The notes under the pieces: generated by a model
Seen by the model: the letters and a program-made list of their open reading frames with translations, nothing else
Databases searched by the model: none
What the model was told of the DNA's origin: nothing
IMG/VR virus record: IMGVR_UViG_3300046542_000200
Span: 1-35,429 of that record
Direction: 5' to 3' (one strand)
DNA: 35,429 nt
DNA from: a virus
In this document: piece by piece, positions 1-35,429 of the stretch
Layout of the letters: the number at the start of each line of letters is the position of its first letter
Position numbering within the stretch: position 1 is the first letter of the stretch
Position numbers and translations under genes: made by a program

Positions 1-394
1 ATACGTCCCAACTCTTCTTGACTACTGCGTGCGCCTCTTCAACCCACACGATGTCGACGCCCTCATAGGACTTGATCGAATCAACTGTGTGTTGTTGCAG
101 GCCGGCGAAACTGAACTCTGTGCCGTTTGCGCCCTTGATATAGGCCTGCTGGACGTCGTAGAACGAACTCAGGCCCAAGGCAGCGATCTGGTCGGAAAGC
201 AGCTTGTGCACCGAATCAGCGATACTCTTCTGGATCTCTCGAGCGCACAGGATGCGCATCGGCTTCTGAGCGCCCTGGAGCAACAGGCCGCGCCCATAAC
301 CCCACGACTTACCGCTCCCCCGCCCGCCATATGCCACCTTGTACCGGTGCGGCTCGAACAGGAACGCGAGCTTTTCGGGGAACTCAATTGCCAT
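1..394 (-). CDS. terL: Terminase large subunit, N-terminal part (cut by window edge)
   Basis: This is the ATPase and nuclease motor that packages DNA into the prohead. The visible 131 residues start at an ATG (394) and hold the N-terminal ATPase half. A Walker A motif GGRGSGKS lies at residues 23-30, and a Walker B-like stretch DIVWVEEA at about 114-121, with the acidic pair E119/E120. The nuclease half lies beyond the left edge. The start overlaps the small-subunit stop by 11 bases, the usual terS-terL coupling. The gene is translated on the minus strand from the end of the late leader operon, so portal and other head genes should follow to the left. The family assignment is secure from the motifs and neighbour; the exact terminase clade is not determined here. 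Confidence 0.95.
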   Translation of the reverse strand, partial: MAIEFPEKLAFLFEPHRYKVAYGGRGSGKSWGYGRGLLLQGAQKPMRILCAREIQKSIADSVHKLLSDQIAALGLSSFYDVQQAYIKGANGTEFSFAGLQQHTVDSIKSYEGVDIVWVEEAHAVVKKSWDV

Positions 395-986
395 TGGCTG
401 GCTTGACGAAGCTGACGGTCAGGCTGGCGGCAGCCGGATCATCACTGCCAGCGTTATCAAAATCGTAAGCCTGGCGCTCAAGGGTGATGAGGTTCTTCAG
501 CGTGTCGCTCAGTTCCTTGATGATCTTGCTACGACCCGGAAGACTCGCCATTTTCTCAGCAGCCTCTAATAGCGCTGCCGGGCCTTCATCGTCCTTCATC
601 TGGTCGATCAGCTCACGGAGCGTGCCGTTCTCATCAGTCATCGCCTCAAGCTCATCCAGCAGCTTGTTGGCAATGCGACGCGAGCGAGTGATGTCCGAAC
701 GGTGAGCCATCCGGATGTTTGCGATGACCTCAGCATTCGCCTCAACGATGCCTCGCTCGGTTGCCAGCTGCTCAGTGGAAACCTTGCTGGAAACCTCACG
801 CTTGGAAACCAGCGAATCGGCCTTGGCCTTGATCTTGGCCTTGAGGTCTCGCTCCCAGCCTTCTGCCTTGGCACGCTTGTTTATTGCAGTGTGCGAGACG
901 CCGCAAGCTGAGGCGATCTCGCGCACAGAAAGCAGGCCGGCCCTGAAGAGCTGCTCGATGCGCTCCCAATCAGGCTTGGCTGTCAT
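384..986 (-). CDS. terS: Terminase small subunit
   Basis: This 200-residue protein would recognise the packaging site and recruit the large subunit. Residues about 13-36 form a helix-turn-helix (LLSVREIASACGVSHTAINK), the expected DNA-binding domain. The middle is helical and charged, as for an oligomerisation region. The start ATG at 986 is preceded by AAGGA at a good distance. Its stop overlaps the large terminase start by 11 bases. It follows two small unknown genes and the holin-like genes in the late operon. The call rests on the HTH, the size and the direct coupling to terL. Confidence 0.9.
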   Translation of the reverse strand: MTAKPDWERIEQLFRAGLLSVREIASACGVSHTAINKRAKAEGWERDLKAKIKAKADSLVSKREVSSKVSTEQLATERGIVEANAEVIANIRMAHRSDITRSRRIANKLLDELEAMTDENGTLRELIDQMKDDEGPAALLEAAEKMASLPGRSKIIKELSDTLKNLITLERQAYDFDNAGSDDPAAASLTVSFVKPANGN

Positions 987-1001
987 GTTGGAGTCCTTCA
1001 G

Positions 1002-1160
1002 TTATTCGATCTCGCGGTAGCGAGTGGCTTGCTTGACCTGGGCGCGGATGACGTCTTGATCAACCTCAAGGCCTGCCATGTAGGCGAATGCGTAGACTGC
1101 TCGAACGTAGGTGCGGAACCACCAGGGGAGGTAAGCGCGCACCTTGATCTGGCGAGTCAT
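1002..1160 (-). CDS. Small conserved-looking phage protein, 52 aa
   Basis: This short reading frame begins at ATG 1160, two bases after the stop of the upstream gene, and ends 15 bases before terS. The protein is basic at the start (MTRQIKVRAY) with aromatic residues LPWWFRTYVRAVYAFAYMAG at about 11-30. That stretch could form an amphipathic or weakly membrane-associated helix. I do not recognise a domain. It fills the only gap between its neighbours in a tightly packed late operon, which supports a real gene. The function is unknown. Confidence 0.7.
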   Translation of the reverse strand: MTRQIKVRAYLPWWFRTYVRAVYAFAYMAGLEVDQDVIRAQVKQATRYREIE

Positions 1161-1161
1161 G

Positions 1162-1416
1162 TCATTCGTAGCTCAGCATGGCGTCAATGATCTGTTGCTC
1201 GCCGAGGCGGAAAGCTGCCAGCACTTGCAAATCCTCTGCCTTTGGGCCGAAGCCGAAGGTGCTGATTGCGTTGCTGTCGTGGATTATGACCATCGCACCA
1301 ATGGCGCACGGCTCGATCTCGCCGCTTTCCATCTGGTCAGCGATCATGCGCAGGGTGGTTGCAGCATCACGCCAGCCTTCGCGTTGGAGAGTGACAACCT
1401 TCAGATCTGCGCTCAT
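1162..1416 (-). CDS. Hypothetical phage protein, 84 aa
   Basis: This soluble 84-residue protein sits between the membrane genes and the terminase genes. It contains a helical N-terminal half (residues 15-32) and a short beta-rich middle (CAIGAMVIIHDSNAIS). There are no membrane segments and no motif I can name. It starts at ATG 1416, 51 bases downstream of the preceding membrane gene. Its position suggests a late accessory role, but nothing in the sequence fixes it. Confidence 0.75.
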   Translation of the reverse strand: MSADLKVVTLQREGWRDAATTLRMIADQMESGEIEPCAIGAMVIIHDSNAISTFGFGPKAEDLQVLAAFRLGEQQIIDAMLSYE

Positions 1417-1467
1417 GGGCCACCGATGTGCAATGAAGTGCGAATATTCCAGACGTTTCAGGCAGAT

Positions 1468-1737
1468 TTATTGCGGATTCTTGCAGATGCGCCCACGTTG
1501 CAGGATGGCGTACAGGACAACCGCTGCGTGCAGGGCCATCGTGAAAGGGCTGACCGCGTAGCCTTTGATGTTGAAGATGAAGCTGCCAAAGGCGGCGATG
1601 GCGACCGTATAGAGCACCACGCTGAGCAGTGGCTCATCCATCGGGCGGATGCGTCGCAGGTACTCAGCAGCAGCGATCACCACCATCACACAGAGGAATG
1701 CATCGACGACCTGCAGGATGATTTGCATTTCATGCAT
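1468..1737 (-). CDS. Small integral membrane protein next to the holin
   Basis: This 89-residue protein has three hydrophobic stretches: residues about 4-24, 37-54 and 63-78. It overlaps the holin-like gene by 8 bases, so the two are probably translated together. A second small membrane protein beside a holin is often a holin partner, an antiholin or a second holin. Which of these it is cannot be read from sequence. It carries a basic RRIR patch between the first two segments. Confidence in the gene is high; the lysis role is inference. Confidence 0.75.
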   Translation of the reverse strand: MHEMQIILQVVDAFLCVMVVIAAAEYLRRIRPMDEPLLSVVLYTVAIAAFGSFIFNIKGYAVSPFTMALHAAVVLYAILQRGRICKNPQ

Positions 1738-2035
1738 CTCCCTTGGAGCCGATGATCTTCTTCAGTACGGGAATGATGTTCATTGCCAGCAGGCCGATCA
1801 GGAAGGCAACGCCGTATTGGGTTTCGCCGCCTGGCTCAAGGTGAAAGAAGCCGATCGCCAACGGGGTGCAGAAGACGGCTGAGCCGAAACCTGTCATGAA
1901 GGCCCAGAAGGCTTGCTTGCGTGTCAGGCCTTGCAGGAAGGTCAGCGACAGGATTGCACCAGCGAAACCCGCGATGGTGATGCCGTACTTCGCGAGTAAT
2001 ACGCCGGCGGCCGTGGTGCTCGCGGGTTCGGTCAT
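1730..2035 (-). CDS. Holin-like membrane protein
   Basis: This 101-residue protein has three hydrophobic segments (about 17-37, 43-62 and 72-91) and a charged C-terminal tail (KKIIGSKGDA). That is the size and topology of a class I holin, which makes holes in the inner membrane to release the endolysin. The ATG at 2035 has a CTGGAG ribosome site. The gene is separated by almost the whole genome from the endolysin at 22766-23314. On the circular map both belong to one late transcription unit, with the holin near the beginning and the endolysin near the end. I do not assign a specific holin family. Confidence 0.75.
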   Translation of the reverse strand: MTEPASTTAAGVLLAKYGITIAGFAGAILSLTFLQGLTRKQAFWAFMTGFGSAVFCTPLAIGFFHLEPGGETQYGVAFLIGLLAMNIIPVLKKIIGSKGDA

Positions 2036-2047
2036 GGCTACTCCAGG

Positions 2048-2074
2048 AATAAAAAGGCGCCAGTGTGAGGCGCC
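2048..2074 (-). terminator. Intrinsic terminator before the holin gene
   Basis: On the minus strand two GGCGCC arms (2069-2074 and 2056-2061) flank a 7-base loop and are followed by TTTTTATT. A second hairpin, ACCGCT/AGCGGT at 2077-2093, sits just upstream. Together with the terminator at 2293-2319 it forms a double barrier between the late promoter and the holin, as expected for Q-controlled transcription. Confidence 0.8.
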
Positions 2075-2105
2075 AAACCGCTGGGGGAGCGGTGTCAGGG
2101 GGAAA

Positions 2106-2276
2106 TCAAACGAACTTGACGGTTTCTGAGCTCTTGACGGCCTGGGCGAGCAGGTTCTCGGCGGCCTTGGCGAACTTCATGGCCAGGTCATCCAGGCTGC
2201 CACCCTGCAACTGGGCTGCCGTGTCAGCAAGGCAGCGCGACAGCTCAAGCAGCTTTTCGTCGACGGTGATGGTCAT
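2106..2276 (-). CDS. Small helical protein, first gene of the late operon, 56 aa
   Basis: The reading frame is open further upstream, but the ATG at 2276 has a clear CTGGAG site and follows a terminator hairpin, so it is the likely start. The 56-residue product is nearly all helix (residues 5-50), acidic in the middle, with no membrane segment. No domain is recognised. Its place between two intrinsic terminators means it would be expressed strongly only when the first is bypassed. Confidence 0.65.
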   Translation of the reverse strand: MTITVDEKLLELSRCLADTAAQLQGGSLDDLAMKFAKAAENLLAQAVKSSETVKFV

Positions 2277-2292
2277 CGGGAACTCCAGAAAC

Positions 2293-2319
2293 GAAAAAGC
2301 CCCGCACGATGGCGAGGCT
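2293..2319 (-). terminator. Intrinsic terminator downstream of the late promoter (tR'-like)
   Basis: Read on the minus strand, AGCCTCGC (2319-2312) pairs with GCGGGGCT (2305-2298) across a six-base loop, 8 pairs with one G-T. TTTTT follows. It lies about 70 bases after the predicted late start site. This is the lambda tR' arrangement, where Q lets polymerase read through. Confidence 0.8.
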
Positions 2320-2395
2320 TTGGAATTTGTCCCGCATGTGCGGGCATTCGGCGTTGGTTGTGTCCGTTCGAGGCGGTAAAACCGCATCTTTTGGC

Positions 2396-2424
2396 AATAT
2401 GCCAGACCGAAGTTAACACGTCAA
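2396..2424 (-). promoter_or_regulatory. Candidate late promoter (pR'-like)
   Basis: The minus strand has TTGACG (2424-2419), a 17-base spacer and CATATT (2401-2396). It lies in the 50-base gap just after the last early gene and before the first late terminator. A GCGG-TTTTA-CCGC hairpin occurs at the start of the predicted transcript. Position, spacing and the Q gene upstream support the call; activity is not shown. Confidence 0.65.
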
Positions 2425-2434
2425 GATGATTGAC

Positions 2435-2884
2435 CTATTTTCGAGAAACCATTTTATGTTCACTAGCGGTTGCATAGACGCATCGATCCGTGCGCCCTTG
2501 CTCCGCCTCAACGCATGACCGTGCCCTATCATCTGTGTGGGTTTTATCGCGAGACCCGCAGCAAAGCCAATATGGCTCATGGAAGTGCTCATGACTAAGC
2601 TGACTCTCAGCCGCCTTTTCAACGATCACTCTCCTGAATTTTGCATATTCATCGATACCAATGACAGCCCCAGCAGAATATGCAGTCGAGTCATCGAAAA
2701 GCCCTAGATCTATAGCCAATCTAAAAGCATCTCCATCGTCTACGAGCGGGTTCCATTTCCGACCTTCGATGCTTATGAATATCTCTGGTAATTGATCACC
2801 ACCATTCCAGACATCTCGGGTTTCACCGTCCAACGTGTACCTTGCAGCCTTGGCCGCCAGTTCGAGTATTTCACGATCATTCAT
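2435..2884 (-). CDS. Early phage protein of unknown function, unusual C-terminus
   Basis: The start at ATG 2884 overlaps the Q stop as ATGA, giving 149 residues; an in-frame upstream start is less likely. Residues 44-60 (WNPLVDDGDAFRLAIDL) resemble a motif common in small phage proteins of the NinX-like kind. The rest is unassigned. The last 55 residues are rich in Cys, His, Arg and Ser and do not look like the helical N-terminal part. A frameshift could have replaced the original end. It is the last gene before the late promoter. Confidence 0.65.
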   Translation of the reverse strand: MNDREILELAAKAARYTLDGETRDVWNGGDQLPEIFISIEGRKWNPLVDDGDAFRLAIDLGLFDDSTAYSAGAVIGIDEYAKFRRVIVEKAAESQLSHEHFHEPYWLCCGSRDKTHTDDRARSCVEAEQGRTDRCVYATASEHKMVSRK

Positions 2885-3240
2885 GCCGCCATCCCCATTT
2901 CCATGCACCCTTCGATGTATGCCTGCCCGGCAATGATGTACTCGCGAACCTTAAGCCTGGTTTCGCCAACCTCTTTGCCGACGTCCGCCATCGTCTTGTC
3001 TATTCCGCGATAGTACACCCGAACGCATTCAGCCATCTTTGCGTGTCTGCGCGCCATTCGAGCCACGAACCGGTCAACCATCATCGCTTCCTCGTCGGTG
3101 ATGTTCGCAGCCGGGAAACTGTCCATCTGCTCCACGTTATCGCGCATCAGCACGTACGACGGCGAGGTGCAGCGTGGAACCCCCACTTGTTGACGGCTCC
3201 ATCTTCCCCATTGCGTCAACAGATCTTCGGCGTCTCTCAT
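2881..3240 (-). CDS. Q: Antitermination protein Q
   Basis: This 119-residue protein matches the short phage antitermination Q family. It has an N-terminal LLTQWGRWSRQ, a middle SPSYVLMRDNV, acidic residues before the conserved VDRFVARMA helix, and a C-terminal HTH-like region (MADVGKEVGETRLKVREYI, about 83-102). Q would load onto RNA polymerase near the late promoter and let it pass terminators. It is the second to last gene of the right operon, as in lambda, and the candidate promoter and terminators lie immediately downstream. It overlaps both neighbours as ATGA. Confidence 0.88.
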   Translation of the reverse strand: MRDAEDLLTQWGRWSRQQVGVPRCTSPSYVLMRDNVEQMDSFPAANITDEEAMMVDRFVARMARRHAKMAECVRVYYRGIDKTMADVGKEVGETRLKVREYIIAGQAYIEGCMEMGMAA

Positions 3241-4376
3241 GCTGCTACCTCCTTGAGCATCGAGGGATGCACGGTGTGACGGGCCACTTCTCCGTGCTCG
3301 CGGTGAAGGACGATGGCCTTCATGTTCTGGCGCGATCTCCAGCCGCCGGCCGTGGCATAGCTGTCGTTCGGGGCCAGGGTGTTGAAGGATTCAACGGTGC
3401 AACCCGGGTATTCCTTCTTGCTTTCGTGGTGGATGTGGCCGGTCCACCAGTAGCGGTGGATCGTTTCACCCCAGTCCTTGGCGCGGTCTGTCGCCATGAC
3501 GCCTGGCAGCTTGTCGGCCTTGCTGGTGTGCCCGTGGTGCATTCCGATGAGGTTCTTGCCCCAGCGGTAGTAGCTGAAGACGCTTGGTGAGGTTTCGACC
3601 GTGACGCGCGGCTCGTTGGCGTAGAGGTGGGCGAACAGGCGGCTCAGCCAGACGGCCCCGGTCTCATCGTGGTTACCGATGACGTGCACCACATGCACGA
3701 ACTTGTGCTTGGTCAAGGCCGACTCGACGCACTGACGCATGGCGAGGATCAGGATGTCGACCATCTTGGCGTAGCGGCTGTCTGCGTCCAGGTGGTGGCC
3801 ACTGCGCGGAGTGATGGCGGCCATGGAGTCGTAGTGCGCAGCATCCCCGAGGTTGACGATGATTGCGGTCTCGGTTGGTGGTGCTGACTCAACCAGCGAA
3901 GCCATGGCGGCGCAGTGCGTACGCTCGGCGATACTCAGGTCCCAGTCTTCCCCGCACTCGGCCGCCCAAATGTATTCGCCGAAGTGCGGGTCGCCGATCG
4001 GGTAAGCCGTCATCAGGTCCGGAAGGTACTCGCCGGCGAATGGCCTGGCAGGCACATGCGGCAAATCCTTCACCGCAGCCTCGCAGGAGGCCTTGATGAG
4101 GGCCTCTAGCGCTTCCATGTCGGTGTTGGTCTTCACCCAGGACAACAGCGGCTCAGTCTCACCGCGGCGCATGAGCTGGGACGTCCCTGCGATCTTCAGG
4201 AACGACGGCAGCTTGGTGTCGATGTACATCTCGGGAATATGACCCTTCAGCGCCAGGCGAGCGCGCCGTCTCTGGAGCGTCCTGGCATTCAGCCCGAGGT
4301 GTTCAGCAGCCTTGGCGCCGCTCATTGTGGCCAGCGCCTCGATGATCTGCTCGTCCGTGACTTTGCGTTCGGCCAT
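3237..4376 (-). CDS. Calcineurin-like metallophosphoesterase with N-terminal HTH
   Basis: This 379-residue protein has an N-terminal homeodomain-like helix-turn-helix at about 6-38 (DEQIIEALATMSGAKAAEHL). It is followed by a metal-dependent phosphoesterase domain. The metal-binding signatures are complete: GDPHFG at 128-133, GD at 177-178, GNHDE at 234-238, HGH at 281-283 and GHIHH at 313-317. It should hydrolyse a phosphodiester or phosphomonoester, and the DNA-binding domain suggests a nucleic acid substrate. It sits between DUF3310 and Q in the nin-like region, where lambda carries its own small phosphatase. The substrate is unknown. Confidence 0.88.
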   Translation of the reverse strand: MAERKVTDEQIIEALATMSGAKAAEHLGLNARTLQRRRARLALKGHIPEMYIDTKLPSFLKIAGTSQLMRRGETEPLLSWVKTNTDMEALEALIKASCEAAVKDLPHVPARPFAGEYLPDLMTAYPIGDPHFGEYIWAAECGEDWDLSIAERTHCAAMASLVESAPPTETAIIVNLGDAAHYDSMAAITPRSGHHLDADSRYAKMVDILILAMRQCVESALTKHKFVHVVHVIGNHDETGAVWLSRLFAHLYANEPRVTVETSPSVFSYYRWGKNLIGMHHGHTSKADKLPGVMATDRAKDWGETIHRYWWTGHIHHESKKEYPGCTVESFNTLAPNDSYATAGGWRSRQNMKAIVLHREHGEVARHTVHPSMLKEVAA

Positions 4377-4672
4377 TACTTGTCTCCCCGGGCCGTCTTC
4401 GCTGCAAGGAATTCCGCATACGTCAATTCTGCCGGCTCCGGGGTCTTGACTGCCGGAGCGGGGGCCGACTTCGTTTCCAGCTCAATCAGAAGCTCGAGGA
4501 AGTGCTTGGCCTTCTCCAGGTCCTTGACCCCGCCCTTTGACCGCCAACGAGACACGTACTTGATGACGCTTCCCTCGGCGAAGGGGATGCCGTTCGCATG
4601 GATGTACTCAATTGGCTGGATCTTCAGATCCTTGTAGTGGCTGCCGGATACCTGGATGTCGAGTGCGCTCAT
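4376..4672 (-). CDS. DUF3310 family protein
   Basis: The 98-residue protein carries the DUF3310 pattern: HYKDLKIQPIEYI at about 12-24, then the acidic GIPFAEGSVIKYVSRWRSKGGVKDLEKAK core (28-56). The family is common in phages and is sometimes described as nucleotide-kinase-like, but its function is not established. The C-terminal 30 residues are proline- and alanine-rich. Its stop overlaps the phosphoesterase start as TAATG, and its start overlaps the preceding gene, so it is part of a translationally coupled run. Confidence 0.85.
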   Translation of the reverse strand: MSALDIQVSGSHYKDLKIQPIEYIHANGIPFAEGSVIKYVSRWRSKGGVKDLEKAKHFLELLIELETKSAPAPAVKTPEPAELTYAEFLAAKTARGDK

Positions 4673-4866
4673 GCTGCGATCCCCTGTTTCGATTCAAAAT
4701 GGTCAATGCATGCCGCCTTGGCCTTTGCCAGATCCTTGCCGGAATGCAGGATCTTCCCCGCCGGCGTCCGGGCCACGTACGCTGCCCCGTCCTGCATGGC
4801 GTACTTGCTCAGCAGATAGCCTTCCTCGCTGGTCATGCAGTTCTTGCTGATGCCTTTCCAGTTCAT
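4669..4866 (-). CDS. Small phage protein, 65 aa
   Basis: The 65-residue product has a beta-rich middle (GAAYVARTPAGKILHSGKDLA) followed by a helix with a Cys. It overlaps both neighbours by four bases. I recognise no family. The coupled overlaps on both sides are the main support for the gene. Confidence 0.7.
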   Translation of the reverse strand: MNWKGISKNCMTSEEGYLLSKYAMQDGAAYVARTPAGKILHSGKDLAKAKAACIDHFESKQGIAA

Positions 4867-4973
4867 GGCCGAATCCCCCGCGCGATCCGCTCCCGGCGCA
4901 GCAAGTGGCGAATCCCCTCAATCAACCCGAGGCCCAGCAGAAACATGAAGCCGACGTAGATGTGGATGATCAT
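4863..4973 (-). CDS. Very small membrane protein, 36 aa
   Basis: ATG 4973 overlaps the NinG stop as ATGA, and the TGA at 4865-4863 overlaps the next start the same way. The peptide has one hydrophobic helix (residues 4-18, IYVGFMFLLGLGLI) followed by a very basic tail (RHLLRRERIARGIRP). It would be an inner-membrane peptide with a cytoplasmic positive tail. The role is unknown. Its precise fit into the coupled run argues that it is translated. Confidence 0.65.
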   Translation of the reverse strand: MIIHIYVGFMFLLGLGLIEGIRHLLRRERIARGIRP

Positions 4974-5611
4974 GCTGCAGCTCTCCTGAGTTCTCGGGTT
5001 TTGGCGCGGTATTCGGCGGTGATGGCTTTCAGTTCATCAATGGTGTACTTGCGCGGTTCGTGGTCGGCTTCGAGCGCTTCAACTGCTTCCAGTCCGATGC
5101 GGGCGATCAGGCCGGCACGGAATGCCTGCGAAACCGTCTCGCCTTTGCGGGCGTACTTGGACGAGCCGGCATTACAGCTTTTGCATTGCAACCAGATATT
5201 GGTTGGGATCAGCCTCAGCTCCGGGCGGGCTCCTTTGCCGAGGAAGTGCCCTGCATCGAATGCACCGCCAGTCTTCCAGCCCTGGGCGGCCAGGATCGAC
5301 TCCTGCGACTCACCACAGCTGATGCAACCGCTGCCGATGCTCAGCTCGTAGGTGCGGCGGTAGTCGCGGACCGCCTTCTCGGCATCCTTGAGGTGATCAG
5401 CGCGACTTTTCAGGGCCTCTTTGCGAACCTTGATCTCGGCGCGGCCCACATCAGCAAGGGCCTTGCGCGCCTTGTCAGCGTTCGCGTCCTTGTTCGCCAG
5501 TCCACAGGCTGGGCTGCACACCTTCTGCCCGAGGCGCTGGGGTACGAATGAGGCCCTGCACTCTTCGTTGGCGCAGGTCTTTGGCTTGCGAGGTTTCGAT
5601 GGAAGTGTCAT
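4970..5611 (-). CDS. ninG: NinG-like recombination nuclease (Rap family)
   Basis: From ATG 5611, preceded by a G-rich site, the protein has 213 residues. An N-terminal zinc ribbon uses Cys13, Cys18, Cys32 and Cys36. A long charged helix (45-90) leads to an HNH-like region with Cys96/Cys99, the GHF motif at 121-123 and Cys143/Cys146. This is the layout of lambda NinG (Rap), which resolves recombination branches and promotes phage-plasmid and phage-host exchange. The open frame extends further upstream but lacks NinG features there. It is coupled to a small membrane gene on each side. Confidence 0.88.
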   Translation of the reverse strand: MTLPSKPRKPKTCANEECRASFVPQRLGQKVCSPACGLANKDANADKARKALADVGRAEIKVRKEALKSRADHLKDAEKAVRDYRRTYELSIGSGCISCGESQESILAAQGWKTGGAFDAGHFLGKGARPELRLIPTNIWLQCKSCNAGSSKYARKGETVSQAFRAGLIARIGLEAVEALEADHEPRKYTIDELKAITAEYRAKTRELRRAAA

Positions 5612-5781
5612 TACCGCCCCCTGCCAGCAGCGCCAACCGCTACGCCAAAGGTGAACATCACCATGAACAGGAGGAAGGTCAGGCCAATTGTTCCCTTGGT
5701 TGGATGCGTAGAGGCGAGAGTGAACAAAGATGAAGCACCCATCGCCAGAAAGATCATGAACGCTTGCATAGGGACGCTCAT
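5611..5781 (-). CDS. Small two-segment membrane protein, 56 aa
   Basis: The protein has two hydrophobic helices (about 5-24 and 31-50) separated by a short loop with THPTKG, and a GRGR end. Its ATG overlaps the NinB stop as ATGA and its TAA overlaps the NinG ATG as TAATG. It lies between the two lambda-like nin genes. No family is recognised. The topology is clear; the function is not. Confidence 0.7.
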   Translation of the reverse strand: MSVPMQAFMIFLAMGASSLFTLASTHPTKGTIGLTFLLFMVMFTFGVAVGAAGRGR

Positions 5782-6248
5782 GCTGCCGCCTCCCCAAGCA
5801 GGTCGCGGAAGAACACGCCCTTGGCCGTGAACTCGTCCACGATGCGATCGGTGTAAGCGATGCCCTGCGCACGGTTGAACAGGCGAGTCACCGGGAACCC
5901 GTCCGGGCCGAAGATCGGGCATGCCCCCATCAACTCCAGCTTCTGCTCGTAGGGCAGATTCAGGAAAATGCGGTTCCATCCGTCGCGGAAGTCGGCATCG
6001 TCGGCGCGCATGATCGGCACGCCCAGGTGCAGCTTGCAGTAGCGCCGGGCATCCTCCACGTCGCCGATCTGGGTCATCTGGGCGATTCGCTCATACAGGG
6101 CGAACCACAGAGCGTTCTGATCGAGCGTCCGGTCCTTGCCGGGACGCAGCGACACCACCACGAACTTCTTCTCGCGGAACATGGCTGTCAGCATGCCGAT
6201 TGCTTCGGTGAGCTTGCTGGAGCTGTTGACGCTGATCTTGTCAGTCAT
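5778..6248 (-). CDS. ninB: NinB-like recombination mediator
   Basis: The 156-residue product from ATG 6248 matches lambda NinB (Orf). It carries VVSLRPGKDRTLDQNALWFALYERIAQ in two adjacent pieces (residues about 30-55), then the D-E-D-ARR-Y-CK-HLGVPI region (64-82). Lambda Orf binds single-stranded DNA and helps load the annealing or exchange machinery in place of RecFOR. Here the partner exonuclease lies in the other early operon at 15036-15659. It is followed by NinG, as in other lambdoid phages. The upstream in-frame extension is not needed for the domain. Confidence 0.88.
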   Translation of the reverse strand: MTDKISVNSSSKLTEAIGMLTAMFREKKFVVVSLRPGKDRTLDQNALWFALYERIAQMTQIGDVEDARRYCKLHLGVPIMRADDADFRDGWNRIFLNLPYEQKLELMGACPIFGPDGFPVTRLFNRAQGIAYTDRIVDEFTAKGVFFRDLLGEAAA

Positions 6249-6334
6249 GGTCTTTTGCTCGTAGTAAGTCCGAGGAATATCCCCATCGCCATACCGAGGA
6301 CCCAAGAGAGAAAAGCTATTTCGATTACGCTCAT
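6245..6334 (-). CDS. Tiny membrane peptide, 29 aa
   Basis: ATG 6334 overlaps the preceding stop as ATGA, and its TGA overlaps the NinB ATG in the same way. Residues 3-24 form one hydrophobic helix (VIEIAFLSWVLGMAMGIFLG), followed by TTSKRP. GGGAG lies upstream of the start. It may serve mainly to couple translation between its neighbours, or be a functional membrane peptide. Confidence 0.6.
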   Translation of the reverse strand: MSVIEIAFLSWVLGMAMGIFLGLTTSKRP

Positions 6335-6546
6335 AGCCGCCGCACTCCCTGCTTCACCAGCGCTTCACGCTCAGCACACCCCACGCACAGCTTCACCCCA
6401 GGAATAGCCACACGACGGCCTTCCGGGATCTCTTCGCCGCACTCGCATTCAGTGGCACTGATACCGGTGTAACGGGGAATCTGGGCAAGCGCACGCTCGC
6501 GGATTTGCTCGATTACTTCGTCGGCTTCATCGCAGATGTCAGACAT
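6331..6546 (-). CDS. TraR/DksA-like zinc-finger protein
   Basis: The 71-residue protein has an N-terminal acidic helix (DICDEADEVIEQIRERAL), then the TraR/DksA finger region CGEEIPEGRRVAIPGVKLCVGC at about 35-57. Small phage TraR-like proteins insert into the RNA polymerase secondary channel and can alter host promoter use. Here the first pair of ligands is C-E-C instead of the more usual C-x-x-C, which may change metal binding. The gene overlaps its upstream neighbour by eight bases. Confidence 0.82.
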   Translation of the reverse strand: MSDICDEADEVIEQIRERALAQIPRYTGISATECECGEEIPEGRRVAIPGVKLCVGCAEREALVKQGVRRL

Positions 6547-7324
6547 GGGTCAGTTCCTTTTGCATTGCGGCAATAGCGGCCCGCGTCTGGCGCTTGCGCA
6601 GATATGTGTCGACCCGGTCAGCCTGGGCCTTCTTGAGTTTTTCGCGGTCTTGGCGAGCCTTGGCGGCGGTGACGATCAAACGGACTTCGGCGAGTTTTTC
6701 GCGCAGCTTTGGTGACGGCTGCACAACCTTCCCAGTCAACAGCCCGGCAATGGCCTGGCCATCAGTGGTGATCGGCGCCACACGCAGGTCGGACAGATAC
6801 TGCGCACCGGCTTGCTGGCTGATGAGCTGCATCCGAACAGCCGACTCGATCGCAGTCACGCGGCGAGCAGGATCGAAGCCGAGGGAAACACTCCAGGTAG
6901 CCGGCACAGCTTCTGCCCGGGCCAGCGTAACCAGCCGCTCGTAGGCGCTGAGGAATGCCATGCGGGCACCAACCTTGTCGCCAAGGTCGAGGACCGGATG
7001 CGCGGCAGTCATGGCCTGCAGGATCTCGGCAGTCATCACCACGGTCGCGCTTTCGTCGGCAGCCTCAAGGGCGATCGACCATGCTTCGTCCTTGCCCGGG
7101 CGGCCATCGCTCGCCTGAATGCGCTGGAGAATCGCGGCCAATGTGAGCTTGCCAGTCAGTTCGCGGCGGCAGGCCTGCAGCGCGCGACGGATATCAACAG
7201 GATCATGCTCTGCAAGGTCCTCAGCCATCAGCTGAGCCGCTGCGCCGCTGATGGTCTGACCAAGGGTCTCGGCAGTTGCGCAAATCGCTCCAGCGAGCGC
7301 TGCGAGGTTTTCAGAGGAAAGCAT
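6539..7324 (-). CDS. Replication-module protein in the position of lambda P
   Basis: The ATG at 7324 follows a strong GGGGG site, giving 261 residues; a GTG nine bases upstream is an alternative. The protein is almost all helical. It contains GRPGKDEAWSIALEA (about 74-88), a motif recurring in phage replication regions, then a helical core with RMAFLSAYERLVTLAR. The C-terminal 60 residues are Lys/Arg-rich coiled helix. There is no Walker motif, so it is not a DnaC-type ATPase. Its position directly after the O-like gene suggests a helicase-loading or accessory replication role, which is inference. Confidence 0.7.
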   Translation of the reverse strand: MLSSENLAALAGAICATAETLGQTISGAAAQLMAEDLAEHDPVDIRRALQACRRELTGKLTLAAILQRIQASDGRPGKDEAWSIALEAADESATVVMTAEILQAMTAAHPVLDLGDKVGARMAFLSAYERLVTLARAEAVPATWSVSLGFDPARRVTAIESAVRMQLISQQAGAQYLSDLRVAPITTDGQAIAGLLTGKVVQPSPKLREKLAEVRLIVTAAKARQDREKLKKAQADRVDTYLRKRQTRAAIAAMQKELTHV

Positions 7325-8219
7325 TGCGCTCACCCCCTGCCATGATGTTGCGGGCAGCCTCCTGTGCAGCGTTCATGTTGGCTTGTGTGTTCTCGATCTG
7401 ACGTGCCGTTACAGCATTGACTTGGCGCCCGGTAATCCACTGCGTCCGAATTCCTTCAGCCCTGGCAACGAGCAACCCAAACTCATGCGAAGCGCGAATG
7501 AAGAAAGAGTCGTTGATGGTCACGTAGAACATTGCGACTTGCGGGGCCTCATCAGCCCCGAGGCGCTGAACAAGCTGGGCAATCTGCGCATTGACCTTGG
7601 CGTTACGCACCGGCTCCACGCCGTACCGTTCCAGGTAAGCAATCGTGTAGGCGTCCCAAGTGTTCGCGTTTGCCATCTGGGCATCGGTCTTTTGCTTGGC
7701 CCGTGGCTTCAGCACTTGGATGTTCGTCGGCGCCTGAGCCTCGGCGATCGGCAAGGTTTCTGAATCGGGGATCAGAACATCAGGAATCAGTGAATCAGGA
7801 ATCAGAAGATCAGAATCAGAAGAGAGGGAATCAGCCCGAGTGCTTCCGATTAATTCGGAACGAGTACCGAGAAAATCGGAAGTGATACAACCTTCTGATA
7901 CAGAAGGAATTTCTGACTCCTTCTCGTTCTTATGCGGATTCTGGTGTTTGGTGAAGTTGATGACCTCGATGTACGCCTTCCCGCCGGCTTGATACCGAAC
8001 GATGAAGCCTTTGTGCGCCAACCAGTGCAACATGGCATCAACATCAGCTTCCCGGTATGGGAAGATCTCGGCCTTGATGCGAAGTGGACGATCTTCAAGC
8101 CGGCCTTCACGATCTGCCAGCAACCAGAGACCCTGGAATAGAAGCGTGCAAAGAGGATGGCCAACGCCAAGCACTTCGTTGGTGAACAGCGCTGGCTTGA
8201 TATTGCGTGCGCGGGCCAT
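7311..8219 (-). CDS. Replication initiator-like protein (lambda O position)
   Basis: This 302-residue protein begins with a winged-helix type domain. Residues 1-100 include IKPALFTNEVLG, LLFQGLWLLADREGRLEDRP and the KGFIVRY wing, a pattern shared by phage O-like initiators. Residues about 125-155 are a Ser/Asp/Ile/Pro-rich linker encoded by short direct repeats, which are probably the origin. The C-terminal half is helical and may contact the helicase loader. The start ATG overlaps a preceding TAA as TAATG. In lambda the O protein binds repeats inside its own gene, and the layout here is the same. Confidence 0.82.
   Translation of the reverse strand: MARARNIKPALFTNEVLGVGHPLCTLLFQGLWLLADREGRLEDRPLRIKAEIFPYREADVDAMLHWLAHKGFIVRYQAGGKAYIEVINFTKHQNPHKNEKESEIPSVSEGCITSDFLGTRSELIGSTRADSLSSDSDLLIPDSLIPDVLIPDSETLPIAEAQAPTNIQVLKPRAKQKTDAQMANANTWDAYTIAYLERYGVEPVRNAKVNAQIAQLVQRLGADEAPQVAMFYVTINDSFFIRASHEFGLLVARAEGIRTQWITGRQVNAVTARQIENTQANMNAAQEAARNIMAGGERNAFL
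7761..7834. repeat. Direct-repeat cluster in the O-like gene, candidate replication origin
   Basis: Five exact copies of GAATCAG occur at 7784, 7792, 7799, 7813 and 7828. Close variants lie at 7762 (GAATCGG), 7769 (GGATCAG), 7779 and 7808. They translate on the minus strand as the repeated LIPD and SDSD linker. An iteron cluster within the O gene is the lambda origin design. Spacing is irregular, so the binding unit is uncertain. Confidence 0.6.
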
Positions 8220-8350
8220 TAGATCACCCCCTTGACTGTGACAACGCTCTCATTCATGATTCTCTCCAGAACGTTTTGCAGAACAGCAATGAAAGAAACC
8301 GGGATTGCGCCCCGGTTTTTTTTCGCCTGCGATTTGGTGATTGGTGTCAT
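8219..8350 (-). CDS. Possible small gene before O, 43 aa
   Basis: ATG 8350 follows TTGAGG at a suitable distance, and the TAA overlaps the O ATG as TAATG. The product is basic at the start (KSQAKKNRG) with a helix VSFIAVLQNVLERIM. No family is recognised. A hairpin and a candidate antisense RNA lie within it. It may be a real protein or a translated leader that feeds ribosomes into O. Confidence 0.45.
   Translation of the reverse strand: MTPITKSQAKKNRGAIPVSFIAVLQNVLERIMNESVVTVKGVI
8232..8260 (+). promoter_or_regulatory. Candidate promoter for an OOP-like RNA
   Basis: TTGACT (8232-8237), a 17-base spacer and CATGAT (8255-8260) point along the plus strand, against the early operon. The predicted start near 8267 is about 55 bases before a strong plus-strand terminator. 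Confidence 0.5.
8267..8323 (+). ncRNA. OOP-like antisense small RNA
   Basis: A transcript from the promoter at 8232-8260 would end in a hairpin formed by AAACCGGG (8296-8303) and CCCGGTTT (8311-8318), followed by eight T (8316-8323). It runs in the same direction as cI and antisense to the small gene between the RHH genes and O. Lambda OOP has the same size class, direction and place. The terminator is clear; the promoter is a prediction. Confidence 0.5.
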
Positions 8351-8379
8351 CAGATCCTCAATAGTCCCTCGGGGACTTA

Positions 8380-8568
8380 TCAGCCCTTACGCCCCAGCGA
8401 AGCGATGTTGCTTCGACTTTTTGGCGGCCGGGTCATACGGTCTAAGGCCTTGTTGATGATTCGTGCCGCGAGCTCTTCGGGTGAAATGCCTTCTTGCTTG
8501 GCTAACAGCTCCAACTCAGCCATTCCTCTCCCGTCGAGCTGTACGTCCAGCTCTTTTGTTTCAGGCAC
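8380..8568 (-). CDS. Ribbon-helix-helix (Arc-like) DNA-binding protein
   Basis: This 62-residue protein has a short N-terminal strand (ELDVQLDG) and two helices (residues 14-26 and 30-43, EELAARIINKALDRM), followed by a basic tail. That is the ribbon-helix-helix fold of Arc and CopG regulators, which bind operators as dimers of dimers. It lies where lambda carries cII. Regulation of the lysis-lysogeny decision or of replication is plausible but unproved. Confidence 0.65.
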   Translation of the reverse strand: MPETKELDVQLDGRGMAELELLAKQEGISPEELAARIINKALDRMTRPPKSRSNIASLGRKG

Positions 8569-8586
8569 AGTCCCTCCCCAGCCACT

Positions 8587-8775
8587 TCAGGCTACGTCTG
8601 TCTTCGCGGTAAGCTCTTCCATCATCTGGGTCAGGCCACGCTCAAGGATTTCGCGGGCCAATACAGCTTTCTGGGTGCGCTGATATCTGGCCATTGCGGT
8701 CAGCAGTTCGTCGGCAGCGTCATCCAGGCGAACTTTGGTGGGCTTGTCATGCAGGTGGGTAGGATCTGTGTACAT
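8587..8775 (-). CDS. Ribbon-helix-helix DNA-binding protein
   Basis: The 62-residue protein has the strand TKVRLDDAAD at 13-22, a helix DELLTAMARYQR and a second helix KAVLAREILERGLTQMMEEL. This is a typical CopG-like ribbon-helix-helix unit. It directly follows cro in the right operon. Two different RHH regulators in tandem occupy the place of a CII-type activator. Targets are unknown. Confidence 0.75.
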   Translation of the reverse strand: MYTDPTHLHDKPTKVRLDDAADELLTAMARYQRTQKAVLAREILERGLTQMMEELTAKTDVA

Positions 8776-8806
8776 AGGTCGATTCCTTGCGTGGTTAGAA
8801 AATTAT

Positions 8807-9013
8807 TCAGGCTGCTGATTTTTTGGCAGGCGCTTGCGAGGGAAAGGGACGCACTTCTTCGGCGGTATAACTGCCGTCAGGGTGCTGAGTGACGTAGATG
8901 TCGCGGCCTACTCGAATGGCTTTGCTGATGCCGCCCTGGGTCATGTCGAGCAGGCGAGCTGCCTCGGCTTGGCCCTTCTCCTGTGCAAACTGCTTTATGT
9001 GGATACGGGTCAT
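8807..9013 (-). CDS. cro: Cro-like repressor
   Basis: The ATG at 9013 is preceded by GGAG six bases away, which makes it the better start than the in-frame ATG at 9025. The 68-residue product carries a Cro-type helix-turn-helix (FAQEKGQAEAARLLDMTQGG and SKAIRVGRD, residues 8-37). A short strand region and a basic tail KKSAA follow. It is divergent from cI across the operator region, which fixes the Cro call. It should shut down the early promoters during lytic growth. Confidence 0.85.
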   Translation of the reverse strand: MTRIHIKQFAQEKGQAEAARLLDMTQGGISKAIRVGRDIYVTQHPDGSYTAEEVRPFPSQAPAKKSAA

Positions 9014-9042
9014 GGCTGACTCCATGGTTGTTCATGGATTGA

Positions 9043-9113
9043 ATATTACCTATGGCATTTATGAAAGTAAATACCTACGGCATTTGTCGTATTAATACTG
9101 CAAGGAATATTAT
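9043..9113. promoter_or_regulatory. Right operator region: three CI/Cro sites, pR and pRM
   Basis: Two imperfect 17-bp palindromes lie at 9044-9060 and 9069-9085, with right half GGCATTT in both. A weaker third lies at 9094-9110 (right half GGAATAT). Centres are 25 bp apart. The cro promoter reads TTTACT (9071-9066), 17 bases, TAATAT (9048-9043) on the minus strand, inside the first two sites. The cI promoter reads TTGTCG (9084-9089), 18 bases, TATTAT (9108-9113), with the third site over its -10. Start at about 9120 would make the cI mRNA leaderless. Confidence 0.75.
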
Positions 9114-9119
9114 TTAGGG

Positions 9120-9896
9120 ATGAGCAAAAGACCTTTACCGCCAGACAAGAAAGAGGAATGCCTTCGTCTGAAGGCTCTCTTTAATTCTAGAAAATCCGCC
9201 TTGGGCTTGACTCAGGAGAAGCTGGCGCACGCTCTGGATATGAATCAGAGCTCCGTCAGTCATTACCTGAACGGCGTGAACCCCCTGAATGCCTCTGTTG
9301 CAGCATCCTTTGCCAAAATCCTCGGCGTAGATGTCTCAGACTTCAGTGAGCGCCTGGCTGAAGAGATTGCAAGGATGACGACGGGCGCCACGCCTATTCG
9401 TCGTGAACTGTCTAATGCCCAGTTCCTCGACTCTATCGAGGTGTGGGACGATGACACTCCGCTCGAGAATGATGAGGTCTATGTGCCGTTCCTCAAGGAA
9501 GTTGAGTTGTCCGCCGGAAGCGGCAGAACTGCAGTCCAGGAGTCTTCCAACCGAAGACTTCGGTTTGGCCGTATCAGCCTCCGCAACAAAGGTGTCGATC
9601 CAGCCAGCGCCAAGTGCGTAACTGTTGCCGGAAACAGCATGGAGCCCGTGTTGCGCAATGGTTCGACCGTCGCTGTGGACACCAGCAACACGCGCGTCAT
9701 TGATGGCGATATGTACGCTATCGATCACGCCGGCCAGCTCCGGGTAAAGCAGCTCTACCGGCTACCTGGCGGCGGCCTGCGGTTGCGCAGCTTCAATCGG
9801 GACGAGCACCCAGACGAGGAATACACCGCTCAGCAGATACAGGATCAGGACCTTGTCGTCCTTGGTCGGGTCTTCTGGTCGGGCGGGTTTCATTAA
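9120..9896 (+). CDS. cI: CI-type phage repressor with S24 (LexA-like) protease domain
   Basis: This 258-residue protein has an N-terminal helix-turn-helix at about 28-72 (LTQEKLAHALDMNQSSVSHY). A linker leads to a LexA-like domain. Residues 132-133 are the expected Ala-Gly cleavage site (SAGSG). The Ser-Lys pair is Ser173 (GNSMEP) and Lys210 (LRVKQL). It should maintain lysogeny by binding the operators at 9044-9110 and 10506-10547 and be inactivated through RecA-stimulated self-cleavage after DNA damage. The ATG is directly preceded by TTTAGGG with no normal spacer, which fits leaderless translation from its own promoter. Confidence 0.93.
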   Translation: MSKRPLPPDKKEECLRLKALFNSRKSALGLTQEKLAHALDMNQSSVSHYLNGVNPLNASVAASFAKILGVDVSDFSERLAEEIARMTTGATPIRRELSNAQFLDSIEVWDDDTPLENDEVYVPFLKEVELSAGSGRTAVQESSNRRLRFGRISLRNKGVDPASAKCVTVAGNSMEPVLRNGSTVAVDTSNTRVIDGDMYAIDHAGQLRVKQLYRLPGGGLRLRSFNRDEHPDEEYTAQQIQDQDLVVLGRVFWSGGFH

Positions 9897-9916
9897 AATA
9901 CTGACACGGTGTCCGT

Positions 9917-10444
9917 ATGACAAAGTTTGCGGTCGTGCTCTTGATGTCGGCTTTTACGGCTGGTTGCGTACTACAGCTCCCAGCTCCATCAGCTCAGGCG
10001 CCGGCGCAACTATCGCCAACGCCTGTCAGCCAACCAGATCCGCCAAAGCAGCCGGAGTTAGGCGATAGCGATGGCGGCTGGGTGTATGTCACAACCATTG
10101 ATCAAAACGTCTACCAAATGCAGGAAGGCTCTTTCCGTTTTGACGGAGACACGAAAGGCAACACGCTTGCCGTAGTGGTCACCAGAGTCATCAATAACCG
10201 CACCCGTGACATAACCCTCTTCCAGTGGTCGGTCCCTACAGATGATTGCATTGCTGGCCGTGGCGCCCTTGTAGCCCACGACATGCAAGGCAACCTGTCA
10301 GGCCAAAACGGCTTCGTCTTTGGCGGCGGGAACATAGCGTCCCTGGTTGCCGAGACCATTTGTGGCGCCGCAGTCAAAGCAGCGCAACGCACCAATCCAC
10401 AACAGCCGAAGAAGGCTGAGACGTCCAAAGACATCTCCATCTAG
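9917..10444 (+). CDS. Putative lipoprotein expressed with cI
   Basis: The 175-residue protein begins with a lipoprotein signal: basic MTK, hydrophobic FAVVLLMSAF and a TAGC lipobox with Cys17. A Pro/Gln-rich linker (22-46) follows, then a globular domain with GGWVYVTTIDQNVYQ and a FQWSVPTDDC segment, and a Lys-rich end. It should be anchored in the envelope. It lies 20 bases after cI on the same strand and before a terminator, so it would be made in the lysogen. Superinfection exclusion or another host-altering role is an attractive guess, not shown by sequence. Confidence 0.8.
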   Translation: MTKFAVVLLMSAFTAGCVLQLPAPSAQAPAQLSPTPVSQPDPPKQPELGDSDGGWVYVTTIDQNVYQMQEGSFRFDGDTKGNTLAVVVTRVINNRTRDITLFQWSVPTDDCIAGRGALVAHDMQGNLSGQNGFVFGGGNIASLVAETICGAAVKAAQRTNPQQPKKAETSKDISI

Positions 10445-10464
10445 GCAACAAGCAGCACAACGAG

Positions 10465-10490
10465 TCCCGCCATTGAGCGGGATTTTTATT
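10465..10490 (+). terminator. Terminator of the cI-lipoprotein unit
   Basis: TCCCGC (10465-10470) pairs with GCGGGA (10477-10482) over a CATTGA loop, followed by TTTTTATT. It closes the lysogenic transcript just before the left operator. Confidence 0.85.
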
Positions 10491-10505
10491 GCCCACGAAA
10501 AATAT

Positions 10506-10548
10506 TATTGCCATTGGTATTGACGACTAATAATGCCAGTGGTAATTT
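10506..10548 (+). promoter_or_regulatory. Left operator and promoter pL with two CI sites
   Basis: Two 17-bp sites at 10506-10522 and 10531-10547 match the right operator consensus in opposite orientation (GCC, three bases, GGTA core). They are also exactly 25 bp apart. The promoter TTGACG (10520-10525), 17 bases, TAATTT (10543-10548) lies inside them and drives the plus-strand early operon. The shared consensus and spacing make this the lambda OL equivalent. Confidence 0.75.
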
Positions 10549-10855
10549 TAATTCAACGCCACAGAACACCGAGGCGCCAGGGCCTAACAGGACCCGCCAC
10601 ACGACTGGTGAAGCCGCCAGATAGCCCGGGATCAGCGAAGTGATCTCCCGACCCCCGACAGGGGACCGACCGGAACAAAGCTCTTTAGGTAGGACGGATA
10701 GTTGAACTGGGGCGAATCGAGGAATCGGCGCCAATGGTGAGACGACACATCAGATTCAGGTCGGTGAGTGCAGCCAGTAGCTGCTCACGACGGAAAGCAT
10801 CACTGAAGCACCTCGGGGACGGGGTGCTTTGGGATGACAACCGGAGGGAAACACC
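10549..10855 (+). other. Structured untranslated leader after pL
   Basis: No convincing gene lies here. The transcript has a run of hairpins: GGGCCT/AGG-CCC near 10583, CTGG/CCAG near 10600, CGGGATCA with TGAT-CCCG around 10630, CCCC/GGGG near 10652, and a 9-pair stem at 10806-10829 (AAGCACCTC with GGGGTGCTT). The last stem lacks a T-run. The series could be a processing, stability or antitermination element. Confidence 0.45.
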
Positions 10856-11053
10856 ATGTTCAACATGGCAACCATGGCGGCTGATGAGTGCCGCGAAGAT
10901 GCGCAGGTCCTGAGCTTTCGCAAGTGGGCCGACCAGGCCGGGAAGATCATTGGACATTACGTTGCCGATGGATCGGATGAAGAAAGCGACCTGTTCGACT
11001 TGTTTTCAGATGGCTGCACGCCAGCCGAAGCTGCTGCCGAAATGCAGGCCTGA
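10856..11053 (+). CDS. Small acidic phage protein, 65 aa
   Basis: The ATG follows CCGGAGGG at a good distance. The product has a helical N-terminal half (DECREDAQVLSFRKWADQAG) and an acidic, aspartate-rich second half (DGSDEESDLFDLFSDG). It is the first gene after pL. In lambda that place holds N, but this protein is acidic and has no arginine-rich RNA-binding end, so it is not N-like. Acidic early phage proteins sometimes mimic DNA, which is only a suggestion. The 180 bases that follow (11054-11234) hold no supported gene. Confidence 0.7.
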   Translation: MFNMATMAADECREDAQVLSFRKWADQAGKIIGHYVADGSDEESDLFDLFSDGCTPAEAAAEMQA

Positions 11054-11234
11054 ACCATCCTCCTGCGCATTCACCGAGTGCGCAGCGGGATGCGGATGAC
11101 CAAGCAACCTCCGCGCAACGCGGCCCCTGCATCACCTCAGATGGCATCTGGCTGTTTCCGGATCGCCATCTGGCTTTACGACTGCCTCTCAAACCCCGGG
11201 AGGCATTCGAAAGCCACGAAACGAGGATTCATCA

Positions 11235-11750
11235 ATGGGATTGGACATTACGGCGTACAGCAAGCTGGTGCTCGCTCCTGACGCAGAGATTGACGCTGAC
11301 GGCGATCCTGTCGACTACGACAACCACGAAACCTTCTACGAGAATCCAGACTTCCCTGGTCGTATTGAGGGGATCACGCCGAAAGCGGTTTACAGGATTG
11401 AAGGTGAATGTGCGGGGCTCCGCGATTTCTATGGCGCCTACAACGCATGGCGCGATCAGCTGGCAAAGCTTGCTGGGTATCCGGTCGGCCAATACGAACA
11501 ATATGGTCGAGTTGCTGAAAGTCACTGCGTCGCTTGCTGGAATGGCGCACAAGGCCCATTCGCCGAGCAGATCAACTTCTCCGATTGTGACGGCACCATC
11601 GGCCCCGTGGTCAGCGCGAAGCTCGCCAAGGACTACGCCGAATTCGCCGAGAAAGCTGAGCAGGTCGGCGGACATTTCTGGGAGAAGTTCCAGGAATGGA
11701 AAGCAGCTTTTGATTGCGCAGCGGATGGCGGCGCAGTCCGGTTTCACTAA
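11235..11750 (+). CDS. Conserved-looking phage protein, 171 aa
   Basis: The ATG has GAGG eight bases upstream. The protein starts MGLDITAYSKL and contains VDYDNHETFYENPDFPGR, HCVACW and an aromatic C-terminal helix (HFWEKFQEWKAAF). The N-terminal pattern is familiar from early regions of Pseudomonas and enterobacterial phages, but no function is known to me. It is soluble and acidic. It is followed by more than 400 bases of structured non-coding sequence. Confidence 0.75.
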   Translation: MGLDITAYSKLVLAPDAEIDADGDPVDYDNHETFYENPDFPGRIEGITPKAVYRIEGECAGLRDFYGAYNAWRDQLAKLAGYPVGQYEQYGRVAESHCVACWNGAQGPFAEQINFSDCDGTIGPVVSAKLAKDYAEFAEKAEQVGGHFWEKFQEWKAAFDCAADGGAVRFH

Positions 11751-11785
11751 CCCTCTCCGTACACGTCTTGCCAGACGCAAATGGC

Positions 11786-12200
11786 CCGATATCTCCATGG
11801 TGATGGAGAGGTCTGTATCGGAGAGCACCTCGAATCGTCCTGATCCAATGTCGTTACAGGCGAGGTGCTCTACCGATGCAGATGAATGCCCAGGCTGATG
11901 GGCAAGTGTAAGACCTGAGGGATCGCGGGAATCGTGGCCGGTAGAGTGAGTAAGCGCCCAGATGGCCACGGCGAGTCCAAGAATAAGCGGCTGAAACCTT
12001 CGCCCCGGTGAAACTCCGGTGTCACTAAGGCCGCTAATAGTCGTGCCGGGATCAGCTCCGGTCATCTGCACCTATTCCAACAAGGGCAAAAAGTGCCCGA
12101 GTTCAACTCGCGCGGAGGATTTGCAGCCATGTAACAGATAGTCAAAGCCCTCCAGCAGGAGGCGAATCACCCCGCGTAGGGAGGTCTATGCGAGGTAGTA
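11786..12200 (+). ncRNA. Candidate structured non-coding RNA or regulatory leader
   Basis: This stretch has no supported gene but many strong stems on the plus strand. Examples are CCGATA/TATCGG (11786/11816) enclosing TCTCCAT/ATGGAGA, and an exact 11-pair stem AGAGCACCTCG/CGAGGTGCTCT (11822-11832/11861-11871). Others are TGCCCA/TGGGCA (11887/11899), GTGGCC/GGCCAC (11934/11964), GGGCA/TGCCC (12084/12094), CGAGT/ACTCG (12098/12106) and CCTCC/GGAGG (12149/12158). An ATG-TAA start-stop pair at 12129-12134 has a GGAGG ten bases before it. It ends at the terminator at 12202-12227. Confidence 0.45.
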
Positions 12201-12227
12201 AAGCCCGGTTCGCCGGGCTTTTTATTG
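12201..12227 (+). terminator. Intrinsic terminator with TTCG loop
   Basis: AGCCCGG (12202-12208) and CCGGGCT (12213-12219) flank a TTCG loop, followed by TTTTTATT. It lies within a frame that opens at ATG 12188 after AGGGAGG and continues in phase into the next gene, so translation could interfere with the hairpin. Confidence 0.85.
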
Positions 12228-12247
12228 GGCGATTGGAGGTGAGTGTG

Positions 12248-12478
12248 ATGAGCACCATAGACGAAAGCGGGCCAGCGTTCCCGCTCGACAGCAATCAATA
12301 CGGCGCGGTGCTTGGTATGAGCCTTCGCGATTACTTCGCGGCCAAGGCAATGGCCTCGATGATAAGGATGCCTCCCGCTGGAGGTTGGAATGTCGGGCTA
12401 AATGGCTCTAGCAATGGCCATATTTCTGAGATCGCCTTTGCAATCGCCGACGCCATGCTTATCGAGCGTGCCAAATGA
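12248..12478 (+). CDS. Small phage protein with GMSLRDYFAAKAM motif, 76 aa
   Basis: ATG 12248 has a GGAGGTGAG site upstream. An in-frame ATG at 12188 with its own strong site would add 20 residues encoded across the terminator. The protein contains AFPLDSNQYGAVLGMSLRDYFAAKAMASM (about 10-38, written here in part), a pattern seen in small phage proteins of unknown role, and ends in a helical ADAMLIERAK. It opens a chain of ATGA-coupled genes. Confidence 0.75.
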   Translation: MSTIDESGPAFPLDSNQYGAVLGMSLRDYFAAKAMASMIRMPPAGGWNVGLNGSSNGHISEIAFAIADAMLIERAK

Positions 12479-12600
12479 AACGCACAACCCCACCCCTCCC
12501 CCGCAAGCCACGCCCAGACGTCCACGACTGCGCCAAAGGCCGGATGCATGACGCACCTCGCAAGGTCATTACCACTATGCCGGGCGGGTATATCGCATGA
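12475..12600 (+). CDS. Small basic protein, 41 aa
   Basis: This frame is joined to both neighbours by ATGA overlaps. The peptide is Pro- and Arg/Lys-rich at the start (KRTTPPLPRKPRP) and ends TTMPGGYIA. No domain is visible. The paired overlaps are the main support. Confidence 0.55.
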   Translation: MKRTTPPLPRKPRPDVHDCAKGRMHDAPRKVITTMPGGYIA

Positions 12601-12773
12601 ACCTCTGTGATTGCTACGTCACCGAAATCATCGGCGAGCCCTACGAAGCCTACGGCAAGTGGTGGCGCAAGGTCCGATACGAAAGCTGGGGGTCGCCAAG
12701 TACGAGCGAGCTGATGTTCGGCACTGAGGCAGAAGCCGCCGCTGTAGCTATCGGGCACCACTTCCTCGCATAA
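12597..12773 (+). CDS. Small phage protein, 58 aa
   Basis: The ATG overlaps the preceding stop as ATGA. The product has a beta-like first half with many aromatics (YEAYGKWWRKVRYESWG) and an alanine-rich helix near the end (EAEAAAVAIGHHFLA). This suggests a compact alpha-beta fold. No named family. Confidence 0.65.
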   Translation: MNLCDCYVTEIIGEPYEAYGKWWRKVRYESWGSPSTSELMFGTEAEAAAVAIGHHFLA

Positions 12774-12794
12774 CCACGCCACTCTGGAGGCGAC

Positions 12795-13220
12795 ATGAAC
12801 GCAATAGCACTTGCTCAACGTGAATTCGACAACCGCCTACCGCCTCCAGTGAGCGAAAGTGCGCAGGAAATTGCGCGGGCCGAGTGGATTTATGGCGCCG
12901 CCGAGATGCTGGTTCGGTTTGGCTATGACGTGAAGTTCCAGCGCCGGATGCGCGCGGCGCAGGGTGTGACCTTTCACCAATTCGGCTTAGCGGTAGACGA
13001 ATTCGTTAACAAACGGCTTGCCGACTGCGAAATCCCTACCCCATCTCTTGGCTACTTGGTCATCTCGGCACTGAGCGGGCACGCCGATAAGGTGGCAAGC
13101 GCCGAGCTGCTGGGCAACTCCCAGCACCCAATGGGCAAGCTCTGGGAGATCGCCGAGTCCCTGCTCGAGCCACTCGCCGACGACGCGCTCAAGGCCCAGG
13201 CCGAGGACGCGGAGTTATGA
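12795..13220 (+). CDS. Hypothetical phage protein, 141 aa
   Basis: A TCTGGAGG site precedes ATG 12795. The protein is helical and acidic, with ARAEWIYGAAEMLVRFGYDV (28-47) and a C-terminal EIAESLLEPLADDALKAQAE helix. There are no catalytic motifs or membrane segments. It overlaps the next gene as ATGA within the early left operon. Function unknown. Confidence 0.7.
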   Translation: MNAIALAQREFDNRLPPPVSESAQEIARAEWIYGAAEMLVRFGYDVKFQRRMRAAQGVTFHQFGLAVDEFVNKRLADCEIPTPSLGYLVISALSGHADKVASAELLGNSQHPMGKLWEIAESLLEPLADDALKAQAEDAEL

Positions 13221-13417
13221 AGATCAGCGCCCATATCCTGATCGACGAAGACCTTGACGAACTCTCACGCGCTGGCTGTCCAGAAGGCTACGAAGTGCTG
13301 GTGCTGCGACACATTACCAACTGCATGCAGGCCGAGCAGATCACCGCTGAAGAGTTCCACCACTACTGCAAAAGGCTGAACGCGATCGTCGCGCATCGGC
13401 CAAGGAGCGCGGCATGA
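13217..13417 (+). CDS. Small phage protein, 66 aa
   Basis: The 66-residue product starts with a strand MKISAHILID and continues with acidic helices (AEQITAEEFHHYCKRLNAI). It is coupled by ATGA overlaps on both sides. No family is recognised. Confidence 0.6.
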   Translation: MKISAHILIDEDLDELSRAGCPEGYEVLVLRHITNCMQAEQITAEEFHHYCKRLNAIVAHRPRSAA

Positions 13418-13551
13418 CCATAATCGCCGGATCATTTGAAGGAATCGTCGAGGCCCTGAGAAATCGGGGCTTCTTGTTTCTGGTCGATGTGAAATGGATC
13501 GACCAACCATGCAAGTGCGCGGGGCGCTGGACCTGCAAGGTGGCGTCATGA
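13414..13551 (+). CDS. Small phage protein with Cys pair, 45 aa
   Basis: This frame begins at an ATGA overlap and ends in another. The protein has a helix FEGIVEALRNRGF, a strand LFLVDVKWI and a C-terminal CKCAGRWTC cluster that could bind a metal. Function unknown. Confidence 0.55.
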   Translation: MTIIAGSFEGIVEALRNRGFLFLVDVKWIDQPCKCAGRWTCKVAS

Positions 13552-13772
13552 GGAACAAATACGCAGGTGTTTGCTACCGGTGCCACGGCAATGTAGCGGC
13601 CGGTGCAGGGCACTTTGAACGCCATCAGGGAAAGTGGCGAACTCAGCACGCCGACTGCGCCATCAAGGCAAAACAGCCAGCAGAAGATATCAATGCCCGC
13701 GACGACTCAGCCTTCATGGAAGGTGACTGGGCGATCGATCCGCGCGGCCGACTGATAGAGGTGCAGCCATGA
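13548..13772 (+). CDS. Small zinc-finger-like phage protein, 74 aa
   Basis: The ATG at 13548 overlaps the preceding stop. The N-terminal YAGVCYRCHGNVAAGAGHFE and later QHADC give a C-x2-C plus H/C set suited to a small zinc ribbon. The C-terminal half is acidic with GDWAIDPRGRLIEV. Such proteins are frequent in early regions of Pseudomonas phages, and their job is unknown. Confidence 0.7.
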   Translation: MRNKYAGVCYRCHGNVAAGAGHFERHQGKWRTQHADCAIKAKQPAEDINARDDSAFMEGDWAIDPRGRLIEVQP

Positions 13773-13903
13773 AGCCCAAGCTCGGAACCCGCGTCTACAC
13801 CTTCCAGGAACTGATGAACCGACTCGACATGGAGTACTGGCGCGTCCACCACCACGGCCGCGAGCACTACACCTTCGTTCCGGTTCAGTACAAGGGGAAA
13901 TGA
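13769..13903 (+). CDS. Small phage protein, 44 aa
   Basis: Coupled by ATGA to the preceding gene and ending two bases before the next start. The peptide is aromatic and histidine-rich (YWRVHHHGREHYTFVPVQY), probably a small alpha-beta unit. No family is recognised. Confidence 0.6.
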   Translation: MKPKLGTRVYTFQELMNRLDMEYWRVHHHGREHYTFVPVQYKGK

Positions 13904-13904
13904 G

Positions 13905-14165
13905 ATGAGTAAATGGCAAACGATTGAAAGTGCGCCGAAAGATGCTACTGCCGTGCTCGTAATGCGCAATATCTGGCCCGGCACGAAATCAGGCCGCGCC
14001 GAGACATGTAATGGCCACAACACTTACGTGGCTGAGTGGTGGGAAGGGCAAGGCGAAGGGGGCGAGTGGGTATGCTACATGGACATGATTCAAGACCCAT
14101 CATGCCCAATTGAACCAACGCACTGGATGCCACTCCCAGCCCCTCCAACTGAGGATAAGTCATGA
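13905..14165 (+). CDS. DUF551-like protein
   Basis: The 86-residue product has the DUF551 pattern: WQTIESAPKDATAVLVM at residues 4-20, an AEWWEGQGEGGEW middle, and the THWMPLPAPP ending. DUF551 proteins are widespread in phage early regions and have no established activity. An AAGGGG site precedes the start. The stop overlaps the next ATG. Confidence 0.82.
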   Translation: MSKWQTIESAPKDATAVLVMRNIWPGTKSGRAETCNGHNTYVAEWWEGQGEGGEWVCYMDMIQDPSCPIEPTHWMPLPAPPTEDKS

Positions 14166-14278
14166 AACCACTCTTCTGGATTCTAGCCTTTGGCATGACC
14201 GTCCTTCTCTTCCAGTACAGCCTGTTCAAGGAGAACGGCGAGCCTCGTAGCCTTCCTGTTTTGGCGGTGGCGAGATGA
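14162..14278 (+). CDS. Very small membrane protein, 38 aa
   Basis: The frame is flanked by ATGA overlaps. Residues 4-20 (LFWILAFGMTVLLFQYS) form one membrane helix, followed by a short polar tail. It is probably an inner-membrane peptide of unknown role. Confidence 0.6.
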   Translation: MKPLFWILAFGMTVLLFQYSLFKENGEPRSLPVLAVAR

Positions 14279-14478
14279 GAAAGACCAAAGAAATGATGGA
14301 TGGCACGCATAAAAGGCATGAAAAGTCTTTCATTGCCCCAAGACAACCTAGCGATGACGAAGAGCAGCGCGCCTTCGAGCACTGGCTGCAGCGTGCGTCA
14401 CCAAGTGGCGACTGCGATTCTGTGCACTCTCAATGGCTTGAGAGTAGCGACTATCTCGACCTCTTTGACGACCAGTAA
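14275..14478 (+). CDS. Small acidic phage protein, 67 aa
   Basis: It starts at an ATGA overlap. The N-terminus is basic (RKTKEMMDGTHKRHEK). The rest contains EEQRAFEHWLQRASPSGD and an acidic end YLDLFDDQ. It closes the run of coupled small genes before the recombination genes. No family is recognised. Confidence 0.6.
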   Translation: MRKTKEMMDGTHKRHEKSFIAPRQPSDDEEQRAFEHWLQRASPSGDCDSVHSQWLESSDYLDLFDDQ

Positions 14479-14533
14479 CCACTTACCAAATAACTCGAAC
14501 TCATACGCCGCCTGCATGGCGGGGAGACTCATC

Positions 14534-15055
14534 GTGTCCAACGAATCGAAAACCCACTTCCGTAAGGCGTTCGACTCGCCCTACCTGAGCAGCGCCGATA
14601 TCGTCGAACCGACGATCCTCACCATTGCCCGCGTATCGCTGGAGCCGGACAAGACCAAGAAGACGAAAGACGTGTTCAACACTGCGCACTTCGCTGAGCG
14701 CGATTTACGCCCTGGCGAAAAGCTGAAGCCGATGATCCTCAACGCGACCAACAGCAAGACGATGCGCTCGCTGACGGGCTCACCGTTCATTGAGGACTGG
14801 GCCGGATTCAAGGTAACCGTCTACGTCGACACGAACGTCAAGTTCGGCAAGGAGACGCTGGAGGGCTTGCGGATCAGCCCGAAAGCGCCGGTCATTGCAT
14901 GGCTGACTCCAGAGAATCAAAAGGGCTGGAACAACGCCAAAGCAGCCTATAAGCGCGACGGTAACCTCGACGCTGTACTGGCCCGCGTATCCATCACAGA
15001 AGTCCACCAGCAGCAACTCATGGAGGAATGCGCCAATGAATCGCGTGTGGCATGA
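14534..15055 (+). CDS. Protein paired with the YqaJ exonuclease
   Basis: GTG 14534 follows GGGGAG at seven bases and gives 173 residues. The long open frame upstream is not supported. The protein is beta-rich with VYVDTNVKFGKETLEGLRI and ends 20 bases inside the exonuclease gene. In phages an exonuclease of this type usually has an annealing or single-strand-binding partner. This position and size suggest such a partner, but no Redbeta, RecT or Erf signature is visible. The partner role is inference. Confidence 0.7.
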   Translation: MSNESKTHFRKAFDSPYLSSADIVEPTILTIARVSLEPDKTKKTKDVFNTAHFAERDLRPGEKLKPMILNATNSKTMRSLTGSPFIEDWAGFKVTVYVDTNVKFGKETLEGLRISPKAPVIAWLTPENQKGWNNAKAAYKRDGNLDAVLARVSITEVHQQQLMEECANESRVA

Positions 15056-15659
15056 CGTTCCCCAGAATACCGAGGCATGGCAGGCGCTGAGGCTTGGCAA
15101 AGCCACTGCCTCCAACTTCGGCTGCATCATGGCGAACGATGGCGCGGCTTTCGGCGAGCCGGCAAAGAAATACGCGTTACAGCTTGCCCTGGAGCTCGCG
15201 ACCGGCCGGAAAGCTGAGTTCAGCTTCTCGACCGACCACATGGAGCGCGGGCATGAACAGGAGCCAGTAGCCCGCATGCTCTACGAAGATGCCGAGTTCG
15301 TTGACGTGACCAACGGCGGATTCTTCGACTGTGGCGATCACGGGGATTCTCCTGACGGACTGATCCAGCAAGATGGCGTGATTGAGATCAAGTCCGTCAC
15401 CGCGGCCGTGCACTACGCCACCCTCAAGCGCGGATCGTTCGACCCGGCCTACCGTTGGCAACTGGTCGGGCACCTCGACTGCACCGGCCGCGATTGGGTC
15501 GACTTCGTCAGCTTCTGCTCTGAATTCCCCGAAGCCAGCCAGCTCATCGTCTACCGGCAAACCAGAGACGATTTCAAGGACGAGCTGAAACGCCTCGAAG
15601 ACCGTCGCGCAAAATTCCTTGAGCTGGTGCAAACCACACTGGCAAGCATTCCACGGTGA
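15036..15659 (+). CDS. YqaJ/lambda-type exonuclease
   Basis: This 207-residue protein belongs to the YqaJ viral recombinase group, which resects one strand of double-stranded DNA for annealing. Motifs in order are the N-terminal WQALRLGKATAS, MERGHEQEP with Glu76 (69-77), SPDGL with Asp107 (105-109) and IEIKS with Glu117 and Lys119 (116-120). These are the metal and catalytic residues of the PD-(D/E)XK fold. It is coupled to the preceding gene by a 20-base overlap. It would feed recombination-dependent replication, with NinB and NinG acting downstream. Confidence 0.93.
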   Translation: MNRVWHDVPQNTEAWQALRLGKATASNFGCIMANDGAAFGEPAKKYALQLALELATGRKAEFSFSTDHMERGHEQEPVARMLYEDAEFVDVTNGGFFDCGDHGDSPDGLIQQDGVIEIKSVTAAVHYATLKRGSFDPAYRWQLVGHLDCTGRDWVDFVSFCSEFPEASQLIVYRQTRDDFKDELKRLEDRRAKFLELVQTTLASIPR

Positions 15660-15665
15660 TCAGCC

Positions 15666-16316
15666 ATGAGCGCATACATCAGCAACGACCTAAACATGGT
15701 CAAGGAGCTCGACCCGCAACGTCACGAACTAGCCCTGCTTCAGGAGGCCTTCTTGAGTAAAGGAGGGACTATTGAGGTATTGCGGGGCCCGAGCTTTGTG
15801 CCTCCACCGGCAAGGCATGAGCCGCCGCGGCGCAAGAAGACGCCGATCAAGGCCAAGCCCATGAGTGAGCCGGTACCACGCAAGGTCGACAAGCTCACCC
15901 AGCGCGACATTGAGCGCGAGGAACGAGCAGTGGCCCGGGCCAGAGAGCGTGCCGAATTAGTAGACCGAATTCGCACGCTGGCCGAAACCATGACATACGC
16001 CCAGGCAGTGGAAGCCACCGGGATTTGCCTGCGCACCCTGCAAAAGATCGCCGTCGAGGCCGGATTCAAGTTCCAGCCTGCAGTCCACACCGGCAGGGAA
16101 AACCTGAAGCGCTATGTGCCTGACGAAGCCAAGGACGCCAAAGACGCCGAGCGAATCAAGGCATTAATGGAGGAAGGCCTATCGCGGCACCAGACCATCG
16201 TCCAGCTCGGCGTATCGTTCAAAACCTTTTTAAGGCTACTGGACAAGTTCGGCATCGACTTTCCGAAACGTAAAGCAGGGCCTCATCCGGCCTTCTTTCC
16301 AAAGCCTCAGCACTGA
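15666..16316 (+). CDS. Two-HTH DNA-binding protein
   Basis: The 216-residue protein has a Pro/Lys-rich linker (45-75), a charged helix (REERAVARARERAELVDR) and two helix-turn-helix units. One is near 106-131 (TYAQAVEATGICLRTLQKIA), the other near 168-193 (SRHQTIVQLGVSFKTFLRLL). The two units look like a duplication. It follows the exonuclease by six bases. A regulatory or DNA-organising role is likely; targets are unknown. Confidence 0.75.
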   Translation: MSAYISNDLNMVKELDPQRHELALLQEAFLSKGGTIEVLRGPSFVPPPARHEPPRRKKTPIKAKPMSEPVPRKVDKLTQRDIEREERAVARARERAELVDRIRTLAETMTYAQAVEATGICLRTLQKIAVEAGFKFQPAVHTGRENLKRYVPDEAKDAKDAERIKALMEEGLSRHQTIVQLGVSFKTFLRLLDKFGIDFPKRKAGPHPAFFPKPQH

Positions 16317-16337
16317 CCAACTCATCCAAGGTGGCAC

Positions 16338-16538
16338 ATGAGCCTACTCCGAATCCGGCGGATCGATCTGTCTCGCCCGCGAATCCGTAAGCGCCGGCTG
16401 AGCGCAATCAAGAAAAGCTTCCGGCTCGACGGCGGGCCGATCTCGCGCGCATGGCTTTGCACGCCAGGAACACTGGTGTTTCGGATTGGCGAATGGCGCG
16501 GCTTCTACAACGGAAAAAATGAATGGGTGGCGATATGA
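16338..16538 (+). CDS. Small basic phage protein, 66 aa
   Basis: The product is very basic in its first 30 residues (RIRRIDLSRPRIRKRRLSAI) and has a beta-like end (LVFRIGEWRGFYNGKNEW). An AAGGTGG site precedes the ATG. It could bind nucleic acid through its basic arm. No family is recognised. Confidence 0.6.
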   Translation: MSLLRIRRIDLSRPRIRKRRLSAIKKSFRLDGGPISRAWLCTPGTLVFRIGEWRGFYNGKNEWVAI

Positions 16539-16726
16539 CTCCGTTTGAGTTCATCGAAAAGAACGTCCACGACGAGCTGCGCAAGATGAAGTTCCCGGAA
16601 GGGATCTGCTTCAGCGTTGCCAAGGATTCAGTCGATTACTACAAGTCGCGCAGCGTGTTCAGCAAGAGCGCTGTGTTGGATGTGATCGCTTGGTCGAAGA
16701 AGCGCGCAAAGGTGCTTTCAAAATGA
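16535..16726 (+). CDS. Small phage protein, 63 aa
   Basis: The start is at an ATGA overlap. The protein opens with a helix FEFIEKNVHDELRKM and ends with a basic helix AWSKKRAKVLSK. It is coupled to the methyltransferase gene by another ATGA. Unknown function. Confidence 0.65.
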   Translation: MTPFEFIEKNVHDELRKMKFPEGICFSVAKDSVDYYKSRSVFSKSAVLDVIAWSKKRAKVLSK

Positions 16727-17448
16727 GGCGCGTAGCAATCTTCCTCTACGACTACACCGGCCTAATGGCCAAGCCTTGGCTCGACGACGGTTACGAGTGC
16801 TGGATGTTCGACGGCCAGCATCAGGAAGGCATAACCAGGCACGGCAACCTGTTCAAGGTCGGCATGTGGTTCCACCACGACCAAATCGAGAAGCACGCAG
16901 CCGACATCGCCCGGATGGTTGGCGGAAAGGCTGACTTCGTATTCGGCTTCCCAGAGTGCACGCATCTTACCGTTGCAGGGGCAAAACACTTCGCAAAGAA
17001 GGCCGCCAACAACCCTGATTTCCAGACGGAAGCGCTCTCTCTTTGCATGCTGGTGCCGAAAGTTGCAGAGGCATGCGGATGCGATTGCTGGGGGTTTGAA
17101 AACCCTGTTGGCGTCATTTCTACGATGTGGCGAAAGCCTGATTTCTCATTTCACCCGACTGAGTATGGCGGGTATCTGCCAGAAGATGATGCTCACCCGA
17201 TCTACCCAGAGATCTACCCGCCGCGTGATGCCTACAACAAGAACACCTGCATCTGGAATGGCCCTGGGTTCAAGGAACCTGAGCGCAAGCCTGTGCTGCC
17301 GTTACACAAGGATAACCCTGGTTGGAAGAAGTGCGGCGGCAAGTCGACCAGGACAAAGAACATCCGCAGTGCAACACCTCGCGGCTGGGTGCAGGCCGCG
17401 TTCGAAGCAAACCATAAGCCATCGGTAGTTCAAGAGATCGCCGCATAG
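16723..17448 (+). CDS. Dcm-like DNA cytosine methyltransferase homologue
   Basis: Starting at the ATGA overlap the protein has 241 residues. It keeps the order of C5 methyltransferase motifs: an N-terminal DYTG (10-13) in the cofactor position, FGFPECTHLTVAGAK (74-88) with the nucleophile Cys79, and ENPVG (126-130) in the ENV position. The usual Pro-Cys pair is Glu-Cys here. A Cys-rich stretch EACGCDC precedes motif IV. There is no recognisable target-recognition domain, and the gene is shorter than classical Dcm. No partner endonuclease is nearby. It may protect phage DNA from host restriction, or act on a modified base. Confidence 0.75.
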   Translation: MRRVAIFLYDYTGLMAKPWLDDGYECWMFDGQHQEGITRHGNLFKVGMWFHHDQIEKHAADIARMVGGKADFVFGFPECTHLTVAGAKHFAKKAANNPDFQTEALSLCMLVPKVAEACGCDCWGFENPVGVISTMWRKPDFSFHPTEYGGYLPEDDAHPIYPEIYPPRDAYNKNTCIWNGPGFKEPERKPVLPLHKDNPGWKKCGGKSTRTKNIRSATPRGWVQAAFEANHKPSVVQEIAA

Positions 17449-17460
17449 CCGGGAGGCCCT

Positions 17461-17604
17461 ATGTCATCCAAAGGAAAGCTCAAGGCTGGCTATTTGGAGC
17501 TTGGATTTTTCTGCACCTACTGCAAGCGGCCGCGCAGTTCCGGAAATCACAAAGAGTGTTCGAAAGCCCGGCAACGGGAACACGCAAAGAGGAATGAGCC
17601 ATGA
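17461..17604 (+). CDS. Small Cys-containing protein, 47 aa
   Basis: The ATG has GGGAGG upstream, and the stop overlaps the next ATG. Residues 15-35 contain CTYCKR and later HKEC, a possible C-x2-C/H-C zinc site. The tail is basic (RQREHAKRNEP). It may bind nucleic acid. Confidence 0.6.
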   Translation: MSSKGKLKAGYLELGFFCTYCKRPRSSGNHKECSKARQREHAKRNEP

Positions 17605-17906
17605 CAGCCAAGTTATCGCCTGACTCGATCGGGCTGATTTTCACGATGCACGCGGCCGGGCACCAGGTAGACCACATCGCTGACGCGGCGGGCTGCTCGT
17701 ATCCCACCGTCGTGCGCTACCTCAACAACGCCGGGATCGTGCTGGGCAACAAGGGTCGCAAGCGCGAGCTCACGGACGAGTACCTGAACATGGCGCTGGA
17801 TATGCGCGCCAAGGGTACGAAGTGGGACGACATCGAGGCGCACATCGGCTTCTGCCGGCAGACCTTCCAGACCTGGATCAGGGCAACGAGGGCTCAATCA
17901 TGCTGA
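17601..17906 (+). CDS. Helix-turn-helix DNA-binding protein
   Basis: This 101-residue protein has a Hin-like helix-turn-helix at about 6-46 (IADAAGCSYPTVVRYLNNAG). A second similar unit lies at about 57-96 (LDMRAKGTKWDDIEAHIGFC). It is a compact two-HTH regulator. It is coupled to both neighbours. Target unknown. Confidence 0.75.
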   Translation: MTAKLSPDSIGLIFTMHAAGHQVDHIADAAGCSYPTVVRYLNNAGIVLGNKGRKRELTDEYLNMALDMRAKGTKWDDIEAHIGFCRQTFQTWIRATRAQSC

Positions 17907-17995
17907 TGAATTTCATCGCCGCCTGGGCATTGCTGTCGGTCATAGCCGTCATTGCCGCGTGCTGCCTGTTTCATAACGGGCTTTCGGAAAGCTGA
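17900..17995 (+). CDS. Tiny membrane peptide, 31 aa
   Basis: ATG 17900 lies just inside the end of the HTH gene. Residues 4-24 are a membrane helix (NFIAAWALLSVIAVIAACCL), followed by FHNGLSES. A real small membrane protein is plausible but not certain. Confidence 0.5.
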   Translation: MLMNFIAAWALLSVIAVIAACCLFHNGLSES

Positions 17996-18027
17996 GGCAC
18001 ACCTCATAAACGGCAAGGAGTTTTGGA

Positions 18028-18600
18028 ATGAGTGAAGTTAAAAGTTTCAAACTTGTACCAGCGTCAATGCTTCTGGACAAAGAAACGATCGGCGTAATCA
18101 ATTTCCACTGCGGTGATGGCGAAGATGGTCAGTTCGGCGAGTATTCAGATGGTCACCTTTGGGTTGGAACAGTCACCGACGATGACGGCAAAGAAGTTTA
18201 CGGCCTGCACTTGTCGACTGCTGAATATCCAGAGGAAGGCAGCAGCACACTGATTGAGTTCGATCAGCCAGAAGACGCCGCCCAGGCCGAGCTGGCTGCT
18301 TTGCGGGAAGAGCTGGCCAACCGAGTTGATCGAGTTGCCGAACTGGCTCAAGAGAGAAACGATTTACGCAAGGCACTGACCGCCGCCGAGCAGCGGAATG
18401 AATTGCTTGAGGATTTGATTCGCCGATCAAAAGAATGGATAGCAGCCGCTGACTGTAATGTTCTAACCGTGGCCATAGACGTATTTAGCGGAGCAATTGG
18501 CGACAGCGCTGAGCGCCTGCAAGTGTATTCTCCGCAACTTCTTTCGGATATGCGCGAAGCACTTGGAATCAAACCCACCGAATCGGGAGCAAGCGAATGA
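18028..18600 (+). CDS. Phage protein with central coiled coil, 190 aa
   Basis: An AAGGAG site precedes the ATG. The N-terminal 80 residues are acidic and beta-rich. Residues about 85-135 form a coiled coil (AELAALREELANRVDRVAEL). The C-terminus resembles accessory proteins of early phage operons that share such coils. It is coupled to the next gene. No activity can be assigned. Confidence 0.7.
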   Translation: MSEVKSFKLVPASMLLDKETIGVINFHCGDGEDGQFGEYSDGHLWVGTVTDDDGKEVYGLHLSTAEYPEEGSSTLIEFDQPEDAAQAELAALREELANRVDRVAELAQERNDLRKALTAAEQRNELLEDLIRRSKEWIAAADCNVLTVAIDVFSGAIGDSAERLQVYSPQLLSDMREALGIKPTESGASE

Positions 18601-18965
18601 GCGGGAAAATTGAGATTTCGCGGGAGCTGGCAAGGCTCCTGTACCAAGACACCATGAGTTGCTGGGGGGTTGGAGGCAATGCGGCTAATCAGCTAAATGC
18701 AATCCTCACTGCTCCAGTCATTGCGCGACAAGAGCCGGTGGCTTGGATCAAGCCAAAAACACTGGAGGAATTGACGCCAAGCGGGATGGTCTATGTAACT
18801 GGGTTTGACCTTGGTGATTCAATTCCGCTCTACACCTCGCCGCCCGCGCCGGTAGCGGTGGTGCTGCCTGAGCGCAGAGAGCCAACGCAGGAAAGCCCAT
18901 ACCTGACTGACGCCGACCACGAATGGAACGCCTGCCTCGACAAGGTAAAGGAGCTGAATCAATGA
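18597..18965 (+). CDS. Ea-like accessory phage protein, 122 aa
   Basis: The protein contains EPVAWIKPKTLEEL and SIPLYTSPPAPVAV, a pattern found in many variable accessory proteins of lambdoid early left operons, with a helical ADHEWNACLDKVKEL end. These proteins are modular and poorly understood. It starts at an ATGA overlap. About 120 bases with no strong gene follow. Confidence 0.7.
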   Translation: MSGKIEISRELARLLYQDTMSCWGVGGNAANQLNAILTAPVIARQEPVAWIKPKTLEELTPSGMVYVTGFDLGDSIPLYTSPPAPVAVVLPERREPTQESPYLTDADHEWNACLDKVKELNQ

Positions 18966-19088
18966 TCACTCCAGTCTGCGCCCTCGCCTGGTTCTACTGC
19001 GTGTACTGCCGCTGAGCTTCATCCCTCCAGTTGTAAACCCGAATTGACTACTCCCCTGCTTGCCGCCCCGCGCGGCCGGAGCATCCCC

Positions 19089-19295
19089 ATGTCTCAACTT
19101 GAAATCCGAGAAGGCGCCCGGTTCGCGGCGCAGATGCTGTTCGACGCCAGTCGCACGCCCCGCAGCGCATACGACGAGCGCGGGCCCATTGAAACCGTCT
19201 CCTGCACCCTGGAACAACGGCTTGACACTTGGCCGGTGGACTACGCACGCGGGATCAAAATGAAGATCGACGAGGTGCGCCATGGCCGCATATGA
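19089..19295 (+). CDS. Small phage protein, 68 aa
   Basis: ATG 19089 has CGGAGC upstream and is preferred to upstream non-ATG starts. The protein is helical (LEIREGARFAAQMLFDASRT) with SCTLEQRLDTWPVDYARGIK near the end. It overlaps the next gene by 14 bases. Unknown function. Confidence 0.65.
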   Translation: MSQLEIREGARFAAQMLFDASRTPRSAYDERGPIETVSCTLEQRLDTWPVDYARGIKMKIDEVRHGRI

Positions 19296-19494
19296 CATTC
19301 ACGAACGGCGCGAGGACGGTGGAGTCGGCAAGCTGCTCGACGTCATAGACCGCCATCCAGAACACCGCAAGACCGGCCAGTTCGTCGAGTTCGACGGCGA
19401 GATGCACAAGGTCATGACCGGGATTCGCAATTTCATCATTGTCACCCAAGAGCGCTGGGCTCGGGTGTCGGCTGCGGCGTGGAGAAAATTATGA
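19282..19494 (+). CDS. Small phage protein, 70 aa
   Basis: A GAGGTG site precedes the ATG. The product has a helix (VGKLLDVIDRHPEHRKTGQF) and a beta end (MTGIRNFIIVTQERWARV). It is coupled by ATGA to the next gene. No family is recognised. Confidence 0.6.
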   Translation: MAAYDIHERREDGGVGKLLDVIDRHPEHRKTGQFVEFDGEMHKVMTGIRNFIIVTQERWARVSAAAWRKL

Positions 19495-19943
19495 GAGAAC
19501 AAATGAAGCCTGTGGCATGGCGCACCGAAGATCACCTGACCGACAAGTCGGCTACGACCTACGACAGCGCCATGGCTGAACTTTGGCGCGCAAAAGGCTG
19601 GCCAGTGCACGCAATGTATGACACACCGCCAATCGTCACGACGCTGCACGAAAACGGCGAGCTGATCGCGGCCCAAGCCACCATCGCCCAGCAGGCGCAG
19701 ATGATCGAGCACCTGCGCGGCGGGCCTACTCCGCTCTACACCGCCGTCGACATGGCCACCGCTGATTCCAGCGGCTTCCAAAATGGACGGAAGTCAGTCG
19801 GCCTCCTGCTGGGCAAAGGCTTCAACACCCTGGAGCAATCGGGCGGCAAGTACAGCATTAAACTGGAATTCCAGAATGCTGACGACGCCTACGCGGCCTA
19901 TACCGAGATAGCGACGATTGTGCGCCTGGCAGGTGAGGCATGA
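19491..19943 (+). CDS. Accessory phage protein, 150 aa
   Basis: From the ATGA start it reads MKPVAWRTEDH near the N-terminus, a feature shared with other accessory early proteins. A coiled helix (AAQATIAQQAQMIEHL) and PTPLYTAVDMA follow. The C-terminal third is an alpha-beta segment (GKYSIKLEFQNADDAYAAYT). It is part of the Ea-like cluster with its neighbours. Confidence 0.65.
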   Translation: MREQMKPVAWRTEDHLTDKSATTYDSAMAELWRAKGWPVHAMYDTPPIVTTLHENGELIAAQATIAQQAQMIEHLRGGPTPLYTAVDMATADSSGFQNGRKSVGLLLGKGFNTLEQSGGKYSIKLEFQNADDAYAAYTEIATIVRLAGEA

Positions 19944-20311
19944 CCGACTACAGCGACCTTAAACGAATGGCCGAATGTGCGACCGGGTTCACTGATATGA
20001 GTTTGGCGCCGGATGTAGTGCTTGGGCTGATAGCCGAGAACGAGTCGCTTAAGCATTCTGTCGCAGCAGGCGCTGCTCGCGAATGGGATTTGCGGAGCCA
20101 AGTCAGGAATGCGAAGGAGTCCAGGGCTCGAGTCGTGCTTTCGAATAAGGCGCTGCGCAAGGACGCCGAGCGGTATCGGTGGTTACGCGAAAACCACATC
20201 TTCGCGCATGTACAAGTCGAACAAAGCGACGGAACCCTGCCATACGTGTACGACAGCGAGCTTGATCGAAGCATCGATGAAATCATGGCTGCCATGAGCA
20301 AGGATGGTTGA
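19940..20311 (+). CDS. Ea22-like accessory protein, 123 aa
   Basis: The protein has helices with LGLIAENESLKH and the recurrent KDAERYRWLRENHI motif (about 74-87) of variable early phage proteins. An acidic end follows. It overlaps the preceding gene as ATGA and ends just before the AlpA-type gene. No biochemical role is known. Confidence 0.75.
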   Translation: MTDYSDLKRMAECATGFTDMSLAPDVVLGLIAENESLKHSVAAGAAREWDLRSQVRNAKESRARVVLSNKALRKDAERYRWLRENHIFAHVQVEQSDGTLPYVYDSELDRSIDEIMAAMSKDG

Positions 20312-20312
20312 G

Positions 20313-20528
20313 ATGAAGACAACCATCGAAAGCATTGATCGTTTCCTGCGCCTCGACGAGGTGCTGCACACCACCGGCCTGGGTCGGAACACGGTTTATC
20401 GTCGCATCCGGGAGGGAACCTTCCCAAAACAGGTTAGAATAGGCCCCAACTCGGTGGCCTGGCGCCAGTCGGCAATCGCTCAATGGATGCTCGATTTGAC
20501 CCCCAGCAACGATCAATCAGTACATTGA
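20313..20528 (+). CDS. AlpA/excisionase-type DNA-binding protein
   Basis: The ATG at 20313 has AAGGA eight bases upstream; an in-frame ATG nine bases earlier lacks a site. The 71-residue protein has a MerR-like winged helix: FLRLDEVLHTTGLGRNTVYR at 10-29, the wing REGTFPKQVRIGPNSVAWR, and a final helix SAIAQWML. This is the AlpA family, whose members act as excisionase or as activators of integrase genes. It lies directly upstream of the probable attachment region and integrase, so an excision directionality role is likely. Confidence 0.85.
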   Translation: MKTTIESIDRFLRLDEVLHTTGLGRNTVYRRIREGTFPKQVRIGPNSVAWRQSAIAQWMLDLTPSNDQSVH

Positions 20529-20775
20529 TCAGTACACCAGAAACCAATCCTCGCTTAAAACCCCCCTATATTCAAGCCCTACAGGTCATACCGTGGAAAT
20601 TTTCAAAGCCTCCACGGTAGCCTCCCGCCGAAAACCTCCCCGTACCAAAAACCCATTAAAACCGGCATTTCCAGCGCATCAAGCGTATCACCGAGTACCA
20701 CCGCAAACCTTCCCAGCGGCGCCAAGTTAGTACATCATCCAGTACATTGAAAAACGACCAGCGCGAGGATGTACT
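20519..20775. other. Intergenic region with AGTACA boxes and inverted repeat, candidate attP
   Basis: The 248 bases between the AlpA-type gene and the integrase hold no gene. AGTACA occurs at 20519, 20531, 20729 and 20741, and inverted at 20770-20775. Between these groups lies an exact 9-bp inverted repeat, TACCGTGGA (20589-20597) and TCCACGGTA (20611-20619). Flanking arm boxes around a central core is the expected layout of an attachment site. No tRNA fragment is visible. Confidence 0.5.
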
Positions 20776-20776
20776 A

Positions 20777-21985
20777 GTGGCACTCACGGACACCGCAGCC
20801 AAGCAGGCAAAGCCAAAGGACAAGGCGTACACCATCCCTGACGCACTGGGCCTGTCACTCTATGTGGCGGCCAGCGGGGTCAAGAGCTGGCACTTTCGGT
20901 TCACCTGGCTCAGCAAGCAAGTGCGGATCTCATTCGGGACTTACCCTGAAACGGGCCTTAAGGAGGCGCGCGCACGCAGAGACGAGGCGCGAGAGGACGT
21001 GGCGAACGGAGTAGATCCGCGCCACTCGAGGCGGGAGAAGAAGGCCGAGATGATCGAGGCCGGGGGCCGCACCTTCCGTCGTGTCTATGACGAATGGCTG
21101 GCTTTCAGGAAGGGAAGCATATCGCCGGGCACCTACCGGGTGATCAGCAACGCCATGGAGCTGGATGTGCTACCAGTCTTTGGCGACCGGCAGATTGACA
21201 GCCTCAAGCGGGCCGACGTCATTGGCTTGATCCGGCGCGTGGAGAAGCGCGGATCGGTAGGCACGGCCGTGAAGGTGCGCCAGCGCATGGGCCAGGTGTT
21301 CAGCTATGCCATTGCCACTGGACTGATCGAGGCGAACCCCACCGCCGAGATGCACGCCGTCACCGAGAAGATGGGCCAGCACAAGCCACACCCGTTCCTG
21401 CCATTTGACCAGATGCCGACCACCATGGCGGCGATCCGGGATTGTGCGGCGGGCCACCAACTGAAGACGGCGCTGATGCTGATGATCTACACCGCCTCGC
21501 GCCCGGGCGAAGTGCGGCATGCTGAATGGTCGGAGATCGACCTGGACGCCGCGACCTGGACGACCCCCGCCGCCAAGATGAAGATGCGCAGGGACCATTC
21601 GGTGCCGCTGTCGCTCCAGGCCGTGGAGCTGTTGAAAAGCATGCTGCCGATCACCGGCGGCCAGCGTTACGTGTTCAGGAATCGCAACATCATGACGGCG
21701 CCGATCGGGACCAACTACGCGAACAACGTCATGGATTCGTGCGGGCTCACTGGTAAACAGTCACCCCACGGCTTCCGGCACCTGTTCTCCACCGAGATGA
21801 ACGGCCGCGGGTACAACCGCGATTGGATCGAGCGGCAGTTGGCCCATGCCGATAGCAGCGTCATCCGCGATGTGTACAACCATGCCGCGTACCTGGAGCA
21901 GCGCCGGGGGATGATGCAGGAGTGGGCCGATCTGGTGAGCCCGCCGTCAAAATCTCATGATCCTGCCAATCCAGATGCAATATGA
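20777..21985 (+). CDS. int: Tyrosine integrase, P4-type
   Basis: GTG 20777 follows GAGG at eight bases and gives 402 residues beginning MALTDTAAKQAKPKDKAY, the standard N-terminus of DUF4102-containing integrases. An upstream TTG in frame is less likely. The catalytic set is complete: Arg242 (TASRPGEVR), His331 and Arg334 (HGFRH), His357 (LAHAD) and Tyr367 (DVYNHA). It integrates the phage by site-specific recombination. It is the end of the left operon, as in lambda, and the AlpA-type gene precedes it. AGTACA boxes overlap its start region, so it may control its own expression. Confidence 0.93.
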   Translation: MALTDTAAKQAKPKDKAYTIPDALGLSLYVAASGVKSWHFRFTWLSKQVRISFGTYPETGLKEARARRDEAREDVANGVDPRHSRREKKAEMIEAGGRTFRRVYDEWLAFRKGSISPGTYRVISNAMELDVLPVFGDRQIDSLKRADVIGLIRRVEKRGSVGTAVKVRQRMGQVFSYAIATGLIEANPTAEMHAVTEKMGQHKPHPFLPFDQMPTTMAAIRDCAAGHQLKTALMLMIYTASRPGEVRHAEWSEIDLDAATWTTPAAKMKMRRDHSVPLSLQAVELLKSMLPITGGQRYVFRNRNIMTAPIGTNYANNVMDSCGLTGKQSPHGFRHLFSTEMNGRGYNRDWIERQLAHADSSVIRDVYNHAAYLEQRRGMMQEWADLVSPPSKSHDPANPDAI

Positions 21986-22020
21986 TTGTGGATCGTAAAA
22001 TCAGTCCCCAAGGGCACCCT

Positions 22021-22248
22021 ATGATTCAAGTGGCCAAGCGTTTCGTTAGATACTTCAAAAAATTAACCAGCAAGGCCGATCTTGAGGACCTGTATCGCGA
22101 CGAATTCGAAAGCGCAGCACTTGCCTCTGGCGACTTCAAAGGCGTTCGCTTCACCCGTGCCGCGGACGGCAAATATGTGGATGCTCGACTTGAGTCAGAA
22201 TGGAAAACCTGGGTAAGCCAGAAAATTCAGGTTGATTCGGCTATTTGA
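22021..22248 (+). CDS. Small phage protein after the integrase, 75 aa
   Basis: ATG 22021 has AAGGG upstream. An alternative ATG at 21982 overlaps the integrase stop and adds 13 residues. The product is basic at the start (AKRFVRYFKKLTSKADL), then acidic helical, ending in a C-terminal WKTWVSQKIQVD. No family is recognised. Its end overlaps the end of the Rz gene on the other strand by eight bases. Confidence 0.6.
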   Translation: MIQVAKRFVRYFKKLTSKADLEDLYRDEFESAALASGDFKGVRFTRAADGKYVDARLESEWKTWVSQKIQVDSAI

Positions 22249-22765
22249 GGCTGGATCCATCGGCCGGCCGGCATAAGTTGATCACATATGACTGCAGCGC
22301 CTTCAGGGCTGCTTGGTCGGCGATGATTCCGGCTCGAACGTCGAGAACAGTCCGTCCAGAAGCTGCAGAGAGTTCGACGGTGCCTGCATTGCCCAGGCTG
22401 GTGGCGCTGGCGGTACCGGACACGTCCCCGCCACTGGCACTACAACTTCCCGCGATGCGCAGCCGGCGAGCACCAGCAGCGACAGCAGAACGCAACTTGT
22501 CATTTTCAGCGAGCGCATCGGTCTTTTCCTTCTGGGCTTTCTGGTCGAGGGTGGCGAGCGCTTGCTCGGCGGCCTGCTGCTTTTGCAGCGCCTGACGCGC
22601 CTGGGCGGCGCCAGCATTGGCGATCGTGGCAAGATCTGCCTGATGGTTGGCCTCGCTGGTGGCAAGGATTGCCGTGTAGCTGTTGGCCTGCCACATCCAG
22701 GCGCCGACGGCACCGATCAGCAGCGCAGCTATATAAGGAAGGAATCGTAGGATGATGGCATTCAT
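22241..22765 (-). CDS. Rz: Rz-like inner-membrane spanin
   Basis: The 174-residue protein has one N-terminal membrane helix (about 6-25). A long periplasmic coiled region follows (30-100), with QARQALQKQQAAEQALATLD. This is the Rz i-spanin design: it spans the periplasm and joins an outer-membrane Rz1 lipoprotein to fuse the membranes at the end of lysis. It starts directly after the endolysin stop. A second reading frame for Rz1 lies within it. Confidence 0.87.
   Translation of the reverse strand: MNAIILRFLPYIAALLIGAVGAWMWQANSYTAILATSEANHQADLATIANAGAAQARQALQKQQAAEQALATLDQKAQKEKTDALAENDKLRSAVAAGARRLRIAGSCSASGGDVSGTASATSLGNAGTVELSAASGRTVLDVRAGIIADQAALKALQSYVINLCRPADGSSLK
22303..22503 (-). CDS. 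Rz1: Rz1-like outer-membrane spanin lipoprotein, embedded in Rz
   Basis: In another frame inside Rz, ATG 22503 opens a 66-residue protein with a signal MTSCVLLSLLVLAGC whose LAGC lipobox puts lipid on Cys15. A proline-rich segment (CPVPPAPPAW) follows. A proline-rich lipoprotein nested in Rz is the Rz1 signature. An ATG at 22518 is an alternative start. The ribosome site is weak, as is common for nested Rz1. Confidence 0.82.
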   Translation of the reverse strand: MTSCVLLSLLVLAGCASREVVVPVAGTCPVPPAPPAWAMQAPSNSLQLLDGLFSTFEPESSPTKQP

Positions 22766-23314
22766 CTAAAGCACCTTCAGTGCTGAGGCATAGAAGGCTT
22801 GGCGCTCGGCCAGGCCATTGGTCCCGCCGTTGATGCGCCGAGTGATGCCAACGAAATCGCCAGCATCCGCCAGCGCGCTCAGGTTCCGCGAATTCCAGAA
22901 CCACGCCGCCGACTTGCACGCCCATTCGGCCTGCTCGAGCAACTCAGGTGTACGTAACAGCCGGTCATCGCCGAATAGCGCCTTGCTGCACGCCAGATAG
23001 TTGTCGTGCCCGGTGATCTGGACCAAGCCACGCCCGCGGTACTTCTGCCCGTCACCGTCAGCTTCGGGCGTGTTGCCCAGACGCTTGGCCAATGGACCAG
23101 TGTCGTATTTGCTCAGGTACTGGTCACCGCCGAGCTCGCGCACATACCGGAACTGGCCTGACTCATGCCCGACCTGGGCAATGAACGCCGCCATGCGCAG
23201 CCGAGTGTTGATCTGGTACCGTTCCATGGCCAGGTTCAGCGCAGATGCAAAAACGCCGGCTTGCTTGCCGGCGTTCGGGAGAATCTGCAGCAACTGCTGC
23301 GCGGTGATTGGCAT
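22766..23314 (-). CDS. Glycoside hydrolase family 19 endolysin
   Basis: This 182-residue protein matches the chitinase-like GH19 endolysins that cut peptidoglycan glycan strands. The catalytic region has AQVGHESGQF with Glu51 (46-55), and the family hallmark YRGRGLVQITG at 92-102. A WACKSAAWFWNSRNL segment lies at about 130-144. There is no signal peptide, so it needs a holin, presumably that at 1730-2035. It lies immediately before Rz in the lysis cassette. Confidence 0.92.
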   Translation of the reverse strand: MPITAQQLLQILPNAGKQAGVFASALNLAMERYQINTRLRMAAFIAQVGHESGQFRYVRELGGDQYLSKYDTGPLAKRLGNTPEADGDGQKYRGRGLVQITGHDNYLACSKALFGDDRLLRTPELLEQAEWACKSAAWFWNSRNLSALADAGDFVGITRRINGGTNGLAERQAFYASALKVL

Positions 23315-23315
23315 G

Positions 23316-23897
23316 TTAGATCGCCTTGTACGGGTTGATTTTGGTGGTCATGCCCAGCGGCTCGCTGTCGGTGCCGGCGTCATCTGGCTGCACCTTGAAC
23401 CCCATGCGGACCACAAAGGCCCGGGTAGAGCTCCACTGGTGAACCAGGTAGAAGCCGTACCATGATTTCCCGCCGTTCTCGGTCTTGACGAACTGCCAGC
23501 CGGCATTGCCAGGCCTGTCGCGAACGAAGAAGTCGCCCTTGTAGGTGATCGTGCTGCCCTTTACCGGGGCCTGCCAGAACTTGACGAAACGCATGTTGTT
23601 GACCGGATTGCGGATAGCGGCCCACCACCACATTGCCAAGAACGAATCGACCGGCCAGCCGAACGGAGTGTTGGCCGCCCACCAGCCGCGCTTGTCGCCG
23701 AGCAAGCCGTCATAGTCGTTGCCAAACAGCCATGCCCAGCGCGGTAGGTTGACGATTGGGCGACCGTCGCTACCACTGACCCCAGCAACCCGAAACGGGA
23801 TCGCCAGGGCGACCACGAACAGACCAAGCACATCAAGGATCAGGTTTGTGACCAGCAGAAAGGACCACTGGCCGAGCGCCTTGCAGATGTCGAGCAT
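23316..23897 (-). CDS. DUF7338-like phage membrane protein
   Basis: The 193-residue protein begins with a hydrophobic helix (about 12-34, SFLLVTNLILDVLGLFVVAL), then an aromatic-rich region (RWAWLFGNDYDGLLGDKRGW). A second part is beta-rich with TYKGDFFVRDRP and a KSWYGFYLVHQW motif. It resembles the DUF7338 phage family, found beside lysis genes. It may act in lysis or in the virion; no function is established. Confidence 0.75.
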   Translation of the reverse strand: MLDICKALGQWSFLLVTNLILDVLGLFVVALAIPFRVAGVSGSDGRPIVNLPRWAWLFGNDYDGLLGDKRGWWAANTPFGWPVDSFLAMWWWAAIRNPVNNMRFVKFWQAPVKGSTITYKGDFFVRDRPGNAGWQFVKTENGGKSWYGFYLVHQWSSTRAFVVRMGFKVQPDDAGTDSEPLGMTTKINPYKAI

Positions 23898-23910
23898 GGG
23901 TTTCTCCAGA

Positions 23911-23938
23911 CAATAAAAAGCCCGCTCGGTGGCGGGCC
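23911..23938 (-). terminator. Terminator before the DUF7338-like gene
   Basis: On the minus strand GCCCGC and GCGGGC (23937-23932 and 23925-23920) flank a six-base loop, followed by TTTTTATT. It lies directly before the ribosome site of the next gene, so it probably sets the ratio between fibre and lysis genes. Confidence 0.8.
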
Positions 23939-23954
23939 GTGTGTGATGTGGCAG

Positions 23955-24401
23955 TTATGCGGCGTCGGGGCTCGCGGCCGAAACAGTAAGGTCCATGCCA
24001 TTGGCCGGCTGCAGCGGCCAGGCAACAGTCACGGGCCAGCCCGCCTGTGTGGTGACCCGGCCAAGGAGAATGGCGTAAGTCTTCCACTGCTTCAGCTGCA
24101 AAACTCGCGATGGGAGCTCCGCCTCTTCTTCTGGGGTTGCCAGCTCCAGCTCGATCGCATCATTCAGCGTGCCAATGCGATTGGTGATGGCGGCCTTCTG
24201 CTGTTCGGCCAAATGTTTTAGGCCCTGCAGAATTGCGCTATTGATTGCCAGGTAATCCGGTGGCGGATTGAGCCACGCCAGATAGCGTGGGTCAGTGTCC
24301 TCAATTTCGCCCTGGTTTGGCGTTGTTTCGGGCTGCGGGCAGCCATATACGCCAATGATCTTGGTTTCAGTGCTGTCTTCAAACTGGACGTAGACAATCA
24401 T
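23955..24401 (-). CDS. Tail fibre assembly chaperone
   Basis: The 148-residue protein has the tail fibre assembly pattern: an N-terminal strand domain (IIGVYGCPQPETTPN), TDPRYLAWLNPP, and a helical region AITNRIGTLNDAIELELATP. The LKQWKTYAILLGRV motif near 95-115 and a WP ending follow. Such proteins help fold and trimerise the fibre. It overlaps the fibre gene as ATGA. Confidence 0.85.
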   Translation of the reverse strand: MIVYVQFEDSTETKIIGVYGCPQPETTPNQGEIEDTDPRYLAWLNPPPDYLAINSAILQGLKHLAEQQKAAITNRIGTLNDAIELELATPEEEAELPSRVLQLKQWKTYAILLGRVTTQAGWPVTVAWPLQPANGMDLTVSAASPDAA

Positions 24402-25570
24402 ATCCTGTACCCACCGACGTAGATTTTGAAGTTAGGACCAGCGCCCGACGTACTCGCAGCGGCGTTGATGATTTGGGGCGTAGTTACGGGTACGCCGTAA
24501 TAGCTGCCGATAATGTCGCCACCAGCAGGTACCGGCATCCCGAGACCCTGGGCGCCGTTGCTGTTAACACCAGAAATCGAGATATTCAGGTTGGATGCAG
24601 TGGATGAAATGAGCTCCAACTCGCCCGATATTTCTTTTGCATTTGGTGGGATTGCAGACGAAATGGACAATGGCGCGTTTGCCCTGTTGGCAACTATGTT
24701 GAGCACGGTAACCAGCTGAATTTTTACAAACCTGTCGAGCACATCGAGTATAGGAAACTGGCTGCTGGCATTCGTAGGCACAACAGTCAAAAGAGCCGAC
24801 GCAGTGTATCCGGCTGGATACGGGGCAGCGTTGTATACGGGCGGCATTACCGCCAAAGTGGCATTTGTCGCGAGTATGCTGGAGGCACCAGTGAGCGGGT
24901 TGAAAATTGCATACAGTGCAACGTACCCACTGACCGGTGCAGCGCCAGCGTCCATGCCGCCTGCGCCAGTTGTCGCCAGGTTGATGACCTTGCTGTATGA
25001 CGTCAGTCGGTACGTCTGGCCGCCTAAAGCGGTGCCTACGACCACCTCGTCGGCAGTAAATGTCGCACTGGCAGAGGCCGCAGCAACACTCATCTTGGCG
25101 TTTGCTGTAGCGCTGATAGGGGCGGCCGCGTTGGCCTGGACGTATGACTCGATACACCAGACGCTACCGTTGCTCACCAGTCGGATTTGCTCAGCAGCAC
25201 CGATCGTGATTGTGTTGGACGCGGCACTGCCGTAAATATTCGCAATGGTTTCCGATGCGTTTCCCTTGATGGTGGTAGCGCCATAGGCGGCGAAAGTCAT
25301 CGTCGAGCCGGATGGAGAGCTGGCCACTGGCGGCAGGGTCTGGGTAGTACCGGCCACCGAGACGACAACACAATACCCGAGGTTGGCAGACGTCCAAGTC
25401 GTGTTGACGCTTGCAAATACCAGCGACGCCCGCGTCAAATCACGGAGCAGCGCGATGTAAGATGCGTAGACACGCAGATAGTCATCAATGGTCGATGGAG
25501 ATTCCGAACCGGCCGGACTGTTACTGCCGGCCGTTTGCGAAAGGTCATTGATCGAAGAAGGAAGCGGCAT
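24398..25570 (-). CDS. Tail fibre protein
   Basis: The 390-residue protein starts MPLPSSINDLSQTAGSNSPA, a podoviral fibre N-terminus that attaches to the virion. Residues 28-45 are a short coil (DDYLRVYASYIALLRD). The rest is Ala/Ser/Thr-rich beta sequence ending in NFKIYVGGYRI, a tip typical of host-binding fibres. It should recognise the receptor. The chaperone follows directly. A terminator lies just upstream, so its level may be set apart from the ejection proteins. Confidence 0.87.
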   Translation of the reverse strand: MPLPSSINDLSQTAGSNSPAGSESPSTIDDYLRVYASYIALLRDLTRASLVFASVNTTWTSANLGYCVVVSVAGTTQTLPPVASSPSGSTMTFAAYGATTIKGNASETIANIYGSAASNTITIGAAEQIRLVSNGSVWCIESYVQANAAAPISATANAKMSVAAASASATFTADEVVVGTALGGQTYRLTSYSKVINLATTGAGGMDAGAAPVSGYVALYAIFNPLTGASSILATNATLAVMPPVYNAAPYPAGYTASALLTVVPTNASSQFPILDVLDRFVKIQLVTVLNIVANRANAPLSISSAIPPNAKEISGELELISSTASNLNISISGVNSNGAQGLGMPVPAGGDIIGSYYGVPVTTPQIINAAASTSGAGPNFKIYVGGYRI

Positions 25571-25582
25571 GGTTTTTCATCC

Positions 25583-25613
25583 CAATAAAAAACCCCGCAT
25601 TTGGCGGGGTTTA
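25583..25613 (-). terminator. Terminator upstream of the tail fibre gene
   Basis: CCCCGC (25593-25598) pairs with GCGGGG (25604-25609), extended by AA/TT, over a five-base loop. On the minus strand TTTTTTATT follows; on the plus strand TTTATTT follows. It is strongest on the minus strand but may act in both directions. Confidence 0.8.
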
Positions 25614-25646
25614 TTTGAGTGAGGGCATCAAGCCCCGGAGGTCTAA

Positions 25647-25811
25647 GTGATTGACGAGCATTTATTGAAGGTGCTTCAGATGTCCGCCGTGTTCGCTGGC
25701 GTCCAGTTCCTTGTAAAGCTGGAAGACTGGCTGACCTTCCTTGCGAAAAAGTACCTTCCAAAGGGCAGCAGGATCAGAAAAATGGTCCTCATCAATCCTG
25801 ACGAGGACTAG
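25647..25811 (+). CDS. Isolated plus-strand small protein in the late region, 54 aa
   Basis: GTG 25647 follows a perfect GGAGGT at a four-base distance, and the frame ends at TAG 25811, one base short of the end of the convergent ejection gene. The product has a hydrophobic helix (VLQMSAVFAGVQFLVKLEDW) and a basic end segment (KYLPKGSRIRKMVLINPD). It fits the whole gap between two minus-strand genes. No promoter is obvious. It may be a moron expressed in the lysogen. Confidence 0.55.
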   Translation: MIDEHLLKVLQMSAVFAGVQFLVKLEDWLTFLAKKYLPKGSRIRKMVLINPDED

Positions 25812-25812
25812 C

Positions 25813-27981
25813 TCACTGCTGCTGGGTCAGGCCCAGCAATCCCGGTGCCATGAGCATTGGCAGCATGCTTGGTTGCGGCTTTTTCGGGATGACCATGTTC
25901 AGCGGTGGATTGAGTGCCGTTCCGACATCAGCCATTTGCTTGGCTTTGCTCGCGGCGGTGACCGTCATATTTAGCAGCCCATTGACGCCAGGTATATTTG
26001 GCATCGCCTGGATGAAGCGCAATGCATTCGACGCAGTGGTCGAACCGGCCGGCTTCATGGGAGGATTCATGATGCTGCCACCAGCCCGCAAAATTCGCTG
26101 ATAGTCAGCCCATCCATCATTTCCGAATAGCGCCTTGCCTTTCTCAGGACCGATCTTGTCCAGCGCCTTGCGCATACCGTTGATGGTGAAGGAGCCGCCA
26201 GTTTCACCTTGGAGCGTTGCAGAGTCGCGAATGTAGGCCCGGGCCGCGTCCTGCAAGGAGCTCATGATTGGCACACCACGTTCACGCTCAAGCTGGGATA
26301 GGCCTTTGAGTTGGTCTACCTTCATTTTCCCGACGATGTCGGGCAGATCTTCTGGCGCATAGTTGCCCTTGAGGATCTTCTCGACCAGCGGGCTAGCCTC
26401 CTGAAACCTGAACCGATCAGCTGCGGCAGCGCGTGCCGATCGGAATGCCTCGGCAATACCTGGAACTGCCTGATCACCCGCCTGATCTGCGCCTCCAGTG
26501 GCAGGCCCTATCCCGCCTTGGAAAGGCACTATGCCGCCCTGCGTTCCGGCTGGTGCGCCAATCTGCGCTGCGGTGAACGGCTGGCCAGACGTGCCGGGGC
26601 TTCGCATGCCTGGAGTGGCGCTGAATGCAGCCGACTCGCCGCCATCTATCGCGTTGATCAGGTGCTTTTTCACGATCCCGAGCGCCACAGCTTCAGCCCT
26701 GTCGCTGGTGCTGTAAATGCGGCCATTCAGGGCCTGGAGGCGCTGCATGGCTGTACCCATGTCAAACGGTTCCTTGCCTTCGGTTGCCTTCTGGAACCAC
26801 GACAAGGTGTCAGCAGGCAGTTTTGATCCAAGCATCTGTTGATCAAGCTCTACCGAAGCATCATTGACGAACTTGTGAGGGTCGAGCGGGATATCCCGGC
26901 CTGCGGTGTTACGTGCGGCCTGATACAGGTTGTCCGCCTTGGACTTCAAGCCAGCGTCATAGTCACTCACGGACTTTTGCAGAACCTGACCGCGCTCATA
27001 GTCCGTCGCATCACCGGCACCTTTGCGAACGCCTTGCAGCAGCGATCGATTGGCGTCAACGAAGCGTTTCTGCATCTGATCATCAACGGTATTAAGGGTG
27101 TTCTCAGTCCACCATTGCTTCGGATCACGGCTCAGCCATCCGCGAGTTGGTTTGATGCCAAGGGCGTTGAAGTCGGCCATGCGCCCGAGCTGGGTAGCAT
27201 CAAGGTTGTCCACGTCTTCCATCGACTTCTTGCCGAGATTGACCACTTGGTCCTTCACGGCCTTTGGCAACGAGCCAAAGTCGATCCCTTTCTGCGCGAG
27301 CTTGGCCGTGACCTCCATCTCGACCGGGGCCGCCGGCGTCAGTGCCGACTTCACGCCGCTCGCGACGTTGCCCACGCCTCGACCGACTGCCAACCCTGCC
27401 GCGCCGCCAAGCCCCCCAACGATCGAGTTCTGCACGCGATCAATCAGCGACCCAGGCTGCGACAGCGCGCCAAATGCCGCGCCTGCGCCAGCGGCTTGTC
27501 GGTAGGTAGCAGGATTGATTACCGCATTGCCTGCTGCCTGGATGAGCTTACCTCCAGCTTCAAGGCCCGGAATAATAGACCGCGCAGCACCTGCTGACTG
27601 CAGCGCAGCACCACCAGCTTGGAGACCGCGGCCGCCCAAATACGCCAAGCCGGCCTGCCCTGCAATGTTGCCGCCAATACCCGCAGGATCGGACATCAAG
27701 TCATTATCTGCTCCCGGGGCGCGCTGCCAGCCGCGAGGCCATAGCACGCCGCCAAGTCCTACGCCTTCCATCAGGTCAGCCACAGCCTTGCCGGCGCCGA
27801 GCGTGCCCTTTTCAAGCCAGCCGCGACCTTTAAGCCTATCTGGCGGTGCTGATGCTACAGGTTGCTCAGGTGGATTCATTGCGGTAGGCGCGGCGGCTTG
27901 CTGATGTGGCTCATCCCAGACAATGCCGGACGGATCAACCGGCTGGTCGTCCCATTGAATTCCGGACGGATCAATTGCCAT
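25813..27981 (-). CDS. Large internal virion / DNA ejection protein
   Basis: ATG 27981 with GGGAG upstream gives 722 residues. The N-terminus has two copies of a DPSGI-WD motif (residues about 4-20), seen in ejected podoviral proteins. Ala/Gly-rich hydrophobic stretches (about 95-215) follow. A long helical body has WFQKATEGKEPFDMGTAMQR, and the end is LLNMTVTAASKAK. It is probably carried in the capsid and ejected with DNA to form a conduit. Position between smaller ejection proteins and the fibre supports this. No enzymatic motif is visible. Confidence 0.75.
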   Translation of the reverse strand: MAIDPSGIQWDDQPVDPSGIVWDEPHQQAAAPTAMNPPEQPVASAPPDRLKGRGWLEKGTLGAGKAVADLMEGVGLGGVLWPRGWQRAPGADNDLMSDPAGIGGNIAGQAGLAYLGGRGLQAGGAALQSAGAARSIIPGLEAGGKLIQAAGNAVINPATYRQAAGAGAAFGALSQPGSLIDRVQNSIVGGLGGAAGLAVGRGVGNVASGVKSALTPAAPVEMEVTAKLAQKGIDFGSLPKAVKDQVVNLGKKSMEDVDNLDATQLGRMADFNALGIKPTRGWLSRDPKQWWTENTLNTVDDQMQKRFVDANRSLLQGVRKGAGDATDYERGQVLQKSVSDYDAGLKSKADNLYQAARNTAGRDIPLDPHKFVNDASVELDQQMLGSKLPADTLSWFQKATEGKEPFDMGTAMQRLQALNGRIYSTSDRAEAVALGIVKKHLINAIDGGESAAFSATPGMRSPGTSGQPFTAAQIGAPAGTQGGIVPFQGGIGPATGGADQAGDQAVPGIAEAFRSARAAAADRFRFQEASPLVEKILKGNYAPEDLPDIVGKMKVDQLKGLSQLERERGVPIMSSLQDAARAYIRDSATLQGETGGSFTINGMRKALDKIGPEKGKALFGNDGWADYQRILRAGGSIMNPPMKPAGSTTASNALRFIQAMPNIPGVNGLLNMTVTAASKAKQMADVGTALNPPLNMVIPKKPQPSMLPMLMAPGLLGLTQQQ

Positions 27982-29197
27982 ATTCAATGCTCCCGTCCGA
28001 ATACTGGATCACTTTACGGCCGCTAGCATCCTTGCCGGTTCGCACAATGGCTCGGCTTGCGGCGGCTGGTTGTTGTTGCGGCGGCTGTTGCGGAGCGGCT
28101 TGCTGTGGCTGCCCGGCGTATCTCCCAACAATTTCCTGGAGTGCATCCAATGCTGCCGAGCGCTCTTCGGCCGGAATGGACGGATCACCGATCTTGCCCA
28201 CCATCAGCTTGTAGTTCTCGACATCGCGATCCGACTGCGGACCCTCCATGCGCGGCATCATCATAAGCATGTTGCCGCCTATGGCGCCCAGTTTGGCGGC
28301 TGATTGCGCGCTTGGTGTTGTGCGCCCAAAGAATCGATTTGCGTCGTCGCGCATAGCTCCGATGCCGCTCGCGGTCGCATTGGGAAGAATGGCTCGAGCC
28401 TGGTCGATTAAAGGACCAAGTTTCTGCATATTCTTTTGGTTCTTCACGGCTGCTTCAGCAACAGGACCGCTTTGCACTGTCTCTCCACCAACGATTTGCG
28501 CTGGCCGAGCCTGACCTGTCCCTTTATCGATCAGATAGCTCTGTCCATCGGCGCCCTGCACAATCTGTACTCGAGCGGCCTCTTTGTTGATGTTGTTGGT
28601 TTCGTTCAAAATACTGTTCTGCTGACGCTGGTTGGCAATGCTTGCCCAGCCGCGGGCATTTGCCGCATTCTCGCCCGGTGACATGCTCATGGCAAAGCTC
28701 TGCCCAGCCTTCGGAATGGCGAACTGCTTGGCGCCGCCTGTGTCGACCAGTTGAGGTGCGACGTAGGAGTTGATTGCCTGACCAACCGGGCGGCCGTACT
28801 CGTCGTACTGCATGGTTTGCTTGCCGCCGTCGGCGCTTGGCACTTCAACGGTGCGTGCCACCTTAGCCATTGAGGCATTTGGGAGCTGCGAGAGCACCAT
28901 CATGTCCTTCGCAGGAAGGCCCAGAGCAGCGCCGCGCTTGAAGTCGAATGTCGTATTGCCTTTACTATCAGTGGCATACAGGCTTGGAAGCTGCTCCATT
29001 TGCTCCTTTTTCATTTGGAACGCCTGGTTCTTGAGCGCGTTTGAGCTTGCGGCAGAGTAACCGGCGATGCCTGACAGCCCAGCCGCGCCCAGCGTGTTGA
29101 CCGGCCCGCTACGACCAGCAGTCGCAGCCGCACCGAACGCCGCCGCCAGCAGGCCCTGGCCTTCCGGGGTTTTCACGAAATCGAGAAGTCCGTCCAT
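27971..29197 (-). CDS. Internal virion protein, 408 aa
   Basis: The protein starts with a hydrophobic Ala/Gly segment (LLAAAFGAAATAGR, about 16-29; then GAAGLSGIAGYSAAS). A helical, Gln-rich body and a Pro/Gln-rich linker near residue 365 (QQAAPQQPPQQQPAA) follow, and it ends with SRAIVRTGKDASGRKVIQYS. Composition and location between two other late proteins mark it as a probable ejection or core protein. No family signature is recognised. It overlaps the next gene by 11 bases. Confidence 0.7.
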   Translation of the reverse strand: MDGLLDFVKTPEGQGLLAAAFGAAATAGRSGPVNTLGAAGLSGIAGYSAASSNALKNQAFQMKKEQMEQLPSLYATDSKGNTTFDFKRGAALGLPAKDMMVLSQLPNASMAKVARTVEVPSADGGKQTMQYDEYGRPVGQAINSYVAPQLVDTGGAKQFAIPKAGQSFAMSMSPGENAANARGWASIANQRQQNSILNETNNINKEAARVQIVQGADGQSYLIDKGTGQARPAQIVGGETVQSGPVAEAAVKNQKNMQKLGPLIDQARAILPNATASGIGAMRDDANRFFGRTTPSAQSAAKLGAIGGNMLMMMPRMEGPQSDRDVENYKLMVGKIGDPSIPAEERSAALDALQEIVGRYAGQPQQAAPQQPPQQQPAAASRAIVRTGKDASGRKVIQYSDGSIEYGN

Positions 29198-29198
29198 T

Positions 29199-29753
29199 TC
29201 AACCCCACATGTTTTGACGTTGAGCCATCATCTGGTGGCGGCGAGCGACCAATGGGTCCTGCGCGCCTTGAGCGAGCTGCTCCAGCGTTTGAGCGCCGCC
29301 TTGTGGCATTGGCGCTACCGGTGGAGGGGTTTGCCCGCCCTGACCTTGAGACAGCAGCCCAGCCGTCTGCAGACCGGTATTGGCAGCGGACAGATAAGGC
29401 TGCGCGGCTTTCATGTACTGGCCTGCCTGTGAGCCATAGCCTGCCATGGTGCTGAGCAGCCCGCCGGACTGCGCCGCGCCTGCCGTAGTGGCTGCGGTTC
29501 CTGCGCCCGCTCCAGCCGCTCCAGCCCCAGCACCGGCGGCACCGGCTGATGCTGCGCCTGCCCCAGCGCCTGCAGCTCCAGCTCCCGCGGCACCAGCACC
29601 ACCAGCGGCGGCTGCACCGGCCCCCATACCCAGAAGACCGCCACCGGTTGCACCTGCTGCAGCACCCAACGCCGCGCCCTGCAAAGGCTTCTTGCGGTTC
29701 ATCATTGCGCCAGCGACAGCACCAACAGCGATCGGAATCAGTAGTGGGAGCAT
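29199..29753 (-). CDS. Ala/Gly-rich virion protein, 184 aa
   Basis: The N-terminus is a membrane-like helix (LLPLLIPIAVGAVAGAMM), then RKK. Residues about 25-100 are almost only Ala and Gly (GAAGAGAAGAGAG type repeats). The C-terminal third is ordinary and Gln-rich. It resembles short ejection proteins that insert into membranes. The low-complexity part is expected to vary between isolates. It starts at the stop of the next virion gene. Confidence 0.72.
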   Translation of the reverse strand: MLPLLIPIAVGAVAGAMMNRKKPLQGAALGAAAGATGGGLLGMGAGAAAAGGAGAAGAGAAGAGAGAASAGAAGAGAGAAGAGAGTAATTAGAAQSGGLLSTMAGYGSQAGQYMKAAQPYLSAANTGLQTAGLLSQGQGGQTPPPVAPMPQGGAQTLEQLAQGAQDPLVARRHQMMAQRQNMWG

Positions 29754-30724
29754 TATTTGCCGCCTCCTGAGGATTTGGTGGACGACGTCTGACCGATGCC
29801 GGAACCGAACACACCGGACATGGCGGCGAGCTGCTTGTAAGGGAGGTTTTGCTGATCCAGATAGCCCTGATACTGGGCATCGAGGTTCTGCTGATCCTTG
29901 TCCTCAAACTGCTGGCCGATCTTCATCAGCTGTGAGGCGTCGGTGTAGGCCTGGTTGGCGTAGGTCGGCACCAGGTTCAGGTACTGCGACTTCATCTGGT
30001 CATTTCGCGCGGCATAGTCGTTGCCGATGTTCGAGTTGAACTGGCTGGTCTGCATGTTGCGATTGATCTGGTTCTCTGCCAGGCCTTGCTGAGCCGTGTA
30101 GTCCTGCATGCGCATGCCGGCGGCCGTGTTGCCGAGATTCTTTGTCAGGTCGTTGAGCGAGTTTTGCCGGGCCGCTTGCGCGCCAGAGTTGCCGAATGAT
30201 CCTGAACTGACTGCCTGGGTCGTAAGTCCTGGCGCGATCGCGTCGTTGTAGTTGCGTGTGATGTCACCCATCGCCGCGTCAATGTTTTGCTGCAGGTACG
30301 GGTTCTGGCCCGCGTATTGGTTCAAGCCCCCGGCGGAGGCATAGCCCGATGGGTTGGCAGTGGCAGCCTGCCCGGTGCCGAGCGCGTTCTGCATGGTGCT
30401 TTGCGCTTGATCCGTCAGCAAATCGCCGTTCAGGGCCCGCATGGCGATCTTGTTGGCACCGGACACTTGCAGATTGTTCATGCCGGCGACCTGCTGTCCG
30501 CCGTAGCCCTGATGGCCCTGCTTTGCAAGGTCCATCGCCTTGGTGCTGTAGGCAGCAGCCAAAGGCTTCAGTTCGGCTGGCACCTCCTGCGTGGTCGTGC
30601 TATTACCACCACCACCGCCACCCTTGTGCGGGCGGATCACGTCACCCGGGAATGCCGGTAAGGCGCCCAAGGCCGGGCCGCCGAACTCCGCGCTTAGCTG
30701 TTCGTGCAGGGCATCAATGTTCAC
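29753..30724 (-). CDS. Probable ejection protein, 323 aa
   Basis: The GTG at 30724 overlaps the preceding stop as GTGA. The protein has a Gly-rich patch (KGGGGGGNSTTTQEV, about 34-48). A long Gln/Asn-rich helical body follows, with NRNMQTSQFNSNIGNDYAAR and KIGQQFEDKDQQNLDAQYQG, and it ends SSTKSSGGGK. This amino acid make-up is common in podoviral internal proteins. It is upstream of the two other presumed ejection proteins. Role inferred from position and composition. Confidence 0.75.
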   Translation of the reverse strand: MNIDALHEQLSAEFGGPALGALPAFPGDVIRPHKGGGGGGNSTTTQEVPAELKPLAAAYSTKAMDLAKQGHQGYGGQQVAGMNNLQVSGANKIAMRALNGDLLTDQAQSTMQNALGTGQAATANPSGYASAGGLNQYAGQNPYLQQNIDAAMGDITRNYNDAIAPGLTTQAVSSGSFGNSGAQAARQNSLNDLTKNLGNTAAGMRMQDYTAQQGLAENQINRNMQTSQFNSNIGNDYAARNDQMKSQYLNLVPTYANQAYTDASQLMKIGQQFEDKDQQNLDAQYQGYLDQQNLPYKQLAAMSGVFGSGIGQTSSTKSSGGGK

Positions 30725-31131
30725 AGTTCGACCTCCAGGACTTGGTAGACGGGCGCGAATCCGCAGCGCCGCTCATAAAGACGTGCTTGCGCCGGCTTGG
30801 CCGCGCACCGGACACGCAGACAGCCAAAGCTGCGCGCCATGTTTTTCAGTTCATCAAAAAAGGCCTGGAACCCGGCGCCAGGTGCGTACAGCTCGTAGAC
30901 AAACATCACGCGAAAGTTGGGCAGTTGTTCCACACCGACGACGCCCCAGCCAACTACCTGATCGTCACGGTCCATGCGGATCAGGGTCCGCTCGCCGCGG
31001 CTCAGCATCATTTTCAGCTGATCGCCAGTGATCTCCCCGCCCGAGGTGGCGCAGGCTAGGCCGAGGTTGTAGGCGCCCTCTTTCCAGGCCACGTCGATAT
31101 GCGTTGTTGGCACCACGATCAGTGTGTTCAT
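30721..31131 (-). CDS. GNAT-like acetyltransferase in the virion operon
   Basis: The 136-residue protein has the pattern of a short GNAT fold: GERTLIRMDRDDQVVGWGVV, the central strand LPNFRVMFVYELY, the helix GAGFQAFFDELKNMARSFGC, and the final ARLYERRCGFAPVYQVLEVE typical of the last GNAT motif. Cofactor-binding Arg/Gly residues are less clear. Phages often carry such a gene among structural genes. The substrate is unknown. It is coupled to its neighbours by overlaps. Confidence 0.75.
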   Translation of the reverse strand: MNTLIVVPTTHIDVAWKEGAYNLGLACATSGGEITGDQLKMMLSRGERTLIRMDRDDQVVGWGVVGVEQLPNFRVMFVYELYAPGAGFQAFFDELKNMARSFGCLRVRCAAKPAQARLYERRCGFAPVYQVLEVEL

Positions 31132-31424
31132 CAGTTACCTGTCAGGAAGCGGCGTTGTACCCATGTGCCTGGCGTGCCCGAGACAACGCAGGTCCAGCCC
31201 TCGATGACGTATTTCGAGCCTGCCGTGCCGAGCTCAGACGGAGCGGTGTTCATCACTGAATCACCCTGCATCCACGAACCACTGGTTGGGGCAGCAGTCA
31301 GCGCTGTGTAGAAGCCAGCGATACGCCCTTCTGAGACCAGGTTGACCTGAGTGGCGTGCTCGCGCAGTTCGCGCTGAAGGACCGGGTCGCTGGTACCGAC
31401 ACGCGGGGTTGTGTTGAGCCTCAT
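31131..31424 (-). CDS. Small tail-associated protein, 97 aa
   Basis: The N-terminal half is helical (DPVLQRELREHATQVNLVSE). The C-terminal half has GSWMQGDSVMNTAPSELGTA and GWTCVVSGTPGTW, a beta motif frequent in phage tail and fibre proteins. It lies between the gp10-like hub and the acetyltransferase. It probably decorates or plugs the tail. Overlaps on both sides support the gene. Confidence 0.75.
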   Translation of the reverse strand: MRLNTTPRVGTSDPVLQRELREHATQVNLVSEGRIAGFYTALTAAPTSGSWMQGDSVMNTAPSELGTAGSKYVIEGWTCVVSGTPGTWVQRRFLTGN

Positions 31425-32869
31425 CAGCGTCCCCCCGCCGGCGTCAGATCAGCGTCCATGTGCGTGACACGGACAGGGCCGGTAAAGCTGAATGTCGCCT
31501 TGTGCCAGCGCGCGGACTGACGCAGGTCGAACTTCCCGTCGAGAACTGTGCCCGAGGCGGCGGCGTTGAAACCGACCCCGGAGTTCATCTGCGTGTAGGT
31601 CTGCACCGAGGAGGCTGGTGGAGCTACGGCATAGCGCAGGCGGATGCTGTTGAGCGCCGATACGCCATGGTCGTCACCCACATCGCCAGTCGTCATCGAA
31701 CTGGACACCGAGGCGCCCGTCATCGACTGAAGCTGGTGCGAAGTGTTGAAAATCGACATCGATTTGCCGCCAGCCAGCCAGAACTGGGAGTCGAACGAAT
31801 AGGACGACAGCCCGTCGATGGTGGCCGAGATGGACGACAGCCCGTCGATGGTCACGCCGCTGGAGACGTAGTTGAGTGCCGCCTCGATGCTGCGGTTGGC
31901 CACGCCCCACTTCTTGGCGGTGATGTGGTAAACGAGCGCAGAATCCGGGGTTGTGGCGCTCAGCGATGGGTAGAACACCCACACCAGGTTCTTTTGCCGG
32001 TCGAACACGCAGATCGTCCGGTAGCGGTAGGACGGGTTCGAATTGTCAAAGAAGAATTGCCGCACGTAGCCATCCGCGACAGGGATTGGCCGGGTGCCGT
32101 CGAAAATCCACAGGTTGTCGTCGCCAACGAAGAAGTGCGCGCCCCCGATGTCGCAAATCGCCTCCTTGCCCACGCAGCCCGCATCACCGCCGGGAACCTG
32201 TATCCAGTTCCACACGGTCGGTGCGCCAACGTACTGGCCGAGGTAGATCGATCGCTGTTTGTAGGCGATGGCGTACTCGCCCAGGCGCATCCCGGCAGTG
32301 AGCCGGCCGGCAGTCGCCACAAGCCGCCCGGACGTCGCCTGCGTGGCGAGGCTTGGCGTCCATGACGTGTCATCAAAGGCTGCGCAGCACTGCCAACCAT
32401 CCGGCTTCTCAACCCCATCATTCAGGTTCAGTGCCATGACGAACGCGCCGACCGTGAACAGGATTTCTGCCTTGGGCGCCGTCGCCACGTCCGCGAAGGA
32501 GCCAGCGGTTGACCGCTGGATAACGTCGGCCCGGTTTGCGCAGAGGGTCGCATCGCCGAACTGCGTGATGGACCAGCGCGTGTCGATACCGCCCGTATAG
32601 GCCGCAGCTCGACCGATGTCGGTCCACACCCCAGCGATCAGCTCGTAAAGCTTGGTGGTGGTCCCGGCGATGATGCGGCGCGTGTCGTCGAGCTTGGACA
32701 CCACCGCGGCGCCGTTGCAGGCCGCCGCGAGCACAGGTGTTGCTGCCGGGGTTGCAGGCTCTGGCGCACCTTCCATGCCGTTCTGGTAGGGGATCAGGTT
32801 CGAGCAGTTGGAGATCAGGCCCGGCGTCGTCACGTCCGCGTCAGGCGCAAAACCGATCAGCGGGATCAT
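31424..32869 (-). CDS. P22 gp10-like tail hub / DNA stabilisation protein
   Basis: The 481-residue protein starts MIPLIGFAPDADVTTPGLIS, and its sequence is beta-rich throughout, with blade-like repeats (GTTTKLYELIAGVWTDIGRA, FGDATLCANRADVIQRSTAG). This is the pattern of P22 gp10-type proteins, which close the portal after packaging and hold the short tail. It directly follows the adaptor gene, in the order expected for podoviruses. Residues near 340-358 hold a short tandem TIDGLSS duplication. The family call comes from pattern and position. Confidence 0.78.
   Translation of the reverse strand: MIPLIGFAPDADVTTPGLISNCSNLIPYQNGMEGAPEPATPAATPVLAAACNGAAVVSKLDDTRRIIAGTTTKLYELIAGVWTDIGRAAAYTGGIDTRWSITQFGDATLCANRADVIQRSTAGSFADVATAPKAEILFTVGAFVMALNLNDGVEKPDGWQCCAAFDDTSWTPSLATQATSGRLVATAGRLTAGMRLGEYAIAYKQRSIYLGQYVGAPTVWNWIQVPGGDAGCVGKEAICDIGGAHFFVGDDNLWIFDGTRPIPVADGYVRQFFFDNSNPSYRYRTICVFDRQKNLVWVFYPSLSATTPDSALVYHITAKKWGVANRSIEAALNYVSSGVTIDGLSSISATIDGLSSYSFDSQFWLAGGKSMSIFNTSHQLQSMTGASVSSSMTTGDVGDDHGVSALNSIRLRYAVAPPASSVQTYTQMNSGVGFNAAASGTVLDGKFDLRQSARWHKATFSFTGPVRVTHMDADLTPAGGR
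31802..31852. repeat. Tandem 30-bp repeat in the tail hub gene
   Basis: A 21-base stretch beginning GGACGACAGCCC occurs at 31802-31822 and again at 31832-31852. It translates on the minus strand as TIDGLSS twice with short linkers. The exactness suggests recent duplication. Confidence 0.8.
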
Positions 32870-33471
32870 CGCGAGCGCACCTTCATGGTCGAGCCGCTGT
32901 ACCAGTCCACACCGTTGATGCCTTCCACGGCCTGCCTATACAGCTGCGCCCAGGTGGACAGCCGCGCATCGTTCATGATGAAAGGCGTTGCAGCGATGAG
33001 CGAGGCGTACAGGTAGGCGTTTGGCCAGTTGGTCAGCAACCAGTTGGTGGTGTTGGAGACCGACAGCGCCGGGATGCGCTGCTGATAGGTCAGTTCCAGC
33101 GAATACACACCGTCCGGGATCGGCGCCAATTCGATGTTCCCGCCAACGACAGTGAACACGATGGGCTGGGCTGACATGTTTGAGGCGTAATCGATGCTCA
33201 GCTCGTCCGGCGAACGATAGGACAGCGGCTGGTTATACGTTCCGACCACCTGCAACCGGCGCATTTCCAGCATATCGGTCGGCAAGGCAACGGTTTTCGT
33301 GCCGGCTACCGTGGACAGAGTCACCTTCGCTTCCATCGAGCGCGTTTTAAGGTCCGTGCTCATCTGAGCTTCGGCCAGGGTGATGAAGTCCGGGATATTT
33401 GCCGTCAAATCACTGCGGTTGAGCCAGCTAGCCACCGAGGCCTGTAGCTCCGCGTAGGTGGTGATGCTCAT
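32866..33471 (-). CDS. SU10-type adaptor (head-tail connector) protein
   Basis: The 201-residue protein starts ITTYAELQASVASWLNRSDL and contains FITLAEAQMSTDLKTRSME, PTDMLEMRRLQVVG and the C-terminal LYASLIAATPFIMNDARLST helix. This is the phage adaptor pattern seen with SU10-like heads. It joins the portal to the tail hub. It overlaps the hub gene as ATGA. It agrees with the SU10/DUF5309-like capsid protein at the right edge. Confidence 0.83.
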   Translation of the reverse strand: MSITTYAELQASVASWLNRSDLTANIPDFITLAEAQMSTDLKTRSMEAKVTLSTVAGTKTVALPTDMLEMRRLQVVGTYNQPLSYRSPDELSIDYASNMSAQPIVFTVVGGNIELAPIPDGVYSLELTYQQRIPALSVSNTTNWLLTNWPNAYLYASLIAATPFIMNDARLSTWAQLYRQAVEGINGVDWYSGSTMKVRSR

Positions 33472-33755
33472 ACCTTGCCCTTCCAGACGCGAAACGCCGA
33501 CAGATCAGGGTCATTCAGCATCCGGCGCATGTGCTCCTTGTTGCTGATGCACTCATGGAAGGTGATACCGGTCTTGTTGCAGTAGTCCTCGATGATCACG
33601 AACGGAATGCTGGCCGCGTGCTTCATTTCCGCGCTGCCATGGTGGCCACCGTTGTGCAGCGCCTTGGTGCGCTCGACGATGGTGGTGCAGTCTTGCGTGC
33701 GCTCGACAGTCATCTTGCCGTCGTGGAAATGAAACTTGGTATCGAGGTCGATCAT
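33468..33755 (-). CDS. Late phage protein between decoration and adaptor genes, 95 aa
   Basis: The protein is His-rich (KFHFHDGK, NGGHHGSAEMKHA) and helical, with IVERTKALHNG and a DYCNKTGITFHECISN segment. It has a plausible alpha-beta fold. I do not recognise the family. Overlap with the adaptor gene and position in the head module suggest a role in head assembly or completion. Confidence 0.7.
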   Translation of the reverse strand: MIDLDTKFHFHDGKMTVERTQDCTTIVERTKALHNGGHHGSAEMKHAASIPFVIIEDYCNKTGITFHECISNKEHMRRMLNDPDLSAFRVWKGKV

Positions 33756-33767
33756 CGCGAGGCCTTC

Positions 33768-34076
33768 CTACATGTTTTCGAGCGGGGAAACCTGCACCAC
33801 GCCTGGGGCAGATACCTGCAGGGCGGCGATATTCGCCAAGTTGCAGACGGCGATAATTACGGCATCGCCTGGCTGAACCATCATGTCGGTGTTGACCGCC
33901 GTCAGCGCGCCGTTACCGATGCGCACATAGGCACCAGTACTGGCTGTGATGCGGATATAGCGAGGACGCTCGCCGCTGGACATGCTGGGGATCACTGCAC
34001 TTGCAGAAGCTGCAGACGTAGTGATGTTGACGCCTGTGGCCACAACCATGACCGCGCCTTCAAAAGTGTTGCTCAT
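33768..34076 (-). CDS. Small beta-rich head protein, 102 aa
   Basis: ATG 34076 with GAGGAAG upstream is the likely start; the frame is open 15 bases further. The product is Ser/Thr/Ala-rich and beta-rich (VMVVATGVNITTSAASASAV, RYIRITASTGAYVRIGNG), like capsid decoration or fibre knob proteins. A GCCCC/GGGGC hairpin with no T-run (34101-34114) lies between it and the preceding gene. Confidence 0.72.
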   Translation of the reverse strand: MSNTFEGAVMVVATGVNITTSAASASAVIPSMSSGERPRYIRITASTGAYVRIGNGALTAVNTDMMVQPGDAVIIAVCNLANIAALQVSAPGVVQVSPLENM

Positions 34077-34120
34077 TGGGAGCTTCCTCAAAGGAGTACC
34101 GCCCCCGAAGGGGCAGTGGG

Positions 34121-34543
34121 TTAGGCAGGGTTGAGGGTCACGCTGATGGAGCCGACGGCCGAAGTCGCAGTACCGGTCAGGTCGTAGCAGATCGAGTCAC
34201 CAGCAGCGAGCAGGAGGTCGCTGGCAGTGGTCGACAGGGTCAGGGCTTGCTGGGTGGCGGCGGTACCGACGAGGTTGTACGTGCCGGTGTGCAGCGCGGT
34301 ACCCGAGGTCAGCGCGGTACCGCTTGGCACCTTGCGGATGGTTGCGGTGCAGGCACCACCAGTACCCGCTACGTCAACGCGGCCACGGATGGCTTTGACG
34401 ACATAGGGACGGTCAGCGGTGAACAGGGTGCAGTCGACGGTGGTAGCGATGTAGTTCAGCGTCACGGGGATAAACCCGCCATCACCGCCGGACGAGCCCT
34501 CGATACCCATCGAGCTGTCGCCGAGGTTCTTTAAGTTGGGCAT
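34121..34543 (-). CDS. Probable capsid decoration protein, 140 aa
   Basis: The 140-residue protein is beta-rich: GGFIPVTLNYIATTVDCTLF, VVKAIRGRVDVAGTGGACTA and the final GSISVTLNPA. It follows the capsid gene after a terminator-like hairpin, the usual place of a head decoration protein. The Ser/Thr/Gly-rich composition fits. No specific family is recognised. Confidence 0.72.
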   Translation of the reverse strand: MPNLKNLGDSSMGIEGSSGGDGGFIPVTLNYIATTVDCTLFTADRPYVVKAIRGRVDVAGTGGACTATIRKVPSGTALTSGTALHTGTYNLVGTAATQQALTLSTTASDLLLAAGDSICYDLTGTATSAVGSISVTLNPA

Positions 34544-34560
34544 GTTGCTTTCTCCAGAAT

Positions 34561-34584
34561 GAGAAAGGGGAGCCGAAGCTCCCC
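34561..34584 (-). terminator. Terminator-like hairpin after the capsid gene
   Basis: GGGGAGC (34567-34573) and GCTCCCC (34578-34584) flank a four-base loop (TTCG on the minus strand), followed by TTTCTC there. The T-run is interrupted, so it may attenuate rather than stop transcription. Confidence 0.65.
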
Positions 34585-34614
34585 TCTTAACTCGCTAATG
34601 ATTACTATTCGTAA

Positions 34615-35429
34615 TCAGGCCACATCGTACACGGCTCCATTCGCCTTGGGTGCGCGAGACTCTACGGTCCATTCCACCACCAGCTCACGCTGCATAGCGT
34701 CACCGGTCTGAGCCAGTTCGATGGTCTGGAAAGGACGCAGGTAGCTGATGGCCCACTTGTCCGATTGCAGGATGAACACGTCGTTCGCATCCTGGAAGCG
34801 GGACGGGATAGCCTTCAGTTCGCCGAAGTCCGACACGTAGACGTCGACCGAGGCGTACAGCTTGGCGTCCTCGGACTTGTCGAAGCGGGTGGCGTTACCG
34901 GTGAAGGTGGAGAAGGTCTGCTTCGCAGCAGGTGGCAGCAAGATCGAGTCCGCCTCACCGCCAGCAGTGAAGATCTTCTGCAGCACGGACTTCAGACGCG
35001 CCTCAGTGAAGGCGATCGCAGTACCCTTGGTACGACCGGTGTTGCCGGTGTACGACGCCAGGGTGCCGCCGTTGCGGTCCACGTTGTCCACGACCCAGCC
35101 AACCAGACCACGGGCCTGACGTGGCGCGGTGGCAGCCACGTCCAACTGGGTGGCCGAGCTTTCCATGTCGCGGCGCAGTTCCAGCGCTGCCAGGCTGAGC
35201 TGGTAGGCCAGTTCATCCTTACGGCCGGCAGGGTTCATCGCCTGCTGGGTGCCGGACACGATCACGGTTTTGGTCGAGATCTGGGTACGGTTGTTCAGGC
35301 GCACGGTCGGGGTCACGGTCTTGGCCGAAGCGTTGTCGCCTTCAACCTGGGCGTTGTTGGTCACCGCGGACGCGAGGTCCTGGGTTTGCCATTCGTGCAG
35401 GGTGTTGGTCGCCTTGCCCTTGGCTGCCA
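34615..35429 (-). CDS. Major capsid protein, SU10/DUF5309-like (N-terminus cut by window edge)
   Basis: The reading frame is open to the right edge, so the start lies outside; the internal GTG at 35364 is not the start. Residues next to the edge read NTLHEWQTQDLAS, with VTNNAQVEGDNA following, the conserved beginning of DUF5309 major capsid proteins, which have the HK97 fold. Further signatures are RKDELAYQLSLAALELRRDM, the TRFDKSEDAKLYASVDVYVS region, and a beta-rich end (RELVVEWTVES). Some tens of N-terminal residues are missing. It is followed by a hairpin and the decoration gene. Portal and scaffold would lie outside to the right. Confidence 0.9.
   Translation of the reverse strand, partial: AAKGKATNTLHEWQTQDLASAVTNNAQVEGDNASAKTVTPTVRLNNRTQISTKTVIVSGTQQAMNPAGRKDELAYQLSLAALELRRDMESSATQLDVAATAPRQARGLVGWVVDNVDRNGGTLASYTGNTGRTKGTAIAFTEARLKSVLQKIFTAGGEADSILLPPAAKQTFSTFTGNATRFDKSEDAKLYASVDVYVSDFGELKAIPSRFQDANDVFILQSDKWAISYLRPFQTIELAQTGDAMQRELVVEWTVESRAPKANGAVYDVA

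Follow-up and report, generated by a model that had tools for sequence, protein, structure and literature searches.

The window analysed here (IMG/VR record IMGVR_UViG_3300046542_000200, the whole stretch of 35,429 nucleotides) contains a representative of an RNA family that is widespread in phages. The core of these RNAs is constant and their insert exchangeable, and on the transcribed strand core and insert together behave as a cassette that can be swapped. The constant core consists of helix P1, hairpins P2 and P3, and a 5-bp kissing loop between GCUGA and UCAGC; it measures about 60 nt plus the insert, and the element of the window spans 11877-12070. The initial annotation had noticed a long structured non-coding stretch; beyond that, the stretch proves to be put together from shuffled modules, which surround a widespread core whose insert can be exchanged. 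This RNA architecture, known here from its sequence and predicted fold, has no entry in Rfam 15, yet its core is carried by phages as classic as P1 and HK620. To our knowledge, there is no precedent for an RNA scaffold that stays constant while dozens of unrelated inserts are exchanged in it. No description of the element was found in the open-licence literature, and one may exist in subscription journals.

The gene-free stretch, which the initial annotation had put at over 400 bases, is somewhat longer, with 497 bases (window 11751-12247) between the gene ends at 11750 and 12248. The product of the upstream gene (11235-11750) shares 62.5% identity with phiPSA1-type phage proteins along its entire length, and the downstream gene, starting at 12248, belongs to PHROG 2201. 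Two ORFs enter the stretch, one of 279 aa on the minus strand and one of 202 aa on the plus strand, and neither has a match in Pfam or PHROGs. A decayed protein gene, which the initial annotation had named as one finding that would count against it, is not supported, given that the ORFs crossing the stretch match no protein family in these collections. The RNA from 11754 to 12227 has a minimum free energy of -196.8 kcal/mol, compared with -163.9 +/- 5.9 for 100 dinucleotide shuffles (z -5.6), none of which reaches the native value. The 11-pair stem reported earlier is perfect (AGAGCACCTCG/CGAGGTGCTCT at 11822-11832/11861-11871), and the TTCG terminator that was said to end the stretch is there in full (Table 1). 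The stretch lies downstream of a CI-like repressor (9120-9896, plus strand) and heads toward a RecE-like exonuclease and an integrase, as a left operon would, with all of these on the same strand, and "early left operon" is a fair name for this setting. About 1.9 kb of the operon precedes the element, no promoter-like site was detected immediately 5' of it, and ARAGORN found no tRNA or tmRNA gene in the window.

Table 1. Features of the composite RNA element, in window coordinates
Feature	Position	Strand	Evidence or occurrence
5' module, three hairpins including the 11-pair stem	11748-11876	+	Folds; common to L003, L019, L029, L032, L106 and L197 independently of the 3' module
Helix P1, 5' arm TGCAGATG, pairing with 12063-12070	11877-11884	+	Covariation in alignments A1 and A2; arm-exchange test
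P2 hairpin GCCCA-GGCTGA-TGGGC	11888-11903	+	Conserved core; compensatory stem changes; loop covariation
Kissing-loop half GCTGA in the P2 loop	11894-11898	+	
Exchangeable insert, type I	11904-12044	+	18-sequence alignment A1; RNAalifold; pair counts
GAC/GTC pairing of the type I insert	11912-11914/12040-12042	+	
Helices of the type I insert	11920-11926/11971-11978, 11933-11939/11964-11970, 11986-11992/12029-12035	+	
Hairpin CCGG-TGAAACT-CCGG inside the insert, T-loop-like 7-nt loop	12005-12019	+	Stem invariant in A1; T-loop pattern scan
P3 hairpin GCCGG-GATCAGCT-CCGGT	12045-12062	+	Conserved core; compensatory stems such as TCAGG/CCTGA
Kissing-loop half TCAGC in the P3 loop	12052-12056	+	
Helix P1, 3' arm CATCTGCA	12063-12070	+	Covariation in A1 and A2; arm-exchange test
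3' module, hairpins plus SD with start-stop ORF	12074-12202	+	Common to L003, L125 and L196, partly L107
SD GGAGG and start-stop ATG TAA in the 3' module	12114-12118 and 12129-12134	+	
Intrinsic terminator GCCCGG-TTCG-CCGGGC-TTTTT	12203-12223	+	Sequence and fold

The two halves of the core were defined from a single phage record, Aurca01, in which blastn returned short matches flanking an unlike middle: the 5' half reads GATGAATG-NN-CAGGCTGATG-NN-CAAG and the 3' half CCGG-N-GATCAGC-N-CCGG-N-CATC. Family members were taken to be sequences with a 5' half GRTGAATG-NN-CAGGCTGATG-NN and a 3' half CCGG-NGATCAGCN-CCGG-NCAYC, together with P1, P2 and P3. The window carries both halves, at 11881-11903 and 12046-12066, with a P3 loop one base shorter, and its two loops are complementary. 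Because copies were chosen by pattern, counts at invariant positions are biased upward, and the pairs discussed here are those free to vary. Helix P1 (GATG/CATC with an outer extension), P2 and P3 are paired in nearly all copies, and the extension of P1 differs by lineage (TGCA/TGCA, ATTG/CAAT, TTGT/ACAA, TGGG/CCCA and others); the P1 arms form a mean of 3.95 contiguous extra pairs, compared with a maximum of 2.12 among 2000 dealings-out of the 3' arms. Across the core pairs of 25 diverse elements (alignment A2), 97.9% of cells are paired and nine pairs have changed on both sides, with a covariation score of 0.277 against 0.108 for shuffled and 0.109 for the best slid version. Covariance analysis of homologues, the check proposed with the initial annotation, gave strong covariation both for the core and for the insert domain of the window (see below). 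Pattern searches that excluded the common loop recovered a minority variant of the kissing loop, GUCGA in P2 with UCGAC in P3, in which both sides are swapped; it occurs in three sequence backgrounds, one of which also has an altered P3 stem (TCAGG/CCTGA). G-U pairs outnumber A-C pairs by 60 to 15 (p 1.6e-7), an excess that places selection on the RNA of the transcribed strand. A covariance model (R1) built from 25 other elements, with the window and the type I insert left out, gave one match only in the window (11873-12074, E 9.5e-10) and recovered 14 of 14 named phages tested, some of which had contributed to the model. At 7232-7257 of locus L010, a 5' half is followed by no recognisable 3' half, and this truncated copy suggests decay or replacement.

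Between P2 and P3, the insert ranges from 26 to about 200 nt, a single 230-nt call being a nested artefact. Among 115 distinct inserts, about 75 groups can be told apart, with no similarity detected between groups. Inserts and flanks are exchanged against each other: a 79-nt insert is identical in phage P1 and phage IME207, and a 38-nt insert is common to the HK620 late leader and the pL leader of an E. coli prophage, the flanks being unrelated in both cases. Altogether, 54 pairs of copies have the same insert in unrelated flanks, and three pairs (L012/L035, L004/L081 and L166/L167) have alike flanks with unrelated inserts. The type I insert of the window is found in Pseudomonas and enterobacterial phages. 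In the corresponding alignment of 18 sequences (A1), RNAalifold gives 41 pairs for core and type I insert, 17 of them with double changes, and a direct count finds 16 pairs with double changes and 98.8% of cells paired, with a score of 0.287 against 0.123 when shuffled. Averaged over groups, inserts fold slightly better than their shuffles, with a mean z of only -0.52, a margin too small for every insert to count clearly as a structured domain. Inserts were no more complementary to 2.2 Mb of phage DNA than reversed or shuffled controls. In L080, an insert of another type forms a cloverleaf resembling tRNA-Pro(CGG) and is scored as tRNA-Pro by ARAGORN, and T-arm-like hairpins occur in two further inserts, those of L118 and L157; some inserts may derive from tRNA-like domains.

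The modules around the core are also reassorted. L003 carries the whole unit of the window (11726-12253) at 97% identity; in other loci, each of the three parts (5' module, core plus type I insert, 3' module) occurs without the other two. The long hairpin of the 5' module (window 11814-11880) can pair with ATGCA of the 5' arm of helix P1, so that the 5' module and helix P1 compete, a possible switch.

Copies of the element are spread widely. The 5' half alone was detected in 42 IMG/VR contigs and the 3' half in at least 120 stretches. A 30-nt core query matched 223 INPHARED records; chance will account for some of the short matches among these. The same query matched 1052 of 5426 complete E. 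coli genomes, most of them at less than its full length. In whole genomes, the 5' half was found in 18 of 299 for the genus Pseudomonas and 8 of 398 for the phylum, and the reversed control gave none. Named carriers include P1, HK620, HK633, PAJU2, IME10, the BASEL phage Bas80 and IME207, along with Klebsiella KP591P1, Stenotrophomonas SOVA965, Acidovorax AP1, Burkholderia CSP3 and Aeromonas ST4. Some phages have several copies: P1 (OP279344) carries two with different inserts (65631-65771 and 66060-66167) after its tRNA genes, PAJU2 carries two, and IME10 has one strong and two weak.

The genomic contexts of these copies are diverse. In lambdoid prophages (L166, L167), the element sits between a nutL-like boxA/boxB and an N-like gene, as these assignments are read from sequence, and in HK620, HK633, PAJU2 and ENT47670 it sits between the Q region (Q/pR' in HK620 and PAJU2) and the lysis genes. 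In P1, SOVA965, KP591P1, ST4 and others it is near tRNA genes, and intergenic gaps of apparently lytic phages also carry it. A tRNA gene lies within 1.5 kb of 53 of 158 copies, always on the same strand, although more than 20 of these 53 are closely related P1-like records and the independent number is smaller. Terminator-like sites follow within 300 nt in 35 of 122 cases (29%), compared with 42 of 625 random places (7%), and many copies, sited in N leaders, have no nearby terminator. Among annotated copies, no protein gene recurs as a neighbour.

Comparison with known RNAs gave no identity for the element. At the gathering threshold, Rfam 15 had no match in the window and matched only tRNAs in 12 loci, and relaxed thresholds added only weak, chance-level matches. 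C4 antisense RNA (RF01695) of P1/P7 is likewise a phage-encoded structured RNA, and phage P1 carries both; C4 was rejected, as its model has no match on the core and it is sited elsewhere in phage P1 and PAJU2 (at 43.8 kb of the phage P1 record, where the copies of the element are at 65.6 and 66.1 kb). The related c4-a1b1, for which no Rfam accession is given in PMC2864571, was rejected by location alone, with no R1 match at the expected place beside C4. STAXI (RF01728), a tandem pseudoknot repeat, gave no match, and the signatures of group I introns, RNase P, hammerhead and other ribozyme cores were not seen, in agreement with Rfam. Nearest in style are GOLLD and ROOL, structured phage or prophage RNAs without a protein product that are often located beside phage tRNA genes; in GOLLD one part is conserved and another less so, and the linker sometimes holds tRNAs (PMC12286853). 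However, they are ~600-800 nt or more and have Rfam models, neither of which matches the window or the loci scanned, whereas the element has a core of ~60 nt and an insert that is replaced wholesale. AgvB, AsxR, Esr41 and Pas, prophage sRNAs of E. coli, are also non-coding RNAs from lambdoid prophages, but no description of a constant core with an exchangeable insert was found for them in PMC13192938, and the Rfam models of AgvB, AsxR and Esr41 do not match the element. Like HK022 put and the lambda nut/N leader, the element can be a structured RNA in a lambdoid early-left leader. HK022 put is a short two-hairpin RNA; in contrast, the element combines a kissing core with an insert that varies, and its contexts also include late, tRNA-associated and lytic-phage ones. 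Three-way junctions of the purine-riboswitch kind combine a P1 helix with two hairpins whose loops kiss, as the element does, and differ from it in that the element has no Rfam match and has a large exchangeable insert between the hairpins.

The initial annotation had offered a free phage RNA or a regulatory leader. A structured RNA is upheld by the covariation and the lack of a protein match. Our preference, which falls somewhat short of an even chance, is for a trans-acting free or processed RNA with a swappable effector domain. Such an RNA would be transcribed within the early left operon and either released by the terminator that ends the stretch or trimmed from longer transcripts, giving a stable RNA of ~0.2-0.47 kb. 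Helix P1 and the kissing loop may act as a clamp that resists nucleases and displays the insert, itself the putative working domain that would bind a host or rival-phage factor. We propose that inserts diversify and swap, with the core retained, because this partner changes. The terminator right after the element, the enrichment of terminators after other copies and the orientation of tRNA genes favour a free or processed RNA, and the N-leader and late-leader positions in lambdoid phages leave room for a role in cis. Neither a recurrent neighbour gene nor complementarity to phage DNA suggests a putative binding partner. It is possible, if well short of probable, that the family is the phage counterpart of a variable-domain molecule, a constant kissing-loop scaffold in temperate and lytic phages of gamma- and betaproteobacteria whose exchangeable RNA domains evolve against host defences or rival phages in an arms race.

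Those lambdoid positions, between the boxA/boxB-like nutL and the N-like gene in L166 and L167 and between Q/pR' and the lysis genes in HK620 and PAJU2, count in favour of a cis-acting leader, in which the RNA would work on the transcribing polymerase or on nearby translation (put-like antitermination, an attenuator, or replacement of the RNase III hairpin before N). The frequent downstream terminators also suit it. Against it stand the copies near tRNA genes and those in intergenic gaps of phages that seem to be lytic, an insert that varies more than a single cis function would seem to need, and the ~1.9 kb of operon before the window copy; we regard this explanation as unlikely, though a serious contender. 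An antisense or sponge sRNA acting in trans, in which a stabilising core would carry an insert with seeds directed at host sRNAs or mRNAs, would account for hypervariable inserts with a weak average fold, and phage anti-sRNAs such as AgvB are known (among the prophage sRNAs in PMC13192938). However, complementarity to the 2.2 Mb of phage DNA is not in excess and the type I insert is kept by structure instead of being a free seed; we consider this role quite improbable. An RNA-only assembly, in which kissing loops join molecules into an oligomer with inserts on or in a particle, as for ROOL and GOLLD, is more doubtful still. Loop complementarity is conserved by covariation, and a tRNA-adjacent location and a tRNA-like insert are both features reported for GOLLD or ROOL (PMC12286853), but a kissing loop within one molecule is sterically simple, the core is far smaller than either RNA, and no second intermolecular contact is evident. 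The precision of insert swaps between the core halves might indicate a DNA-level cassette, the halves being a site of recombination or of single-strand DNA folding, with the RNA incidental; this is disfavoured as very improbable by the ratio of G-U to A-C pairs, by the same-strand bias with tRNA genes and by the covariation of the kissing loop.

Carriage by standard phages makes specific questions on the stability of the preferred free or processed RNA and on the partner of its insert testable, and the alignments and covariance model suffice to annotate the family elsewhere.

Two further kinds of short sequence were seen. An SD followed by a start-stop ORF (ATG TAA), present in the window at 12114-12134, also occurs in such gene-free stretches of L017, L013, L023, L037, L103, L112, L054, L125 and L196 and falls in three conserved sequence families (GGAGGATTTGCAGCCATGTAACAG, AGGAGATAYCGCCATGTAACCGG and GGAGGAGTTATGTAACAGGTAACAG), although its total count may not exceed chance; in L001 and L044, ATG AAG stop stands in place of the start-stop. 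At 11087-11142, the window holds another recurrent element of Pseudomonas phages that is likewise gene-free, GATGCGGATGA...CCGCGCAACGCGGCCCCTGCATCACC; it has no Rfam match there and adjoins the core in L007, L010, L021, L024, L026 and L028.
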